From assembly GCA_003153555.1 (NCBI GenBank), contig PLZS01000060.1:146899-210898 (forward strand): DNA of 64,000 nucleotides, in the 5' to 3' direction. How positions within the stretch are numbered: the stretch's first letter is position 1; each line of letters opens with the position of its first letter. This document shows, in pieces, positions 1 through 64,000 of this stretch. This stretch comes from Candidatus Melainabacteria bacterium (GTDB lineage Bacteria > Cyanobacteriota > Vampirovibrionia > Obscuribacterales > Obscuribacteraceae). The notes beneath the pieces were generated by a model. It worked only from the letters and a program-made list of their open reading frames with translations. It made no database searches and had not been told where the DNA came from. A program made the position numbers and the translations under genes.

Positions 1-1036
1 TCAGAGTTTGCAAGGTGGATTCGAGCGCTTGCAATTTCTTGTCAAAGCCTTTCAAGTCGTTCATCAAAGTTCTGTCCAAATCAGCCTTGACTTGCTCAAA
101 CTGAACTTCGAGTTCATTTTGCGTTCTTTCGACAAGTGTTTTCGCTTTCTCATTTTGAACTTCTGCAGCGCTGGAAGCCTTGACGGTTAGTTGCTCCATC
201 TGAACAGACAGGTCTGCGCTTAACTTACGCATTGCTTTCCCATGTTCAGCAATCGTCTCTTGAACAAACTTCTGTTGTGCCGAAATTTTTGCAGCAAAGC
301 CTGTCGTAATGTTTTCTGCCTGGATTTTGAGAAGGCGATCGACTTCACTTTGAGAGTATGTTGAGTATTTCCAAGAATCTGAGTTGACCTGCACGTTTAC
401 ATCTTTTACGGCAGCGGCAGAAACTACTGGGCTCGTTGAGGGCGATACTGGGGACATGTTTTCTCCAATTTCTATCGGTTCCAGGGATACATTTCCGTGA
501 GAGACTAAAAATGTGGAAAAGCTTTCGGCTGGAAGCTTTTCCGCGTAGGCTTGATCGACTAATAGAGTTGCCGTTTCTGCTTTGAAGTTGACGCGAATGA
601 CGAGAGTCTCGAAATCTTCTTCCAAAATGTTCAATTCGTCGCAGATGACTGCAATCGATTTGGGTGTCAGGGAACTTGCTTGGTAGCTAGTTTTTAAAAT
701 GGACTTTTGCACATCGGCCGATCTACCTAAATCGTTGCTGATCCATTGCCCACGTGTATAGCGCACGGCGATGTCTGCAGGTCTACTGTTTTTCGAAATT
801 TCAAGTGTGAAGGACGCGCTGCTCGAGACGATATCCAAGTAAGCAGTGTTTATCAATTCGGATTCAAAACGAGCGGTGAAGCCGGCCGCTTCTGAAATGT
901 TTTTGATGCTTGCAGTGCTCAGTTTGTAGACGCGGCCTCGCACGGAAGCGCATGGCATGCGGTCAAAGGTGCCTGCTTCCGGAATCCAAACTTTGTCGGC
1001 TGAGACTGATTGAGCGTGTTCTAATTGTATTACCAT
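1..1036 (-). CDS. Coiled-coil protein of unknown function (3' end cut by window)
   Basis: An open frame runs from ATG 1036 to the window edge without a stop, giving at least 345 residues. It begins MVIQLEHAQSVSADKVWIPE. The first ~190 residues look globular. Residues ~195-225 are low-complexity (Pro/Ser/Val/Ala). The rest is Glu/Lys/Gln-rich with heptad-like spacing and should form a coiled coil. There is no signal peptide or membrane segment. I do not recognise the family; a scaffold or filament-type cytoplasmic protein would fit, but that is inference. The Ala/Lys/Glu composition and long open frame support real coding. Confidence 0.75.
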   Translation of the reverse strand, partial: MVIQLEHAQSVSADKVWIPEAGTFDRMPCASVRGRVYKLSTASIKNISEAAGFTARFESELINTAYLDIVSSSASFTLEISKNSRPADIAVRYTRGQWISNDLGRSADVQKSILKTSYQASSLTPKSIAVICDELNILEEDFETLVIRVNFKAETATLLVDQAYAEKLPAESFSTFLVSHGNVSLEPIEIGENMSPVSPSTSPVVSAAAVKDVNVQVNSDSWKYSTYSQSEVDRLLKIQAENITTGFAAKISAQQKFVQETIAEHGKAMRKLSADLSVQMEQLTVKASSAAEVQNEKAKTLVERTQNELEVQFEQVKADLDRTLMNDLKGFDKKLQALESTLQTL

Positions 1037-1384
1037 GCCTACTCTCTACAGATGTTTTGACACTAGGCTGCGGAGCCGTGTCTTCCTCGCCTTTTTCACC
1101 AGTTTACGAGTTATTCAACAGTATCCCATCTTGTATAACTTGCCAATGGGCGTGCGTCTAATTCCTCTCTAATGTTGTCAAGCCGTCGCTGGCACTGGCT
1201 TGACGCTTATGGTCGGATATTAGAGTGCGTTCAGAAATGGACTGGAAGAAATTTCGCTTCTCATCGAAGCGGTTGACTATTGAGTTTAGCTGTTACTTGT
1301 AGTCTCTTCCGTCGTGAGCATTGTTAGAGTTTGAACAGTCCTAATTTTGGTTCAATATTGTCGGTTCAATTTATCTCAAGTAGT
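1037..1384. other. Intergenic stretch with one perfect hairpin
   Basis: No gene is supported here. It holds the upstream region of the coiled-coil gene and the downstream region of the TPR gene. The dyad GTCAAGCC (1177-1184) / GGCTTGAC (1197-1204) has 8-bp perfect arms and a 12-nt loop. It has no adjoining T-run, so I do not call it an intrinsic terminator. A short plus-strand frame at 910-1161 overlaps the coiled-coil gene and is not convincing. Confidence 0.5.
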
Positions 1385-2656
1385 TTAGAAGCCGGTCTCG
1401 GAAGGTGGTGGCATCGACGGTGCTTGCTGCGGCTGTACTGGGGTATCAGCTTTAGGTGCAGACGCTTTATCAATGTCGGAAAATATTGAAGAAATCTGTT
1501 GATTGGGAAAGTGTTTTTTGTATTCGCGAATGCATTGAGCCGCGGCTTCTTTCTTGCCACTCAAAGACAGGGCGCGCCCCAAGTAGAGAAAGTCGATATG
1601 ACTGTTTACGCAGGCAGATGTAACATTGTTAAACTGCTTGACGGCACCTGCATAATCTCCTGCCGCCAAATCTAGCAGACCCACTTGTCTGATCAAGTAA
1701 TAGTCTTTCGGTGCCGTCCCCAGCATTTGTTCTGCGCGTTCAAGCGCTGCATCAATTTTGCCCGACGCAGCTAGTGAGGCACGTTTCTTGTCTAATAATG
1801 GTAGATCCACCGATCGGGCATTGACGAAATTGCCACTATCGAAGTCATCAGCCAAGAAGGGATCCCAGTGGAAGTCGTGTTGTGCAGAAAATCCTATTTG
1901 AGTCATCGGTCTTTGCTGAAGAGGTTGTTTGACTTTACTGAGCTTTTTCAGTGCGGCGCGCATTTGCTCTTCATCGCCTCGAAGGAAACAAATTTCCGCT
2001 AAAAGAGAAGTCACAGGCGCATATGTTTGTAGAGTTTCGGCATGTTGCGCGGCTGCATATGCGCTTTCTAAATCACCATCCAAATAAGCGACTTGTGCCA
2101 TGCCTTGATAAGCGGGTTGGCAATTGGGATTGCACACGATTGCCTGCTTGAACTGCTTTTTCGCTTTGTCGAAATCGCCGAGCCGCATGTAAACGTAGCC
2201 TAGGTCAATATGCGCGGCACAAAAATTTGGATTCTGGCGCAGCAATGTCGTCAGTGCGCGTTCAGACGCGGCGTAGCTGTGCCCAAGATATTGGCTTATT
2301 CCTGTGCTCAAGATAGTTTCGGTTGATTTGGGATCGAGCTGATACGCTTTTGCAAGCGCTTCAAGAGCTTCGGCATATCTTTGTTTTAAATCGAGCGCTA
2401 GTCCCAGCGTCGTGAATGGCACTGGATCCGTTGGATCGGCTGCAGTCGCACTGACCAGAGCAGCAAGAGCTTGATCGATCCATCCCTTCAGTGCCGGTCC
2501 CTTATTCAATATTGTTAAAGCGCGTGAGTTGGCATTTTCCGCCCGTTCTCTTGCATGCATGTCCCAATTGTGACTCTGACCATGCGCAAGTGGCGCTGCC
2601 AAAATGGCTATAGCGATTGTTGTCAGGGCGGTTTGTCGTTTTTTCTGGTTAAGCAT
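1385..2656 (-). CDS. Secreted tetratricopeptide-repeat protein
   Basis: This 423-residue protein starts with a signal peptide: basic MLNQKKRQ, then a hydrophobic stretch ending in PLAHGQS (cleavage near residue 27). Several TPR units follow, seen as repeated pairs such as PVPFTTLGLALDLKQRYAEA, CAAHIDLGYVYMRLGDFDKA and PAYQGMAQVAYLDGDLESA, with a second block near residues 295-385. The tail is Pro/Gln-rich. TPR arrays are binding scaffolds, so it probably acts in the periplasm or at the envelope; the partner is unknown. The start codon lies in a 20-bp tandem duplication (2654-2693) and no Shine-Dalgarno is visible before it. Confidence 0.85.
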   Translation of the reverse strand: MLNQKKRQTALTTIAIAILAAPLAHGQSHNWDMHARERAENANSRALTILNKGPALKGWIDQALAALVSATAADPTDPVPFTTLGLALDLKQRYAEALEALAKAYQLDPKSTETILSTGISQYLGHSYAASERALTTLLRQNPNFCAAHIDLGYVYMRLGDFDKAKKQFKQAIVCNPNCQPAYQGMAQVAYLDGDLESAYAAAQHAETLQTYAPVTSLLAEICFLRGDEEQMRAALKKLSKVKQPLQQRPMTQIGFSAQHDFHWDPFLADDFDSGNFVNARSVDLPLLDKKRASLAASGKIDAALERAEQMLGTAPKDYYLIRQVGLLDLAAGDYAGAVKQFNNVTSACVNSHIDFLYLGRALSLSGKKEAAAQCIREYKKHFPNQQISSIFSDIDKASAPKADTPVQPQQAPSMPPPSETGF

Positions 2657-2693
2657 ATGGTACTAGGGATGGTCATATGGTACTAGGGATGGT
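2654..2693. repeat. 20-bp perfect tandem duplication over a start codon
   Basis: CATATGGTACTAGGGATGGT occurs at 2654-2673 and again at 2674-2693. The first copy contains the TPR gene's start codon (minus strand, 2656). The second copy places another ATG 20 nt upstream in a different frame. The duplication therefore changes the leader of the TPR gene. Confidence 0.95.
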
Positions 2694-2710
2694 GCGGAAC
2701 TAGACTAGAA

Positions 2711-3388
2711 CTAGAATAAGAATACTGGTCGATCTGGCAGTCTTTCAAACTCACCTTCTGAGAAATTATATAGACGTGCCGGTCGAAATGACGTCTCTTG
2801 TGAGGTTTCGTCGAGCTCTTGCAGCACACCTGTGTTGAGAAACTTCTTGCGGAAGTTGCGGTTGTCTACCGAACGACCAAGAACTGCTTCATACACCATC
2901 TGCAAATCTCTCAAAGTGAATTTCTCTGGAATCAGCATGAATGCCGCTGGTGAATACTCGATTTTATAGCGCAGTCTTTTGCGTGCATACGAAATTATAT
3001 CCGCATGGTCAAAAGCTAGCTCTGGCAATTGATTTACCGGCCACCAGGCGACACCGCTAGCGTCAGAGCTAGCTTTCAATTCCAATTCTTCTTGCCTTAA
3101 CAATGCCAGATAAGCGACGGTAACGGTACGTCCGCGTGGATCGCGACCTTTTTCGCCAAAGGAATAGAGCTGCTCCAGGTAAACATCGCCGACGTTGGTT
3201 TCTTCAAGTAACTCTCTAGCCGCCGCTTCATCCAGCGTTTTATCTGTGTCCGCTATAAAACCGCCGGGTAAAGCCCAGGAACTTTTGAAAGGATCGAATT
3301 TCCGTTTAATCAGCAGAACTTCGAGTGCTCCCTGCTCGATTGCTAATGCCACGGTGTCGACGGTGACTCTAACGGTTTCAGTTGACAT
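2711..3388 (-). CDS. Nudix-domain transcriptional regulator, NrtR-like
   Basis: The product is 225 residues from ATG 3388 (MSTETVRVTVDTVALAI). The N-terminal Nudix fold carries WALPGGF and REL.EET, but the Nudix box has an extra residue and Lys where the first catalytic Glu is expected. It may therefore bind ADP-ribose rather than hydrolyse it. The C-terminal ~75 residues (KFTLRDLQMVYEAVLGR.. NFRKKFL) are the winged-helix domain typical of NrtR, a repressor of NAD metabolism genes. An upstream in-frame start at 3457 would add 23 residues, but it would place a dyad (3429-3447) inside the coding region, so I prefer 3388. No NAD gene is visible nearby; its target is unknown. Confidence 0.85.
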   Translation of the reverse strand: MSTETVRVTVDTVALAIEQGALEVLLIKRKFDPFKSSWALPGGFIADTDKTLDEAAARELLEETNVGDVYLEQLYSFGEKGRDPRGRTVTVAYLALLRQEELELKASSDASGVAWWPVNQLPELAFDHADIISYARKRLRYKIEYSPAAFMLIPEKFTLRDLQMVYEAVLGRSVDNRNFRKKFLNTGVLQELDETSQETSFRPARLYNFSEGEFERLPDRPVFLF

Positions 3389-3428
3389 GAATAGCGAAGA
3401 GCCTGCCTGTTGTCTGCTTTTGAATAGT

Positions 3429-3447
3429 AAACGTAGTATACACGTTT
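3429..3447 (-). promoter_or_regulatory. Candidate NrtR autoregulatory operator
   Basis: AAACGT (3429-3434) and ACGTTT (3442-3447) form 6-bp perfect inverted arms around a 7-bp spacer. The site is about 40 bp upstream of the preferred start of the NrtR-like gene, where an autoregulatory repressor site would sit. The functional assignment is inference. Confidence 0.4.
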
Positions 3448-3462
3448 CCTGAATCAAGGCGC

Positions 3463-4449
3463 TCAGTTTGACGAGAGAACAAAGTCAAGCGCTGCGCTGT
3501 AAGTAGGAATGGGTGGTGCTTCGTGATGTATGTCGAGTTTGACCAGTTTGCTGGGGATATGAGCCTTTTCCAGGCTCTCTACCATCTCTTGCTGTAAATT
3601 TGTGGGCACAACTGTGTCTCTCAGGGCTGAGACGATAGCGAACTTAACGCCTCTGGGCAGCGCATTTAGATGCGTCAAAAAACTTCTCGATGAGTAAGCC
3701 TCTGGCTTTTGTTCTGGCGTCCCTCCAAAGGAGACAATCATCGCGTTCTGAACCGATTGCATTTTCGATTGATGATAGAGCGCGGCAAGATCACCTGCAC
3801 CCTCGACGCTAATCACTCCAACAATTTTCTCTTTGATGTCAGGCGGGGCGATAGTGGCGTAAGTCGGCGCAATCGAACCGCCCATGGAGGTGCCCATCAT
3901 GACAATTTTAGTGACCGGATATTCCTGACACATTTCCCGTATGTTTTGAGTAATGTCCGACATTGCAGCGTCATTTCCCCAGGATGCTGGAGCGCGATAA
4001 TTGCACGATAATAAAACCGTGGTTTTGCGACTGGCTATTGCTTCGGCCAAGCTTTTGCCTTCTCCGGTTTCGAAGGGTTCTAAAAATGTGGAACTCTGTC
4101 CATGCAAGTACACGACAAGAGTGACTGCATCCGTCGATGTTTGCAAAAACGGTGGTGCCACTGCGAATGAATCTGGCACTCCATCAAAATGACTGATAAA
4201 CATTCTGCGCGAGAGAATGTCCGAGGAGTTCAGCTGGTTCGTTTCGGCTTTTACAATTTCAATATTGGTCGCTTGTTTTTTGAGATTTCGCTTTAGCGTT
4301 TTGACGTGCGATTGTGCGCTCAGAAACAGGATGAAGAACGTCACACCAGCAGCGTTTAGCAAACATGACACAACTAACATCGCTATCAACGTCCGTTTTT
4401 TCAAAATGCTCGATTCCTCTCGTTTGTGGAAGATGTCGTTGCCAGCCAT
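3463..4449 (-). CDS. Membrane-anchored alpha/beta hydrolase
   Basis: This 328-residue protein has one N-terminal transmembrane segment (about residues 19-44, LIAMLVVSCLLNAAGVTFFI), then a short coiled coil and an alpha/beta-hydrolase domain. Visible landmarks are the strand VTLVVYLHG, the nucleophile elbow GTSMGG, a likely acid in SALRDTVVP and a likely catalytic His in LDIHHEAPP. The domain would face the periplasm. The substrate cannot be told; esterase or peptidase-like activity is possible. It ends about 75 bp before the NrtR-like start and runs divergently from the AI-2E-family gene. Confidence 0.8.
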   Translation of the reverse strand: MAGNDIFHKREESSILKKRTLIAMLVVSCLLNAAGVTFFILFLSAQSHVKTLKRNLKKQATNIEIVKAETNQLNSSDILSRRMFISHFDGVPDSFAVAPPFLQTSTDAVTLVVYLHGQSSTFLEPFETGEGKSLAEAIASRKTTVLLSCNYRAPASWGNDAAMSDITQNIREMCQEYPVTKIVMMGTSMGGSIAPTYATIAPPDIKEKIVGVISVEGAGDLAALYHQSKMQSVQNAMIVSFGGTPEQKPEAYSSRSFLTHLNALPRGVKFAIVSALRDTVVPTNLQQEMVESLEKAHIPSKLVKLDIHHEAPPIPTYSAALDFVLSSN

Positions 4450-4685
4450 GGTTCTATTGCGAATGTAGGCTTGGTAAATACTATAGTGAGCTGACGCAGA
4501 TGGAACTTGGTTCGGAAGTTGCTTTGCTTGAAGTTACTTTGGGCAGTGTGCCGTTGGAGAGTGCATAAACACCGATTACTATTGTAGCCACAGGAAGCAT
4601 AGGGCTCTGCTGAAGTCTGGCAAGATCTTCGAAATAAGCTAGACTATCTGAAACAGATTCGAAACTCGTTGATCGCAGGTTATTG

Positions 4686-5969
4686 ATGACATCTGAGAAT
4701 AACAAAAAAGAATCCCAAGGCCTATCTACCGATAAGCTTTTGCTCGCCCAGAGGCAGCTAACCGTTCTGGTACTAGCCATGGTGGCGCTGGTAATCTTTT
4801 TGCAAATTGGCGGCTTCTTTGCAGATATCTTTCGAATTTTAGGGTTTTCGATTCTGTTTTCCTATTTGTTCATTAATGTTGTGGACTGGTTGGAGAAAGT
4901 TATAAGAAACCGAGCGGGGGCAATTCTGATTGTCTATCTGATCCTTGGCGTTATCACCATACTTGGTATCATTCTTCTGGTTCCAGCGATCATTTTTCAG
5001 GTCTCGCAACTGCTCGATACCACTTTCAATCAGTTACCTCAGTGGCTGAATTTTCTCGTTAAAGCGCTTGAGCCTCTTGAGGCTCGTCTTCACGCCGCGC
5101 AAATTCAGGTGCGAGCAATCGATATTTTGACCACCGTCGTAACCAGCGTTCCAAAGCCTGATCCAGCGCAATTGATTGCCCGTATGACCGACGTGGCAAT
5201 GTCAACGATGACCTGGCTTTTCTATGGTTTGAGTATTGTTGTCGTCTCCTTTTATTTCCTCTTGGACGGTCACAACATCAAAGAATCGATCATTAAGCTC
5301 TTTCCGAAAAAGCATTACCCATTTTTAGAAGTTTTGGCCACTGATCTGGACGTAGGGTTGCAAGCGTTTTTCCGGGGACAAATTGTGCTTGGACTTTTGT
5401 TTGGCGCATTTATGATTGCTGTGTATATGGTGCTCGGGGTTCACTATGCCTTGTTGCTTGGACTCTTTTTGGGTGTTTGGGAAATCGTGCCGGTGATTGG
5501 ACCGACAATTGGATTTATTCCAACGATTTTTTCAGTTGCAATTGACGGCGTTGATAACTTGCCGTTGAATAGAATTTCGCAGGTCATTGTGGTCGCTCTT
5601 GTTTTCAATCTTGTTCAATGGTTGAAGGACAATATTGTCGCACCAAGATATATCGGCAACGTGATTGGACTTCATCCCGTGATGATTTTCATCGCCATTA
5701 TGATCGGCGCCAGACTAGATGGCATGTTAGGTGTGATCTACAGTTTGCCCGCGGCATGTCTGATTAATGTTTTTATTACGCATCTTGCTGCAAGGTCGTC
5801 GGCGCTGCAAAAATTAGAAACTATTGGTGATCAAGCGCCAATCGCTGAAGTAACAGACAAGCCCGCTATAGATAATTCTGCAGCCACAAACTCCGGATCC
5901 GTTCAGTCTGGAGTCGATAATTCTGCAACGGATAAGTCCGACGGCTCAAGCACTCAAAAAAACAGCTAA
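4686..5969 (+). CDS. AI-2E family transporter (PF01594 type)
   Basis: The 427-residue membrane protein has two early helices (residues ~25-70), a pair near 80-110, an amphipathic middle region (WLNFLVKALEPLEARL) and a block of C-terminal helices including LLLGLFLGVWEIVPVIGPTIGFIPT. This pattern and the Pro-Gly-rich motif are typical of the AI-2E/YdiK/PerM family, which exports small molecules or works in Na+/H+ exchange. The substrate cannot be inferred. The last ~55 residues are an Asn/Ser/Asp-rich polar tail. A TTG at 4683 is also in frame; I chose ATG 4686 because CAGG lies about 9 nt before it. Confidence 0.9.
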   Translation: MTSENNKKESQGLSTDKLLLAQRQLTVLVLAMVALVIFLQIGGFFADIFRILGFSILFSYLFINVVDWLEKVIRNRAGAILIVYLILGVITILGIILLVPAIIFQVSQLLDTTFNQLPQWLNFLVKALEPLEARLHAAQIQVRAIDILTTVVTSVPKPDPAQLIARMTDVAMSTMTWLFYGLSIVVVSFYFLLDGHNIKESIIKLFPKKHYPFLEVLATDLDVGLQAFFRGQIVLGLLFGAFMIAVYMVLGVHYALLLGLFLGVWEIVPVIGPTIGFIPTIFSVAIDGVDNLPLNRISQVIVVALVFNLVQWLKDNIVAPRYIGNVIGLHPVMIFIAIMIGARLDGMLGVIYSLPAACLINVFITHLAARSSALQKLETIGDQAPIAEVTDKPAIDNSAATNSGSVQSGVDNSATDKSDGSSTQKNS

Positions 5970-5990
5970 ACCGTTCAGTTTTTTATGATG

Positions 5991-6410
5991 CTACGGAGCC
6001 GGATTGTTGCGGAAGACCCAGAATTTTTGCCCAATGTAATTGATGATTGTGCTGACACCAGTTGCCATCAACCAACCAAGCTGAAAGGTGTATGGGTTTA
6101 AGGCTGGTGATAATTCCGGTATGGCCACAATGACTAGCTTATTGACTGCGATGTTGGTGAGAAAGGTGCTCGTGTAGAGACCTATAAATTTGGATATCTC
6201 AGTCCAGGAGTGCTTTTCGGTCTTAAATGTCCAAAATTTATTCAAGAGATAAGCGACGCAACATGCGCATAGAAACGATGCGGCTTTAGCTGGTGACGGA
6301 CCAATTGGTCCTAGCAGCAGCCAATACGTTGCCAAGTCTGCGCCAACTGCGGTGAATCCGGCGATGAGATAGCGGGCGAACTCGGCTTTTTCAGTATGTG
6401 ATACGTTGAT
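5991..6410 (-). CDS. GtrA family membrane protein with non-canonical start
   Basis: GtrA proteins are four-helix membrane proteins that often help flip lipid-linked sugars. The conserved first helix (EFARYLIAGFTAVGADLATY) lies in frame upstream of the first TTG (6335). No ATG, GTG or TTG exists between it and the in-frame TAG. The best start is ATC at 6410, preceded by AAAGG at 8-nt spacing, giving 139 residues, normal for the family. Starting at TTG 6335 would delete the first helix (114 residues). Either a rare ATC start, a start-codon mutation or a sequencing error is present. KFWTFK and QKFWVFRNN are further family motifs. Confidence 0.8.
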   Translation of the reverse strand: MNVSHTEKAEFARYLIAGFTAVGADLATYWLLLGPIGPSPAKAASFLCACCVAYLLNKFWTFKTEKHSWTEISKFIGLYTSTFLTNIAVNKLVIVAIPELSPALNPYTFQLGWLMATGVSTIINYIGQKFWVFRNNPAP

Positions 6411-6536
6411 TCCCTAAACCTTTCTTAGCACTAAGATAATATCCTAAACCATGAGGCGTAAGAAACTATCTAAACAAACAGCATCGCCATGCTCTTGCGA
6501 ACATGACGACCTGCCTTCAGCAAAACTGTTTGAAAT

Positions 6537-7406
6537 TTACACGTACGTCGCCTGTGGTGCGTTGGTGGTGACGGCATTATCGATAGGCACTGCGTTATTG
6601 TCACTTTGATCTTGCATGTTCATCAAATACGAATGACGGAAGTGACTTCTCCGGTGATCGTGTTGGAGTGCCCATCCTAGTTTAAATTCGGGGGTGTTAA
6701 TTTCATTGACGGCATGATTGCCAATGCGGTCCAATGTTTTATTAGGATCTGCGTTGTCGACTTTGTCGCCAATGTAGATTTCGCCATCTGGTCCATGCAT
6801 AACTTTACGAACTGCGGTCGCGTCCGTCGCTGGATCAATTTCTACTGCCGTATGACCTTGATCTTTGGATACATAGATTTTGCCGTCATCTGTCAATTTG
6901 ACGCCGACTTCAGAGTTTGCATCTTTAAGTTCATGGTTCTGTTCTTGCACGAATGCTTTCAACTTCTCTGGGTCGTCTTTGTACTTTTCATAAACTGCAG
7001 CTAGTCCCGCGGAGTCACAAGTGAGAAGCGCATGATTAGCATCTTTCAAATTCTGTTTATCTGCATCCGCAATCAGTCCATTTATTCCAGAATCGAGTTT
7101 TGTCTCTGCCTTGTTTTCTTGTTGATCTGACGGTTTGACCGAATCAGGATTCAGCCGACGGTCCCAGTCTCCACCGTTTGGAAGCGGCCAGAAGTGCGGA
7201 ATTTCGAAATCTTTGCCATCACCTAAAGGAGGGTTTCTCTGGAAATCTTTCGGGAAGGATTGGTAGCCTGTGCCAGATGCATTAATGTCGTAGGCGGAGT
7301 TGTACAAAGCCATTCTGTGATCTTGTCCGGCACCGCCCGGATCCATGTTCAAGTTGTCTCGCATTATGCGTGGGTCTTTAGGAGCAAGTTCTGGTTGAGC
7401 CGTCAT
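6537..7406 (-). CDS. Hypothetical soluble protein
   Basis: The product is 289 residues from ATG 7406. GGAGG sits 7 nt before this ATG, so I reject the longer TTG start at 7436. The protein is hydrophilic, without signal peptide or membrane helix. Residues ~1-95 are Pro/Gly/Asn/Asp-rich. Residues ~105-160 are helical and Lys/Asp/Asn-rich. Residues ~165-225 have alternating beta-like segments (VGVKLTDDGKIYVSKDQG, EIYIGDKV). I recognise no family. The strong ribosome binding site and length support a real gene. Confidence 0.75.
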   Translation of the reverse strand: MTAQPELAPKDPRIMRDNLNMDPGGAGQDHRMALYNSAYDINASGTGYQSFPKDFQRNPPLGDGKDFEIPHFWPLPNGGDWDRRLNPDSVKPSDQQENKAETKLDSGINGLIADADKQNLKDANHALLTCDSAGLAAVYEKYKDDPEKLKAFVQEQNHELKDANSEVGVKLTDDGKIYVSKDQGHTAVEIDPATDATAVRKVMHGPDGEIYIGDKVDNADPNKTLDRIGNHAVNEINTPEFKLGWALQHDHRRSHFRHSYLMNMQDQSDNNAVPIDNAVTTNAPQATYV

Positions 7407-8051
7407 AAAGGAACCTCCAGAGCCGTGCGTGGACAATGAGTCGTCACGTACGATTCACTTTCGAATGAGCTGGTAAATTAGTTGGGCAAGAGGATGGACA
7501 GAGGACAGGCAAGCGAATGAGCAAGAGCGGTGCGCTCGACGTATGGTACGTATCGAGTCGGAATCTGTTCCGGTGAGTCAAATTAGAGGGGCAAGGAAAA
7601 CAGATTAGAGCGAATCACAAAAGTTGTCAGTGGGAGAAATACGAAACTCTCCTTAAATTGGTCTCATGTTGGTCTTTCCGATCCCTGAGCATCGTGAACA
7701 CTCGGATTGAATCAGGGTGAGCGTCTTGTCTAAGGCTTGTGTAATTGACTGTTTTAGTTGACACCCATACAAAAGTATGGTTGAATATAGACACTGAAAA
7801 AACCAAAAAGCGCGTAGAGAGGTACTAGTTTGCCTCGTTGACTCAGCACGTTATGTTTTAACGACCGCTGAGGGTGTTGCATTGGTTTAAAACTACGAGT
7901 GATGGCGGGTCCGTGTGGAATGGTGCAGTGATTGCTCCACTCCATACACCCCGCATTATGGAATGAAATACAATGTTGTGGTGCCATGGAGAAGCATCCA
8001 TAACGCTATTTGAATTTCGCTTAGTGGCGATTATATGTTGTGCGGGAATTT
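7407..8051. promoter_or_regulatory. Long regulatory region between unknown gene and imuA
   Basis: I see no convincing gene in these 645 bases; a 77-codon minus frame at 7754-7987 has no ribosome site or family signal. Several dyads are present: ACGTA-3-TACGT near 7549, CCATAC-AAAA-GTATGG at 7765-7780 and TCCATA-10-TATGGA at 7941-7962. CCATAC/GTATGG sequences also occur before dnaE2 (13951-13960). These are candidate damage-response operators, but the LexA site of this lineage is not known to me. Confidence 0.4.
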
Positions 8052-8852
8052 ATGAATCACCAAAATGTTGCCTTATTAAAAGAGCAGTTCGAGCAGCTAT
8101 TTCCCGGTAAGTGGTTAGTCGATTCACGCACTCATAAAAACATTCAGACCGGAATCCCGGAAATTGATTTTGGTATCCTTCATGGTTTGTCTAGAAAACG
8201 TATTACCGAGTGGACTGGGTCTTTCTCATCAGGCAAGACTAGCGTTTTACGCTCTATCGTCGCGCGCTGGTGTGCAGCTGATATGCAAGTGGTTTATGTA
8301 GATACTTTGGAGCGGTTACGTCCAGGAGACTGGGCTTTTGTCGAATCGGGATATGCTGGCGCGGCGCCATTAAATATGGTGCCAAGTTCTGTTAAACATC
8401 CGGGCAGATTTTGGGTGGTTAGGAATTTCAAAGGGTCTAAATTTGAACAAGATGCTTTGTGGTCTGCTGAGCAACTAATTCGTTCTTCTATGTTTGACGT
8501 TGTGATTTTTGATCTAGCGGGTAGCCTTTCCATTTCCAGCAAAATTTTTGCGCGATTGCAACGCAGTCTAGAACGATCACGAACAGCATTGATTCTTTTA
8601 AAAGATGAAGACAACACCAGCACGACAAATTCTTCATGGGGTTGCCAGTCCCGCTTTACTTTTGGATGGTCATCATCAAATGTCCATTGTGAAGTCGGTT
8701 TGTCTGGGGTGGTGTCAATTATTCCGGCAATAAAGACAGACCTTTGGAAAGAAGGAATGACAAAAAGTATAGAGGTGAATATCCAATCGCATGTCTCGAA
8801 TTGCTTGTTTACGCATCCCAAAATTCCAGATCGCCGTACATCAAAAACGTGA
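8052..8852 (+). CDS. imuA: ImuA-like RecA-fold protein of the mutasome
   Basis: ImuA, with ImuB and DnaE2, forms the damage-inducible translesion synthesis complex of many bacteria lacking Pol V. This 266-residue protein has a RecA-type core: Walker A GSFSSGKTS (about residue 58), QVVYVDTLE and a Walker B-like VVIFDLAG. The stop overlaps the start of imuB by 62 bp, which indicates translational coupling. I chose ATG 8052, preceded by CGGGA, over GTG 8040. The next-door imuB makes the assignment firm although the sequence is divergent. Confidence 0.85.
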   Translation: MNHQNVALLKEQFEQLFPGKWLVDSRTHKNIQTGIPEIDFGILHGLSRKRITEWTGSFSSGKTSVLRSIVARWCAADMQVVYVDTLERLRPGDWAFVESGYAGAAPLNMVPSSVKHPGRFWVVRNFKGSKFEQDALWSAEQLIRSSMFDVVIFDLAGSLSISSKIFARLQRSLERSRTALILLKDEDNTSTTNSSWGCQSRFTFGWSSSNVHCEVGLSGVVSIIPAIKTDLWKEGMTKSIEVNIQSHVSNCLFTHPKIPDRRTSKT

Positions 8853-10398
8853 GCCTGAACTTAAGAAGAAGGCGTTTGTTTTATTGGCTGATGGACAAAA
8901 ACCGACCGACAAAGTGAATCTGAGTCGTGCCCGCATTTTTATGTGTTCTGATTCTGCAAGTAAAAAATATATTGTCGCTGGAATGAAGTGGACGGAAGCA
9001 AGAGCCACATGCGCAAATTTAACATGGCGTCAATGCGATCTTAAATCGTATCGAGAAGCTCAAGCAGTTGTGATAAATGAGTTGATCGTCTGCTCACCTC
9101 GAGTTTCAGCGCGACAACCCGGCATTTTTATTTTGGATGCGGACGGTTTGCAACGCCTCGGTGGTGAAGGAAAACTTTGTCGAGACTTATTGAAATTAGT
9201 TAGCAAGTTAGGCTATACGAATGGCCAAATTGGTATAGCAGATTCAGCATTTGCCGCAATGGTGGCAAGCCGTTCGAAAAATCGCTGGCATATTGTGCCA
9301 TCAGGAAAAGATCTTGAGTTTTTGAAGCCACTTTCAATTGAGCATCTTACTTTAGATTTTGATTTGCAAGAAATGTTTGTGGATCTCGGTATTAAATCAA
9401 TGGGACATTTGGCGCAAATTCCTGCTGAAAGTGTTGCTGAGAGATTTGGACAAGATGCAGTCACAGCGCAGCAACTAGTGCTTGGGCTTGATAAGGCTCA
9501 ACCAAGTGTGCCTGTCCGCGAAAAAGAGTTTAAAGCATATGTTGAAATTGATGGACCAATTGAATCTTTGAATCAAACCATATTTCTATTTAAATCAATG
9601 CTCGATCATTTACAAAGACAACTGCAAAATGAAGGATACTGTGCAGAAGAATTATTGATCCAATTCTTTAACGACGATCAGCTCTTTTATGATCGTCCAG
9701 TCAGGCTTGTGCGTCCATCCAATAACGCTAAATTTTTACTGGAAGTTTTGAGATTGACGATCGAAGCGCATCCACTCAAGCGCGAGTTTACGTCGATTAA
9801 ATTACATATCACACGTTTTTGCAAAGAGACATTTCAGCAAGCCCAAGTTGAAGTTAATCACGATGCAGTAGTGAATAATAGCGATCAACAAACCCATCTT
9901 TTGCAAAAGTTTTTGACTAGATTGGGAGAAAATTCTTTGGTTCGTCCAGTTGCAAATGATCAACATGCACCTGAAGTTTCAGGTGTTTGGGTGCCTGTTT
10001 TTTCGCCTAATCAAGCCTCAGGTCGAACAGTGTTGAATCTTGATAATTCTGCAGCTAAAAATTCAGTGGTAGTTGACATTGATTATATTAAGGACAAAAC
10101 CGGTCTACGCGGATTGACCGCAGGGCTTGTTTTAAAGCAGTTACCGAATGCGGTGCCTGTATTTGTCGAATTTAACAGTGGAGCACCACAAGCAATTGCA
10201 TATCAAGGTCGATGGCACCACATTCTCAAAATAACATCAGCAGAATGTTTGTCAGGCTTATGGTGGGATGAACCATTTCGTAAGTCATATCATGTTGCTT
10301 TAATAGAGCCTAAATATGACCCTGGATCATGCATGCTTGTTTTGCTAGTACATGATCATCTTCAGAAGTTATGGTCCATTGAAGGCATCTTTGATTAA
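8791..10398 (+). CDS. imuB: ImuB-like catalytically inactive Y-family polymerase
   Basis: This 535-residue Y-family protein opens with RIACLRIPKF in place of the metal-binding DxD motif of active polymerases, as in known ImuB. ImuB is a scaffold that links DnaE2 and ImuA to the beta clamp. Further signs are GIFILDADGLQRLGGEG (palm), GYTNGQIGIADSAFAAMVAS (fingers-like) and a helix-hairpin-helix region near FVDLGIKSMGHLAQIPAESVAERFG (residues ~190-215). The C-terminal half is the little-finger domain plus the ImuB tail, which ends with a conserved-looking W.I.G..D segment. It overlaps imuA by 62 bp and uses a different frame. Confidence 0.88.
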   Translation: MSRIACLRIPKFQIAVHQKREPELKKKAFVLLADGQKPTDKVNLSRARIFMCSDSASKKYIVAGMKWTEARATCANLTWRQCDLKSYREAQAVVINELIVCSPRVSARQPGIFILDADGLQRLGGEGKLCRDLLKLVSKLGYTNGQIGIADSAFAAMVASRSKNRWHIVPSGKDLEFLKPLSIEHLTLDFDLQEMFVDLGIKSMGHLAQIPAESVAERFGQDAVTAQQLVLGLDKAQPSVPVREKEFKAYVEIDGPIESLNQTIFLFKSMLDHLQRQLQNEGYCAEELLIQFFNDDQLFYDRPVRLVRPSNNAKFLLEVLRLTIEAHPLKREFTSIKLHITRFCKETFQQAQVEVNHDAVVNNSDQQTHLLQKFLTRLGENSLVRPVANDQHAPEVSGVWVPVFSPNQASGRTVLNLDNSAAKNSVVVDIDYIKDKTGLRGLTAGLVLKQLPNAVPVFVEFNSGAPQAIAYQGRWHHILKITSAECLSGLWWDEPFRKSYHVALIEPKYDPGSCMLVLLVHDHLQKLWSIEGIFD

Positions 10399-10621
10399 AC
10401 AGCAACTCTGCAAGTTCTTCTTAGTCAATTTCTCATAAGATTCAGCAAGCTCCCTTAGCAGCTGTGTTCCCGTCCAGGCTGGCTGGCGCTGCGGGACACG
10501 GTCCGGTCACGTCCGTCATATCCCCTTAAACCTCAATCCCAAGAGCTTGTACGTATTTACCCCATTTGAAGCGACGCAGCTCTGATGAATAATACGTTGA
10601 CTGGAATTTGGAGTTTTGAAA
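10399..10621. other. Spacer with GC-rich hairpin downstream of imuB
   Basis: No gene is seen. GTGTTCCCG (10464-10472) pairs with CGGGACAC (10492-10499) with one bulged T, and CCAG/CTGG inside the loop can pair too. No T-run follows, so it is not a textbook terminator. GGAG at 10610-10613 is the ribosome site for the next gene. Confidence 0.4.
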
Positions 10622-13339
10622 TTGGGCGGCAATTTAGAAGCACTGAGCGTCGAACCAAAGAAACCTGTTGAATCATCTGGCTGGCTGATGGACAACGTGG
10701 CTCACCCATTCGTCAACGCCGCTGTGATTGACCCTATCAATGCTGTTGCTTCCGTCAGTGAAGCCGTTTCTGGCAAACATTTACCTAGAGTTGACCTACT
10801 TGCCGTGCCAGAGAGCCATGGCACCGGCGCATGGCTGGCCCAAACACTATCTGGTGGTGTCGGCGCCATCGCTCCTTACGTCGTAGCTGGAAAGATGACT
10901 GGTGGGGCATTAGAGGGTGGCGGTCGATTTCTTGAGAGTAACAACTTAATTCAAACCGGTGGCTTATCCGCAAAGATGCTAGCCAGCGAGCGCACTGCCA
11001 TGATTGTTGGCGCTGGTTTGTACGGCGGCGCTCGAGATCCTGTCGGGCACGAAACAAGACTCGGAAATTCGGTCGGCAGCATGATCGGTTTCGGTGCTTT
11101 TGAATATGGAAATTCGCTCACCAAGGGATTATCTCTCTCTAGAAGCATTCCAATCCGCGCTCTTGTCGGTGTTGTTGGCGGATCTGGTCAGATGGCAACT
11201 TCGAATCTCATTTCCGAGGGCAATATTGGATCGACCGATAACCTTATGAGAGCCGGTGCGTCTGGTGCAGCATTAAACTTGTTCTTGCCCGCCGCCCAAC
11301 ATCAACTAGGTAAAGCAATTGATGCCACCAATGTTCGATTGGGTAGACCAATTCCCGTGGACCACTTTGTTGCTCGGGAAAATTGGACTGATAACAGCCA
11401 ATTGCAATCACTGGTGGAGCGCAGTCCGCTTACTCGTGTTCAACGAGCCGGTGAACAGGGCATCAATCAGGACTCCAACGTAGTTCAACTCGGCGCCAAA
11501 GATGGTCCTGAAAAACTCGGTCACGAAATTAGCCACCGCATCAGTGCAAAGCAAGCTGAACCGGCTTATAGAGAAGCCGCCGACCTTCTGAAAACAGATC
11601 CAGAAGCGGCAAAACAAAAGTTTATTGACATCCGAACGGCCCAAGAAAAAGCGGCAATCGAAGCTGAAACTCGTGTCAAAGCGGCAATGGATGCTAAGTC
11701 TCCTTACGCCGACGCCAATCCAGACACGATTCAACAGCTGCGCGCCAATAAAGATTTGACTTACGGCGATTTGTTCAAGCAAGAAGCCGCCCAATTTGAA
11801 AGCACTGGCGGAAAGTTCAGACCTTCTAGAGATTTTGCGGGCTCGACCTCGGATTATCGTGGCATCAACCCTGAGAACAACCTGCATTTATTTGTTTATG
11901 ACAAACCGACTAACTCTCCATATGGGGACGTTGCTGCCTACGAAACAAATGACGATAAGTCGTTTCAACGTTGGACCAAGATGGACGCTAAGGTTGATGA
12001 TACCGGCAAAACTTGGGGCTCTGTAGAGCTATTTGCCAAACCAACAACAACTCCATTTGGCACCGCCACGATGGTCGAGTCATTCCCTGATCGTTCAATC
12101 GCCTACCATATCGTTGAAGGCGACGGAGTGGCTAACAACACTGTTGTTCGTGCGTACACCAAAGGTTTGCAGACTGACTACGGCATAGTCACATCCACTG
12201 TTACACACCCTGATGGTCGTGTTGACTTCGGTAAATTGGATGGCACATCCGCCACTTCTTATGCAAAGCCCGTAGAGCAATGGTACGGAAAAGTAAAAGC
12301 GGAAGATACCAAATCTAATGGCACCACTTTTTACCACCTGACTGATGGTGGCATCGTTGAATATTACACAAACCCGCTTAAAGTTCAGATGGCGATGGGC
12401 GATGGTTCTGTTCGAGATGTCCAAGTTGAAACAGCCTGGCGAAGTAATGGTAAAGCATCGCGTTCGATGATCGACCGCTTTCTAGAACGCGGAACAGAGC
12501 CGGTTAACGACGAACCTGTCGCCAATTCCGCTCCTAACAAATCTGAATACCTGCTGACCAATGAAACGTCGATGGAACAGACTTTTCACCCTGACAGGAT
12601 TGAAATAACAGAGAGACCGCTTAATGGTCAGCTGTCGACTTTCTCTCCGCAGTTTATAGTCGAAAATTTTGATGCTCCAATTCAAACAACTGAAGGACCA
12701 GTCAATAAAATGGTGCGCAGCTTTGATAGCACCGTGTATCACATCGCTGATGGCGACGGCACTAGAGTTCAAGTTTATGACTCAACGCACTTGAGACCGA
12801 CCGATTACGGCGACGCTAATCGTGTTGTCTACTCCAGAAATAACTTCGAACAATACACCAAAGTAAATGGAAATAAAGTTCTAACGCATCCAAATGGAAT
12901 CCAAACTGACTATGGAGTAGCGCGAGCGATCGAGACGTTATCAGATAAATCTGAATATTATCATCGTCCCGATGGTACCGTGGTCCAGAAATACCCTTCT
13001 GAAGTGACTACCAATATCGGCGGCATCGACGCTATCGAACAGAAGCCACAAGGATTAATCTTGTATCGTCCACAAGGCTCAACCGATTTCCATTCTATCG
13101 AGCTAGATTTCGCCAACAAGCGCATGACCTTCGCTGATGCAAATGGCAACTTGATCGCAAATGGATATAAAGCGCTGACTGACTTTATTCTGATGCGCAA
13201 ATTTAATCCGACTCAATATCCTGAAGGTCAGACGATGCCTCAAGGTAAAGTTCGCAGCATCGAGACTGACGCAAACGGAGTCAACACGTATCAACTTACG
13301 GACGGAACGACTGTAACTGACGCGCCAGCCAAGCCCTAG
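10622..13339 (+). CDS. Large repeat protein with HEISH metalloprotease-like motif
   Basis: The protein has 905 residues from TTG 10622, chosen because GGAG lies 8 nt upstream; TTG 10616 is only 2 nt from it. Residues ~60-240 are Gly/Ala-rich and hydrophobic (ALVGVVGGSGQMA and similar). Near residue 301 lies KLGHEISHRIS, an HExxH zincin-type motif, followed by a helical Glu/Ala-rich stretch. From about residue 395 to the end are eight or so degenerate 35-45 residue units resembling TDYG.....ET..D.S.YYHR.DGT.V..Y. I know no characterised family of this layout. It splits the imuAB and dnaE2 genes. Metal-dependent proteolysis is possible, not shown. Confidence 0.8.
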   Translation: MGGNLEALSVEPKKPVESSGWLMDNVAHPFVNAAVIDPINAVASVSEAVSGKHLPRVDLLAVPESHGTGAWLAQTLSGGVGAIAPYVVAGKMTGGALEGGGRFLESNNLIQTGGLSAKMLASERTAMIVGAGLYGGARDPVGHETRLGNSVGSMIGFGAFEYGNSLTKGLSLSRSIPIRALVGVVGGSGQMATSNLISEGNIGSTDNLMRAGASGAALNLFLPAAQHQLGKAIDATNVRLGRPIPVDHFVARENWTDNSQLQSLVERSPLTRVQRAGEQGINQDSNVVQLGAKDGPEKLGHEISHRISAKQAEPAYREAADLLKTDPEAAKQKFIDIRTAQEKAAIEAETRVKAAMDAKSPYADANPDTIQQLRANKDLTYGDLFKQEAAQFESTGGKFRPSRDFAGSTSDYRGINPENNLHLFVYDKPTNSPYGDVAAYETNDDKSFQRWTKMDAKVDDTGKTWGSVELFAKPTTTPFGTATMVESFPDRSIAYHIVEGDGVANNTVVRAYTKGLQTDYGIVTSTVTHPDGRVDFGKLDGTSATSYAKPVEQWYGKVKAEDTKSNGTTFYHLTDGGIVEYYTNPLKVQMAMGDGSVRDVQVETAWRSNGKASRSMIDRFLERGTEPVNDEPVANSAPNKSEYLLTNETSMEQTFHPDRIEITERPLNGQLSTFSPQFIVENFDAPIQTTEGPVNKMVRSFDSTVYHIADGDGTRVQVYDSTHLRPTDYGDANRVVYSRNNFEQYTKVNGNKVLTHPNGIQTDYGVARAIETLSDKSEYYHRPDGTVVQKYPSEVTTNIGGIDAIEQKPQGLILYRPQGSTDFHSIELDFANKRMTFADANGNLIANGYKALTDFILMRKFNPTQYPEGQTMPQGKVRSIETDANGVNTYQLTDGTTVTDAPAKP

Positions 13340-13378
13340 CCTGTATCGATCGCACTAATGTTTGTACTGACCTGAATT

Positions 13379-13430
13379 TTAAACCGATATCGGTTTAAGG
13401 CTGTGCGGAATCTAAACCGATATCGGTTTA
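13379..13430. repeat. Paired 18-bp palindromes, 33 bp apart
   Basis: TAAACCGATATCGGTTTA occurs at 13380-13397 (extended to 20 bp at 13379-13398) and at 13413-13430. The copies are separated by 15 bp, so the centres are exactly 33 bp apart, about three helical turns. The same arrangement recurs at 54361-54411 and a single copy lies at 62456-62473. Here it lies between the repeat protein and the small gene at 13548. Confidence 0.95.
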
Positions 13431-13547
13431 AGTTCAAACTCGCACTTCTCATCAATTTTATACTCCAGCCTGCCACATTATTGATTCGCATCACGTCACA
13501 TCGACTTTGCGCCCTACAGTCCCTGTTAAATGCAGTGAGGAGAAACA

Positions 13548-13922
13548 ATGACGACAGTTGTAAACAATGATGGAACGGTTCCGGCAGTTAGAAAAGTTCT
13601 TTTGGCCGGTGGTGGAAATGGGGGGCGAGTATGGGAAGCAAGTTTCGATCATCTGTATGTGATTGAAGTAGCTCCGTCGTTAAATGGTGGAGCTCTTCCT
13701 GAAGGAAGCTTTAGCGTTAACAGCGCAGTTGTTCGTCCGTTGCGATACAACGCAACAGGCAAATTTTCAGCTGTTGGCGAAGAAAACCTAGAAATATATG
13801 AATTTGTCGGGTTTGAAAGAATGTTGGTGATCGAACGAGATTTATTGAATAGTTTGGACACTTTGAATCGTTTGGATTCAGTTTCGGTCGTCACAGAAGA
13901 GCCTGTAGGGGTTGTCAGCTAA
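13548..13922 (+). CDS. Small hypothetical protein upstream of dnaE2
   Basis: This 124-residue protein has a strong ribosome site (GAGGAG, 5 nt before ATG 13548). It is predicted soluble, beta-rich (LYVIEVAPS, IYEFVGFERMLVIERDLL) with a Gly-rich start (LLAGGGNGGRVW). No family is recognised. It is co-directional with imuAB and dnaE2, but 157 bp and a putative structured leader separate it from dnaE2, so co-transcription is uncertain. Confidence 0.7.
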   Translation: MTTVVNNDGTVPAVRKVLLAGGGNGGRVWEASFDHLYVIEVAPSLNGGALPEGSFSVNSAVVRPLRYNATGKFSAVGEENLEIYEFVGFERMLVIERDLLNSLDTLNRLDSVSVVTEEPVGVVS

Positions 13923-13942
13923 AGCGTCAGTCGCGCTTGTCG

Positions 13943-13956
13943 TACATCCGTATGTA
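13943..13956 (+). promoter_or_regulatory. Candidate operator dyad before dnaE2
   Basis: TACAT (13943-13947) and ATGTA (13952-13956) are inverted around CCGT. GTATGG follows at once, as in the dyads before imuA. A shared damage-response regulator is possible but unproven. Confidence 0.3.
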
Positions 13957-13967
13957 TGGTATGCTGG

Positions 13968-14042
13968 TCACAGGGCCGCATAGTGAGCAGTTTCTGCTAA
14001 CTCTTCGGATAACTTATCCACGGATGCTTTGTTGCCCTGTGA
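13968..14042 (+). ncRNA. Putative structured leader of dnaE2 mRNA
   Basis: TCACAGGG (13968-13975) and CCCTGTGA (14035-14042) are perfect 8-bp arms. They enclose two smaller hairpins: AGCAG-TTT-CTGCT and GGAT-AACTT-ATCC. Together they could make a three-way junction ending 37 nt before the dnaE2 start. The second inner hairpin includes TTATCCACG (14014-14022), one base from a consensus DnaA box. The 75-nt length resembles a tRNA, but the T-loop and position-8 U are missing, so I do not call a tRNA. Confidence 0.4.
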
Positions 14043-14079
14043 TTAAACAATAACGACGTACTTCTGGTGCGTCATATAT

Positions 14080-17000
14080 ATGAGCAGACTCGTGCGCAAT
14101 TTATACGCCGAGCTACATTGTCACTCGGCTTTTTCTTTTCTGGATGGTTCTTCTGTTCCAGAAGAACTTGCCTATCGTGCCAAAGAAATTGGACTTAGTG
14201 CTTTGGCACTTACAGATCATGACGATCTTGGTGGAGTAGTTCGATTTGCTAGTGCCGCAAAAGAACTTGAACTTGAAGGAATTATCGGCGCCGAACTTAC
14301 TTTAGAAGACGATTCACATCTCATTCTTTTGGCCGAAGATCTTCAAGGATATAAGAACATTTGCCACATGATTACTTATGCTCGCTCCAATTGTGCGCGC
14401 GGCAGTCCTCGAGTTAGTTATGCAAAATTGTACGAGCGCTCTGCGGGATTAATCGTATTATCCGGATGTCCACACGGTCGTATTCCGTCTTGTCTTGCAG
14501 TAGATGATTTTGTACAAGCTAGAAATTCTGCACTTGAACTGAAAGAAGTTTTTGGTGACAGACTTTATCTTGAACTGTGGAATCATCATTTGCACCAGGA
14601 GTCAATCATTGGTGCCCACTTATTGGATTTGTCTCACGAATTAGAGATACCGTGGGTGGTGACAAATAATGTGCATTATTCGCGCCCTGAGAAGCGAATT
14701 ATTCACGATGTTCTGACTTGCTTGCGCCATGATTTGACTCTTGCTAGCGCAGGGCGCCGATTACGTCCAAATGCCAGTTGGTATATGAAATCGCCTGACG
14801 AAATGGCTCATCTTTGGCGTAATTATCCGCAAGGAATAAAGAACACTTTATTAGTCGCAGAACGCTGTCAATTTCGCTTGGGGTTACTCAAACCTCCTTT
14901 GCCAAATTTTGCCATACCGAATGAATTTATTGAGGAAGTTTCGACACACAATGGTTTGTTGGAAAAATTAGTTTGGCAAGGCGCTGCTGAAAGATACGCC
15001 AACCTCACTGAGAAGCATATTAATCAACTTAATCACGAGTTGAGCATGATTATGGGATTAGGTTTGGCGCCATATTTCCTGATTATGTGGGACATCGTCA
15101 GATACGCTCGTAGTAATGGAATTGCTGTACAAGGTCGAGGATCGGCGGCGAATTCTGCGGTCTGTTATTGCTTGTTTATTACTGCTGTTGATCCAATAGG
15201 TATGGATCTTTTGTTTGAGCGATTTCTTTCTGAAGGACGAAGCGAACCACCTGATATTGATCTTGATATTGCGCATCAAGAACGCGAAAGAGTTCTGCAA
15301 TATGTTTACGAAAAGTATGGTCGCAACCACGCCGCTATGGTATGCGAGGTGATTACTTACAGAGGTCGATCCGCCGTGCGCGACGCCGCTCGAGTGCTAG
15401 GTTTTTCGCAAGAACAAGCGGATAAGTTGGCTGCCGAATCACATTTCTATGAAGCGTTACAAGCGGCTCAGCAACTTGAAGCTGGTGGTGCTGAGGCGGC
15501 AGGATTAGATGTGCATGATCCACGTGTCCAGTTACTTATAAAAGTTGTTGCCGGTTTGCATCAGTTACCTCGACATCGATCTATTCACGTTGGTGGATTT
15601 GTTTTGTCCTCAGAGCCAATCGGAGATGTGGTGCCAGTTGAGCCAGCGGCTATGGAGGGACGAACAGTGATTCAATGGGATAAAGATGATCTGGATATGG
15701 CTGGATTAATCAAAATCGATCTACTGGGACTGGGCATGCTGATGATGATCCAGGAAGGATTGAAGCTTGTGAAGCAGCATCGCGATATTGATATCGATCT
15801 TGGTCAACTAAATATGAGTGATCCGAAAATTTATGACATGCTCAGAGCTGCAGAAACAATCGGGTTGTTTCAAGTTGAGTCACGGGCTCAGATGAGCATT
15901 TTGCCGAAACTCAATCCGACCTGTTTCTATGACATTATAGTTTCAATTGCTCTGGTTAGACCCGGTCCAATTCAAGGAAACATCATCCACCCTTATCTGC
16001 GCAGACGTAGAGGGGAAGAGCCCGTGATATATTTGCATCCTTCTCTTGAACCTATATTGAAGCGCACTCTTGGTGTTCCACTTTTTCAAGAGCAAGGAAT
16101 GAAATTGGCTGTTGTTTCGGCGGGTTTCACTCCATCACAAGCAGATAATTTACGACGCGTAATGAGTCATAAACGATCTCAAGAAAAGATGGATGCACTA
16201 TGTGTGCAACTTGCAGCGGGTATGCGCGTTAACGGCTTCACAGAGGAAGCTATTCAAACTATAACGCACCAATTGAGAGCGTTTGCAAATTATGGTTTTC
16301 CTGAAAGTCATGCTGCTTCGTTTTCATTGCTTGTCTATGCATCTGCATTTTTGAAGCTCTATTATGGACCGGAATTTTATTGCGCAATTTTAAACGCCCA
16401 GCCAATGGGATTCTACAGTCCGGCAACGTTGATTCGAGATGCGATGCGCAGGAATATTGAAGTGCGTCCACCTGATTTGGCTGTGAGCGTTTGGGATTGT
16501 ATTTTAGAACGGAATGAAAATAATAGTCTTTCTTTGCGAATTGGATTGCGATTCGTACAAGGGCTTGGTGAAAAATCCAAAATTGCACTTCAACGTGCAT
16601 GGGCAGATGGTGGCAAATTTAAATCATTGGATGATGTGATCAAGCGCAGTGGACTAACACCTGCAGAACTTAAAATACTGGCTCGTGCTGGAGCTTTTGA
16701 AACTCTTTATCCTGGCAGAAGAAAGGCGCTCTGGGAAACTTTGGCTAAACTGAACAAGAAGCGCGAAACTCCTTTACTTGATCTTTTATTACCACAGTCA
16801 CGAGTTGATCCAATTCAGGAAATGTCGGAACTGCAAGAAATAGTCGCTGACTACAAAATGATGGGTCTTTCGACTGGCGAACATCCAATGTATTTCTATC
16901 GTGAATGGGCGACAAATCGTGGTATCAGATCTTGTGGTCAACTGAAAACCGAGCTACATGAATCCAGATTGACAGTGGCTGGAAGCGTAATTTGCCGGCA

Positions 17001-17244
17001 GCGCCCTGAGACTGCGAAGGGATTTGTTTTCCTCACACTTGAGGATGAAACAGGGATGGCAAATATCATTGTTAAACCGCGGGTGTTTGACGAATACCGG
17101 CGAACTCTATTGGGGTCCACCTATCTTGCCATAACCGGAAAATTACAATCTGAGCAAGGTGTGATTAACGTAATAGCCGAGCACATTGAACTATTGCCTT
17201 TATTACCAGGAAACCCGCATATTCCAGCTCGCGACTTTCACTAA
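14080..17244 (+). CDS. dnaE2: Error-prone DNA polymerase DnaE2
   Basis: This is a C-family polymerase alpha subunit of 1054 residues. The N-terminal PHP domain begins YAELHCHSAFSFLDGSS and has LTDHDDLGG. The catalytic core contains GRGSAANSAVCYCL and PDIDLDIAHQERERVL, with the three active-site Asp in this region and in the KIDLLGLGML segment. The C-terminal OB-fold shows LTVAGSVICRQRPETAKGF and FLTLEDETGMANIIV. Length and the short start before the PHP domain match DnaE2 rather than replicative DnaE1. It does error-prone synthesis past lesions with ImuA and ImuB, whose genes lie 3.7 kb upstream. Confidence 0.95.
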   Translation: MSRLVRNLYAELHCHSAFSFLDGSSVPEELAYRAKEIGLSALALTDHDDLGGVVRFASAAKELELEGIIGAELTLEDDSHLILLAEDLQGYKNICHMITYARSNCARGSPRVSYAKLYERSAGLIVLSGCPHGRIPSCLAVDDFVQARNSALELKEVFGDRLYLELWNHHLHQESIIGAHLLDLSHELEIPWVVTNNVHYSRPEKRIIHDVLTCLRHDLTLASAGRRLRPNASWYMKSPDEMAHLWRNYPQGIKNTLLVAERCQFRLGLLKPPLPNFAIPNEFIEEVSTHNGLLEKLVWQGAAERYANLTEKHINQLNHELSMIMGLGLAPYFLIMWDIVRYARSNGIAVQGRGSAANSAVCYCLFITAVDPIGMDLLFERFLSEGRSEPPDIDLDIAHQERERVLQYVYEKYGRNHAAMVCEVITYRGRSAVRDAARVLGFSQEQADKLAAESHFYEALQAAQQLEAGGAEAAGLDVHDPRVQLLIKVVAGLHQLPRHRSIHVGGFVLSSEPIGDVVPVEPAAMEGRTVIQWDKDDLDMAGLIKIDLLGLGMLMMIQEGLKLVKQHRDIDIDLGQLNMSDPKIYDMLRAAETIGLFQVESRAQMSILPKLNPTCFYDIIVSIALVRPGPIQGNIIHPYLRRRRGEEPVIYLHPSLEPILKRTLGVPLFQEQGMKLAVVSAGFTPSQADNLRRVMSHKRSQEKMDALCVQLAAGMRVNGFTEEAIQTITHQLRAFANYGFPESHAASFSLLVYASAFLKLYYGPEFYCAILNAQPMGFYSPATLIRDAMRRNIEVRPPDLAVSVWDCILERNENNSLSLRIGLRFVQGLGEKSKIALQRAWADGGKFKSLDDVIKRSGLTPAELKILARAGAFETLYPGRRKALWETLAKLNKKRETPLLDLLLPQSRVDPIQEMSELQEIVADYKMMGLSTGEHPMYFYREWATNRGIRSCGQLKTELHESRLTVAGSVICRQRPETAKGFVFLTLEDETGMANIIVKPRVFDEYRRTLLGSTYLAITGKLQSEQGVINVIAEHIELLPLLPGNPHIPARDFH

Positions 17245-17392
17245 ATGGTGAGTAATGAGCTTTCTTATGCCATAATTCACAAAATCTGCATAGGGTCGAG
17301 GCATTCTATGCAAGTCAGAGATTTCAAGCTCTCACCGAATATCGTACGGTGTCGAAGACAACAAGTTCTCATTCGCAGAGATTGTAATCATC

Positions 17393-19039
17393 ATGAGTTT
17401 TGTCCATTGTTTAAAGAGTCTAAGAATTGGCGCCATGTGCGTCATGGTCTGGTGTTCCGGGGTGGTTTTTTCAACAGATGCCCTAGCGAAAGAACACGAT
17501 TTGATTGGCAACGATGAATCGCAATTACATCAAAAAGGAGCGAATTCCCCGGCTGCCAATTGTGCGGCGCCGTGTATCGGCTGGGTGAATCCGCTCGTGA
17601 AGCCACGTCTGGCGCTCTTGTGCATTCATGGCTTGGGTTTATACAGTGGCTCGTACCAAGCCTTTGGAAACCAAATGGCAAGGCTGGGGATAGTTACTTA
17701 TGCAATCGATGTGCGCGGATTTGGCTCATGGAAAAAGTCAGATGGGCATACAAATATAGACCTCAAAGCTTGTTTGAATGATGTGAAAAGTGCTCTTGAA
17801 GCGATACGGCAAGCAAATCCTGGACTGCCCGTTTTTCTCCTGGGAGAATCGATGGGAGGGGCGATCGCGCTTCGGGTGGCATCCCTCTATCCCGACCTGA
17901 TTGAAGGGCTGATTTCATCTGTTCCAGCCGGGGAGCGCTTCCAACAGAAGAAGACCGATTTAAAAATTGCGCTCGAATATCTTAAAGGAAAAAACAAACA
18001 GTTTGACGTCGGCACCAAATTGGTGGCACAAGCGACTCAAAACGAGAAGCTTAGACAGGATTGGTCATCTAATCCGCTCGATCGAATGAATCTTTCGCCA
18101 AATGAATTGATTCAGTTCCAGAGTTTTATGAATGATAATCACATCGCCGCCAAAAATGTCATCGATGATCCCGTATTGTTTGTGCAAGGCACTCAAGATA
18201 AGCTTGTTAAGCCAGAAGGAACGTGGGAACTCTTCAACGAGTTAACTACACCAGACAAATATTTCTTCGCGGTACCGAGCGAGCATTTGATTTTTGAAGA
18301 AGGTCAAGACAAGCGTGCTGATCTTGTACGCCTTTCGACAATGGTGTCAAATTGGATGCGTATGGTAGCCGCCAAGGATGGCACCATCGCGCAAAACAGG
18401 AAAAATAATTCAGTTTCAGACCAGGCATTGGAGGAACCAATGGACGCGCGCGTCAGCGATGCAATCGTTAAGCTGGTTCGGGGACAAAATGATCAAGCTT
18501 TGCCTTTATTGGAAGCTGCCGTAAAAGAAATTCCCGGGAGCTCGGACGCGAATTTCTGGCTAGGCGTAACATATGCAAGACTACGCAGACCAAAAGATGC
18601 ACGAGCGCAAATGACGGCGGCGTCAGCGATTGCAAGCAGAATCGGTGTCATCGAGCCAGGTACTGCGACTTCTATTACGAGTTTAACCAATCCGGCCGAT
18701 TCGGAAAGAAGAGCCGCGACTTTAGTCAACGTCGACCCGGCCATTCAGACAATAACGAATGGCAAACCAGTCGTCCTCGCTTTCTCGGCACCATGGTGTG
18801 AACAGTGCCAAGTTTTTGAAGGTTTCTTTGCTCAAGCGCATAATATGCTTGGTGACAACGTTAAACTATTGAAAGTCGACGTTGATGATTCTAACAACGC
18901 TGCTCTTTTAAAACTGTTCAAAGTCGGTCCTATACCCACGGTTGTGTATCTTGATAGAAACGGAAGAATTACCTCGACAATGATCGGTCAGACGAACTAT
19001 ATAAATTTTGTCAAGGGAATCAGTGCAATCGTTCATTGA
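17393..19039 (+). CDS. Secreted lipase-TPR-thioredoxin fusion protein
   Basis: The 548-residue protein starts with a signal peptide (to about residue 33, ..FSTDALA). Residues ~65-325 form a monoacylglycerol-lipase-like alpha/beta hydrolase with LLCIHGLG, VDVRGFG-type IDVRGFGSW, nucleophile GESMGG, acid in GTQDKLV and His in SEHLIFEE. Residues ~355-410 hold a TPR-like pair (ANFWLGVTYARLRRPKDARAQ). Residues ~440-548 are a thioredoxin fold with active site WCEQC and the cis-Pro loop GPIPTVVYL. Hydrolase and thiol-redox domains in one exported chain are unusual. Possible role: envelope lipid or ester turnover with disulfide chemistry; this is inference. Confidence 0.88.
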   Translation: MSFVHCLKSLRIGAMCVMVWCSGVVFSTDALAKEHDLIGNDESQLHQKGANSPAANCAAPCIGWVNPLVKPRLALLCIHGLGLYSGSYQAFGNQMARLGIVTYAIDVRGFGSWKKSDGHTNIDLKACLNDVKSALEAIRQANPGLPVFLLGESMGGAIALRVASLYPDLIEGLISSVPAGERFQQKKTDLKIALEYLKGKNKQFDVGTKLVAQATQNEKLRQDWSSNPLDRMNLSPNELIQFQSFMNDNHIAAKNVIDDPVLFVQGTQDKLVKPEGTWELFNELTTPDKYFFAVPSEHLIFEEGQDKRADLVRLSTMVSNWMRMVAAKDGTIAQNRKNNSVSDQALEEPMDARVSDAIVKLVRGQNDQALPLLEAAVKEIPGSSDANFWLGVTYARLRRPKDARAQMTAASAIASRIGVIEPGTATSITSLTNPADSERRAATLVNVDPAIQTITNGKPVVLAFSAPWCEQCQVFEGFFAQAHNMLGDNVKLLKVDVDDSNNAALLKLFKVGPIPTVVYLDRNGRITSTMIGQTNYINFVKGISAIVH

Positions 19040-19088
19040 TCGCTCACTAACAGCTTCGATTCTTTCGCACCATTGCTCTATGAATTCG

Positions 19089-19604
19089 TTACCAATCAGC
19101 CTTGACAAACTTCCAGCGGAATTTGGAAGACTCATCTTTGGGTCCAAAGTGCACTTCCGGCTTCATTGGTGGCGATGAAACAACAAACATTGCATCTCCA
19201 TTGCGGTCGACACTCCTCACAACTATTCCGTCTTCTTCTGGCTGAAAGATGTATACCGAAGGGTCGCCTAATATGGCGGTGGCGTCAGAAATTGGATGAG
19301 GCTGCAAATTTAGTGATGTTGATTCGCCAGCTAGCTTGATATTGTATTTATTTGTGGGCAGATGCGTTTTTGGATCAACCTTCCTGGTCAGCGTCCACTT
19401 TTGCACCCCACCCTTATTAAAGTCGTAAAGAAGCACATTCTGCCCTGCAGATGGCATGGCGGGTTGAACCGCTTGCTCATTAAGAGCGCTAACGATGAAA
19501 TACGTCCCACTTTCAGGTAATGGGTCGGTAACCTCAGCCATAACCGGTGCAAAGGCAACCAGCTGCAGGGATACCACGGCCGAAATCAATCCCCAAAGTT
19601 TCAT
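19089..19604 (-). CDS. Secreted ricin-type beta-trefoil-like protein
   Basis: The product is 171 residues from ATG 19604, where GGAGGAG precedes at 3-nt spacing; the longer frame to 19634 lacks support. The N-terminus is a signal peptide (MKLWGLISAVVSLQLVAFA..VMA). The mature part has the pattern of a RICIN/trefoil lectin domain: GTYFIVSALNEQAVQP, NVLLYDFNKGGVQKWTL, YNIKLAGESTSLNLQP and SKFRWKFV. Such domains bind carbohydrate, so an envelope or extracellular glycan-binding role is likely. It converges on the lipase-thioredoxin gene. Confidence 0.75.
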   Translation of the reverse strand: MKLWGLISAVVSLQLVAFAPVMAEVTDPLPESGTYFIVSALNEQAVQPAMPSAGQNVLLYDFNKGGVQKWTLTRKVDPKTHLPTNKYNIKLAGESTSLNLQPHPISDATAILGDPSVYIFQPEEDGIVVRSVDRNGDAMFVVSSPPMKPEVHFGPKDESSKFRWKFVKADW

Positions 19605-19755
19605 ATGCTCCTCCAACGTTTTACTGCTGCTCAATTATAGGCAACCGAACAGTTTTACCGACCCTGAGCCGCAAATTAGGAGACAGTTTTATGAGAGTAC
19701 GCTCAAAAGAGATGTGAATGCGCAAATTACAACAGAAGCTCACCTGGCGGTGTGT

Positions 19756-20604
19756 TTATGGACGTTGATCCGCTTGTCTTAGATGTGAACCAAATCGATC
19801 GAAATAGATTCCTAATCTCCTATCTTTCTCTCCATTCCCTTGAACTGGTGGCAAAGGATCATTTTCTTTTACTTCGTGGTTCTTCTTGCTTGCTGTTCTA
19901 TATGCAGCAGTCTCGTTTGGCGCTTTACCTGACAACTTCAAGGACTCTTCAAAAGCACGAAATGAGCCTCTATAGACTTTGCCATTCAAATTTTTGAAGT
20001 TGATGAATTCTTCATATGTAGGAGTGTTATTGTGAAAAAGACTGCTTGAGGTTGGGATGCTTCTCGAGTCTGCAGCGCTGGCGGCGAAATCCAGCTGAGG
20101 TCCTCGAGGTAGTCTCTCTATCACGCCGGGAACATGAAACCCAAATCTAATAGCACCACCTGCAAACAGTCCTTCTACGACTTGAAGTGAATCGATACCA
20201 GTCCTCTTTTGCAATTCTTCAATCGCTAAGTCAAGAGTGTGCGCGTCGGATGATCGACTGGCGCTATCGAGCGCTGAGTGGAAAGCCTGATTTCTTTCCC
20301 GGTTGTGAACGCTGTTTGGATTGACTAGATCGAAAACATACTTGCCCGTCAATATCGTTCCGGTTGCTATGGCCGCCGTGGATAAGAGGGGAAACTCGCC
20401 GACCGCTAGTGCAGTAAGGCCCGCAGCCGCAAGAGACATTTCAGTTGTTTCGCAAATGGTTTTGGCTGGATGTTTCGCTGCCTCGGCGATCGCACCGCCT
20501 ACGGTACCGGCTGTTATGACATAAGCCTCACGACTTAACTTTTCAGTGAGTAAGACGCTTTGGTTATATGTGTGTTGAATTATAGAATCTTGTGTATCTC
20601 GCAT
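19756..20604 (-). CDS. Hypothetical protein with hydrophobic Ala/Gly region
   Basis: I place the start at ATG 20604 because GGAG lies 8 nt before it, giving 282 residues. ATG 20634 (AGGA before it) and ATG 20877 are other in-frame starts, the last adding 91 residues of doubtful coding. Residues ~25-90 contain hydrophobic Ala/Gly/Thr-rich stretches (VITAGTVGGAIAEAA, AALTALAVGEF-like) similar in style to the N-terminal part of the HEISH repeat protein. The C-terminal half is polar and probably disordered. No family is recognised. Confidence 0.55.
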   Translation of the reverse strand: MRDTQDSIIQHTYNQSVLLTEKLSREAYVITAGTVGGAIAEAAKHPAKTICETTEMSLAAAGLTALAVGEFPLLSTAAIATGTILTGKYVFDLVNPNSVHNRERNQAFHSALDSASRSSDAHTLDLAIEELQKRTGIDSLQVVEGLFAGGAIRFGFHVPGVIERLPRGPQLDFAASAADSRSIPTSSSLFHNNTPTYEEFINFKNLNGKVYRGSFRAFEESLKLSGKAPNETAAYRTASKKNHEVKENDPLPPVQGNGEKDRRLGIYFDRFGSHLRQADQRP

Positions 20605-21010
20605 CTTTATAACTCCGATCGGTAACTGTGACATCATGATTCCTGAGCGTCGTCTAGGGACTGTAGAATTCCGCAGTTCGATTGCGCAGATTACGTATGT
20701 AGCACCAGTCACGACAGTCGTTGTAGCCAGCATTGGATAGCTGGCTGGAGGAGTAAGAATGCTTTGCATAAATGTAATCAGCGCACGAAGAGTCCACTGA
20801 TTATTTGGACCTTCGATGATAAGATACTTTTTTAACTTGGCAAAAAGTTGGCACGGATTCTTGGGAGTAAGGTGCAAATTCTTTGCGGTACATCCCTAAT
20901 TGAATCTCGAATTCAGATCCGTGGTTGACCTATTAAGGCAATGCCGACGTACACTGTGGTATTAAGTAACTAGTTAATTGCGCTGACCGACAGCAGCGAG
21001 CGGCTTTAGA

Positions 21011-21652
21011 ATGTTGGTGACAAAAGTGGCGGAACCTAAAGATACACCTACCGTAGAGAAAGTGGAGTTCTGGGAGGGTCTGTATCAGCGAAATATAACT
21101 CCGTGGGAATTGGGCACTTTCAGCCCTCCATTCAAAACTTTTCTTGAGTCACCATATAAGGTTCCACCTGGCAAAATAGCCTCCCTTGGCTGTGGAACTG
21201 GTCATGATGCTCTCTTGTTTGCAAACTATGGGTTTGAAGTTACCGCGTTTGATTTCGCGCCATCCGCCATAGCAGCAACGAAGGCAAAGTTCGAACAGTC
21301 TGGATTGTTAGGCAAGTCGGCTTTTGTAATTCAACAAGATATTTTTGATCTGCATCAGTTCAATGGGAAGTTCGACTATGTGCTGGAACATACTTGTTTT
21401 TGTGCAATTCATCCGGCGCGACGGAAAACATATGAGTTTGTAGTGCGAGACTTGCTCAAACCAGATGGAAAGCTGATCGCGTTATGGTGGCTATTGGATC
21501 GGCAGGGCTCTGGACCACCCTTTTCTGTTTCCAAAAGTGAGTTATTTGATTTGTTCTCGACCGATTTTCGCTTCGATATTGTCCATGAGCCTACAGATTC
21601 TGTGCCTGATCGCAAGGGACAGGAGTTGTTTACAGTTATGTCGCGTCACTAG
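21011..21652 (+). CDS. SAM-dependent methyltransferase, thiopurine methyltransferase type
   Basis: The 213-residue protein matches the TPMT/HOL family: FWEGLYQRNITPWELGTFSP at the N-terminus, the SAM-binding SLGCGTGHDALLFA and VTAFDFAPSAI for the ribose-binding acidic residue, then EHTCFCAIHP. Relatives methylate thiols, halides or metalloid compounds such as selenium and tellurium, using S-adenosylmethionine in the cytoplasm. The true substrate is not evident. It stands alone, 134 bp downstream of a divergent gene. Confidence 0.85.
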   Translation: MLVTKVAEPKDTPTVEKVEFWEGLYQRNITPWELGTFSPPFKTFLESPYKVPPGKIASLGCGTGHDALLFANYGFEVTAFDFAPSAIAATKAKFEQSGLLGKSAFVIQQDIFDLHQFNGKFDYVLEHTCFCAIHPARRKTYEFVVRDLLKPDGKLIALWWLLDRQGSGPPFSVSKSELFDLFSTDFRFDIVHEPTDSVPDRKGQELFTVMSRH

Positions 21653-21755
21653 CAGTTGAAAATGTTTGTCAGAATCGAAATTCATCAAGACAACAAGTAT
21701 TTACACAAGCTGGAATCAAATTGATCATCGATGCAGTCTTCCCGACAATTGAGCA

Positions 21756-23030
21756 TTAATTTCGTGCGCGTTTTGCCGGACGTGCCGCTGGTGCCCTGTG
21801 GTGTTTCTCAATATTCACGACTTGCGATTGATGATTTGAATGAGAAGGGAGCGCTTGAATATTGACAATGGATGCGGATGTGCTTGAGTTTGTGGCATGT
21901 GCAAAGATTTCACCGAGCACTTCTGCCGCGTATTCGCTTTCGTCGATTGAATTTAACACTGAGGCTGATATGCGTGCAGATCCGATTCCTTCCTCGTGTG
22001 TGTAACCCATTTGCTTTAGCACGTGCGATGGATGTCTGCCAGAGCAAGCGGAGACGCTTGAGATTGAGATCCCATGTTGATCGGCAGCGTCGACCAACTC
22101 CTCTCCAATCGCGCCGCGCACGACCAGGCTGACATGGCCTGGTATTCGCCTGTGCGGATCCAATGCACCAGTCAAATTGACACTTGTTATGGATGAGAAT
22201 TTTTGAGAAAGTATTTTTTGCATGGAGCGCAGATGTTTTTGATTGCTTTCCATTTCAAGATTAGCTAATTCAGCAGCTGCGCCCAGCGCCACAATACCCG
22301 AGATACCTTCGGTGCCAGGAAACAAGCCATCTTCTTGTCCGCCGCCAAAAATAATGGGCAGTATTTCAACGCCTTCTCGAATGAATAAAGCACCCACACC
22401 TTTTGGTGCGTGGAGTTTGTGTCCGGTAATCGACAGAGTATCGGCGCTTATTTCGGACAGGTCGATTTTAAGTTTGCCCGCTGCTTGTACGGCATCTGTG
22501 TGAAAGAATATGCCATGTGATTTGGCGATCAGAGCAATGCGTTCAATTGGCTGCACCGTGCCCACTTCATTGTTTGCCCACATGATTGAAATGATGCTCG
22601 TTTCTTTCGTTATAGATTGAATCAGTTGCTGTTCGTCCACGAAACCTTCACTGTCAACATCTAGCACTGTGACTTTCCAGCCTTGCGATTCCAAATGCTT
22701 TGCTGGTCCCAGCGCTGATGAGTGCTCAATGCCAGAGGTGATCAAATGGCGTCCCAAGCCATTTTGCTCAACATATCGAGCGCGCCCCAAAAGGGCGATA
22801 TTATTACTATAGGTAGCACTCGGAGTGAAGTATATTTCACTGGCCTTTGCACCAACTAAATCAGCCACCTTTTGGCGGGCAATTTCGATTGCTGCCTTAG
22901 ATTGGCGGCCAATGTGATGAATCGAGGATGGGTTGCCATAAATAGTTGATTGATAAGGAATCATTGAAGCCAAGACTTCTTCTCGTATGGGCGTGGTGGC
23001 ACTATTATCCAGATAGATATTTGGGTTCAT
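21756..23030 (-). CDS. Cysteine desulfurase (IscS/NifS family)
   Basis: This 424-residue PLP enzyme takes sulfur from cysteine for Fe-S clusters and other thiocofactors. Visible features are YLDNSATTP at the start, EHSS, MWANNEVGTVQPI, the PLP lysine in SITGHKLHAPKG and the active-site Cys in SSVSACSGRHPSHVLKQMG. The last ~35 residues are a non-conserved tail rich in Ser and His ending in basic residues. It follows the Rrf2 regulator by 50 bp on the same strand, so the two very likely form an isc-type operon, but no iscU lies beside it. Confidence 0.92.
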   Translation of the reverse strand: MNPNIYLDNSATTPIREEVLASMIPYQSTIYGNPSSIHHIGRQSKAAIEIARQKVADLVGAKASEIYFTPSATYSNNIALLGRARYVEQNGLGRHLITSGIEHSSALGPAKHLESQGWKVTVLDVDSEGFVDEQQLIQSITKETSIISIMWANNEVGTVQPIERIALIAKSHGIFFHTDAVQAAGKLKIDLSEISADTLSITGHKLHAPKGVGALFIREGVEILPIIFGGGQEDGLFPGTEGISGIVALGAAAELANLEMESNQKHLRSMQKILSQKFSSITSVNLTGALDPHRRIPGHVSLVVRGAIGEELVDAADQHGISISSVSACSGRHPSHVLKQMGYTHEEGIGSARISASVLNSIDESEYAAEVLGEIFAHATNSSTSASIVNIQALPSHSNHQSQVVNIEKHHRAPAARPAKRARN

Positions 23031-23080
23031 CGAATATTTTCCGTTAGTAAGTGTGAACAGTAATCTAAAAAATTGAAACT

Positions 23081-23515
23081 TTATATGATGTTTGGAGCTC
23101 TTCCTCTAATTAGATCGGCAAGAGTGGTGCCATCGAGAATGTTTGCAATTGCATCACGCACGCTTCTCATCAAAATGCGCAGGTTGCAGGTCTCAGGCTC
23201 TGGACAGCTTGGGCACGGTTCGTATGCGGTCACCGAAGCACATGGAATTGGAGCCAGCGGACCGTCCATCAACCTTGCGATGTCACCGAGGATAATTTGA
23301 TCGGGCGCACGATTGAGCACGTAGCCACCTCTCGCACCACGGCGACTTCTTAGTATTCCTGCATTCTTGAGGGTAAGCAAAATCTGATTGAGAAAGGGTT
23401 CCGGAATATGTGCTTTTCGCGCGATTTCTGGTGTTGTTGATCCTGTTGACATGTCGCAGACGGCAAGCTCCATAAGAGCTTTTAGAGCGTATTCGCCTTT
23501 ACGAGATAGCTTCAT
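23081..23515 (-). CDS. Rrf2 family (IscR-like) transcriptional regulator
   Basis: The 144-residue protein starts MKLSRKGEYALKALMELA, followed by a winged helix (residues ~10-60, PEIARKAHIPEPFLNQIL and GILRSRRGARGGYVL). Cysteines in IPCAS, EPCPSCP and ETCNLR lie where IscR/RsrR/NsrR bind an Fe-S cluster. It probably senses Fe-S status and controls the downstream cysteine desulfurase. A perfect 8-bp dyad lies 38 bp upstream of the start and suits autoregulation. Confidence 0.92.
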   Translation of the reverse strand: MKLSRKGEYALKALMELAVCDMSTGSTTPEIARKAHIPEPFLNQILLTLKNAGILRSRRGARGGYVLNRAPDQIILGDIARLMDGPLAPIPCASVTAYEPCPSCPEPETCNLRILMRSVRDAIANILDGTTLADLIRGRAPNII

Positions 23516-23552
23516 ATCGATGCGTCATACCGCTTCTAGGTGGTAACCGGAT

Positions 23553-23577
23553 AAAGTTGACCAACATACTCAACTTT
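23553..23577 (-). promoter_or_regulatory. Candidate Rrf2/IscR operator
   Basis: AAAGTTGA (23553-23560) and TCAACTTT (23570-23577) are perfect inverted 8-bp arms around a 9-bp spacer, 38 bp before the Rrf2 gene start. Total size (25 bp) is in the range of IscR-type sites. Confidence 0.55.
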
Positions 23578-23737
23578 GGGTTGCATCCATATTTACATGC
23601 TGCTGCCCATAAATCAACTATTGACTACCAGGTCCGCCATAACTGTGAACACTTTGTCAGGCTTGGCAAAAATGTTAGGTCTGGAGGCTAACTTCTCCAT
23701 CTTCTGCGGAGCAGAGAAAGGTTTAGGAATCCCTCTT

Positions 23738-24886
23738 CTAACCCAATGACTTTCTGAATCGTTTCACGCTTAGAAAAATAAGCATGAATCCGAACACCAT
23801 CAGTGGTAGCACCCATTGCCACAAATCTTCCAGTCCGGCGCCACGCAGAATAATCCCTCTTTGAATTTGCAGGAAATAAGTAAGCGGAATCAATAGCCCC
23901 AGCCAATTTAAGAGGGCGGGCATTGACTCTCTCGGAAAGATAAATCCAGACAATAATACAGATGGAATCAAGACGAATGAAGCAAGATGCATCGCTTGCT
24001 CCTGACTTGTAGCGGTGCTTGATATTAATATTCCTATCGATAGAGAAACAAATACAAATATCAGGATGCAAGCTTCCAGCAGGAAAATATTGCCGTTTAT
24101 CGGCACTTTGAAAATTAGGTACATCGCGGCCAGCATAAGGTTTGTTCCGATAAAGCCGATTACACCATTTGGCACCAACTTGCCCAGCATCAGACCGAGT
24201 GGTTTGACTGGTGTCAGCATAAGTTGCTCAAGTGTTCCACTGACTCGTTCTCGTACGATCGAATTTACGGTTAAAAATAGTGTGATAGTTTGTGCCATAA
24301 ATCCAATCAGTCCTGGCAATATGAAATTTGTCGTCTTAGCATCCGGGTTGAAGAGCATTCTCGAGCGGATGTCGATTGGTGCTTTAGCTTGTTTCTGTTT
24401 CAAGACGGTGCTCATAATTTGCAGAGACCTACTTTGACCAACAGCAATTGCCGTTTGCGCCAGGGCGTTTGCGATGGTGGAATCTGAGCCATCAATGAGA
24501 ACTTGAATTTGTGCTTGGGTGCCCTCTTGCAATTTGTCTGAGAAATTTGGCGGAATGATAATTGCAGCGCGCGCGTTGCCTGAAATGATTTCATTGACCG
24601 CGGCGTCGCGTGAATAAACGTGCTTGGTGATTTTGAAAAAATCAGTGGCAATCATTTCATCCATAAGTATGGATGATTGCGGGCGCAGATCCTGGTCGAA
24701 AATTACAGTTGGTACTTTTCGGACTTCAAAACTAACTCCAAAACCATATATCGTCATTTGCACAATTGGAATTATCAAAATAATAGCCACTGTATATTTA
24801 TCGTTCAGGATCTCAATCCACTCTTTGGTCATCACAGCATGGAAGCCCCAGAACATATCGCGGATTTTTTCGCTGAAAGTTGCCAC
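23738..24886 (-). CDS. ABC-2 type transporter permease
   Basis: The 382-residue membrane protein has one N-terminal helix (about residues 28-50), a large extracytoplasmic loop (~55-180) and five C-terminal helices, the layout of the YbhS/YbhR/YhhJ branch of ABC-2 permeases. It is the third gene of an operon with the HlyD-type adaptor and the ATPase. Such systems export drugs, lipids or other hydrophobic compounds. A single permease implies a homodimer. The gene starts 10 bp after the ATPase stop. Confidence 0.9.
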   Translation of the reverse strand: MATFSEKIRDMFWGFHAVMTKEWIEILNDKYTVAIILIIPIVQMTIYGFGVSFEVRKVPTVIFDQDLRPQSSILMDEMIATDFFKITKHVYSRDAAVNEIISGNARAAIIIPPNFSDKLQEGTQAQIQVLIDGSDSTIANALAQTAIAVGQSRSLQIMSTVLKQKQAKAPIDIRSRMLFNPDAKTTNFILPGLIGFMAQTITLFLTVNSIVRERVSGTLEQLMLTPVKPLGLMLGKLVPNGVIGFIGTNLMLAAMYLIFKVPINGNIFLLEACILIFVFVSLSIGILISSTATSQEQAMHLASFVLIPSVLLSGFIFPRESMPALLNWLGLLIPLTYFLQIQRGIILRGAGLEDLWQWVLPLMVFGFMLIFLSVKRFRKSLG

Positions 24887-24895
24887 AATGCCTCT

Positions 24896-25858
24896 CTACT
24901 TTTGTGATGCCTTTGAGACTTTGGCCTCTTCATGCTCAGTCAATGTTACGAAGACATCCTCCAGGGATGGTTTAATCGGCCGAATCTCGGTCACAGCAAA
25001 ATTATTCGTAGTCAGTTCGTTACGCAGCCATTCAATGTCTACGGAAACAGGGACGACGATGTGCAGAGCACGTCCGAATATGGTTACATCCGTAACGTAT
25101 TTTTGATTCCGTAGAAATTGAAACGTAGGCATGACAAGATCGCAGTTGACTTCCAGGTGCTTTGTGTTTGGGTCGTTCACCACAGGTAGTGATCCCAACT
25201 CGTCGACTTTACCAAGGGCGATCAAATTACTTTGAAAAATATAGCCAACCGTGCTGCAACGTTCCGCTTCATCCATGTAATGCGTCGTCACAAAAAATGT
25301 GATTCCCATTGTCGCAAGGGTAAAAAGAAGATCCCACAATGCTCGTCTAGCAACTGGATCTATTCCTGCTGTTGGTTCATCCAGGAACACGATTGGTGGC
25401 TCGTGAACAATGGCACAGGCGAGTGCTAACCGTTGTTTCCAGCCACCAGAAAGACTGGACGCTTTTTTCGATTCCTGTCCGCCGAGCCCAGTAATTTGCA
25501 GGACATCTGATTTCCGTTTCAGGGACTTTTCAGTACCCAATCCATAGAGTTCGGCGTAGAAGTCTATATTTTGTGCGACTGTGAGATTCTTGTACAAGCT
25601 AAACTGCTGCGACATGTAACCTATGCTCCGGCGCACTTGTTCTGCTTCTTTGTGAATGTCAAAACCATTTACAGATGCCGTTCCTGAGGTCGGTTGCAAT
25701 AGTCCGCAAAGCATTTTAATGGTAGTTGTTTTGCCCGATCCATTGGGACCAAGGAAGCCAAAGATTTCTCCCCGTTCGACAGTGAATGAAAGTTGATTGA
25801 CGACAGTTTGTTGTCCGTACTGTTTCGTCAAACGGTCAAGGACGATTGCCGCTGGCAT
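24896..25858 (-). CDS. ABC transporter ATP-binding protein
   Basis: This 320-residue ATPase has Walker A GPNGSGKTT (residues ~36-44), the Q-loop YMSQQFSLY, signature LSGGWKQRLALA, Walker B IVFLDEPTAGID and the switch His in TTHYMDEA. It powers the downstream ABC-2 permease. The C-terminal ~90 residues resemble the extra domain of YbhF-type ATPases. Its start overlaps the end of the HlyD gene by 23 bp, so the genes are translated together. Confidence 0.93.
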   Translation of the reverse strand: MPAAIVLDRLTKQYGQQTVVNQLSFTVERGEIFGFLGPNGSGKTTTIKMLCGLLQPTSGTASVNGFDIHKEAEQVRRSIGYMSQQFSLYKNLTVAQNIDFYAELYGLGTEKSLKRKSDVLQITGLGGQESKKASSLSGGWKQRLALACAIVHEPPIVFLDEPTAGIDPVARRALWDLLFTLATMGITFFVTTHYMDEAERCSTVGYIFQSNLIALGKVDELGSLPVVNDPNTKHLEVNCDLVMPTFQFLRNQKYVTDVTIFGRALHIVVPVSVDIEWLRNELTTNNFAVTEIRPIKPSLEDVFVTLTEHEEAKVSKASQK

Positions 25859-27206
25859 TTTCTTTTCTCGCTACGCGTTCGAAAGGTTGTTCGACAGGAG
25901 GTAAGTTGATCTCTGCGTTCATGCCACCACGCAATAAATGCTCTTTATTATCAATAGTGATCTTCAGTCCAAACACTTGCGCAGAGCGTTCCTCAGCGGT
26001 TTGGACATTGCGCGGAGTAAACTCAGCGACGCTCGGAATCTGCACCACTTTCCCGTGGAACGTGCGAGTTGGAAAGGCGTCCGCTTTTATTTCTACTTCT
26101 TGGCCAACATGCACACGACCCAGCTCTCTTTCTGGTATGTAAACTCTTGTCCAAATCTCATCCAATTTTGTCAATGTGGCAACTGACTGTTGTGTTGTAA
26201 ACACTGCTCCAGGGTGTAAATCCATGACTGATACTTCAGCATTCACCGGCGCAATCACCTGGCGCTCTTTCAATTGCGCGTCCAATTCTGCCAGCATGCC
26301 CTGACTTTGTTTCAATTGCGCTTGCGCCTGAGCGATTTGCTCTTTTCTAGTTCCTTGCTCTAGCAAATTCAGTGATTCCTTAGCGGAAAAATATTGTTGG
26401 CGCGCAGATTCTATTTCCTCTGTTCGCGGTCCCTTGCGCATCATGCGTTCATTTGATTTCGCGGATTCGAGACGTTGAAGCGCGCTTCTGATTTCCTCTT
26501 CCCGCGGACCTGCTGTCATTTTTGTGTAAGCTTGTTTTGCTGCATTGTACGCTTCTTCCGCAACGTCATATTTGCTTTTCAATTCGATCGCATCTCTGGT
26601 TGACACCGCTCCTTGTTTGGACAAAGCGAGATAGCGCTCGGCATCTTGTTTTTGAAAATCAAGTTGCACTTTCGCTTGGTCCATTAAAGCTTTGGCCTGA
26701 CTAACTTCTTCGCTGCGATAACCGCGCTGAAGTAAATCAAAATTTGCTTGGGCTTCGCCGCGAGTTGATACAGCTTTCGAGATGTCTTCGATTCTGTATC
26801 CGTTCTTGAGCATCTGCCAGTTTGCATAGGCTTGACCGGCTATTGCTCGAGCTTTTTCGATTTCCGAATGCCTTGGTCCATTCGTCAGCTCATCCAGCTG
26901 AGCCTGACTTTTGTCAATTGATGCTTGTAACTGTACGCGTTTTGCTTCGAGTTCCGGGGCTTCGAATTCCACCAGAACATCGCCTTTTTTGACATCCTGC
27001 CCTTCACTCGCGAGTACCTTGGAGATGCGTCCGCCAATTTTTGAGGAGACTGGGATTTCTTTCGCTTGGATGGTGCCCGTAACGACAATGGGTCGGTGGT
27101 TGATATCGAAGAATGTGTTCTGAATGAACCATGCCAAAACTGGAAGTGCAACAACTGTGAGCACGATAGCTGAGCGGTTTGAGGTTATGCTTTTGGGGAT
27201 TCCCAT
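25836..27206 (-). CDS. HlyD-family membrane fusion protein
   Basis: This periplasmic adaptor of an export system has 456 residues. It has one N-terminal membrane helix (about residues 12-32), a split lipoyl domain (KEIPVSSKIGGRISKVLASEGQDVKKGDVLVEF and a later QVIAPVNAEVS), and a long alpha-hairpin. The hairpin (about residues 90-320) contains at least four units beginning GPR..EI, GYR.E(D/E)IS or GTRKEQI. The C-terminal beta-barrel region has a conserved-looking VYIPERELGRVHVGQEVEI. TTG 27209 is also in frame; I prefer ATG 27206. Confidence 0.92.
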   Translation of the reverse strand: MGIPKSITSNRSAIVLTVVALPVLAWFIQNTFFDINHRPIVVTGTIQAKEIPVSSKIGGRISKVLASEGQDVKKGDVLVEFEAPELEAKRVQLQASIDKSQAQLDELTNGPRHSEIEKARAIAGQAYANWQMLKNGYRIEDISKAVSTRGEAQANFDLLQRGYRSEEVSQAKALMDQAKVQLDFQKQDAERYLALSKQGAVSTRDAIELKSKYDVAEEAYNAAKQAYTKMTAGPREEEIRSALQRLESAKSNERMMRKGPRTEEIESARQQYFSAKESLNLLEQGTRKEQIAQAQAQLKQSQGMLAELDAQLKERQVIAPVNAEVSVMDLHPGAVFTTQQSVATLTKLDEIWTRVYIPERELGRVHVGQEVEIKADAFPTRTFHGKVVQIPSVAEFTPRNVQTAEERSAQVFGLKITIDNKEHLLRGGMNAEINLPPVEQPFERVARKENASGNRP

Positions 27207-27209
27207 CAA

Positions 27210-27506
27210 TTGCCGTTCTCGTTCGAGGATACCTATCTAGTGGGCTCGGCTTGCGGCAAGCAGCAAGCTTCCGACCCCGCGAACTGGCTTATTCTTATAT
27301 ATTGTGCACTTTAATGTGCCAAATTATGAGCATAAGCAGAATTGTGACTTGTTTTCTGGGTTTGATTTCCCGATTTCAAATCTGGTAAATCTGCCTAAGT
27401 CTTTCCCTGCTAGAGTTTCGGGCAAATGAACTTTTTGGCGCTATTTAGCGTTTATATAAATGTGAGATGACGGAATTGCCGGTGGGCTTGTCTGGGGAGT
27501 TAGGTT
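27210..27506. other. Intergenic stretch upstream of the HlyD operon
   Basis: I see no gene here. It should hold the promoter of the HlyD operon (minus strand) and possibly that of the candidate RNA (plus strand). CGCTA-TT-TAGCG (27439-27450) is a small dyad followed by TTTATATAAAT. Confidence 0.4.
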
Positions 27507-27633
27507 TATCGGCAAAAACTTGCGTACACTTCAACCGAGCCGATAGCTACCATTCGCCTGGTCTATCCGCGTTCGGCTTGGTTGAAGACCTGTTGAGGCA
27601 TGAGCCTCAACAGGGTACGCATTTTTGTATCGG
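27507..27633 (+). ncRNA. Candidate structured RNA with alternative pairing
   Basis: Stem 1: CTTCAACCGAGCCGA (27529-27543) pairs with TCGGCTTGGTTGAAG (27573-27587), 15 pairs including one G.U that holds only for plus-strand RNA. Stem 2: CCTGTTGAGGC (27589-27599) pairs perfectly with GCCTCAACAGG (27604-27614) over an ATGA loop. GCCGATA (27539-27545) can instead pair with TATCGGC (27507-27513) or TATCGG (27628-27633). A T-run (27622-27626) follows stem 2 after 7 nt. No plausible plus-strand gene follows, so a free RNA is more likely than a leader. Family unknown. Confidence 0.5.
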
Positions 27634-27751
27634 TTACCCTATAGATCCAACGTCGTCCCCATCAGGGTACGTTCTCTTAAATGCGCACGACACAGGCAAA
27701 CAAGGTCCCATCCAGCGACGCATCTTTTGCATCGTTCAGACTTCCGGAAAG

Positions 27752-28561
27752 CTACACCGTCTGTGGTGATGAAGACTGTATTGTGATTGTTTCGATGCTG
27801 TATTTACTGGTTCGTTCCCAAGAATCTGAGCTGCTATATTGGTTAACGCTAAGGCGGGCGCGTAGATTCTTATAGTTCTCCATTAGGTTAATCACGATCG
27901 GATCATCGCAAAAGAGCAGTGCCGTTCGAATACGAATTGCTGGCTTGTAGTATTTTTCCGCGAGATTATACTTTCCACTGGCGTGATACAGCATAGCCAG
28001 GTTGTTAAATGCCATGCCGATGTCTGCAGGATTGGCTACATCAAGAGTTTGGTAGATTGATAAAACTTCCAGACAAATTGGTTCTGCGCGCATGTATTGG
28101 CGCTGGCTGTAGTAAATTCCGGCGAGACTGTTCAAACTATTTGCGACAAGCCGATGTTTTCTTGTGCCTACCATTTTTTCAGTCACTGCTAATGCTCTTT
28201 TGCAATGTAGCTCAGCCTGGTCCAACTTTCCCACATGCTGATAAAAATTGCTGATCCCATCTAGTGTGATTGCCAGTTTTTCATCGCTTCCCTGGAAAAC
28301 GATTGCTTCCTTCAGAGCTGATAGCCACAATTCTTCAGCTTGAACGTAATCGCCTTGCTGAGCAGCTGTCTCTGCATTTGCTCTACATATTTGCCAGTTA
28401 TCAGTGGGATCAAATTTCAATTTCAAAGTCTCTTCTATGTAGTGCTTTCTCATCAGTCGGAGTGGCACGGAATCATAAAACTTAGATTGCCGTGCTAACT
28501 GATCAGGAGCGAAATGACTAGTAAAGGATGGACTAAGTGCGTTCATGGATAAATCGGCCAT
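27752..28561 (-). CDS. Tetratricopeptide-repeat protein (Kinesin-light-chain type)
   Basis: The 269-residue protein has no signal peptide. TPR units of the TPR_12 type span residues ~60-225: AAQQGDYVQAEELWLSALKEA, ISNFYQHVGKLDQAELHCKRALAV, LAGIYYSQRQYMRAEPICLEVL and LAMLYHASGKYNLAEKYYKPAI. The N- and C-terminal ends are not recognised. AGG stands 8 nt before ATG 28561. It presumably serves as a cytoplasmic protein-binding scaffold. It runs divergently from the MFS exporter. Confidence 0.85.
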   Translation of the reverse strand: MADLSMNALSPSFTSHFAPDQLARQSKFYDSVPLRLMRKHYIEETLKLKFDPTDNWQICRANAETAAQQGDYVQAEELWLSALKEAIVFQGSDEKLAITLDGISNFYQHVGKLDQAELHCKRALAVTEKMVGTRKHRLVANSLNSLAGIYYSQRQYMRAEPICLEVLSIYQTLDVANPADIGMAFNNLAMLYHASGKYNLAEKYYKPAIRIRTALLFCDDPIVINLMENYKNLRARLSVNQYSSSDSWERTSKYSIETITIQSSSPQTV

Positions 28562-28715
28562 TGGCTAATCCTTCCGGTTGATATGGGGGGCTGACGAGCA
28601 ATGTAGCTATCAAGTGTGGCAAAAACGTGAAACGGTCTGTTAACAATCTGGGCTCCGAACGCGAACAAACGGCCGCACCGTCCGTCATCCATATTTGGTG
28701 GAGGAAGTGCTTTCT

Positions 28716-28790
28716 ATGTCCACTCAAATAACTGCGGATATTAAAGATGCTTTTTTGGTTGCGGGCTCCCACATAATCTACGAGGATTAG
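28716..28790 (+). CDS. Possible 24-residue leader peptide before MFS gene
   Basis: ATG 28716 is preceded by GGAGGAAG and encodes MSTQITADIKDAFLVAGSHI plus four residues (IYED is the end). Its last codons, GAG GAT TAG, contain the GAGG used as ribosome site by the MFS start at 28795. Translation of this frame would cover that site. The arrangement suggests translational coupling or attenuation of exporter synthesis. There is no homology to support it. Confidence 0.35.
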   Translation: MSTQITADIKDAFLVAGSHIIYED

Positions 28791-28794
28791 AGAC

Positions 28795-30171
28795 TTGTCA
28801 TTGGGAAAAATACGTAGTCAAGACGAAATGTTGTGTGCAATACAAACATCTTCTGATTCCTCTTCCCCCAAGCAAGGAAACGCGCGCAGCACTAATCCGT
28901 TCCGTGTCTTCAAGAATCGGGAATACTCGCTTTACTTTGGCGGGCAGCTGATTTCGCAGGTCGGTACATGGATGCAACAAATAGCGCTCAGTTGGTTGAC
29001 ATACAAACTGACCGGGTCGGCGTTGCTCCTCGCCGTAGTCGGTGTCTCAAGCCAGTTGCCATCTTTACTGATCATGCCGTTTGCAGGCGTCCTTGCAGAC
29101 CGATTCAATCGACATCGTATTATCGTGCTTACCCAGTGCTGTGCGATGGTCCAAGCGGGATCGCTGGCTTATCTGACCTTGACGCACCAGCTACAAATCT
29201 GGCATTTAATTGGGCTCGGCATTTTGATGGGAATTATCAACGCTTTCGACATGCCGGTTCGCTCAGCCTTTGTTATGGACATGGTTAAGCGAAAGGAAGA
29301 CATGCCCGCTGCAATCGCAATGAATTCGAGTCTGATGAATGTTTCGCGTCTGCTTGGTCCCGCTATTGCTGGATTTGTGGTGGCAGCAGTAGGGGAAGGA
29401 ATGTGCTTCTTGATCAATTCTCTCAGCTACATTGCCGTGATAACAGCGCTCATGTTTATCCACGGAAATTTTGAGCCTAAAGTGAGAAATGCCACCCAGA
29501 GCGTGTTGAAAGAGTTGAAAGAAGGACTGGCTTACACAGCCAAGACCGCGCCGATTCGTGCGCCAATTTTGTTGCTCGCCATGTTTGGATTTGGTGGCAT
29601 GGCTTACTCGATGTTGCTACCGGTTTTCGTAAAATCCATTGGCGGCAACGCCAACACTCTCGGATATCTCAGCTCTGCGTCCGCCCTTGGCTCAATAGTC
29701 GGCACGGCAATATTAGCGACTCGCAAAAGCGTTCTTGGTTTGGGACGATGGGCGCTCATAAGTTCATTCGTTTATGCTGTTTTCTTGTTCGCTTTCGGAT
29801 TTGCTAATAACCTATGGTTGGCTTTACCGATCCTGGCTGTTCTAGGTGCGGCAATGATGCTGCAAATGGGTTGCTGCAACACCATTTTGCAGGCAGTTGT
29901 TGAAGACGATAAACGTGGCCGAGTCATGAGTCTTTTCACTATGGCATTTATGGGCACCGTGCCGCTAGGCAGTCTGGTTGCTGGTGCCATCGCCAGCCAC
30001 TTCGGATTCCAAACAATGATTTTCGTCTGTGCTACTTATTGTCTAGTGGTGGCAGCTGTTTTTGCAAAGCAAATGCCAAGGCTCAGGCGCGAAACAAAGC
30101 CGATCTATGTGGAACGAGGACTTCTCGAATCCGAAGAGGAAGTGGACCTCGTCACCAAGCCCGCCGCTTGA
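28795..30171 (+). CDS. MFS transporter (EntS-like exporter family)
   Basis: This 458-residue protein has twelve predicted helices and the MFS_3 style: ..FKNREYSLYFGGQLISQVGTWMQQIALSWL at the first helix, motif A-like GVLADRFNRHRIIV, and AIMNSSLMNVSRLLGPAIAGF-type residues in helix 5. Relatives export siderophores, macrolides and other small molecules. The start is TTG 28795, with GAGG 9 nt upstream; ATG 28828 is an alternative that only trims a polar tail. A 24-codon frame just upstream may regulate it. Substrate unknown. Confidence 0.88.
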   Translation: MSLGKIRSQDEMLCAIQTSSDSSSPKQGNARSTNPFRVFKNREYSLYFGGQLISQVGTWMQQIALSWLTYKLTGSALLLAVVGVSSQLPSLLIMPFAGVLADRFNRHRIIVLTQCCAMVQAGSLAYLTLTHQLQIWHLIGLGILMGIINAFDMPVRSAFVMDMVKRKEDMPAAIAMNSSLMNVSRLLGPAIAGFVVAAVGEGMCFLINSLSYIAVITALMFIHGNFEPKVRNATQSVLKELKEGLAYTAKTAPIRAPILLLAMFGFGGMAYSMLLPVFVKSIGGNANTLGYLSSASALGSIVGTAILATRKSVLGLGRWALISSFVYAVFLFAFGFANNLWLALPILAVLGAAMMLQMGCCNTILQAVVEDDKRGRVMSLFTMAFMGTVPLGSLVAGAIASHFGFQTMIFVCATYCLVVAAVFAKQMPRLRRETKPIYVERGLLESEEEVDLVTKPAA

Positions 30172-30228
30172 CCCTACGGGGATACAGCAGCCGTTTAGTC
30201 CGCGCACGCAAGGTCCATCATGATTCGC

Positions 30229-33192
30229 TCAACTGTGAATCGGAAGAATAAGCCAAAACGTACTTCCATGTCCAAGTTCGCTGTCGACACTGACTGTGCC
30301 ACCATGGGAATCAGCAATTAATTTGCAGATTGCCAGGCCAAGACCGAACCCGCGCGCTTTATCGCTTGCCTTGGTTTGATAGAATCTCTCGAACAGCTGT
30401 TCTTGACTCTTCGCGTCCATGCCTGGGCCCTGATCTCGAACCCCGATTTTGAATCTGTCGCCGTCGTGCTCGGTGACCACACTTATTTGGGTGTTAGGCG
30501 GAGAAAATTTGATGGCATTGGATAAATAATTGAGTAGGACTTGCAAGACTCTCGATCTATCCGCGGGGAGTTCGAAACCTTCACTCTCGTTCAACATCTC
30601 AATTTGACGATACTTCGCGATGCTAGCCAGTGCTGCAAGTGCTTCATTGACCGCCTCTCGGACTTCAAAAGGTTTAACGCGAATAATGAGTTTGTTCTCT
30701 TCGGCACTTTCGAGAGTGAGCAAATCATCTACCAACTGGAGGATGCGTTCTATGTTTCCCTTGATAGCAAGAATATGTCGTGGTGCGGTGTCCGGCATTT
30801 TATCTAGTAGAAGCGGTTCAACCTGACTAAGAGCATCTCTTGCGGATGTAAGTGGGGAGCGCATATCGTCAACAAGCAGCTCGACGATCGCTTGCCTTTG
30901 TCGGGCTGCTTCGATGATCTCCGCGGCTCCTCGATGCAGAATCACATCTAGGTATACCAGTTCGTCGCCGCCGCTCAATTCTTCCAACAGCGGTTCTCGC
31001 CGCGGTAACTTCTTTGCATTCGCCACTAAAATGTTCAGACGTTTCGTAATATGGATATTGAACACGAGCACCAATATCAGTGCCAGAATAAAGTTTGTAG
31101 CCAGCCATGCGAAGACAATTCTTTGTAAGGACTGTTTCGATTGAGTCTGTTCGGCACGAAGTCTATCCAATTCGGATTTTTCCTTCGCGAAGAGATCGTC
31201 ATAGGTCGCTGCGACATATGACATTGCGTTGGAATAGTCGATGAACACTTGAAAGATAGAAGCAGAGCCCATCAATCCAAGATGTGGACGTTCAGTAATT
31301 TGCAGCTGCAAGTTCATTGGTTTGATCATCGCAAACTCAAAGAGATCAACCAACCTCGCTTCAGCGGGATAGCCGCTAGTTTGTTCCTTGAGTCTGGCCT
31401 GCACCCTGCGAGCAACGTCGGCCTGCGCTTTGGCCTGTTCTTTCCATTTTGGATTTCCGGAAAGAGCATAACTAGCCGCGTTTACAGTCACATCAAAGGT
31501 TGCATTCAATCCGGCGTTTACATTCAGCAGTGTGTCGGTTAAACGTTGGATCGTCGTCGCTTGCGCTTCACCTATCTGCAATTCGTGGTTGAGCCACCCG
31601 ATCCAGAGCGCTTCCAGGCACAAAGGAATAATGACGAGAGCGATTCCCTTGTGAATAATGCGCGTACCAAACCATCCTTTCGGTTTATATTGATTGAAAG
31701 ATTTAGGACTATATTTAGTACCACTTATTACAGGCACAGTCGTTGCAGGATTTGCAGCGCTAGGCATTCTCACCCAGAGTGAATTGAAGCCATCTTTTTG
31801 CTCGAAACCTACCGCACCACCATGAGCTTGCGCAATTAGCTGACAAGTAACAAGACTGAGACCAACGGCTGTACTTTTGTTGCCGTGCTTTGGGAATTTT
31901 TTGAAAAGATCAGTGCTTACTGAACGATCTAGTGGCGGGCCCGGTGCTTTAACTGCGACTCTGACACCATCCTCGGTGGTTTCTGCGAACACTGATATTT
32001 CCGACGCGCTGCCTGGAAATGCTTTCACACTGGCGATGTAATTTATCAATAACTGTTCGAACTTTTCTTTGTCTGCGCGAATCAATCGATCAGGGCAAGT
32101 ATTCTTGATGGAAAACTCAGCGAGATCGCCGACTTCCCTATAAGAAAGAATCGCTTCGTCAACTGCCTCTTTGATGTTGAATTCGCTGACACTGAAATCG
32201 ATTTTCCCCGCTTCAAATCTTTCAATTGTCAACAGCTCGTTGACCAGCCTGAGCACTTGATTGACGTACTGGCTTACTGACTCAAGTGTATGCGCCGCGT
32301 CGGTTGGCAATTTTGCCGACTGTGGGTGATTGAGAACTTCGGTCGATACCTGAGCAGCCATGAGCGGTGAGCGCATATCGTGCGCCACCATTTCCATTAT
32401 CGCTCTACGATGATCGTCGGACTGGCATAACTGCTCGTTGGCAGCATGCATTACTGTATCCAGATAGGCAAGTTCGTCGCTGCCGGAGACAACCTCAGTG
32501 AGCTTCTCGCGCAAAGGTAACCTCCGAGCGTTGTCTATCAGTAGTTGAAGACGACCAGTGATGTTCCTGTTGAACAAGTACAGAAGCAATGCTGCCAGGG
32601 CAAAATTGCTGGACAGCCCCGCATATACAAGAAACTTGAGCCGGTTTCGCGCAGATTGTTCACGTGCTCTTGTGGCGAACAGTCCGTTCATTTCTGCTTG
32701 CATCAAAGTGCCAATTTTTACGCCGTCGCTTATACCCAACCGAAGTAGTGGTCCGAGGTCTCTGCAAGCACCTAAATTATCAAGCATGGTCGAACCAGGC
32801 TGTGCAGATGGCAGAGCACTTAGTGACTTCCACTCGGTCTCAGACATGCGTTCAAGTTCGCTTATGGTTTCGAGTCTAGCTGGATCGTTTGCGGACAGCT
32901 CTCGAAGCTGTTCATAGCGCTTGTGTAGTGCGTTGTGTTTTCTATTGGCGTATATTGCCCATGCTATTTTGGGATCGAACATGCGGCTCATCAATTCCAA
33001 GATGACGACGTGTCTGTCTTCACTTGCGCCAGCAAGATGCATAGCAAAGTCTCGTTGTTTGGTTTCTTCAGCAGCCAAATATTCTGTAGATAGCCATAAC
33101 TGACTGAGCACCAGAAGCCACAGTGTCTCGAGGATTAGAGGTATTAGAACGAGCGCCAGACCCTTATGCAAGATGCGCGGATGGAGACTCAC
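30229..33192 (-). CDS. Duplicated (tandem) sensor histidine kinase
   Basis: A 987-residue chain made of two homologous kinase halves. Each has a membrane helix after HKG(L/I)ALV, a ~160-residue extracytoplasmic region, a second helix, a HAMP-like linker, a HisKA helix and a HATPase domain. Half 1 keeps the phospho-acceptor (AHDMRSPL, His271) but its ATPase is degenerate: N-box Asn replaced (INYIASVKAF), APGPPL instead of DxGxG, and AVGLSL instead of GLGL. Half 2 has Asp775 at the His position (VDDMRSPL) but an intact ATPase (NYLSNAIKF, DQGPGM, GFGLGLAICK). The halves may cooperate in phosphorylation. No response regulator gene is adjacent except a remnant at 34250. Confidence 0.92.
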   Translation of the reverse strand: MSLHPRILHKGLALVLIPLILETLWLLVLSQLWLSTEYLAAEETKQRDFAMHLAGASEDRHVVILELMSRMFDPKIAWAIYANRKHNALHKRYEQLRELSANDPARLETISELERMSETEWKSLSALPSAQPGSTMLDNLGACRDLGPLLRLGISDGVKIGTLMQAEMNGLFATRAREQSARNRLKFLVYAGLSSNFALAALLLYLFNRNITGRLQLLIDNARRLPLREKLTEVVSGSDELAYLDTVMHAANEQLCQSDDHRRAIMEMVAHDMRSPLMAAQVSTEVLNHPQSAKLPTDAAHTLESVSQYVNQVLRLVNELLTIERFEAGKIDFSVSEFNIKEAVDEAILSYREVGDLAEFSIKNTCPDRLIRADKEKFEQLLINYIASVKAFPGSASEISVFAETTEDGVRVAVKAPGPPLDRSVSTDLFKKFPKHGNKSTAVGLSLVTCQLIAQAHGGAVGFEQKDGFNSLWVRMPSAANPATTVPVISGTKYSPKSFNQYKPKGWFGTRIIHKGIALVIIPLCLEALWIGWLNHELQIGEAQATTIQRLTDTLLNVNAGLNATFDVTVNAASYALSGNPKWKEQAKAQADVARRVQARLKEQTSGYPAEARLVDLFEFAMIKPMNLQLQITERPHLGLMGSASIFQVFIDYSNAMSYVAATYDDLFAKEKSELDRLRAEQTQSKQSLQRIVFAWLATNFILALILVLVFNIHITKRLNILVANAKKLPRREPLLEELSGGDELVYLDVILHRGAAEIIEAARQRQAIVELLVDDMRSPLTSARDALSQVEPLLLDKMPDTAPRHILAIKGNIERILQLVDDLLTLESAEENKLIIRVKPFEVREAVNEALAALASIAKYRQIEMLNESEGFELPADRSRVLQVLLNYLSNAIKFSPPNTQISVVTEHDGDRFKIGVRDQGPGMDAKSQEQLFERFYQTKASDKARGFGLGLAICKLIADSHGGTVSVDSELGHGSTFWLILPIHS

Positions 33193-33201
33193 GATAGCGG
33201 C

Positions 33202-34086
33202 CTACTTCTTGTCCTTCGTTAGGAACGGACTTTCGTTGTACAATTCTTGTTCAACCTTCCGGACTGCAGCCTTATCTTGCAGTGCACGTTTGGTGTCTTT
33301 GAGAGTTTCATAGCAGCTCGCTCGCTCACCAAGAAGCTCTACGAGCATTTTAAAAGCTGGATAGATTGCGCGGCTCTCTTTGTCTATACGCTCTATGTTC
33401 GCCCTCTGTGCCTTAACCAAGAAATCCAAATCGACGAGCGCCATTCGCGATTGATTTGAAGCCATAAGGGCACGAGCGCGATGCTCACGGCCGTTAAACT
33501 GATCACCGCTTTTTATGATTTCGGATGACATTTGAAGTGCCATTTGATTATCACCGCTCAGACGCGCGCAATCGGATAGCTCAGTCAATAGACCAGTAGA
33601 TCCGAGTTGTCTGGCGATTTTGAAATTCTTGATCGCGTCCTTATAGTTCTTCTGTTTTTGGTAAAGCTTTCCCAATTCTGAAGCTGCATTACTTGCTATC
33701 AACTTGTTCTTTGAATCTATCAACCTCTGGTAATCGGCGATGCATTCGTTGACACGATTTTCATTGCGATATTCCTCTGCTCGTTCCATGCGCACAGCGT
33801 CAGCATTTGGATGTGTATTTAGATACTTGGAATAGAGGTTAAGCGCTTCTTCGTCATCAAGCATTTTTTTGCTGTAGCGAGCACGTTTCAGTAAGTCTTC
33901 ATCCGATTCAATTTTTGCCAGTGTCGATGCGGTCGGTTTGTGAGTCTGGTCAGAATTGTTAGAACAATACGCAGGCAGCTCCCACAAAGCGGAAAGCGCG
34001 CACGAAAGAACGAGGAGAATGCCGTTGCTCTTGAGAGTTTTCACTTTAATGGTGTCCAGTCCAGTTCGTTCTAGCGGTAGGACCAT
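33202..34086 (-). CDS. Secreted TPR protein
   Basis: The 294-residue frame has a signal sequence (KSNGILLVLSCALSALWELPAYC) starting about 18 residues in. A GTG at 34044 would give a more normal signal peptide (VKTLKSNG..), but no ribosome site decides between the two, so I give the longer ATG form. TPR-like units run from about residue 65 (ARYSKKMLDDEEALNLYSKYL) through GKLYQKQKNYKDAIKNFKIARQLG to the end. It lies 9 bp upstream of the duplicated kinase on the same strand, so the two are probably co-transcribed and the TPR protein may act with the kinase sensor region. Confidence 0.8.
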   Translation of the reverse strand: MVLPLERTGLDTIKVKTLKSNGILLVLSCALSALWELPAYCSNNSDQTHKPTASTLAKIESDEDLLKRARYSKKMLDDEEALNLYSKYLNTHPNADAVRMERAEEYRNENRVNECIADYQRLIDSKNKLIASNAASELGKLYQKQKNYKDAIKNFKIARQLGSTGLLTELSDCARLSGDNQMALQMSSEIIKSGDQFNGREHRARALMASNQSRMALVDLDFLVKAQRANIERIDKESRAIYPAFKMLVELLGERASCYETLKDTKRALQDKAAVRKVEQELYNESPFLTKDKK

Positions 34087-34249
34087 GTCGAGATCAAATA
34101 TATGCCCATTACAACACAGGATGAGCCTCTCTCGCTACGATCAATTTTTGGATCGTGACTGACCATCGCGACAAATTCTTGTTTGAGACGCTCGACTTGT
34201 CGTGAACAACGCAGAATAAGGTTTGCTCGGCGCTCAACCAATGAACAGA

Positions 34250-34471
34250 CTAGCCAACACTGACTCCGGTATCGGATTTAGTGCGCAACACGTTCTCAAA
34301 TTGCATCGGCAAACCAGTTTTAGCTGCTTCTTGAAATAGTTCACGAGTTCTTGCTTTGTCCGACTCATCCACGATGTCGATGCAACGCCGAGTATGTTTT
34401 TCTAGGAGCAAACAATCGCAGACTGCAGCGGATAGCTTCTTATCATCTTCGACAACGAGAAATTTGGCCAT
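34250..34471 (-). pseudogene. REC-PAS chimeric remnant
   Basis: The 73-residue frame begins like a response-regulator receiver domain (MAKFLVVEDDKKLSAAVCDCLL) but stops before the phospho-Asp strand. After KHTRR it changes to what looks like the middle of a PAS domain (IDIVDESDKARTRELFQEAAKTGLPMQFENVL). Neither domain is complete. It looks like the join left by a deletion between a receiver gene and a PAS-kinase gene. It could still be expressed, but as a two-component protein it would be non-functional. Confidence 0.6.
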
Positions 34472-34525
34472 CGATTCGTCCGCATTTGATCCGATTCCGT
34501 TTTAATGAGACTACCTCAAAACGCA

Positions 34526-34562
34526 GTCATGCTGCCTCCTTCGCTAAGGATGGCAGCATGAC
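34526..34562 (-). terminator. Strong hairpin terminator downstream of csbD-like gene
   Basis: GTCATGCTGCC (34526-34536) pairs with GGCAGCATGAC (34552-34562), extended inside by TCCTT/AAGGA with one bulged T: a 16-bp stem with a CGCT loop. It begins 38 nt after the CsbD-like stop. On the minus strand GTTTTG follows; on the plus strand six T follow at 34567-34572, so it could work in both directions. Confidence 0.75.
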
Positions 34563-34600
34563 AACATTTTTTCGAACGCATTAAGCGAGCTAATCAATCA

Positions 34601-34798
34601 CTAAACGGTTTTGATGAACTCATCGAGATGCTTTTCAGCTTCTTCTTTTGAATGACCATAGTGTGTCTGTAGCTTGCCTACTAGCTCATCTTTTCTTCCA
34701 CCGATTTGTGTTAAATCGTCGTCGGTAAGTTTGCCCCATTTAGCCTTTACTTTGCCCGAGAACTGTTTCCAATCACCTTTTACTTCATCCCAATTCAT
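34601..34798 (-). CDS. CsbD family stress protein
   Basis: A 65-residue protein with the CsbD pattern: MNWDEVKGDWKQFSGKVKAK, WGKLTDDDL and HYGHSKEEAEKHLDEFI. CsbD-like proteins are small, highly charged, and general-stress induced; their mechanism is not known. Length is as usual for the family. The ECF sigma gene ends 78 bp upstream on the same strand, so the sigma factor may drive it directly or as a neighbour. GGGAGAGC precedes the start. Confidence 0.92.
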   Translation of the reverse strand: MNWDEVKGDWKQFSGKVKAKWGKLTDDDLTQIGGRKDELVGKLQTHYGHSKEEAEKHLDEFIKTV

Positions 34799-34875
34799 GC
34801 TGCTCTCCCTTTCTATTGCCTATCCGCTATAAGTTGACACTATTATGTGTCATTCCACCTCAGGTAATTTGCTAA

Positions 34876-35523
34876 CTAGCTAACACATCGAAGATCAGTA
34901 ATTAGTTTCGAAACTTTGGTGCGCGCTCGCGCGATGCGCGACTTCACGGTGCCTAATTCGGCACCAGTAATGACTGCGATGTCTTCGTATGCCATGCCTT
35001 GAATTTCGCGCAAAATAATCACGTTCTTGAATTGACTTGGAAGCGACTCTATAGCTGCGGTTACTTGGTTGACTATTTCCTTTCTCTCGAGCAATTCATC
35101 GGGTTGCGATCTGGGGTCAGGGATCTGGCGGGGGCTGCTGTCTTCGTCGTCATATTTAAGTGGTTCGTCTAATGAAACAACTGCAAACCGCGGACGGCGT
35201 CTAAGTTCATCGTAGAAAAGGTTTGTTGTTACTTGATGCAACCAACCTTTGAAAGCTTTTGGGTTTTTCAACTGGTTGATTGAGCGCCAGACTTTGATAA
35301 AAACGTCCTGAGTCAGATCATCGTGACTGGCAGACCAATCTGGAGCTAGCTTGTTAATGTCCGCACGGACGAATCGCTGGAAGCGCCGAAACAGTTCCGG
35401 GAATGCGGTCTCATCTTGGTTCTGACAAGCGAGTACGACTTGAAAATCTTCCATGGCAGCGTAGTCGTTTACTTTCACGACTTTCAGCCTGGCGATGGAA
35501 TCTCTATCTAATTGAACGGACAT
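34876..35523 (-). CDS. RNA polymerase ECF-type sigma factor
   Basis: The product is 215 residues from ATG 35523, chosen because GGAGGAG lies 4 nt upstream (frame 35565 is longer). Region 2: FPELFRRFQRFVRADI..DDLTQDVFIKVWRSINQL and NPKAFKGWLHQVTTNLFYDELRRR. Region 4: AIESLPSQFKNVIILREIQGMAYEDIAVITGAELGTVKSRI. It directs RNA polymerase to a stress-type promoter set. No anti-sigma gene is adjacent. A GNRA-capped hairpin next to the ribosome site suggests translational control. Confidence 0.93.
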   Translation of the reverse strand: MSVQLDRDSIARLKVVKVNDYAAMEDFQVVLACQNQDETAFPELFRRFQRFVRADINKLAPDWSASHDDLTQDVFIKVWRSINQLKNPKAFKGWLHQVTTNLFYDELRRRPRFAVVSLDEPLKYDDEDSSPRQIPDPRSQPDELLERKEIVNQVTAAIESLPSQFKNVIILREIQGMAYEDIAVITGAELGTVKSRIARARTKVSKLITDLRCVS

Positions 35524-35532
35524 GTTTCTCCT

Positions 35533-35554
35533 CCAAGTGAGTTGCCTCACTTGG
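35533..35554 (-). promoter_or_regulatory. GNRA-capped hairpin at sigma factor ribosome site
   Basis: On the minus strand CCAAGTGAG (35554-35546) and CTCACTTGG (35541-35533) form a perfect 9-bp stem with a GCAA tetraloop. The stem runs directly into AGGAG before ATG 35523, so its folding state could alter ribosome access. Placement is seen; function is inferred. Confidence 0.6.
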
Positions 35555-35878
35555 TTCTGGTGCACAGTACCCTACTATCATGACCGGATCTCCAGGCTTT
35601 TGCTAGTGGTGTTTTCCTTACACGCGCATGGATCAGTAATGCCTCAACCTGTCCTGGTTTATGCGTTCGGCGAGGTGGTGGCGTATGGGGTAACCGGGGG
35701 TAGTTGTGAAGTATAAATGTCTACAGAATTCGCCGCTTTCGCTCAAGTGTTCGGTCACATTAATTCCTGGCTTTTTTGAATTTGAATCGTATAGAGGAAA
35801 AAGGACACAACTTCGTCACAATTTTTTCCTAGACTCTACTAATCGAAGTCCGCCAGCCCCTCGCGGAGATTGTTCAAG
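35555..35878. other. Intergenic region between divergent sigma and FHA genes
   Basis: Two divergent genes share this 324-bp stretch. I see no coding region: short plus-strand frames at 35522-35716 and 35706-35888 have no ribosome site or family signal. The promoter elements are not clear to me. Confidence 0.4.
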
Positions 35879-36415
35879 ATGTTACTAAACCACCCCTTCA
35901 ACGATGGAATCAATGGCGCTACTCTCGTCGGTGTCGACGATCGACGCGCTTTCGACCTAAATGGGTCAAACACCTTTATAGGTAGATCGAGAGAGAACGA
36001 TATTTCCTTAGTCGCAGACCTTAGTCTGTCCCGCCGCCACGCCGCAATTACTAAAGTCGATGGTGTTTACTATCTGCGCGATTTGCGCAGCTCCAATGGC
36101 ACTTTACTAAACGGAAATACGGTCGAAGGAATGGTTGCGCTTCAACCTGACGACGAGATTTTTCTTGGCCGAAGTAGGTTTCTTTTTTGCCCAAGTTCAG
36201 ACAAGCTTGAATCGACTGAATCGTACGTATCCAATGAACGTACAGTTTTTCTAGGTAAGGCAAAACCAAGTTTTGTTACTAAGGCTAGTAATCTGATGCT
36301 CAGTCTAAAGCGATTACTGTTCGTACCCCAGCCATGCAGTTTGACAGCGCTTACACCTTCCAGACAGCGTCTTAGAGCAAGTCACAAAGAACTACTGAGA
36401 GGCATTCAGCGTTAG
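35879..36415 (+). CDS. FHA domain protein
   Basis: From ATG 35879 (GGAG 10 nt before) the product is 178 residues. Residues ~25-100 form an FHA domain with all key motifs: FIGRSRENDISL, LSRRHAAI, LRDLRSSNGTLLNG and DEIFLGRSRFLF. FHA domains bind phosphothreonine peptides, so a Ser/Thr kinase partner is expected elsewhere in the genome. The C-terminal ~70 residues are basic and unrecognised. It faces away from the ECF sigma gene. Confidence 0.88.
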   Translation: MLLNHPFNDGINGATLVGVDDRRAFDLNGSNTFIGRSRENDISLVADLSLSRRHAAITKVDGVYYLRDLRSSNGTLLNGNTVEGMVALQPDDEIFLGRSRFLFCPSSDKLESTESYVSNERTVFLGKAKPSFVTKASNLMLSLKRLLFVPQPCSLTALTPSRQRLRASHKELLRGIQR

Positions 36416-36469
36416 AATTCGACTTTGCCACTGACCGGCAGCTTGGATTTCATTACGGATCTCATCACA

Positions 36470-37450
36470 TCAAGGACTTTCGTGACTAAACTCTTCCACG
36501 GCATACAGTCTGCCGTTGGCCGCACGAATCACTCCGACACCCACTGTCGCATGATTGGGATCGAGGATATTGCTTCTGTGATTTACCTGGTTCGGCGGTT
36601 CACTCATCATAATATTATCCATCATCTGAAGTTGACGGTAACCACTCTCTGATCCACCCTGAAAAGCAATGTTTTCAAAGACACCGTGGCTGATACCATG
36701 ACTTTTCGCTCGAGCTTGCGGATCGTTTCCATCAGGATCGACATGACCAAAAAATCCTCGTGCAGCCAAATCACTGGCATACGCCCTAGCCATCGCAGTT
36801 AGCGCAGCGTTAGATTGAATCGCTGCGCGGCCACTTAGACCGCGGTCGTGATTGATCAACTCAATCATATACTTCTCGTAAGCTGGCATAGATTCAGCAA
36901 CAGTATTCTTTTGTCCACTCATAGGAGACGTTTGGGTGGATAGTACTATGTGAGGTGTGGCGGAAGCCGCGGAAAACTTTGGCAAGTTGACTTCGGTGTT
37001 GTAAAGCTGCAACCCACTTTCGGAAGGGTGGACAAAGACGATTCTAGCTCGACCTGTTGAGCTTGATTGGAGAATGCGATCAGCATCTTGTCCCGATTGA
37101 ACAACTCGACTGTTGACTGAAAGTAGCACGTCTCCTGACTGCATGCCGACACTGGTGGCGAAACCTCGTTCAACATTTCTGAGTAATAATCCTCGATTTG
37201 AACCTGCGGCCGAAACTACATAGGCTGCTACTCCCGATGCGCTCAAGCAATCTGACGTTTCCTCACGCTGGGAGAGTTCATAAATCTGCTTTGCGGGAGT
37301 ACGAGGCGGCGGCGCTTTTTTCTTGACGGCGATGAGCAGTTGATGAGCAGATCGACTTTCGGCAACGACGCCGGAGAGTGGCACCGACAATAGGAAAGTT
37401 GCAACCAAAGCGGCGGTCTTAGTTCGGCATTTGGTATTCAATAGAAACAC
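36470..37450 (-). CDS. Secreted PDZ-CAP (SCP/PR-1) domain protein
   Basis: The 326-residue protein has a signal peptide (TAALVATFLLSVPLSGVVAES). Residues ~72-150 resemble a PDZ domain (GLLLRNVERGFATSVGMQSGDVLLSVN). Residues ~190-325 are a CAP/SCP domain: YMIELINHDRGLSG, AMARAYASDLAARGFFGHVDP with the family His, FENIAFQ, and INQVNHRSNILDP-like PNQVNHRSNILDPNHATVGVG. CAP proteins are extracellular or periplasmic, with roles from lipid binding to proteolysis; here unknown. The frame starts at GTG 37450; TTG 37441 is an alternative. Confidence 0.88.
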   Translation of the reverse strand: MFLLNTKCRTKTAALVATFLLSVPLSGVVAESRSAHQLLIAVKKKAPPPRTPAKQIYELSQREETSDCLSASGVAAYVVSAAGSNRGLLLRNVERGFATSVGMQSGDVLLSVNSRVVQSGQDADRILQSSSTGRARIVFVHPSESGLQLYNTEVNLPKFSAASATPHIVLSTQTSPMSGQKNTVAESMPAYEKYMIELINHDRGLSGRAAIQSNAALTAMARAYASDLAARGFFGHVDPDGNDPQARAKSHGISHGVFENIAFQGGSESGYRQLQMMDNIMMSEPPNQVNHRSNILDPNHATVGVGVIRAANGRLYAVEEFSHESP

Positions 37451-37468
37451 GGTCCCTCGATATCCTCA

Positions 37469-37699
37469 CTAGTGTGTAACTTCTGCATCGTGTCCATTGG
37501 TTTCTGTCCAGGCCACGTCGATTGGTTCGTCGTTGAGGTGTTTTCGATCGCCTATAATTTTCAAAAGAATAGGTGTAATTACAGCTGCGTAAGCAACTGC
37601 GGCTGCGATGATTCCTAGGCTCAGTGTCAACCCTCGAATCACCCGGCGGGCAGTATTTGAATTATCCATAGTTTGCTTTGTCCTTTGAATAACTGGCAT
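37469..37699 (-). CDS. Small single-pass membrane protein
   Basis: This 76-residue protein starts at ATG 37699, with AAGGAGC 5 nt upstream. The longer frame (to 37795) is a shadow of the oxidoreductase end. It has one hydrophobic helix (about residues 26-48, TLSLGIIAAAVAYAAVITPILL) and a short polar tail. It begins 2 bp after the FAD-oxidoreductase stop, which suggests coupling. It may anchor or escort that Tat-exported enzyme; this is inference. Confidence 0.75.
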   Translation of the reverse strand: MPVIQRTKQTMDNSNTARRVIRGLTLSLGIIAAAVAYAAVITPILLKIIGDRKHLNDEPIDVAWTETNGHDAEVTH

Positions 37700-37701
37700 C
37701 T

Positions 37702-39258
37702 TTAGCTCCTTACTGTTTTGCCGAGAGCGCGGTTTGCGGCAAGACGTGCTGCGGCAATTGCGCTCTCCGCGCATGGTATACCTTGTGTGCTGCAATGTGC
37801 AAGTGTGTAGCCACTATTAGTAGTGCGATTAAATTCAGAAATTTTGGAAAAGAAACCAGGGCTGTTTACGGCCATTGCATGACCCCACCTTGTCAAAACA
37901 ACGGTGTCGATCTCTTTCTCAATTGGACCAATCAACTTAACTAATTGACTAACTATCGAATTGGCCAGGGAACTTCTATCTCCTTGCAGAAGCACTGGTC
38001 TGCCTTCTGATGAAGGAGCATATGGTTGATATACCGTTAGTACGGAACCCATTTCAGGGGTGTATTTGTGCTGCTCAATGTATGGCGTTTCAGCCACAGT
38101 GATATCTGCGAATGTGTAAGGGGGAGTTACCCAATTGTCATAGGCCCCATAAAATTTCTTCTCTGGCATCAGAATGTTTGCCACCAAATACGAACCATAT
38201 TTAAACGACAAAAGATTGGCGAGCACTTGATCGGGAATGTTGCGGAGAATTCGCGCCGCCACCATTGGTGGCGCCGTTACGATTACGTGTCGACAAGAGA
38301 CTTTGTGAAGTTTCTCGTCAGCGCCTAGGTAAGTGACGAATGATTTTCTATCCGTGCCAACTTCGATTGAGTATACAAAGCCTCGCTGGCAACGTGGACC
38401 TTTGACTTTGTCTGCGATCGCCTTTGCTAGGGCTGGGTTTCCACCCGGAAAAACGTAGGTTGGTTGGACCAAATCTTCTAAGATGGAAACTGCTGACAGC
38501 GCGGATAAATTTTTGCTCCCACCGCAGAGAGCCGACTTTAGATAAGCGTCAATAAGTGCTATGAAAGCAGGGCTATGATTTTTCAAGTATCCCTGAAAGG
38601 GCGTGGCGTCAAGCTTTAGCAAGTTTTGACTGGTTAGAGGCACTGGAATTCCTGCGTGCAGTTCCTCCCAGATTGGTTTGCAGTTGTCCAGCAAACCCTT
38701 AAATTCAGAATAGATGTTTTCCTTTCCTTCCAATCCTGAGAGCCAAGAATTTTCCCAGCGCCAAGAATCTTTTGTTGGCTGAAGTTTCGCTGGCTTCAGT
38801 TTGAGGTCAGCGATAAGCTTTCCCATCAACCCATCTACAGTGCTTATGTACGCGGCGCCATAGGAGTAACCGATGCCATGATATTCACTTCCTCTTGATT
38901 GGCCGCCCAGCGATTCATATTGTTCGAGCAATAAGTAATTATGATTACGCAGAAAGTAGGCGCTGGAAAGTCCGGACATGCCACCACCGACGATGACAAA
39001 ATCGACATCCTTCTCTACATGCTTAGGAACGAGGGGTAGCTGATGATCCCTCATTTTATGCCCTATCGTAAAGTCATCCCCGGTCCAGGGCGCGATTTTA
39101 TAACCAGACCTGGCCTGGAGTAGGGAAGGGTTGTCTTTTGCCTGGATGGGATCGAATTGATTGGCGAGCAGGTAAGCGAGATACAACCCGCTTCCTGTTG
39201 TCAATTGGCGAGACAGGTCTCTTAGAAATTGTCGTCGGGAAAAACTTTCGCTAGACAT
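37702..39258 (-). CDS. Tat-exported FAD-dependent amine-oxidase-like enzyme
   Basis: The 518-residue protein starts with a twin-arginine signal (FSRRQFLRDLSRQ) and a hydrophobic stretch. The FAD-binding Rossmann motif VDFVIVGGGMSGLSSAYFL lies near residue 87, followed by LLEQYESLGGQSRG, the pattern of the flavin amine oxidase/phytoene desaturase superfamily. The C-terminus has a second FAD-contact region (GFFSKI.. GIPCAESAIAAARLAANRAL). It should act folded in the periplasm, oxidising an unknown amine or lipid-like substrate. It pairs with the small membrane protein just downstream. Confidence 0.88.
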   Translation of the reverse strand: MSSESFSRRQFLRDLSRQLTTGSGLYLAYLLANQFDPIQAKDNPSLLQARSGYKIAPWTGDDFTIGHKMRDHQLPLVPKHVEKDVDFVIVGGGMSGLSSAYFLRNHNYLLLEQYESLGGQSRGSEYHGIGYSYGAAYISTVDGLMGKLIADLKLKPAKLQPTKDSWRWENSWLSGLEGKENIYSEFKGLLDNCKPIWEELHAGIPVPLTSQNLLKLDATPFQGYLKNHSPAFIALIDAYLKSALCGGSKNLSALSAVSILEDLVQPTYVFPGGNPALAKAIADKVKGPRCQRGFVYSIEVGTDRKSFVTYLGADEKLHKVSCRHVIVTAPPMVAARILRNIPDQVLANLLSFKYGSYLVANILMPEKKFYGAYDNWVTPPYTFADITVAETPYIEQHKYTPEMGSVLTVYQPYAPSSEGRPVLLQGDRSSLANSIVSQLVKLIGPIEKEIDTVVLTRWGHAMAVNSPGFFSKISEFNRTTNSGYTLAHCSTQGIPCAESAIAAARLAANRALGKTVRS

Positions 39259-39420
39259 CGGTTGCTTGCTAAAGGCTTAAGTACAGACCCCGCGCGGTTC
39301 GCATCTTCTTGACCATTATAGCCTTGTCGATTATGAACCGCATACAACCATCTTGACGCTGGCATGGCCGTAGAATAAACACGTATATCTGGTTTATGTC
39401 TGTCACGGGTAGGAATAGGG

Positions 39421-40986
39421 ATGGAAGTCAAATTGAAGGAAACTGAAAACAAGCTATCTGATAAAAGCACTCAGCTTGAAGAGCGCATCGCTAAAATACG
39501 CAAGGGCGGCGCTCCGAAGTATCATCAAAAGCTGAAAGAAGATAAAAAACTATTCGTCCGAGACCGGCTGCGTTTACTTCTCGACCCAGGATTTGAAATC
39601 GAAGATGCCATATTCGCAAATTGTGGAGAGGCTGATCTGCCAGCCGACGGCGTTGTCACGGGCGTAGGTCAGATTGAAGGCAAGACCGTCTGCTTCATGG
39701 GCAATGACTCGACCGTCAAAGCTGGATCGTGGGGATGGCGCACTGTCGAGAAAATAATCAGGATCCAGGAAACTGCCCAGAAACTTCGCGTTCCTATGAT
39801 TTATTTAGTTGATTCAGCAGGCGCGAGAATCACCGATCAAATCGAGATGTTCCCTGGTCGACGTGGCGCCGGAAAAATCTTCTACAATCAGGTGCAAATG
39901 TCTGGCTATGTGCCGCAGATCTGTTTGTTGTTTGGACCTTCTGCAGCAGGAGGCGCTTATATTCCAGCATTTTGCGACATAGTCGTGATGAATGATGGCA
40001 ACGCTTCGATGTATTTAGGTTCGCCACGTATGGCTGAGATGGTCATTGGTGAAAAAGTAACGCTTGAAGAGATGGGCGGTGCAAAAATGCACTGTTCTGT
40101 GAGCGGATGTGGTGATGTGCTTGCCAGATCCGAAGAGGAAGCAATTCAACTGTGCAAAGACTATTTACGCTTCATGCCATCAAACTGTGAGCAAGCGGCA
40201 CCGCTTCTGCCACCACGGGATGCTGGTGGTATCGAAAAATCAATCGAGCAAATTATTCCTGAGAAGGAAAATATTCCGTTCGATATGTATCAAGTGATCG
40301 ACAAGCTTGTTGACGCCGGTTCCTTCTTTGAGATGAAAAAGCTTTTCGCCGGTGAATTGATTACCTGTTTTGCTCGCCTGGGCGGACGCCCTGTTGGCAT
40401 TCTCGCCAACCAGCCGAAAGTGAAAGGCGGCGTATTATTTGTCGATTCTGCAGATAAGGGCGCACGCTTCATGATGCTTTGCGATGCGTTCAACATCCCA
40501 TTGCTCTTCCTTGCCGACGTGCCTGGATTCATGATTGGCACCAAAGTGGAGCGCGACGGCATTATTCGCGCCGGAGCAAAAATGATTTCGGCAATGTCGT
40601 CGGCTGATGTGCCGAAGATTTCAGTTGTGGTGCGAAAAGCTTACGGTGCGGGTTTGTATGCGATGTGCGGACCGGCCTTCGAGCCTGATGCCTGTCTAGC
40701 TTTGCCAACTGCCTGGATCGCAGTGATGGGACCTGAGGCCGCAGTTAATGCTGTCTACTACAACAAGATTATGGAACTTCCCGAATCTGAGCGAAGCGCT
40801 TACATCGAACAAAAGCGCAACGAATATCGCGAGGACGTCAATATCTATAAACTGGCTGCGGAGATGGTTGTGGACGGTATGGTCGCACCGCACAACTTGC
40901 GCAATGAGTTGATCAATCGTTTTAATGCTTACGCGACTAAACAAGTTACAGGATTTAAGAAGAAACACGGTGTATTGCCGGTTTAG
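39421..40986 (+). CDS. Acyl-CoA carboxylase beta (carboxyltransferase) subunit
   Basis: The 521-residue protein carries both crotonase-like carboxyltransferase halves: KIRKGGAPKYHQKLKEDKKLFVRDRLRLLLDPG, YLVDSAGARI, IAA-type FGPSAAGGAYIPAFCD and GVLFVDSADKGARFMMLCDAFNIPLLFLADVPGFMIGTK, then RKAYGAGLYAMCGPAFEPD. It transfers carboxyl from biotin to an acyl-CoA such as propionyl-, acetyl- or methylcrotonyl-CoA. The biotin carboxylase and carrier subunits are not in the window, so the substrate is unclear. Confidence 0.93.
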   Translation: MEVKLKETENKLSDKSTQLEERIAKIRKGGAPKYHQKLKEDKKLFVRDRLRLLLDPGFEIEDAIFANCGEADLPADGVVTGVGQIEGKTVCFMGNDSTVKAGSWGWRTVEKIIRIQETAQKLRVPMIYLVDSAGARITDQIEMFPGRRGAGKIFYNQVQMSGYVPQICLLFGPSAAGGAYIPAFCDIVVMNDGNASMYLGSPRMAEMVIGEKVTLEEMGGAKMHCSVSGCGDVLARSEEEAIQLCKDYLRFMPSNCEQAAPLLPPRDAGGIEKSIEQIIPEKENIPFDMYQVIDKLVDAGSFFEMKKLFAGELITCFARLGGRPVGILANQPKVKGGVLFVDSADKGARFMMLCDAFNIPLLFLADVPGFMIGTKVERDGIIRAGAKMISAMSSADVPKISVVVRKAYGAGLYAMCGPAFEPDACLALPTAWIAVMGPEAAVNAVYYNKIMELPESERSAYIEQKRNEYREDVNIYKLAAEMVVDGMVAPHNLRNELINRFNAYATKQVTGFKKKHGVLPV

Positions 40987-41043
40987 TGTAAATCCCGTTG
41001 AGCCTAAAAATCCCTTTGTGTTCTATGTGTGGAGGAAAAGAAA

Positions 41044-41751
41044 TTGGATACGGTTTCTGAAAAATTGATTGTCACCGCCGCCGATGGCGGCAAATTTAAC
41101 TGTCACGTCGAAAAGCCAGGCAAGGCAGCGACAGCGGCTGTGATTATTGTTCAAGAAATATTTGGCATCACTAATTGGCTGAAAAGCGCCGCTGAGTGGT
41201 ATGCCTCGAACGGCTTTCTTGCCGTGGTGCCTGATTTGTTTTGGCGTCTTGAGCCAGGATTGAATTTGAACGACCGTAATGAAAAAGATCTGCAAAAGGC
41301 ATTTAAGTATTACGGTGAATTCAACAAAGACAAAGGCATTGATGATCTGAAAGCAGTTCTCAAAGCAGTCCGTGGCATGAAGGTTGGCGATGGCAAGGTC
41401 GGCTGCAGTGGTTATTGCCTAGGTGGTTTGATGACTTACCTGATGGCGGCTCGTTCGGATGTGGATGCTTCAGTTGCATATTATGGTGGTGGTATTGACG
41501 AATATTTGGGCGAAGCTCATAACATCAAGAAACCGATCATGATGCAATTTGCGGAAGACGATAAGCACATCACCAAAGAGAAGCAGGACAAGATTAAGAA
41601 CCAGCTTGGTGGAAATCCGCTGGTCACAATTCATACTTATCCTCACACTGACCACGCGTTTTGCCGAGTCGGCGGCGAGAATTACAATATGAAGTCTGCC
41701 GAACTGGCGAACAGCCGCACTTTGGAATTCTTCAAGTCACATCTGCACTAG
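41044..41751 (+). CDS. Dienelactone hydrolase family protein
   Basis: The start is TTG 41044: GGAGG lies 8 nt before it, inside what a GTG 41029 start would make coding. The product is 235 residues. Motifs are VIIVQEIFGITNWL (conserved Glu), the nucleophile region GCSGYCLGGL with Cys, FAEDD with the acid and DHAFCR with the catalytic His. Dienelactone hydrolases split cyclic esters in aromatic degradation, but many homologues have other ester substrates. It follows the carboxylase by 57 bp on the same strand. Confidence 0.9.
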   Translation: MDTVSEKLIVTAADGGKFNCHVEKPGKAATAAVIIVQEIFGITNWLKSAAEWYASNGFLAVVPDLFWRLEPGLNLNDRNEKDLQKAFKYYGEFNKDKGIDDLKAVLKAVRGMKVGDGKVGCSGYCLGGLMTYLMAARSDVDASVAYYGGGIDEYLGEAHNIKKPIMMQFAEDDKHITKEKQDKIKNQLGGNPLVTIHTYPHTDHAFCRVGGENYNMKSAELANSRTLEFFKSHLH

Positions 41752-41759
41752 TCCAAGTG

Positions 41760-41877
41760 CTGGGAGCGCCGCATCGGTTAAACCTGGGAGCGCCGGCATC
41801 CTTGCCGGCATCGAGCTAGGATGCGCCTATGCTTGAAGTCATTACGAGCGCCGGCATCCATGCCGACACCCTCCTGC
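41760..41877. repeat. GC-rich hairpin repeats after dienelactone hydrolase
   Basis: GAGCGCCGGCATCC occurs at 41788-41801 and 41847-41860, and a shorter GGGAGCGCCGCATCGG at 41762. The middle copy makes a perfect 7-bp hairpin, GCCGGCA-TCCT-TGCCGGC (41792-41809); the last is a mutated hairpin. Such repeats may act as bidirectional terminators or be remnants of a mobile palindromic element. A related inverted structure lies at 42306-42388. Confidence 0.7.
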
Positions 41878-42014
41878 GAGCCCAAATTAATTTCAAATCT
41901 GCTGGTTAATGTTGGCACCTTTTTCGGATGGACCACGTCACCTCGTTGAGAAACAAGCGGCAGGTAACAGGCGATCCCCAAAAAGAGCCCGCCCGCCATA
42001 ATGGAGGTATTAAG

Positions 42015-42290
42015 ATGTGGTCTGATGAACAAGTGAAAGACGCCGTAGCAGTACTTTGGAACGCTTCGGAACTTGGTCCTCTTCAAAAAGTTAAGAGCAC
42101 CGACGACAAGGATCAAAGAGAAGACTACATTGTCGCTGGCGAAGTTACATACACAGATCCAATCTATTTAAAGGCTTTCGACCACCTTTTGAAGGATGGG
42201 AAGATAGTTAAGGAAGACGTCGAGCAAGTAGATCGCAGCTCTTATCGTCGGTGCGAGAAAGCTTGCAGCACCGATTCGAAGAAGCACTAA
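42015..42290 (+). CDS. Small hypothetical protein
   Basis: The 91-residue protein starts at ATG 42015, preceded by GGAGG with 7-nt spacing. It is acidic/basic mixed, soluble and without recognisable domain: MWSDEQVKDAVAVLWNASEL at the start, a likely beta strand YIVAGEVTYTD in the middle, and a charged tail. The strong ribosome site and intact frame support it. It lies between two blocks of GC-rich hairpin repeats. Confidence 0.65.
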   Translation: MWSDEQVKDAVAVLWNASELGPLQKVKSTDDKDQREDYIVAGEVTYTDPIYLKAFDHLLKDGKIVKEDVEQVDRSSYRRCEKACSTDSKKH

Positions 42291-42305
42291 ATTGAATAAC
42301 ACTAA

Positions 42306-42388
42306 GGAGCGCGGCTGTCCAAAGCCGCCTGGAGTGTCCAAAGCCGCGCATGATCACGCTTCGAGGCGGGTCTGGAGACCCGCGCTCC
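42306..42388. repeat. Nested GC-rich inverted repeat between convergent genes
   Basis: GGAGCGC (42306-42312) and GCGCTCC (42382-42388) are outer arms. Inside lie hairpins GCGGCT/AGCCGC (42311-42328) and GCGGGTCT-GG-AGACCCGC (42366-42383), and TGTCCAAAGCCGC is repeated directly. Placement between convergent stop codons (42290 and 42394) suits a two-way terminator. Confidence 0.7.
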
Positions 42389-42393
42389 ACTCG

Positions 42394-44166
42394 TTATTCC
42401 GCGGCCAGCGCCGGTCTTTCGAACTGTGCCTTAATCAAACGGGCATAGTGCGCATCCTTGTCCATAAGGACTTGGTGTGTTCCTGACTCGACGATTTGTC
42501 CGCCTTCTAAGACTAGGATTTGATCTGCGTGACGAACAGTTGAAAGCCGATGGGCGATTACAAATACCGTTCTGCCTTTCATCAAATTATTCAGTGCCTT
42601 CTGCACCATCGCTTCTGATTCGTTATCGAGCGAACTTGTTGCTTCATCAAGGATTAGGACCGGGGCATTTTTCAAGAAAGCGCGAGCGATCGCCAGGCGT
42701 TGTTGCTGTCCGCCCGAGAGTCTGACACCACGTTCACCGATCTGAGTTTTATAACCTTCACGCAATTCGAGAATGAAATCGTGGCAGTAAGCCGCTTTCG
42801 ATGCATTCTCCAGTTCTTCCGGTGTAGCATCAATTTTGCCCAGACGGATATTCTCTTCAACAGTTGTATTGAAAAGGAAATTGTCTTGTGTGACAAGAGC
42901 AATCTGGGCTCGCAGTGAGTACAGCGAGATGTCCTTAATCGGGATGCCGTCAAGGGATATCAGTCCCGAGGTGACGTCAAAAAAGCGAGGCACCAAATTC
43001 GCCATTGTTGACTTTCCCGATCCGGAAAGTCCAACCAGTGCAACCATTCTGCCCGGTGGAATATCCAAATTTATATCCTTGAGCACCATGGTTGAATGCC
43101 CTGGATATTGGAAGTAAACATTCTCGAATTTGATTCGGTGCAGTCCTTCCTTCAGTTCTATTGGTACAGCAGCATCAGTAAGATTTGATTGTTGGTCGAG
43201 CACTTCGAAGACGCGCTGAGCTGCTGCAAGAGCTGGTTGTAGAATGCCGTTAATTCGGCCAATGTTTTTAATTGGTGAGTACAACAACAGCAAAGCTATA
43301 ACGAACGATGTCAGTTGTCCCAGTTCCATGTGTTTGTGCAAAACCTGATAACCAGCCACCCACATAACGCAGGCAATCCCGACTGCCGCAATCATCGCCA
43401 GAATCGGTGACAGTAATGCTTCGGAGCGGACAGCTTTCATCGTGTTGTTTTGAAAACTTTGATTGGTAGCTAGAAAACGCGCGGTCTGAAACTGTTCCAG
43501 ATTATAAGATTGGACAATTTTAGCGCCTTGAATAGATTCGGAGAGCACTGAAACCAAGTCGCCAATGGCTTCTTGTCCGCCGCGTGAGCTCTTGCGGATT
43601 TTTTTTCCGAAAATCGAAACTGGTATCACTATTAGTGAAAGAATGCCCAGAGCGATGATACTTAGCATCCAACTCTGGAGAATGAGCACAGTTGCCAGCG
43701 AAATCACAGTAATGGTTCTGCTGATCATCGACTGGAATGTTTGCGAAATTGCATTTTCAATCAAACCAATGTCATTGGTCATACGACCGATCATCACTCC
43801 TGATGACTGACTCTGGAAGAACAGCAACGGCTGTTTTTCTAAGTGACAGAAAAGTTCATTGCGCAAATCTCGAATGGCGGAAGCTCCAACCAGGCGAATA
43901 GTGTAGGTTTCTATGAATCGAAAGATTCCCTGGCAGGCAACGACAGCCAAAACTACAAGCGGCACTAAGTAGATCAAATGTCTTTCTGTGCCTATGAAGA
44001 TGCGCTGGATGCCTTGCCCGGCTAACCAGGCGATGATGCCATCCATGCTGCCCGAGGGGATTGCCGCAGCCATTCCAAAGAAAAACGGCACACTGTACGG
44101 CTTTATGTATTGCAGTAAGCGAAGGTATATGCGGGCTTGTTGTGGCTCTTCAATTAAGTTTTTCAA
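42394..44166 (-). CDS. MsbA-type lipid ABC exporter (ATPase-permease)
   Basis: The 590-residue half-transporter joins a six-helix membrane domain (residues ~20-320) to an ATPase with Walker A GLSGSGKST, signature LSGGQQQRLAIARA, Walker B VLILDEATSSLD and an H-loop in IAHRLST. It lies just after lpxB on the same strand, which supports a role as lipid A/lipid flippase of the inner membrane. TTG 44166 is the start (AGGA just upstream). The membrane domain resembles MsbA/multidrug exporters, so drug export remains possible. Confidence 0.9.
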   Translation of the reverse strand: MKNLIEEPQQARIYLRLLQYIKPYSVPFFFGMAAAIPSGSMDGIIAWLAGQGIQRIFIGTERHLIYLVPLVVLAVVACQGIFRFIETYTIRLVGASAIRDLRNELFCHLEKQPLLFFQSQSSGVMIGRMTNDIGLIENAISQTFQSMISRTITVISLATVLILQSWMLSIIALGILSLIVIPVSIFGKKIRKSSRGGQEAIGDLVSVLSESIQGAKIVQSYNLEQFQTARFLATNQSFQNNTMKAVRSEALLSPILAMIAAVGIACVMWVAGYQVLHKHMELGQLTSFVIALLLLYSPIKNIGRINGILQPALAAAQRVFEVLDQQSNLTDAAVPIELKEGLHRIKFENVYFQYPGHSTMVLKDINLDIPPGRMVALVGLSGSGKSTMANLVPRFFDVTSGLISLDGIPIKDISLYSLRAQIALVTQDNFLFNTTVEENIRLGKIDATPEELENASKAAYCHDFILELREGYKTQIGERGVRLSGGQQQRLAIARAFLKNAPVLILDEATSSLDNESEAMVQKALNNLMKGRTVFVIAHRLSTVRHADQILVLEGGQIVESGTHQVLMDKDAHYARLIKAQFERPALAAE

Positions 44167-44189
44167 AAGTTTCCTGACCCGTATCGCCC

Positions 44190-45380
44190 TTAAATGGCTG
44201 CCAAAATTTCTTCTACAAGGTTCACTGCATAATCGCCTTGTCCCAACTGGTCGCGCAATGTGAGCAGTCGCTTGGATGTGTCGGCTCTTAAACCTGGGAC
44301 GTCCAGCAAATCATTCGTGTATTTTACGAGCTGTTGGGCTCGGCAATCTAGTTGAAGTAGTTCAGGGACGACCTCGGTCCCGGCCAGAATATTCGGCATG
44401 CCAATGAAATTGATCCTCTTCAAGAGGCAGTAGACCAGGTATTCACCCCAAGTGACCCGGTAAAAGATCAACATTGGTTTGCCAAAAAGTGTAACTTCTA
44501 ACGTTGTTGTGCCTGATTTTGCCCAGACGATATCGGAAGCAGATATCAAATTGAGATTGTCCTCAGAGCCAATCAGGAAGAGCTTGTTGCCCAGCAAGTG
44601 CTCTAGTTCTGCCTTTTGGATCTGCACTTTTGCCTTCTCACCCAATTCTTCGTTAGCGGCTGAAATTGCGAACTGGATGCCATCTCGCTCGGTACTGATC
44701 GTCTTGATTGCGTCTAATATAATTGGCATGAAGTTGTTTACTTCCCGCCGTCTGCTCCCCACGAACAGCCCAATGATCGGCTTTTTAGGGTCTATTTTGT
44801 AGAGCGCGCAGAACTCTTCTTTTGACGGCATATCCGCGGTGGCGGGAATATTTTTCAGCAAAGGGTGCCCCACAAACCGCACAGGCACGTTACTCTTTCT
44901 GTAAATCGCGACTTCAAATGGAAATATGACCAGCATTTTGGTCACTGTTTGCGCGATCGTCTTGATCCGCCAGGGGCGTGAACCCCAGACTTGAGGCGAG
45001 GTGAAGTAGAGAATTGGAAGCTGGGGAAACTTGGCGCGAATATCTGTCGCTAGTTTTAGGTTAAATGTGCCCATGTCCACAAGCAGGATGGCATCTGGTT
45101 TTCGTTCAATGATCTTGTCAATCAATTCCTTTTTAAGATTTACAAAAAACGAGAACTGGTTAAAAATTTCGGCGATACCGGCAACTGTGAAATCCTCGCA
45201 ATTGTGCAAGATCTCGACCCCCTGAGCTGCCATTCCCGATCCACCGCACCCCCAGATTTGCAAATCTGGCGCGCATTTTTTGAGTTCCGGAATCATGCGG
45301 GCCACGTTGCGATCAGCCGATGGATCACCGACCATAACGAAAAGCGACTTGCGTTTCGCTTCTGGCACCGACGAAACCAT
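44190..45380 (-). CDS. lpxB: Lipid-A-disaccharide synthase
   Basis: LpxB joins UDP-2,3-diacylglucosamine and lipid X to form the lipid A disaccharide in the cytoplasm. The 396-residue protein shows the family motifs: MVGDPSADRNVARMIPELK near the start, FCTVAGIAEIFNQF-like DFTVAGIAEIFNQF, MVDMGTFNLKL-type LLVDMGTFNLKLA, YFTSPQVWGSRPWR, FVGHPLL and KSGTTTLEVTLFGKPM. The start ATG (45380) overlaps the menG stop by one base, so translation is coupled. The gene indicates an outer membrane with lipid A. Confidence 0.95.
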   Translation of the reverse strand: MVSSVPEAKRKSLFVMVGDPSADRNVARMIPELKKCAPDLQIWGCGGSGMAAQGVEILHNCEDFTVAGIAEIFNQFSFFVNLKKELIDKIIERKPDAILLVDMGTFNLKLATDIRAKFPQLPILYFTSPQVWGSRPWRIKTIAQTVTKMLVIFPFEVAIYRKSNVPVRFVGHPLLKNIPATADMPSKEEFCALYKIDPKKPIIGLFVGSRRREVNNFMPIILDAIKTISTERDGIQFAISAANEELGEKAKVQIQKAELEHLLGNKLFLIGSEDNLNLISASDIVWAKSGTTTLEVTLFGKPMLIFYRVTWGEYLVYCLLKRINFIGMPNILAGTEVVPELLQLDCRAQQLVKYTNDLLDVPGLRADTSKRLLTLRDQLGQGDYAVNLVEEILAAI

Positions 45381-46132
45381 CAGACCGGAGCACCTGTTGC
45401 CTTGCCGACAGTGCCTCTGTGCAAGGCCACGCTCCCAAGGGCGAGACTGATATGTTTGACGTTTCTCAACCCGGCGCTTTCGAATATCCTGGTGATGCCT
45501 TGCGGGTCTGGGTAGGTACTATTTGATTCTGGAAGGTATGTGTAAGCCTGTTTGTCGGACTGCAACGCCTGGCCAATCAAAGGCACTATTTGCCTGAAGT
45601 AAAACGCAAACAGTTGAGAAAACAAGGGCACTTGTGATTTGCCAAGATCGAGATTGATTACGACTCCGCCTGGCTTAACGACACGCGCCATTTCATCTAT
45701 GCCTTTCTGATAGTCGGTTACATTCCTCAAACCGAAGCTAATGATCGCACCGTCGAAAGTACCATTTTCGAAAGGCAGTTTGAGCGCATCTCCCTGCTCA
45801 AACCGGATCTCTGACCGCTGTTGCTTGGCACTGTTGGCGGCTCTTTGTTCAGCGACGCGAAGCATGTTGGGAGAAAAATCTATGCCAACAACTTGTCCTT
45901 CTTTGCTGAGTCGGTTGGCAATTTGCAGAGTCAAATCGCCGGTTCCGCAACAAACATCAAGATAGACGCCATCGGGTTTAAGGTTCAGCTCTGAAACCGC
46001 ACGCTGCTTCCAGAAGTGATGCATTCCCAAGCTAATCGCGTCGTTAGTAAGGTCGTAACGCTGAGCGATGCGATTGAACTGACGAAGTACGTACTCCGCT
46101 TTCTCTTCGGCAGTTGGCAGTGAAAAGGACAT
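45380..46132 (-). CDS. ubiE: Demethylmenaquinone/ubiquinone methyltransferase (UbiE/MenG)
   Basis: This 250-residue SAM methyltransferase does the C-methylation in menaquinone or ubiquinone synthesis. The family motifs are YDLTNDAISLGMHHFWK, DVCCGTGDLT, GIDFSPNML, FDGAIISFGLRNV and VKPGG. The last ~35 residues (SAGLRNVKHISLALGSVALHRG) are the family C-terminus. It sits 5 bp after secG and shares a base with lpxB, forming the envelope/membrane operon. Confidence 0.93.
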   Translation of the reverse strand: MSFSLPTAEEKAEYVLRQFNRIAQRYDLTNDAISLGMHHFWKQRAVSELNLKPDGVYLDVCCGTGDLTLQIANRLSKEGQVVGIDFSPNMLRVAEQRAANSAKQQRSEIRFEQGDALKLPFENGTFDGAIISFGLRNVTDYQKGIDEMARVVKPGGVVINLDLGKSQVPLFSQLFAFYFRQIVPLIGQALQSDKQAYTYLPESNSTYPDPQGITRIFESAGLRNVKHISLALGSVALHRGTVGKATGAPV

Positions 46133-46137
46133 GAATC

Positions 46138-46380
46138 CTATTTAACGAGACCGAATCCAAGAATTAAACAGACAGCCATGAATGAGAGAACGATTCCCCA
46201 TGTCAACCTGTCAAGGCCGGCTTCCGCGCCTCGTTTGCCACTAAATATCGTCGCGCCGCTGCCAATTCCGCCCATACCTTCGCCTTTCGGTTGGTGCAAA
46301 AGTATCAGGCCGACCATCGCCAAGCCCAGTAAGGCTTCGCTGATTAGCAAAATGACGTAAGGTAAACTCATCGAACCCAT
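46138..46380 (-). CDS. secG: Preprotein translocase subunit SecG
   Basis: The 80-residue protein has two membrane helices (residues ~7-26 and ~56-77) joined by a Gly-rich loop (GEGMGGIGSGATIFSGKRG), the SecG pattern. It helps the SecYEG channel. GAGG lies 8 nt before ATG 46380. It is the first gene of the operon secG-ubiE-lpxB-msbA. Confidence 0.93.
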   Translation of the reverse strand: MGSMSLPYVILLISEALLGLAMVGLILLHQPKGEGMGGIGSGATIFSGKRGAEAGLDRLTWGIVLSFMAVCLILGFGLVK

Positions 46381-46695
46381 GTGAACACCCTCTATACCGG
46401 CTCATGCCACGAAACGACGGCACTGACTGATCCGGATTATAGCGTATTGGCGGCGCGAATCAGCGAGCCTTCAACAAGAGTAAAGAATGTTGGACACAAT
46501 CCCGAGTGGTATCGGATGCAGTATCAGGTTCGAAGCAATAATTGTTAGACAGAGATACAACCAACCTGTTGATCGTACAAATCAAGGCTTGTTTCCATGG
46601 GCTTTTCCATGGTAATTATTAGTTATGAACATTCGAAGTATTCCAACTGTCTGTCGAGGCGGAAAATCGAGTGATACTGGCAAAGGGAGCGACCA
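46381..46695. other. Divergent intergenic region, secG operon and kinase gene
   Basis: About 315 bp without an accepted gene. TTTCCATGG and TTTTCCATGG stand 12 bp apart near 46600, each holding a CCATGG palindrome. A 24-codon frame (46625-46699) ends in an ATGA overlap with the kinase start but has no ribosome site, so I do not call it. Confidence 0.4.
46436..46441 (-). promoter_or_regulatory. Likely -10 element of the secG operon
   Basis: TATAAT (minus strand, 46441-46436) is a perfect -10 hexamer, 55 nt upstream of secG. No clear -35 sequence lies at normal distance. Confidence 0.45.
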
Positions 46696-48537
46696 ATGAA
46701 GTTCCTCGTCATTGGACTCAAGTCTGACGAACGGACAACCATTAAGAAGACGCTCACTAGCATTGCTGGGCTGGATCCTGACCTGCAATTGTCAGGTCAT
46801 TCTGTTGAAGGCCTATTTAAAATTCGCAGTTTTCAGCCCGATATTGTTTTACTTGACGATAATATGTTGGATGCCGCGATGCTCATTCAGCTTCGCCAAT
46901 CTAAGCCTGACGCGTTGATCTATGTGATAGTCGATTCTCAAACTGACCTGCGTGCCTGCGAGCTAATTCGAAAGGGCGCAACAGATTTGATTTCGCGCGA
47001 CCAGCTCAACAGTGAGTCTTTCACGTCCCTTATCACTCGGGCTGCCGAAAGGATTAGGGGTAGCGGACAATTTAATAGCAATGAATTGAATAAGGCAAAC
47101 GCTAGGCTCTCCAATATTGCTAACACGTTGTCAAACCTTTCCTGGGTATCAGATGAATCCGGCGATCGAATTTTGTTCAACGACAAATGGCTGAAGTTCA
47201 CAGGTCGCACTCTGGAACAAGAGTGTGGCAAAAAGTGGGCTGAATTGGTTCATCCTCAGGATTTGAGGAAGTTCTGGGCGGTCTACACAAAAGCGTGCCG
47301 CGACCATACGCCTTACCATATTGAATACCGGCTTAAAAAGTCAGATGGGCAGTTCCGTTTCATGTGGGAGTCGGGGGCGCCACAGTTTGATCCGGCTGGA
47401 CACTTTATCGGACTAATTGGATCATGTGCTGACATAATTGAGACAAGATTCACTCAGCACTCGTTGCCGGCTCTTCGTGAAACCGTGCAGCTATTCACTA
47501 CTCTAGACAACGCTCCAATCGGCGTTTGGAAGCTTGATTCCAATTTGGTGATTACAAAAGCGAATCCCGCTGTTGCCACTCTATTCAGTGTTGCTCCAGA
47601 GCGGCTTGTCGGATTGTCATTTCCAGCGCTAGTTTCCTCGATGCCTGAGAACGCTTTCATTCGCGTTTTGGAAAAGGGCGAACGTATTAAATTGGAAAAT
47701 CATCCCGTTACATTGGCGCTCGATGAGCAGCGAAGAAAAGTGTTTTTGGACCTTGCCGCGTGGCCCTTGAGAGACAAATCAAATAATGTCGTTGGCGTTT
47801 GTGTCAGCACTGCGGAAGTCACACAGAGGCTATTGCAAGAGCAACAACGTGATGATTTTGTCGCCACGTTGGTGCACGATTTAAAGACGCCATTGATTGG
47901 CGCCGATCAAGCTTTGGAAGCAATGATCAGAGGTTGTTTGGGACCGATTGATCCAGGTCAATCGGAATTACTTTCGATGCTTAAACGAAGCAATCAGCAT
48001 TTGTTGACGATGGTGCAAAATCTGATCGAAGCTTATCGATACGATGCTGGTGAGGCACGTATGTCGGTTGAAGAATTCAGCCTGTTCGAATTGATCGATG
48101 TTTCTTTGGAAGAGCTGAGCGCGTGGGCTCAACACAAAGAAATAACCATGCGTTCAAGTTTTCCGCGAGGCACTGGCCGAGTTCTCGGTGATCGTCTGTC
48201 GATCAGGCGTGTTCTCCTCAACCTGCTCGATAATGCTCTCAAATTTACTCCCAAGGACGGTTTGATAGAAGTGTCCGCAGACGAAGATGACGACGACATC
48301 ATTTTTAGGGTCAGCGACACAGGAGTTGGCATTCCGGAAGCTGAATTAGGAAACCTGTTCCTTCGTTACTGGCAAAGTGATAGCGCTAAACAGCACACTC
48401 CTGGTACAGGGTTAGGTTTATATCTTTGTCGCCAGATAGTTACCGCTCATGGTGGCACAATCTCTGTCGCTAGTAAAATTGGTGAAGGCACTACATTTAG
48501 TGTCGTGTTACCAAAGCAGCCTCCGCCTCAAAATTAG
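46696..48537 (+). CDS. REC-PAS-PAS hybrid sensor histidine kinase
   Basis: The 613-residue protein has no membrane helix. Residues ~1-115 are receiver-like (MKFLVIGLKSDERTT, FQPDIVLLDDNMLDA, DALIYVIVDS, KGATDLI). PAS domains span ~145-255 (DESGDRILFNDKWLKFTGR) and ~268-378. HisKA has VATLVHDLKTPLIG with the phospho-His near 398. HATPase shows LLDNALKFTP, DTGVGIP and GTGLGLYL. The N-terminal receiver suggests a relay in the cytoplasm. AGGGAG precedes ATG 46696. No partner regulator is adjacent. Confidence 0.92.
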   Translation: MKFLVIGLKSDERTTIKKTLTSIAGLDPDLQLSGHSVEGLFKIRSFQPDIVLLDDNMLDAAMLIQLRQSKPDALIYVIVDSQTDLRACELIRKGATDLISRDQLNSESFTSLITRAAERIRGSGQFNSNELNKANARLSNIANTLSNLSWVSDESGDRILFNDKWLKFTGRTLEQECGKKWAELVHPQDLRKFWAVYTKACRDHTPYHIEYRLKKSDGQFRFMWESGAPQFDPAGHFIGLIGSCADIIETRFTQHSLPALRETVQLFTTLDNAPIGVWKLDSNLVITKANPAVATLFSVAPERLVGLSFPALVSSMPENAFIRVLEKGERIKLENHPVTLALDEQRRKVFLDLAAWPLRDKSNNVVGVCVSTAEVTQRLLQEQQRDDFVATLVHDLKTPLIGADQALEAMIRGCLGPIDPGQSELLSMLKRSNQHLLTMVQNLIEAYRYDAGEARMSVEEFSLFELIDVSLEELSAWAQHKEITMRSSFPRGTGRVLGDRLSIRRVLLNLLDNALKFTPKDGLIEVSADEDDDDIIFRVSDTGVGIPEAELGNLFLRYWQSDSAKQHTPGTGLGLYLCRQIVTAHGGTISVASKIGEGTTFSVVLPKQPPPQN

Positions 48538-48640
48538 CTTTGGGAACGGATATTTTAAAATCTCGTCAGCATCATCAAAGCTTCATAAAAATACGGGCGC
48601 TCCCATATATTATGTTTGATGATAAGTTCTGGAGTCTGCG

Positions 48641-49171
48641 ATGAATAAATTTGCCGTTCTGGGTGTTTTGCTGGCGTGGATGCCCTTCAGTGCTGCGTTG
48701 GCATCGAGCGCCTCGCAGGCTAGAGCCGCTCAGTTCAGCGGAGCCAGTGACGAGCTTCAAGCAGATATTCCAGAGCATCGGGCTAGCTGGAAGATATCCA
48801 TGGAGAGAGCTCTTGGATATGTTAAGAACGGAGATTTTGTCGAGGCTCAAAAAATGGTCGACATGGCGCGTAAAGAAGCGAACGCCATTGGTCAATCTGA
48901 CCCAAGTCTTGCCGAAACGGAAAAAATGGCCGGCGATATATTTCTTGCTCAAAACAATTTGGATAGTGCTGAAAGGTCCTATCGCCGTTCCGTTTATTTG
49001 TTCGGGCGCGCTATCTCTCCTGATAAAAGCGAGTTCGCAGCCGCACTGAGTTCATACGCCTCATTTTTGAAAAATTCAAACCGGATCAGAGAAGCTAGTA
49101 AATTTGAGGCTCGCGCAAATTTGCTGCGCGGTAATGATAATTCCACAGCTGAAAGCAATCGCTCGTTGTAG
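48641..49171 (+). CDS. Secreted TPR-like small protein
   Basis: The 176-residue protein begins with a signal peptide (MNKFAVLGVLLAWMPFSAALA). The mature part has helical pairs in TPR style, for example ALGYVKNGDFVEAQKMVDMARK, AGDIFLAQNNLDSAERSYRRSVYLF and SYASFLKNSNRIREASKFEAR. No other domain is seen. Like the other TPR proteins here it is likely an envelope binding protein. It follows the REC-PAS kinase by 103 bp. Confidence 0.8.
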   Translation: MNKFAVLGVLLAWMPFSAALASSASQARAAQFSGASDELQADIPEHRASWKISMERALGYVKNGDFVEAQKMVDMARKEANAIGQSDPSLAETEKMAGDIFLAQNNLDSAERSYRRSVYLFGRAISPDKSEFAAALSSYASFLKNSNRIREASKFEARANLLRGNDNSTAESNRSL

Positions 49172-49253
49172 TTAGTCCGCTCGATTCTGTCACCAAATGT
49201 GGTGGCCCTTCTTTGTGATTTGTTATTGTTCGATGCCAATTTAATAAACCTAT

Positions 49254-49295
49254 GGGTTGTTAATATGATCAGTTCCACAATCCACGGGTTGTTAA
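49254..49295 (+). repeat. Direct repeat GGGTTGTTAA upstream of DUF1269 gene
   Basis: GGGTTGTTAA occurs at 49254-49263 and 49286-49295, 32 bp apart. Spacing of three helical turns is like that of paired activator sites, but this is only suggestive. Confidence 0.4.
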
Positions 49296-49388
49296 CTCAT
49301 CCATAACACTTAGGGATCATGAACCATAGTTCAATGTGCTGTAGAATGAGCCCAGCATCCAAAACTGAATATTTTTGAGGAGGTCGAC

Positions 49389-49904
49389 GTGAGCGACTTA
49401 GTTGTAATTGCATATGATGATATACACAAAGCTGAAGAGGTCAGAATCACACTGGCGAAGCTTCAGCATGAATACTTGATTGACCTGGAAGACGCTGTTG
49501 TCGTAACCAAGGACGCCAATGGTAAGGCCAAGCTACACCAATCTGTTAGCTTAACAGCAGTCGGCGCTTTGCAAGGTGGCATGTTGGGTGCCCTGCTCGG
49601 TTTGGTTCTCTTGAATCCATTGTTCGGGATGGTTTTGGGTGGCGCTGCAGGAGCTCTCTCTGGCAAAATGACCGACCTCGGCATCGACGACGATTTCATC
49701 AAGGAATTGGCTACCACATTGCAGCCTAATACTTCGGCCTTGTTCATTTTGGTCAAGAAAGTGACGATCGACAAAGTGCTGCCTAAATTGGAAGGTACCG
49801 GCGGCAAGATCCTCCGGACCTCATTGGCCAGTCTTGACGAAGCTAAGCTGCAAGCCGCGCTCGACAGCCACCGCAATGAAGTTGCCGGAACACCGACGAT
49901 CTAA
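49389..49904 (+). CDS. DUF1269 domain membrane protein
   Basis: This 171-residue protein starts at GTG 49389, with GAGGAGG 5 nt before. Residues 1-50 form a ferredoxin-like alpha/beta unit (DLVVIAYDDIHKAEEVRITL). Residues ~58-98 are Gly-rich hydrophobic (GALQGGMLGALLGLVLLNPLFGMVLGGAAGAL), a helical hairpin. The rest (LQPNTSALFILVKKV) fits the DUF1269 fold. Function unknown; relatives are often stress-related. A strong terminator follows. Confidence 0.88.
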   Translation: MSDLVVIAYDDIHKAEEVRITLAKLQHEYLIDLEDAVVVTKDANGKAKLHQSVSLTAVGALQGGMLGALLGLVLLNPLFGMVLGGAAGALSGKMTDLGIDDDFIKELATTLQPNTSALFILVKKVTIDKVLPKLEGTGGKILRTSLASLDEAKLQAALDSHRNEVAGTPTI

Positions 49905-49950
49905 CAATCCGGAATCATTTCTGCCCCTATAAGGCAAGTTATGAAACAAC

Positions 49951-49986
49951 AGCACCTTGCCGCATGACGGCTGGGTGCTTGTTTTA
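49951..49986 (+). terminator. Intrinsic terminator after DUF1269 gene
   Basis: AGCACCT (49951-49957) pairs with GGGTGCT (49973-49979) with one G.U, and GCCG pairs with CGGC inside. TGTTTT follows at once (49980-49985). It stands 46 nt after the stop. Confidence 0.7.
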
Positions 49987-50357
49987 GTCGCAACCGTAAC
50001 CAGCGTTTAGCACACGGGATTCGGAGCAGGGCTTTGGTCCGCAGGCGTCTTGGCCGGCGCGCACAGGGCGCATTGCTGAAAATATTCCGGTACCGCCTAT
50101 GATACCGATCGATCATGTTTTGGGAGCAATGATATTTGTGTTTTGCTGCGCCAAGTTGGACCAGCGATTTATTCGGATCATTTACCGTTCTTTGTAAAAG
50201 TGTCTTTGGGAAGGAAGTAAAAATTTCCAGAATCATTGCTGCTATCACAATCAAGTTCTACGGTTGGAACAACAATTTTAGTTGTTCCGATGATCTGATT
50301 TACTTGTGCAGGCGAACCTGGCAGAGGCTCTCTCTACCAGGCGATGGCAGAATGATA
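49987..50357. other. Intergenic stretch, nothing recognised
   Basis: About 370 bp without a gene, tRNA or clear repeat. The minus frame at 49901-50254 is arginine/cysteine-rich, spans the terminator and is not coding. The plus frame at 50136-50438 runs into the next gene. Confidence 0.45.
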
Positions 50358-51476
50358 TTAGACTTCGATGTTGATTTCGGAGAAACAACGCTCCAGTTCG
50401 CTCAGTTGGATATTGATTTCGCCTTGTATAAATCCTGAGCGGTCCTTTATGGCCGATTTGCTGGCATCGCATATGGTGACCATGCGTGTGCTCTCGTTGT
50501 AGTCGACAAGGGCGTATGCATGTGCGCTTTTTAGCGTCAGTCCCCTGGCCTGGCGTTCCGCAACTCTTCTATGGGAAACGTATCCCGATGTCTCTGCGCA
50601 TTCGCCTTCACCAATTCGCAGAGTGATTGTTTTGTAGTTTTTCAGCGCTTGCAAAATCGCCTGACGATTTCGCATGTCACTCGCTTCAGTGCTAAGTGGA
50701 TTATTTCGTTGTAGCGAAATCGACTGTGATTGACTACCGGTCAAAAGTTCAAAAGCGTCTCTGACAATGCCCCACCGTTGTTGGGTGATGCGCATAATTT
50801 GTTGGTGAATACCGTAAGCTTTTTCAAGAAGCGTTACGAATTGACTGCCGTCTGTGCTGCAGGAGCCAACCATCTTTTCTTGAAGCGTAGTTTCTTTCAC
50901 TTTGATTGGATGATTTGGATCGCCTGGGAATGTGACAGTATAGGAATTATCCTCATTGCTTTCGATCATCTTTCTGATTCGCTTGTCGCCACTGGGAGTC
51001 GCAGCCAACGCTACCAAAGCTGCAGCAAAGTTGACGTCTGCAACTGCACCTTGAACAATCATTGTTGGGTCGATGCGATTTTTGGGATAAACATTTGCCT
51101 GAACATCTTCTTTCTTAGCCAGTTGATCTAGTGTTCTTTGTGCTTTGTCCCGATATCTTGGGTCAGTCAACCTGTCGAAGTCATTTAGTTCAAGCGACAT
51201 CTCGGTTGTTCCTAAGTTTCCCCTATAGTGATAAAGAAATGCGGACGCGAGTGCATCTTCGCGTTTCATCTCGGGTTTTGCGATCATGCGCAGAACGTCA
51301 GTGCGTCCGATGTGTCCGTCGCCGTCGTAATCTAAAGAGCAAAAATTGCGTTTGATGTAAGCGGAAACTCCCGCTACTGATCGCAGTTCTTGGGATTGTG
51401 ACTGGACCGCTTGATTTTGAAATACTAAACCGTATAAGTTTGTCGTATCGGTTGTTGATGTTGCACTGGAAGCCAT
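50358..51476 (-). CDS. EF-hand and calpain-like protein, catalytic Cys missing
   Basis: The 372-residue protein has an EF-hand calcium loop near residue 49 (DYDGDGHIGRTDV). The later part follows calpain C2 proteases: QGAVADVNFAAALVALA aligns with the active-site QGxxGDCWFLAAL, but Cys is Val and Trp is Asn. The His motif (SAHAYALVDYN) is kept, while the Asn region reads ICDASKS. It is probably an inactive, calcium-binding relative. Start ATG 51476 is my choice; it has no signal peptide. Function unknown. Confidence 0.7.
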   Translation of the reverse strand: MASSATSTTDTTNLYGLVFQNQAVQSQSQELRSVAGVSAYIKRNFCSLDYDGDGHIGRTDVLRMIAKPEMKREDALASAFLYHYRGNLGTTEMSLELNDFDRLTDPRYRDKAQRTLDQLAKKEDVQANVYPKNRIDPTMIVQGAVADVNFAAALVALAATPSGDKRIRKMIESNEDNSYTVTFPGDPNHPIKVKETTLQEKMVGSCSTDGSQFVTLLEKAYGIHQQIMRITQQRWGIVRDAFELLTGSQSQSISLQRNNPLSTEASDMRNRQAILQALKNYKTITLRIGEGECAETSGYVSHRRVAERQARGLTLKSAHAYALVDYNESTRMVTICDASKSAIKDRSGFIQGEINIQLSELERCFSEINIEV

Positions 51477-51557
51477 TGTTCATCTGCCGTTCTAGATCAA
51501 AGAGTATTGCCCAACTGTTTAGTTAAACGTGGGAGCCTATTTATTTAGGAGGAGTTT

Positions 51558-53273
51558 TTATAATTCTGAGAGGGCGCGAATAATATCTGCGCGAGTGATG
51601 ATGCCAGCAAGACGCTGACCGCTAGTAACTGGCAAGCGATTAATACTCTTGGCATCCATGAGGGATATAGCTTTAATTAGCAGATCTTCGGATTCGACCG
51701 AAATAGGTTCTGGTGTCATAAGTTCTTGGACTCTTTCCTGAGACCGTTCGATCAGATCATTTTTTGTCAGCACACCGACAAGACGTCCCGAATGTGTGAC
51801 TGGAAAACCCTTGTGTTTCGAAGAGCGCGTGAACTCTAGAGCTTGCTCTCGAGACATGCTGGCATCAAGCGTTTCGACTCGTGGCTGCATGCATTCGCCA
51901 ACTGTTAAAAGATCGAGGGGACCTGAGTTGGAAGTTTCGGGCAGGTGAATTCCATCCAGCTCCAGCAGCCGATCGTACACCGAGCCCGCAAACAAGCTTT
52001 CACCGATAAAGTAGGCGGTAATGGAGCTAATCATCAGTGGCAGAAGCAAATTAAAGTCCGCCGTGATTTCAAAAACGATAACCGCGGCAGTAACAGGCAC
52101 GCGAGCAACCGCTGCAAAAAAGGCTCCCATGCCTGCCAGTGCTAGAGTCAGTGGGGCGTGAGTTGCAAGAGGCAGTAAGAGCGTTTCTCCAAAGCCGACG
52201 ACGTAGCCAATCGCTGCACCGATTGTCAAAGCTGGTGCAAATAGTCCGCCCGGTGCGCCAGATCCATAGGCGAGTAGGGTTAGTCCGAAGTTCGCGGCAA
52301 ATACGACCAGGGCAAATTGTAGTCCTCGTCCTTCAAGCAATAACTGTCGCACACCTGCGAAATCGCGAAACGTTTCTGGTAAAAGGGCGATTACCAAGCC
52401 ACATCCAAACCCAGCAAGTCCAACTCTAACCGCGAAGTTTTTACCGAAAATCTTTCGATTCAATTTGGTGCCAGCTAAGATACCTTTGTTAAAAACAACG
52501 CCGATTAGTCCCGCGACGATACCAAGTAATAAGCAAAACGGAATGTCTTGTCCCGTGAATACCGCTTTTGGAAAAGCGGTATTGGCTGTTAAATCGAGGC
52601 TGTGATTACCCATCCACCTTGAAACTATGCCTGCGAAGAAGCACGCCAGCAAGGCAATCGTTACGGTGGCACCAGAAATTTCCCGGAGTAATTCCTCCAA
52701 AACAAATATCAGACCGGCAAGTGGTGCGTTGAATGCCGCGGCTAGCCCGGCTCCAGCACCTGCAGCGATTAGCTGACGTCTATTGCGAAACGACCGCATC
52801 CCCAGTCGATCGAGTATGGCTGCGGCAGCGGCGCCCACCTGAACAGTTGGACCTTCTCTTCCTAACGGCAAGCCTATTCCTAGTGCCACTATTCCTGATA
52901 CCAACTTTGTGATGGCAACCCTGAAGTCTAGCTTCATTGGTACCTTATTCAGTGCCGCTTTAACTTGCGGAATGCCACTGCCTGTGATTTCAGGTGCAAT
53001 ATACTGAATAGCCAATCCACAGGCGGCACCGCCTATTAGCCCCATTGTTGGAAAAACTATAATTGCCGGCACAATCGTCGTCAGGAACGTGCGCAGAGCA
53101 TTGACAGCGCTGACTCCTTCAACAAATATATAGGCAGCTAAAGCTGCAACAGAACCGATTATTGAAGCTTCGAACAATGCGACTAACTTCTTGTTACGCG
53201 CACGTCTGATTAGCTTGGCATGATACCAGTGCAGGAGCCGGTTCAAATGGTCGGGCTTTTGAGCAGTGGTCAT
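51558..53273 (-). CDS. ClC chloride channel/transporter with CBS domains
   Basis: The 571-residue protein has the ClC selectivity motifs: GSGIPQVKAALN, the gating Glu in LGREGPTVQVGA and GGLFAPALTIGA. Residues ~445-565 hold two CBS domains (VGECMQPRVETLDASM.. and MTPEPISVESEDLL), which bind nucleotides and regulate transport. It may be a Cl-/H+ antiporter or channel. Its start overlaps the ruvX stop (ATGA), so ruvX comes first in the same transcript. Confidence 0.93.
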   Translation of the reverse strand: MTTAQKPDHLNRLLHWYHAKLIRRARNKKLVALFEASIIGSVAALAAYIFVEGVSAVNALRTFLTTIVPAIIVFPTMGLIGGAACGLAIQYIAPEITGSGIPQVKAALNKVPMKLDFRVAITKLVSGIVALGIGLPLGREGPTVQVGAAAAAILDRLGMRSFRNRRQLIAAGAGAGLAAAFNAPLAGLIFVLEELLREISGATVTIALLACFFAGIVSRWMGNHSLDLTANTAFPKAVFTGQDIPFCLLLGIVAGLIGVVFNKGILAGTKLNRKIFGKNFAVRVGLAGFGCGLVIALLPETFRDFAGVRQLLLEGRGLQFALVVFAANFGLTLLAYGSGAPGGLFAPALTIGAAIGYVVGFGETLLLPLATHAPLTLALAGMGAFFAAVARVPVTAAVIVFEITADFNLLLPLMISSITAYFIGESLFAGSVYDRLLELDGIHLPETSNSGPLDLLTVGECMQPRVETLDASMSREQALEFTRSSKHKGFPVTHSGRLVGVLTKNDLIERSQERVQELMTPEPISVESEDLLIKAISLMDAKSINRLPVTSGQRLAGIITRADIIRALSEL

Positions 53274-53707
53274 GCCGATGAGGGCGGTTCGTTGCGATCG
53301 AGATATTTTTGCAAAATGATCGCAGCGGCTTGCATATCGACCAGCGCTTTGTTGTGTCCTGTTTTGACGCCTTGCAGAGTAAGTGTGCGAATCGCAGAGA
53401 TGGTAGTCAATCGCTCGTCTTCATAAACTATCGGCAGCCCAGTCGCTCGCGCAAGCTTGCGTCCAAACGACCTCACTTTTTCGGCTTGCTCCCCGACGGA
53501 GCCGTCCATATTCTGTGGAAATCCAAGCACAATTTGCACTGCGCCATGCCTCTCGGCGATTTCTTTCACCGCTTTGACGTCCACTTGCATGTTTTTACGA
53601 TCAATCGTTTCCAATCCGGCCGCCGTTATGCCAAGTGGATCTGAAATCGCTACACCGATTCTTTTATCACCAATGTCAAGACCGATAAGGCGTGGTTTGT
53701 GGCTCAT
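53270..53707 (-). CDS. ruvX: Putative Holliday junction resolvase RuvX/YqgF
   Basis: From ATG 53707 the product is 145 residues; the frame to 53734 needs a TTG start. It has the YqgF RNase-H-fold motifs: LIGLDIGDKRIGVAISDPLG, QIVLGFPQNMDGSVG and IVYEDERLTTISA, and ALVDMQAAAIIL near the end, holding the catalytic acidic residues. It is linked to Holliday junction or rRNA processing. It overlaps the ClC gene by 4 bp. Confidence 0.92.
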   Translation of the reverse strand: MSHKPRLIGLDIGDKRIGVAISDPLGITAAGLETIDRKNMQVDVKAVKEIAERHGAVQIVLGFPQNMDGSVGEQAEKVRSFGRKLARATGLPIVYEDERLTTISAIRTLTLQGVKTGHNKALVDMQAAAIILQKYLDRNEPPSSA

Positions 53708-53801
53708 AGACTCAATTTTACTACTTAGGTTCAAGGTTAGACTTTCATATCATCTAGTTGTTATGTGGGATCTCTCCAGTTAAATCACTTAGAATTAGCC
53801 T

Positions 53802-54302
53802 ATGAAAGTTTATTTGGTTAGACACGGAATAGCGCAAGAACGTCTCGGCGGTGCTATCTTGAACGACTCCCAACGCCCGTTGACGGACGAGGGAAAGACT
53901 GAGATGAAGCAAGTCGCGCATGCCTTGAAAAGGCTTAATGTCAAGCCCGATCTTGTTGTGGCAAGCCCGCTTGTCCGCGCAAAACAAACTGCGGAGATTA
54001 TTAGGGAAGTGCTTGGACCGAGTGATGAACTTAAAATTACGGATTCACTAGCACCAGGCGGAAGTGCCAGCGGAGTTTACAAGTTCCTACGCCAATTTCA
54101 GCAAATCGAAGAAGTTTTCCTCGTCGGTCACGAACCTGACATCGGTCAGCTCGCAGCCAATTTGCTTTGGGCTGGCTCGGAGTTGAACATCCCGTTTAAG
54201 AAGGGAGCTGTTTGCCGGGTTGATGTTTTCGACCTGCCACCCACAAGTCAGGGCGTGCTCAAATGGTTTATAACTCCTAAGATTGCCAATTTAATTAAGT
54301 GA
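53802..54302 (+). CDS. sixA: Phosphohistidine phosphatase SixA
   Basis: The 166-residue histidine phosphatase has YLVRHGIAQE (catalytic RHG), VASPLVRAKQTAEII, and the second His in FLVGHEPDIGQLAANLL. SixA removes phosphate from phosphohistidine in relay or PTS proteins. Size is normal. Stop is followed by paired palindromes at 54361. Confidence 0.9.
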   Translation: MKVYLVRHGIAQERLGGAILNDSQRPLTDEGKTEMKQVAHALKRLNVKPDLVVASPLVRAKQTAEIIREVLGPSDELKITDSLAPGGSASGVYKFLRQFQQIEEVFLVGHEPDIGQLAANLLWAGSELNIPFKKGAVCRVDVFDLPPTSQGVLKWFITPKIANLIK

Positions 54303-54360
54303 ATGCGGCGCTTGAGCCTGCTGAAGCTCACAGGCTTTATCGGATATTGACCTCGAAATC

Positions 54361-54411
54361 TAAAGCGATATCGGTTTAAGTTCACGCCGAATCTAAACCG
54401 ATATCGGTTTA
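54361..54411. repeat. Paired 18-bp palindromes, 33 bp apart (second locus)
   Basis: TAAAGCGATATCGGTTTA (54361-54378, one base off) and TAAACCGATATCGGTTTA (54394-54411) are separated by 15 bp, centres 33 bp apart, as at 13379. The spacers end alike (CGCCGAATC and TGCGGAATC). The site lies between convergent genes sixA and the DUF3465 gene. Confidence 0.95.
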
Positions 54412-54463
54412 AATTCAGATCCCTCTTTCCCCGAACCGTTGAGATGCCGCAGGCGCCAGCTCT

Positions 54464-54952
54464 TTATTGGTATTGCTGTCCGTTAAACTGAATCCAACCA
54501 CTCTCATGGTGGCGACTAGTGCTGTGATGTGTGTAATGGACTAATCCACCCATTTTGTTCCAGACATATTCACCGTGAATCGTGACCACGTCGCCCTCTT
54601 GAATTGGCACATGCGGCGCGAGCTTGGTGTTGTGTGCCACCAACACCGTAGTGCCGTTTGAAATGGTGAGCAAAAACTTTTGATGCGGATTGCCTCGCGT
54701 GTCTTCTGGTAAAAGTCGCTTTACAGGTGCGGAGAGAGTCACCTCTATTTTTGAGCGGTGCCCAGCTTGAGCTTCAATGATCTGAGCGTCACCGACCGCT
54801 TCGGTCGGCGTCTGAACAACCTGAGGTTCTTGTATGCGCTCCCTAGCACTGTTACAGCCAGATGTCGCTACTAGAAAACTGGCTAGCATGCAGAGAAGAA
54901 GCAAATGTGCTTTCCGCGAAAGCGCGTTTGGTGGCGACAATTTTATTCTCAT
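54464..54952 (-). CDS. DUF3465 family lipoprotein
   Basis: The 162-residue protein has a signal peptide ending in a lipobox-like ATSGC (Cys33). The mature part has the DUF3465 pattern: LPEDTRGNPHQKFLLTISNGTTVLVAHN, GDVVTIHGEYVWNKMGGLVHYTHHSTSRHHESGWIQF with the conserved His cluster. Function of the family is unknown. A 14-bp palindrome lies 38 bp upstream. Confidence 0.85.
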   Translation of the reverse strand: MRIKLSPPNALSRKAHLLLLCMLASFLVATSGCNSARERIQEPQVVQTPTEAVGDAQIIEAQAGHRSKIEVTLSAPVKRLLPEDTRGNPHQKFLLTISNGTTVLVAHNTKLAPHVPIQEGDVVTIHGEYVWNKMGGLVHYTHHSTSRHHESGWIQFNGQQYQ

Positions 54953-54989
54953 CAGGCAAACTCTTTATGTTTGGAGACCAGCGCAGGAA

Positions 54990-55003
54990 CTTCTAGCTAG
55001 AAG
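54990..55003 (-). promoter_or_regulatory. 14-bp perfect palindrome upstream of DUF3465 gene
   Basis: CTTCTAGCTAGAAG is a perfect palindrome 38 bp from the DUF3465 start, a plausible operator position. The factor is unknown. Confidence 0.35.
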
Positions 55004-55154
55004 ATACCTTTGATAACGCTACTTGAATAAGCATTGGATAGCAAATAACAATCGGGTTGCTAGCACGATGTACGAAGGCACTCTGGCATTACCGTGGTAT
55101 ATAGTGAACGAGAGTCGGGTTTCGAGGCCACTAACCGGGAGAAAGTTCGAGTAG

Positions 55155-56243
55155 ATGTTATCTTCGATCTACCTAACAGGAGACAATCTGGAGGGGCAAG
55201 ATGTCCTGAGTCAGGCTTCTTTGCCTGATTGGCGCACAGTGGCCCTTTCCAAATTTCAACGTCACGGCTTGAAGGTGGTTAATCCGCTTGAGCTCGCTTG
55301 GTCTGTAGGCGAGCGCATGAATCCGATGGAGATGCCGGATATTGTAGATCCCCGCGTACGCCGTGCCCTAGATTTAATCGACCAGTGTGACGCCCTGCTT
55401 GCCAATTTAACCAAATCAAGTTACAGCACGGCGATGGAAATGTTTTACGCTTATCGACGGGGCAAAATGGTCACCGTAATCGGGCAAACGCCATTTCATC
55501 CATGGGTGTTATCACATTCACAGGCTCGTTTCGGTGATGTTGATACCGCCGTGAATTATTTAATTGATGAGCATCCGAAAAGTCCGCCAATCAATTGGAC
55601 ATTACAAAACGAAGCGTTCTTGTCGGAAAGGTATGAACAGCTTCCGCCACCGGGAGAGCCTGACTACAAGTTTCTGGGTGGCGAGAATCCGGTCCTCGTG
55701 ATGGCGCCGCATGCTACTGCTTATTGGCGTGAAGGTGAGTTTCAGGAAGGTGATTCGTATACAGGCAGCATGGCCGCGGTGCTCAATCGGATGAGCGGTT
55801 GCCACAGTCTTTTAACAAATTATTGCTGCGTCGCAGATCCTTGCTACTATCTCGAAACTCCTTTGCGTCGCGCCTTTGCAGACATCGTAAAGGCTGGACA
55901 GATAGGTCTGGTCGTCCTTTTGCTTGGGGCATCATGGCACGAAGCTCCTGGTTTGCAGGTTTCTGCTTACGGTCCAGCACAAGATGTTTGCGACGATTAT
56001 GCAAATCGTCTCAAGGTTAAACTGTCGGCGATCGAGCCGGTGTTCACAGAGGCGCAAGACTCGCAATATCTTCCGCTAGTACGATTTGCGGCAGAAGAAC
56101 TGTGTGTGCCGACCATGGTTGTGCGAATGCACAAGCGTTATCGCATGCCGAGATTGCAGGCTGAACTTTTCTCTCAAGTTGTCGGCGCATTAAATGAATT
56201 CCTCAGCGAAACAGGCTTGGAACTGGCGAGGAGCCGAAGCTAA
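55155..56243 (+). CDS. Fusion of deoxyribosyltransferase-like and N-formylglutamate amidohydrolase-like domains
   Basis: Residues ~1-140 follow the nucleoside 2-deoxyribosyltransferase fold: SSIYLTGDNLEG, VVNPLELAWS, IDQCDALLANLTKSSYSTAMEMFYAYRRGKMVTVIG with the likely catalytic Glu in STAMEM. Residues ~175-360 resemble N-formylglutamate amidohydrolase: NPVLVMAPHATAYWREGEFQEGDSYTG, and later FAAEELCVPTMVVRMHKRYRM. The pairing is unusual. It might act on modified nucleosides, or have diverged to something else. cutA starts right after its stop. Confidence 0.75.
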   Translation: MLSSIYLTGDNLEGQDVLSQASLPDWRTVALSKFQRHGLKVVNPLELAWSVGERMNPMEMPDIVDPRVRRALDLIDQCDALLANLTKSSYSTAMEMFYAYRRGKMVTVIGQTPFHPWVLSHSQARFGDVDTAVNYLIDEHPKSPPINWTLQNEAFLSERYEQLPPPGEPDYKFLGGENPVLVMAPHATAYWREGEFQEGDSYTGSMAAVLNRMSGCHSLLTNYCCVADPCYYLETPLRRAFADIVKAGQIGLVVLLLGASWHEAPGLQVSAYGPAQDVCDDYANRLKVKLSAIEPVFTEAQDSQYLPLVRFAAEELCVPTMVVRMHKRYRMPRLQAELFSQVVGALNEFLSETGLELARSRS

Positions 56244-56570
56244 ATGGCTGGAGAAATCATTGTTCTCGTCACTTGCCAGCCAGTTGATGCGAACAAGCTT
56301 GCCTCCGATTTAGTCTCTGAAAAGCTCGCTGCCTGCGTCAGCGTGCTGCAAAATGTTGTCTCAACTTATCGCTGGGAAGACAAAGTTAGCAGCGATACGG
56401 AAAGCATGCTGATTATCAAATCTCACAGCGATCTCTTTTCGCGCCTGTCCACACGCATCAAGGAGCTGCACACATACGACGTTCCAGAGATTGTCAGCCT
56501 TCCGATCGAAGCTGGCTACCCGCCCTATCTTAATTGGCTCAATGCTCAGCTAGATGGAGCATCTCATTGA
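56244..56570 (+). CDS. cutA: CutA family protein (divalent cation tolerance)
   Basis: The 108-residue protein is a PII-like trimeric fold: IIVLVTCQPVDANKLASDLV, LAACVSVLQNVVSTYRWEDKV and IKELHTYDVPEIVSLPIEAGYPPYLNWL. CutA was linked to copper tolerance; its true role is unclear. ATG follows the stop of the preceding gene directly, so the two are coupled. Confidence 0.93.
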   Translation: MAGEIIVLVTCQPVDANKLASDLVSEKLAACVSVLQNVVSTYRWEDKVSSDTESMLIIKSHSDLFSRLSTRIKELHTYDVPEIVSLPIEAGYPPYLNWLNAQLDGASH

Positions 56571-56585
56571 TCCGCCGTCTCGTTT

Positions 56586-58439
56586 ATGACAGAAAGGAAC
56601 TGTAGTTTGGCTGAAGATACCATCGTTCAAGTTTTTTGGAATTGGGTTGCCTCAACGCCCGATAAACGGGCAATTATGCACAAAATCGATGGCGCTTATC
56701 GCCCTGTCATCTGGCGAGAGCACGGCAGGATAGTTGAGCTTGTAGCAGGCGGTTTGACCAAACTGATGCAACCCGGTGAGCACATTGCCATCATGTCGCA
56801 GAGCCGTCCTGCCTGGACATGGGCAGATGTCGCGGTGTTGAGTTGTGGTGGCGCGACAATACCGATTTATCCAACGTTGGCATCGCCTGAGGTGCAGTAT
56901 TTAGTCAAACATAGTGATGCGGTTGGAATGTTTGTTGAGAACGAGCGGCAGGCACGCAAAATTTTGGACGCAAAAGATCTAGCGCCGAAACTTAGATTCA
57001 TCGTTGTTATCGATGGACCAATCACCGCTCCTGAATCCCGCGTTCGCTGCCTGACTTGGGACGACCTCCTCAAAGATGGCGAGGTGAATCTGCTTGCCGA
57101 TCCGAATCAACTGTCGGAGCGAATTAAAGGTGTGACACCAGATTTGATGGCATCGATTGTTTACACTTCGGGAACTACAGGTGTGCCGAAAGGCGTGATC
57201 TTGTCCCACAAAAACATTCACTCGGTATGCGCCGCAATGAGTGAATTGTTTGTGTTTGAGCCAGATGATCTTTCGCTTTCATTTCTGCCTTTGTCGCATG
57301 TGTATGAAAGAGTGGGCGGCCAGTTCCTGGCTATTTATCAGGGATTGACAATGGCTTACGCTGAGTCGATGGAAAACGTTCCGAAAAATCTAATTGAAGT
57401 CAAACCGACGATTCTACATGGTGTGCCTAGATTTTACGAAAAAGCTTATCAGCGAATTCAACATGAAATTCGTAACATGCCTACGGCAACACAGTACTTA
57501 ATTCGCTGGGCGTTAGCACTTGGGAAACGGGCTGAAAAGTACCAGCAGAAGGCTCCGAACGATGATCTGGTCAAGCAGATTTACCGTCAAGAATTGCGAG
57601 TTGCTGACCGGTTGGTATTTTCGAAAATCCGTAAAAGATTCGGTGGTCGCCTGCGTATCATGGTATCAGGGGCGGCACCACTTTCTGACGACGTGCAATC
57701 GTTTTTCAACACGATTGGTTTGCAAATCGTTGAGGGGTATGGATTAACCGAAACTTCCGCGCCGATCTCGTGCAATACGCCTGAAAATAAAAAGACTGGC
57801 ACTGTTGGTAAACTTCTGCCTGGTGTGGAAGTTAAGATCGCGGCGGATGGTGAAATTTTGGCTCGTGGTGCCAGTATCTTCTCTGGCTATTACAAAAATG
57901 AAGATGCTACTTGCGAAGCCCTCCACGACGGTTGGTTCAGTACCGGTGATATAGGCGAATTTGATTCTGATGGTTACTTGCGGATCACGGATCGCAAGAA
58001 AGATATCATCATCACATCTGGTGGCAAACATGTGGCTCCGCAGTTCATCGAAAACTTGTTTAAAGGCGAGGGGTTGATTAGCAACATCCTCGTGTATGGC
58101 GATCGGAGAAAATACATCACCGCTTTAATCACTTTGAACAAAGACGGGCTGGAGAGTTTCGCCAAAGCCAATCAAATCGCTTCAAGCGATTTAGGCGAAC
58201 TCAGTCAGCATCCCAAGGTGCGGCGGGAAGTCGAGCGGCTGGTCGCTGCGAAGAACGACGAACTGGCACAATTTGAGAGAATCAAGAAATTCGTCATTCT
58301 GGACCACGACTTTACCGCAGAGTCCGACGATCTGACTCCGACTTTCAAGCTCAAACGCAAGAAAATCACCGAAAAGTACCAGAAGATGCTGAACGAACTC
58401 TACGACGTAAGTGATCTTGAAGTGGCGGCAAACGACTAA
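56586..58439 (+). CDS. Long-chain acyl-CoA synthetase (AMP-binding)
   Basis: This 617-residue enzyme activates fatty acids with ATP and CoA. Motifs: YTSGTTGVPKGVILSH (P-loop), EGYGLTETSAP, WFSTGDIGEFDSDGYLRI and RKKDIIITSGGKHVAPQFIE. The first residues differ between possible starts: ATG 56586 has no ribosome site, while TTG 56607 has AAAGGA 8 nt before it and would drop seven residues. I keep ATG. It lies 15 bp after cutA. Confidence 0.93.
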   Translation: MTERNCSLAEDTIVQVFWNWVASTPDKRAIMHKIDGAYRPVIWREHGRIVELVAGGLTKLMQPGEHIAIMSQSRPAWTWADVAVLSCGGATIPIYPTLASPEVQYLVKHSDAVGMFVENERQARKILDAKDLAPKLRFIVVIDGPITAPESRVRCLTWDDLLKDGEVNLLADPNQLSERIKGVTPDLMASIVYTSGTTGVPKGVILSHKNIHSVCAAMSELFVFEPDDLSLSFLPLSHVYERVGGQFLAIYQGLTMAYAESMENVPKNLIEVKPTILHGVPRFYEKAYQRIQHEIRNMPTATQYLIRWALALGKRAEKYQQKAPNDDLVKQIYRQELRVADRLVFSKIRKRFGGRLRIMVSGAAPLSDDVQSFFNTIGLQIVEGYGLTETSAPISCNTPENKKTGTVGKLLPGVEVKIAADGEILARGASIFSGYYKNEDATCEALHDGWFSTGDIGEFDSDGYLRITDRKKDIIITSGGKHVAPQFIENLFKGEGLISNILVYGDRRKYITALITLNKDGLESFAKANQIASSDLGELSQHPKVRREVERLVAAKNDELAQFERIKKFVILDHDFTAESDDLTPTFKLKRKKITEKYQKMLNELYDVSDLEVAAND

Positions 58440-58484
58440 TTTCGGTGAAAATGAGGAAAAGCCTCGTTCTGACTTAAAAAATGC

Positions 58485-58512
58485 TTTACTTTCCCTTGGC
58501 AACGTATACAAT
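58485..58512 (+). promoter_or_regulatory. Probable promoter of the DUF6159-like gene
   Basis: TTTACT (58485-58490) and TACAAT (58507-58512) are 16 bp apart, with 4/6 and 5/6 matches to the sigma-70 consensus. The gene starts at 58630. Confidence 0.4.
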
Positions 58513-58629
58513 AATGCCACGGGTTTTTCCAACCCATTTCAGCTCAGTCCTCCATTTTACTAAACTAGGTCCAAAATCCGCAGTCCAAGGCTTTTCCGGT
58601 TTTGCACCTGCCAAGAGGGTTAAACAGCT

Positions 58630-59652
58630 ATGTTTGAATCGTTTGGACGAGGGTTCAGGATGATCTACGCCAGCATCAAGATGGGCTGGCAAGATAAACG
58701 CCTGTTACTTCCTTCCGTTCTCACCGTTTTTACCAACTTCTTTTTCGCCATCGTTCTGATGATCGAAGCGAAGCAGAAGCTGGGCGGAGCCGGAGCCGGC
58801 GTTGCTACTCAACTCGCTGCCGCACCGCATGAGCTCATGAATCACGCCAAACACGGCGACATGCTCGCCATGACAGGCTTGAACGGAACGATGGACCAGA
58901 GCGGCTTTAACGCCATGAGCAGCCTGGGCGGCGTCATGGGCTCCGAAACGGCTTTCTTGGTCACATGTATCGTCTCGATCTGGTGGTTAACCAACAGATT
59001 CTTGGAAGGGGTTACTACAGCTCTGGTATACAGTCATCTAACCGAAGGACCAGGTTCAGGCAGATTTTCTACCGCATGCCAGGCAGTGCTGACAAGTCTT
59101 CCTGCCATCGTCATGCTCGGCGCAGTTACTCTTGTCGCTAAGAAGTTAGCCGGATGGATGCGCGATAAAAGAGGTTCGGGAATTTTCGGCTTCGGAATGA
59201 ATTTCCTGGCTGGCATTGTGGAAGTATTTTGGACGCTCGCTGGGCATTTGATTTTGCCTTCCATAGTAATAGAAGGGACTTCTTTCTGGGGAGCCTTAAA
59301 ACGCGCTGACAAAATCGCTCAAGGCAACTTGCTCACTATCGGTGTAGGCGAAGTTGGTGTTGATTTGATTTGTCGAGCAGTCTCTGGTTTGGTTTATCTG
59401 GTAGGTATGGCCGGCTTCGGCGGTGCCTGGTATATGAACACACAGGGTATGGCTGCAATCAGCGGACCTGTGATTATCGTTGCTGGACTCGCTTGGGCTT
59501 CGTTAGTCGTTTTAGTCACTGCAATGTCTCTCTATATTCGTGCTTCGTTCTACACATGCTTATATGTATGGGCAATCGAAGCAGAATCTGTGGAAGAAAC
59601 AGAACGGGTTCACGTCAGTGCACCGGCTCCTCTAGCTGCAGCACTAGCCTAA
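58630..59652 (+). CDS. DUF6159-like integral membrane protein
   Basis: The 340-residue protein opens with FESFGRGFRMIYASIKMGWQDKRLLLPSVLTVF, a pattern known from the DUF6159 family. About six membrane segments follow (near residues 28-48, 100-120, 145-175, 195-220, 245-275 and 285-310), with a loop ~50-95. Function is unknown. GAGGG precedes ATG 58630. The C-terminus ends in Ala/Pro. Confidence 0.75.
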   Translation: MFESFGRGFRMIYASIKMGWQDKRLLLPSVLTVFTNFFFAIVLMIEAKQKLGGAGAGVATQLAAAPHELMNHAKHGDMLAMTGLNGTMDQSGFNAMSSLGGVMGSETAFLVTCIVSIWWLTNRFLEGVTTALVYSHLTEGPGSGRFSTACQAVLTSLPAIVMLGAVTLVAKKLAGWMRDKRGSGIFGFGMNFLAGIVEVFWTLAGHLILPSIVIEGTSFWGALKRADKIAQGNLLTIGVGEVGVDLICRAVSGLVYLVGMAGFGGAWYMNTQGMAAISGPVIIVAGLAWASLVVLVTAMSLYIRASFYTCLYVWAIEAESVEETERVHVSAPAPLAAALA

Positions 59653-59660
59653 CCTGAGCG

Positions 59661-60773
59661 CTATTTGGATTGCTGATCCAACACAGCTTTTTCTGCGAAC
59701 GAATTATCGATTAATTTTGTATCGTCGGGCATCTTCTGAAGATCGCCGATCTCGATTCGAATTTGCAGTAACTTTTGCCAGGCTGTTTTATCCACAACTA
59801 AGTGCTCAGGAAAAACCTTAGCCTTCATCGCCCTAGTCAGCGCTTGCTTGAGTATTGGACGCGGAATATTTGGGAAACGCTTGGCGGCGATGTCTGTGGT
59901 TCCTTCGAGGTTTGTATGCACGTATTGCAAAGCCTTTTCATATGCATTAACAAACTTTTGCACCATTTTTGGTTTCTCTTTTACTGTCTTTTCGGAGGCT
60001 GTGATACCGGTAAAGGCAATCGGTCCCCAAACATCCGGATACGAAAAAACAATGTCAGCGCCTTCCTTCTCCATTAAAGAAACGTTGGGCTCAAGCATTT
60101 GGGCGATGTCAGCTTGTCCGTTTTTCAGAGCAGCGGCTTCGGTTCCGTAGACCGTCTGCAGTATTTTAGTGTCCTTGCCCAGGATCAGATGTGCCCGCTG
60201 ATCGAGTTGCTTTTGGATTACGTATGAGGTGTTTGGTTCAGGAAAGGTTGCCACAGTTAGATTGCGAAATCCTTCTGGATCCGAGAACGGTTTGATGGTT
60301 TTCTTTAAGGACACTCCCCACAGGGCAGCACGATCGACGACCATTCCGAGGATTTTTCCATTCCAACCTTTTTCACTCGAAATCGCTACAAAGGCTGGAT
60401 CCCCTTGGGCGAAGTCTGCTTTGCCGCTCGTTAAAGCGGCGAATGCTTGAGCGTCACCGCCGCCAGTTTGAATATCCACATCGAGACCCTGTTCCTTGAA
60501 AAAACCTCCATCCTTGGCGACATAAAGGCAGATGTAGAGAAGGTTTTCAAACGCCTGATTGATCACAACCTTTTCCGCTGCAGTTTGATTTGTCGGATTT
60601 TTATCGGTTGTCTGCGGTGCTTGATGCCGTTCAGATGAACAACCCGTAAGTCCGATTAGCATAGCGATGACAAGCAATCCAGAGGACAGATGGGGCGATC
60701 GAATAGATGTGGATTTGATGCGTGGCGCTAGAAGCGATCTGAAAATGCTTTGCTGATACGTCGAAAGAAACAT
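59661..60773 (-). CDS. ABC transporter substrate-binding lipoprotein (NMT1/SsuA type)
   Basis: The 370-residue protein has a signal sequence with lipobox IGLTGC (Cys45), after a longer polar start. It resembles the NMT1/THI5-like and nitrate/sulfonate/taurine binding proteins: FENLLYICLYVAKDGGFFKEQGLDVDIQTGGGDAQAFAALTSGKADFAQGDPAFVAI. The ligand could be a sulfonate, thiamine precursor or related compound. GGGGG precedes ATG 60773. It is third in the operon after ATPase and permease. Confidence 0.9.
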   Translation of the reverse strand: MFLSTYQQSIFRSLLAPRIKSTSIRSPHLSSGLLVIAMLIGLTGCSSERHQAPQTTDKNPTNQTAAEKVVINQAFENLLYICLYVAKDGGFFKEQGLDVDIQTGGGDAQAFAALTSGKADFAQGDPAFVAISSEKGWNGKILGMVVDRAALWGVSLKKTIKPFSDPEGFRNLTVATFPEPNTSYVIQKQLDQRAHLILGKDTKILQTVYGTEAAALKNGQADIAQMLEPNVSLMEKEGADIVFSYPDVWGPIAFTGITASEKTVKEKPKMVQKFVNAYEKALQYVHTNLEGTTDIAAKRFPNIPRPILKQALTRAMKAKVFPEHLVVDKTAWQKLLQIRIEIGDLQKMPDDTKLIDNSFAEKAVLDQQSK

Positions 60774-60782
60774 ATTTCCCCC

Positions 60783-61547
60783 TTAGAAATATTTGGCTAC
60801 TACATGCAAAAGAGGCTTCTCGATCTGCGCTATGAAAGTGTTTAAGACTAGCGCGATCAAAATCAACATCGTAATTCCGCAGAGAACAAGCGAAATGTCA
60901 AATAGACCACTTGCAACCAGAATCAGGTGTCCAAGTCCTTCGTTGGAGGAAATGAACTCTCCGATGATCGCTCCTAGAAGTGCAAACCCGACGTTCAACT
61001 TGAAAGCGGAAATCACCCAGACGAGGGCTGAGGGCGCGATTAGCTTTCTAAAAGTCTGATGTTTAGTCGCTCCGAGCGCTTGCATTAATCGCAAGTATTG
61101 AGACTGCACTTCATTGGCTCCAGTGTATGACTGCGATAACGCGATGAAGACAGTGGAGAATGAGGCAATCATTATTTTGGAAAGAATACCAGTGCCAAAC
61201 CAAATAATTACTAGTGGCGCCAGGGCGAAAATAGGCGCTGAACCGAGCGCAATCACGTAAGGGCGAGCAATCAGAAAAGCCGTTCTGGAATACCAGAGCG
61301 CTAGTCCTGCCGCTGTTCCAACGATGTTACCAATTAGAAAGCCGCTGACCGCTTCAAGCAGCGTCACTGAGGTGTCGGTGATCAGTCGCCCATTCGAAAT
61401 GTTTATCCACATGTATGATGCGACTTTGGTTGGAGAGCCGAAAAAGAAAATCAGCTTTTCGTTCGACCTGACTGCTGTTTCCCAGAAGATAAGAAACACT
61501 ACAAGTGGTATCAATTGGAGCAGTCGTAAGCGCAAAGTTTCAGACAT
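60783..61547 (-). CDS. ABC transporter permease (sulfonate/nitrate/taurine type)
   Basis: The 254-residue permease has six helices and the EAA loop LMQALGATKHQTFRKLIAPSALVW. It is the membrane part of the importer. ATG 61547 overlaps the end of the ATPase gene (TGA at 61542-61540); GTG 61553 is the longer alternative. It precedes the binding protein by 9 bp. Confidence 0.92.
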   Translation of the reverse strand: MSETLRLRLLQLIPLVVFLIFWETAVRSNEKLIFFFGSPTKVASYMWINISNGRLITDTSVTLLEAVSGFLIGNIVGTAAGLALWYSRTAFLIARPYVIALGSAPIFALAPLVIIWFGTGILSKIMIASFSTVFIALSQSYTGANEVQSQYLRLMQALGATKHQTFRKLIAPSALVWVISAFKLNVGFALLGAIIGEFISSNEGLGHLILVASGLFDISLVLCGITMLILIALVLNTFIAQIEKPLLHVVAKYF

Positions 61548-62316
61548 CAGCACTACCGTCTTTCGACGTCACATTTTCGAGAAGTTTCAGTTCGTCCCAA
61601 ATCTGAACGAAGTATTCGCGAAAACGTTCTGACCTGCGAGCTTCGACCGGATCATGACCTTCCATATCCAAATTGACTTTAATGTCTCTTCTCAGCGAAG
61701 TTGGCTTTCCCGCCGCCAAAACAATGACTCGATCAGACAAGGCGATGGCATCTTCGATGTCGTGGGTAACGAGTAAAACGGTGGCGGAATGCTGTTTCTG
61801 GTACTGTAAAACGCACTGTTGGGAGCGCAATTTTGTGTCGAAATCGAGACTCGAGAACGGCTCATCAAGCAGCATGATCTGTGGTTGCGTTAGCAGCGTG
61901 CGCACGATTGCAACACGTTGCTTCATGCCGCCGGAAGCTGCGTTTGGATAGATACTTTCACTTCCTGCAAGGCCAAACGAAACGAAATAGTCGCTGCATT
62001 GATCACGGTAGCTATTGCGCCGTTTAATTTCGGCGCCTAGAAATGCATTCTCCTCCAAAGTGCGCCACGACAGTAGCAGCGGGTCTTGCATCATGTAGCC
62101 AATTGGATTCTGTGAAATCTCTACTGTCCCAGCATCCGGTGCTTCCAACCCAGCGAGAAGGTTCAGCAATGTGGACTTGCCGCAGCCAGATGGTCCAACG
62201 ATTGAAGTAAACGTACCTGGCACGCAGACGAATGAAAGTTCAGAGAATATCGACTCAATTGCCCGTTTGCCGGCAAAGGATTTACTGATTGCAGAAACAG
62301 TTATGGCTTCCGACAT
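61540..62316 (-). CDS. ABC transporter ATP-binding protein (SsuB/TauB type)
   Basis: The 258-residue ATPase has Walker A GPSGCGKST, signature ASGGMKQRVAIVRT, Walker B IMLLDEPFSSLD and the switch His in VTHDIEDAIAL. It powers the importer with the permease and lipoprotein that follow. ATG 62316 is preferred over GTG 62322. About 140 bp upstream lies one copy of the CGATATCG palindrome. Confidence 0.92.
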   Translation of the reverse strand: MSEAITVSAISKSFAGKRAIESIFSELSFVCVPGTFTSIVGPSGCGKSTLLNLLAGLEAPDAGTVEISQNPIGYMMQDPLLLSWRTLEENAFLGAEIKRRNSYRDQCSDYFVSFGLAGSESIYPNAASGGMKQRVAIVRTLLTQPQIMLLDEPFSSLDFDTKLRSQQCVLQYQKQHSATVLLVTHDIEDAIALSDRVIVLAAGKPTSLRRDIKVNLDMEGHDPVEARRSERFREYFVQIWDELKLLENVTSKDGSADV

Positions 62317-62455
62317 CGTCACCGGTTTGGGAATTGCTCAGTCGCTTGATTGCAATAGAGTGTAGCAACCTCCCAAGGTGGTGGGATTAGTAAAGAACCG
62401 CAAGAGTCCATCCCTGTACGGCGTTTGAGACACTAATTAAATGCCGTTTCGAATT

Positions 62456-62473
62456 TGAACCGATATCGGTTTA
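62456..62473. repeat. Single copy of the 18-bp palindrome
   Basis: TGAACCGATATCGGTTTA differs by one base from the copies at 13380 and 54394. No second copy occurs 33 bp to either side. It lies between the importer operon promoter and the minisatellite. Confidence 0.9.
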
Positions 62474-62496
62474 GATTTCATATGATCCTCTTTTCT

Positions 62497-62750
62497 AGGA
62501 TCCGGAGCTAGCAGGATCCGGAGCTAGCAGGAGGATCCGGAGCTAGCAGGATCTGGAGCTAGTAGGATCCGGAGCTAACAGGATCCTGAGCTAGCAGGAT
62601 TCGGAGCTAGCAGATCCCTGAGCTAACAGGATCCGGAGCTAGCAGGATCTGGAGCTAGCAGGAGCCGGAGCTAACAGGAGCCTGAGCTAGCAGGATCCTG
62701 AGCTAGCAGGATCCGAAGCTAGCAGGATGCTAACAGGATCCGGAGCTAAC
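62497..62750. repeat. Minisatellite of sixteen ~16-bp units
   Basis: The unit is AGGATCCGGAGCTAGC. Fourteen units are exactly 16 bp, one is 19 (AGG inserted) and one is 11 (5 bp lost); most vary at only a few positions (GATCC/GATCT, GG/TG, TAGC/TAAC). It begins 12 bp after the stop of the secreted protein gene at 62763, in that gene's 3' region. 16 is not a multiple of 3, so it is not a peptide repeat. The palindromes GGATCC and GCTAGC alternate along it. Confidence 0.95.
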
Positions 62751-62762
62751 AAGTTGTTGCCT

Positions 62763-63278
62763 TTAAAAACCTGATTCCTCGGTGGTGACAGAAGCAGTAT
62801 TGCTAGTGGTGGCAGTCTTGAGATTAGGTCTGGTTTGTGAGTAAATGTTGTTAGCAGCCTGCTGGCCAGCGCTGCTAGCACCAGAAAAACTCCACTCATT
62901 GCCAACAAATTCATCAGCTCCAACCGCACTCGGCAGATAGCTGCCATGTCCAGTCGTCAAACCAGCAGCTCGCTGTCCGACAATACCACTGTCGATGCGG
63001 TGTTCGACAGTGTATCCCATGTATGGTGGTGGTCCACCATTCTGCTCGCCGCGACCCTGACTTTCGTCGCCATAGATTTGTTCGGCGGCAGCGCCCGCTT
63101 GTCTGACAAAGCTGTCGGTGGTACAGGGCGCAAGACCGTTGCGTACCTGTCTGCTTTGCGCTTGAGCCGGATTTGCATGCAACAGTACCAACCCTGCAAA
63201 CAGGATTGCCACAAGGCAAATTTGGATAAACCGATCTGAACATTTCGAGTTCAATAAACTACGAATTTGTCTAAACAT
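62763..63278 (-). CDS. Secreted hypothetical protein
   Basis: The 171-residue protein has a signal sequence (IQICLVAILFAGLVLLHANPAQAQS, after a basic start). The mature part is polar, Gly/Ser/Ala/Thr-rich with GRGEQNGGPPPYMGYTVEH and ends in Ser/Thr-rich residues, so it is probably disordered. No family is recognised. The minisatellite follows its stop. It may be cotranscribed with the VIT/VWA-like gene upstream, 200 bp away. Confidence 0.65.
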   Translation of the reverse strand: MFRQIRSLLNSKCSDRFIQICLVAILFAGLVLLHANPAQAQSRQVRNGLAPCTTDSFVRQAGAAAEQIYGDESQGRGEQNGGPPPYMGYTVEHRIDSGIVGQRAAGLTTGHGSYLPSAVGADEFVGNEWSFSGASSAGQQAANNIYSQTRPNLKTATTSNTASVTTEESGF

Positions 63279-63478
63279 TTTCTCGTCCCTTGCACGATGG
63301 TGCGCTGACAGAAAGCAGATGCGAATCCAAATTCAACTAAGAAATTGGTGGCGTATTTTAGTAAGACGGTCTTTGAGTTAAGGCGGGCTGTGAATAAGGC
63401 GATGAGTTCCATGCGCCAATACTATTTGGCAGTCGTGACTAAATGCTGACCGGTCCGTGACCAAAACATGACCATGAT

Positions 63479-64000
63479 CTAGTTGAAGAGATTTGCGTCT
63501 CTCAGGCAAGCAACTAAATAATTCACGACACCCGGTAGAGCAAGTCCACCAGCAATAAGCAACAAGCCAATGGCGAGTTGTGCTGGCACATTCAATTTGC
63601 GGCAAGTATGCCCGAAAAGACCGCTGATCGTGAGTATGAGACCAGCTAAAATCGCCATCAATTCGCCGAGATTGGCCAAAATGTTTAGCACGGCTTCAAC
63701 GTTGGCCAGGTTATTGATTCTGACAGTGCCTGCAGTATTGACGCCAGACACGAACGTTGCATCTTCACCCTGGGGACCGATGGTACCGTTGGTGGCGCCT
63801 TGTAGTGAGGGGGCGTACGCAGTGTCTCGTGCGCCATCGGGATTCCCTGCAGGCACTTCGACGCTTCCTTTGGCCTCTCCGTTTGTGACTCGGTTTTCGT
63901 CTACGGCAACGTAGGAAGTATAGTTCGTCATGATGTGATGCTGAAGACCAAGATTTGTAATTTCGTTTTTGAGGTTGGCGTTCACGTTGCCCTCCGGTGT
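63479..64000 (-). CDS. VIT/VWA-like protein C-terminus (5' end cut by window)
   Basis: The frame is open to the window edge (the GTG at 63985 is not its true start). LGLQHHIMTNYTSYVAVDENRV is the typical end of VIT/VWA domain proteins, in which the last VWA helix is followed by a TSFVAVD strand. A Gly/Pro/Thr-rich linker follows and then two membrane helices (NILANLGELMAILAGLILTISG and LAIGLLLIAGGLALPGVVNYLV). So it is a membrane-anchored VIT/VWA-like protein, but only the final part is visible. Confidence 0.6.
   Translation of the reverse strand, partial: TPEGNVNANLKNEITNLGLQHHIMTNYTSYVAVDENRVTNGEAKGSVEVPAGNPDGARDTAYAPSLQGATNGTIGPQGEDATFVSGVNTAGTVRINNLANVEAVLNILANLGELMAILAGLILTISGLFGHTCRKLNVPAQLAIGLLLIAGGLALPGVVNYLVACLRDANLFN

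Follow-up and report, generated by a model that had tools for sequence, protein, structure and literature searches.

Ordinary HisKA sensor kinases such as EnvZ, HK853 and DivL combine a transmembrane sensor with DHp and HATPase_c folds and are homodimers of one such unit; DivL, which is called a tyrosine kinase in its PDB title, also lacks the phospho-acceptor His. EnvZ[AAB] is reportedly an engineered monomeric kinase made by Qin et al. in 2000 (cited in PMC10359499). The symmetry of kinase dimers, and phosphorylation within versus between subunits, are usually probed with engineered mixtures of mutants. In EnvZ, a His-only and an ATPase-only mutant form a pair that works between subunits (PMC4734776), and kinases that phosphorylate within one subunit exist as well (PMC5956149), according to the accessible parts of these papers. 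EnvZ[AAB], in which an extra DHp is joined to the kinase core, is described as active in the available text of PMC8971529. For Rhodobacter sphaeroides, the available portions of two papers (PMC3591291, PMC6829392) describe CheA3 and CheA4, which divide His and ATPase between partners so that one phosphorylates the other; these are soluble CheA-type proteins with a separate HPt-like domain, encoded by two genes. Non-hybrid kinases with two transmitters, which have no receivers, numbered 2 of 15,704 in a survey of published genomes (PMC3018481), and complementary losses are not discussed in the accessible text of that survey. Searches of the open-licence literature brought up no natural tandem kinase whose losses are complementary, which agrees with the preliminary description of the locus analysed here, where no described kinase with this arrangement was known.

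The window, a stretch of 64,000 nucleotides from a Candidatus Melainabacteria genome, encodes a kinase in which two membrane kinase copies lie 504 residues apart in one chain, as described before; the ORF, its length and the alignment of the halves agree on this, and the gene is on the minus strand (Table 1). The two halves can be aligned at 29% identity over 484 columns (E 7e-68). Four hydropathy peaks predict a membrane sensor ahead of each kinase core. The TPR-repeat gene and the tandem kinase gene probably form one transcript. A further kinase-sized ORF of 613 aa lies at 46696-48537 (+) of the window, and its frame matches HATPase_c and half 2 of the tandem kinase at G000:C171:194737-195417.

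Table 1. Features of the tandem kinase gene and its upstream neighbour, in window positions.
Feature	Position	Strand	Remark
Gene of the tandem histidine kinase (987 aa, starting with GTG)	30229..33192	-	ORF
Half 1, residues 1-504, made up of a membrane sensor, the His271-bearing DHp and a degenerate ATPase	31681..33192	-	
Half 2, residues 505-987, made up of a membrane sensor, a DHp lacking the His and an intact ATPase	30229..31680	-	
Predicted TM1, residues 11-29	33106..33162	-	Hydropathy peak 2.44
Predicted TM2, residues 188-206	32575..32631	-	Hydropathy peak 1.72
Predicted TM3, residues 516-534	31591..31647	-	Hydropathy peak 2.08
Predicted TM4, residues 692-710	31063..31119	-	Hydropathy peak 2.68
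HisKA (DHp), half 1, residues 262-329	32206..32409	-	Pfam PF00512, 36.8 bits, half 1 alone
His271, the chain's only phospho-acceptor His at an H-box	32380..32382	-	Codon CAC
Degenerate HATPase_c, half 1, residues 374-477	31762..32073	-	Pfam, motif alignment
HisKA-like (DHp), half 2, residues 771-832, no His	30697..30882	-	19.9 bits, below Pfam cut-off
Asp775 replacing the phospho-acceptor His	30868..30870	-	Codon GAC
Intact HATPase_c, half 2, residues 878-985	30238..30561	-	100.5 bits
TPR-repeat protein gene	33202..34086	-	Ends 9 bases upstream of the kinase start, same strand

The His and the ATPase motifs are kept in opposite halves. His271 lies in VAHDMRSPL, and the corresponding stretch of half 2 reads VDDMRSPL with Asp775. 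In the N-box, Ser388 of half 1 occupies the position of Asn892 in half 2 (NYIASVKAF vs NYLSNAIKF). The DxGxG motif is APGPP in half 1 (residues 416-420) and DQGPG in half 2 (residues 920-924; KAPGPPL vs RDQGPGM as aligned), and the GLGL region is AVGLSL vs GFGLGL (948-953). The preliminary description had half 1 keeping His271 while its ATPase lacked the Asn, DxGxG and GLGL; the His and the first two losses were confirmed, but GLGL is altered to GLSL and not absent. Its account of half 2, with Asp in place of His and an intact ATPase, held. When each half was compared with Pfam alone, the scores were opposite: HisKA (cut-off 26.9 bits) passes in half 1 and fails in half 2, whereas HATPase_c barely passes in half 1 (27.1 bits, cut-off 26.4) and scores highly in half 2. 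The half-1 HATPase_c is thus still just above the cut-off as a fold, and a structure model still predicts it as an ordered alpha/beta domain. The whole chain gave two HisKA and two HATPase_c stretches. Both ingredients of a HisKA sensor kinase are therefore present in the chain, the His in half 1 only and the ATPase motifs in half 2 only, and no single DHp-CA unit holds both. A Pfam scan of the chain found no receiver domain, and neither Hpt nor CheW was among its hits with E up to 1.

The chain is like EnvZ[AAB], as the available text describes the latter, in having two DHp domains and one ATPase with intact motifs in a single chain, and short relatives of the P0016 type have exactly the kinase-domain order of EnvZ[AAB]. 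Unlike EnvZ[AAB], which is engineered, has two DHps that are alike and has no second sensor, the tandem kinase is natural, its second DHp is without His, and a membrane sensor lies between the DHps. It shares the transmembrane sensor and the DHp and HATPase_c folds with the ordinary homodimeric kinases, but here two diverged halves share one chain. In contrast to CheA3/CheA4, the tandem kinases are HisKA membrane kinases, mostly fused, and both partners have the DHp-CA layout. They have two transmitters without receivers, as do the two-transmitter kinases of the published survey, but there are many per genome here.

A protein search gave three close homologues (P0002, P0003, P0004; 95, 67 and 58% identical over 98-100% of the query), and in each of them the His stands in half 1, Asp takes its place in half 2, and the ATPase is broken in half 1 and intact in half 2. 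The pattern of the preliminary description, His only in half 1 and ATPase only in half 2, is thus conserved in these homologues, and chance or a sequencing error in a lone odd gene is excluded because all three share it. The degenerate half-1 ATPase is 56/53% identical to those of P0003/P0004, compared with 70/65% for the intact half-2 ATPase, and is the fastest-changing core domain in the clade of the window kinase. Asp at the position of Asp775 is also found in P0002-P0004 and P0013. Asp775 is an unlikely candidate for a new catalytic site, given that relatives variously have D, R, Q, L, E, S, N or G there. It had also been proposed that homologues with all motifs in both halves would make this a plain recent duplication. 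Such homologues do exist (P0005-P0012, P0014, P0015), but the duplication reading fails because they are about 30% identical and stand beside many chains with complementary losses; the two halves themselves are only 29% identical.

Motif states were scored in 28 related chains and then, across every homologue search and locus, in 136 two-core chains, after removal of identical or contained sequences (371 to 346). Among the 136, His in half 1 with ATPase in half 2 occurred in 26 and the reversed order in 29, whereas 76 were intact, four had two His and one ATPase, and one had one His and two ATPases; these counts are biased because the search queries themselves had the pattern. Both losses in one half were found in none of the 136. 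The half-1 ATPase domain is wholly absent from nine chains (P0016, P0018-P0024, P0026) and also at loci L016-L022. Those relatives that have a name belong to Candidatus Melainabacteria/Obscuribacterales, the order being confirmed in the taxonomy, or are 'Cyanobacteria bacterium' MAGs. None of 13 chains assigned to other groups by source name (Sorangium, Polyangium, Mucilaginibacter and others) is complementary. A search with the whole chain at E 1e-80 matched 5 of 60 genomes, the kinase's own included, and all belong to the same family group.

We also surveyed five genomes from a starting point not seeded by the pattern, namely HATPase_c hits in G000 (the window's genome), G002, G013, G024 and G028. 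Long frames around these hits were collected, and ORFs of at least 700 aa were classified with family-built profiles; frames below about 780 aa were mostly left out, and pieces contained in longer ORFs were dropped. This gave 36 two-core ORFs, and the 33 with at least three predicted TMs were counted (L038, L056 and L060 have fewer). Of the 33 tandem membrane kinases, 25 have a single His and a single fully intact ATPase, and in every case the two lie in different halves; these 25 are not independent events. By genome, the complementary kinases were 8 of 9 in G000, 2 of 5 in G002, 7 of 8 in G013, 3 of 4 in G024 and 5 of 7 in G028. Five have the order of the window kinase (L001, L071, L073, L095 and L098, the last being the same gene as L021) and 20 the reverse. 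Of the other eight, three are intact (L051, L057, L072), both His remain in three more (L028, L063, L097), and L112 and L113 have both ATPase motif sets. Note that the profile missed the first DHp of L110, L112 and L113, in which alignment found no His at the aligned position, that the intact ATPase of L117 was detected as two pieces, and that the second ATPase is only partly broken in several reversed forms (one of four motif checks lost in L030_5687, two of four in L058). Loss of both functions within one half was seen in none of the 33. Complementary tandem kinases are therefore not unique to the window kinase, and the arrangement is wider than one gene. One G000 frame, L031:754-3126 (+), has an intact half 1 and stops just before the DHp of half 2; it may be a same-half loss, a decaying gene or an assembly break. 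A Pfam search for hidden same-half losses among nine long single-core ORFs of G000 found none, these being PAS/GAF/REC sensor kinases or a PAS pseudokinase.

The descent of the halves was examined in a quick tree of 135 half-cores with the motif columns left out (L101_1343, the twin of L083_6343, is absent from it). At least 20 state changes are needed on this tree, in which 57 of 132 inner branches have support below 80, a resolution too poor for an exact number of independent origins. Two contrasts are clear. Both halves of L073, which has the order His then ATPase with its half-1 ATPase deleted, group with those of the intact L072 (support 99 for each half). Likewise, the reversed L048/L030_5687/L058 join the intact P0130-P0143, with support of 99 for one half and 97 for the other. 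Each of the two orders thus has its own origin from intact tandem kinases. In L028 and L063 both His are kept and the half-1 ATPase is broken; they cluster with P0025/P0026/P0027 (96-97), suggesting that in this lineage the ATPase was lost before the His or that the His was lost more than once.

The same division was found between separate genes. Among single-core chains with broken motifs there are three adjacent complementary pairs on the same strand, at L120, L121 and L101. The L120 pair consists of an 836 aa chain with His and a broken ATPase and a 662 aa chain with Ile for His and an intact ATPase, their frames overlapping; the L121 pair joins an 842 aa His partner with a 651 aa partner that has Ser for His; and the L101 pair (718 aa, and 592 aa with Ser for His) is followed by an OmpR-type regulator of 224 aa. 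Given these three split pairs, fusion is not needed for the division of labour, while a heteromeric partner is. The His partners L120:3227-5734 (-) and L121:3073-5598 (-) have four predicted TMs and then a PAS domain, which suggests two sensors in one chain.

Judging from these motif patterns, we consider it likely that the tandem kinases are natural obligate (pseudo)heterodimers, here in a single chain, with phosphorylation of the His half by the ATPase half in a manner comparable to the engineered EnvZ[AAB]. The two DHp domains of the chain would pair as two ordinary kinase subunits do, and the intact half-2 ATPase would phosphorylate His271 of half 1; because the half-1 ATPase and the half-2 His have been given up, one of the two reactions of a normal dimer is left. 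The two predicted membrane sensors would feed this single phosphorylation reaction and so integrate two signals, and the phosphate would pass to a response regulator encoded elsewhere. Phosphorylation across the halves, and hence one working kinase with two sensor regions, had been inferred in the preliminary description. That inference is supported by the conserved pattern in P0002-P0004, by complementary losses in both orders in the survey, by the half-1 ATPase deletions and by the split pairs. Two AlphaFold models (pTM 0.49 and 0.50) may add to this weakly, since they would allow the half-2 ATPase to dock on the His domain of half 1 and the two DHps to form one four-helix bundle. When they were compared with known structures, 10 of 50 and 15 of 50 rows aligned DHp2 with CA2 instead (such as RetS at 3.3 Å and ShkA at 2.6 Å), and such rows do not by themselves show DHp1 in the bundle; the ranges are the first and last aligned residue only, coordinates forming no part of the comparison. 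Foldseek against the PDB returned kinase cores at 5-9 Å without ranges, and these were not used as pairing evidence.

The same motif pattern is also predicted if half 1 pairs with the half 2 of a second chain in a domain-swapped or antiparallel dimer, and the three split pairs must work between chains. We regard this arrangement as unlikely for the fused kinases, since a fused chain offers the partner in cis and single-chain models can join DHp1 and CA2, though such models could not show a two-chain form. Alternatively, half 1 may serve in phosphotransfer, receiving its phosphate from another kinase or a regulator, with half 2 acting as the kinase for a partner protein. Second transmitters do have phosphotransfer roles in TodST and RedCDEF, according to the available text of PMC3018481, but the TodS/Red systems have receivers between their transmitters, Pfam found none here, and it would take a coincidence for 25 of 33 kinases, of either order, and the split pairs as well to show complementary loss, so that we hold this to be very improbable. 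Hardly credible, finally, is neutral decay of a redundant duplicate, whether the gene is a pseudogene or one surviving half works. L031 shows that decay occurs, and the degenerate ATPase is the domain that changes fastest; yet neither half is a complete kinase, the 987-codon frame stays open and the catalytic residues are kept across four homologues, the most distant of them 58% identical, and the survey has 25 complementary losses against no same-half loss. In kinases that phosphorylate within a subunit, loss of both functions in the same half would be the tolerated outcome, and it was unseen here except possibly in L031.

If the obligate heterodimer reading is right, nature seems to have fixed the mutant mixture permanently, in either order, with the partners fused in some cases and split in others. 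A broader proposal, to which we give slightly less than an even chance, is that a bacterial order-level radiation repeatedly made symmetric kinase dimers obligately asymmetric, fused or split, with one His, one ATPase, two different membrane sensors and at most one phosphate per receptor, giving a two-input gate that cannot arise by homodimer exchange. Close intact relatives allow comparison (L072 vs L073), so that one-sided kinases and the joining of two sensors into one output could be tested directly, and the tandem kinases may offer a natural template for insulated two-input receptors.

As for possible phosphate acceptors, no receiver gene was found in the 64 kb of the window with a locally built receiver profile, and none of the receiver candidates scored in G000 (150 out of 200) lies in this stretch. 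A receiver-domain gene lies within 2.5 kb of 7 of the 25 complementary survey kinases (L059, L071, L073, L081, L082, L095, L098), and such genes also adjoin L016-L022, L024 and L026. Five of these nearby or split-pair regulators were examined with Pfam and gave Response_reg and Trans_reg_C. The flanks examined around the remaining survey kinases contained no receiver gene, save for three kinases in L029 that share one more than 2.5 kb away. On contig C66 of G000, at about 15-41 kb (L029, L030, L048), six tandem kinases of the reversed order are clustered, with one response-regulator gene near the start of the cluster.

Two further kinds of chain were observed in these genomes. L038:396-3917 (-) and L056:2653-6141 (-), from two genomes, have Thr for the first His and both ATPases intact; L038 has two predicted TMs and L056 one, and the L038 frame contains receiver domains. 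In addition, four chains of about 800 aa from four of the five genomes (L041:1417-3867 (-), L065:3467-5878 (-), L099:2792-5170 (-) and L122:1015-3372 (+)) are alike and have neither the His nor ATPase motifs, with SSGPS or SSGPA at the position of DxGxG and a PAS domain in L041. These chains are likely a conserved pseudokinase sensor.
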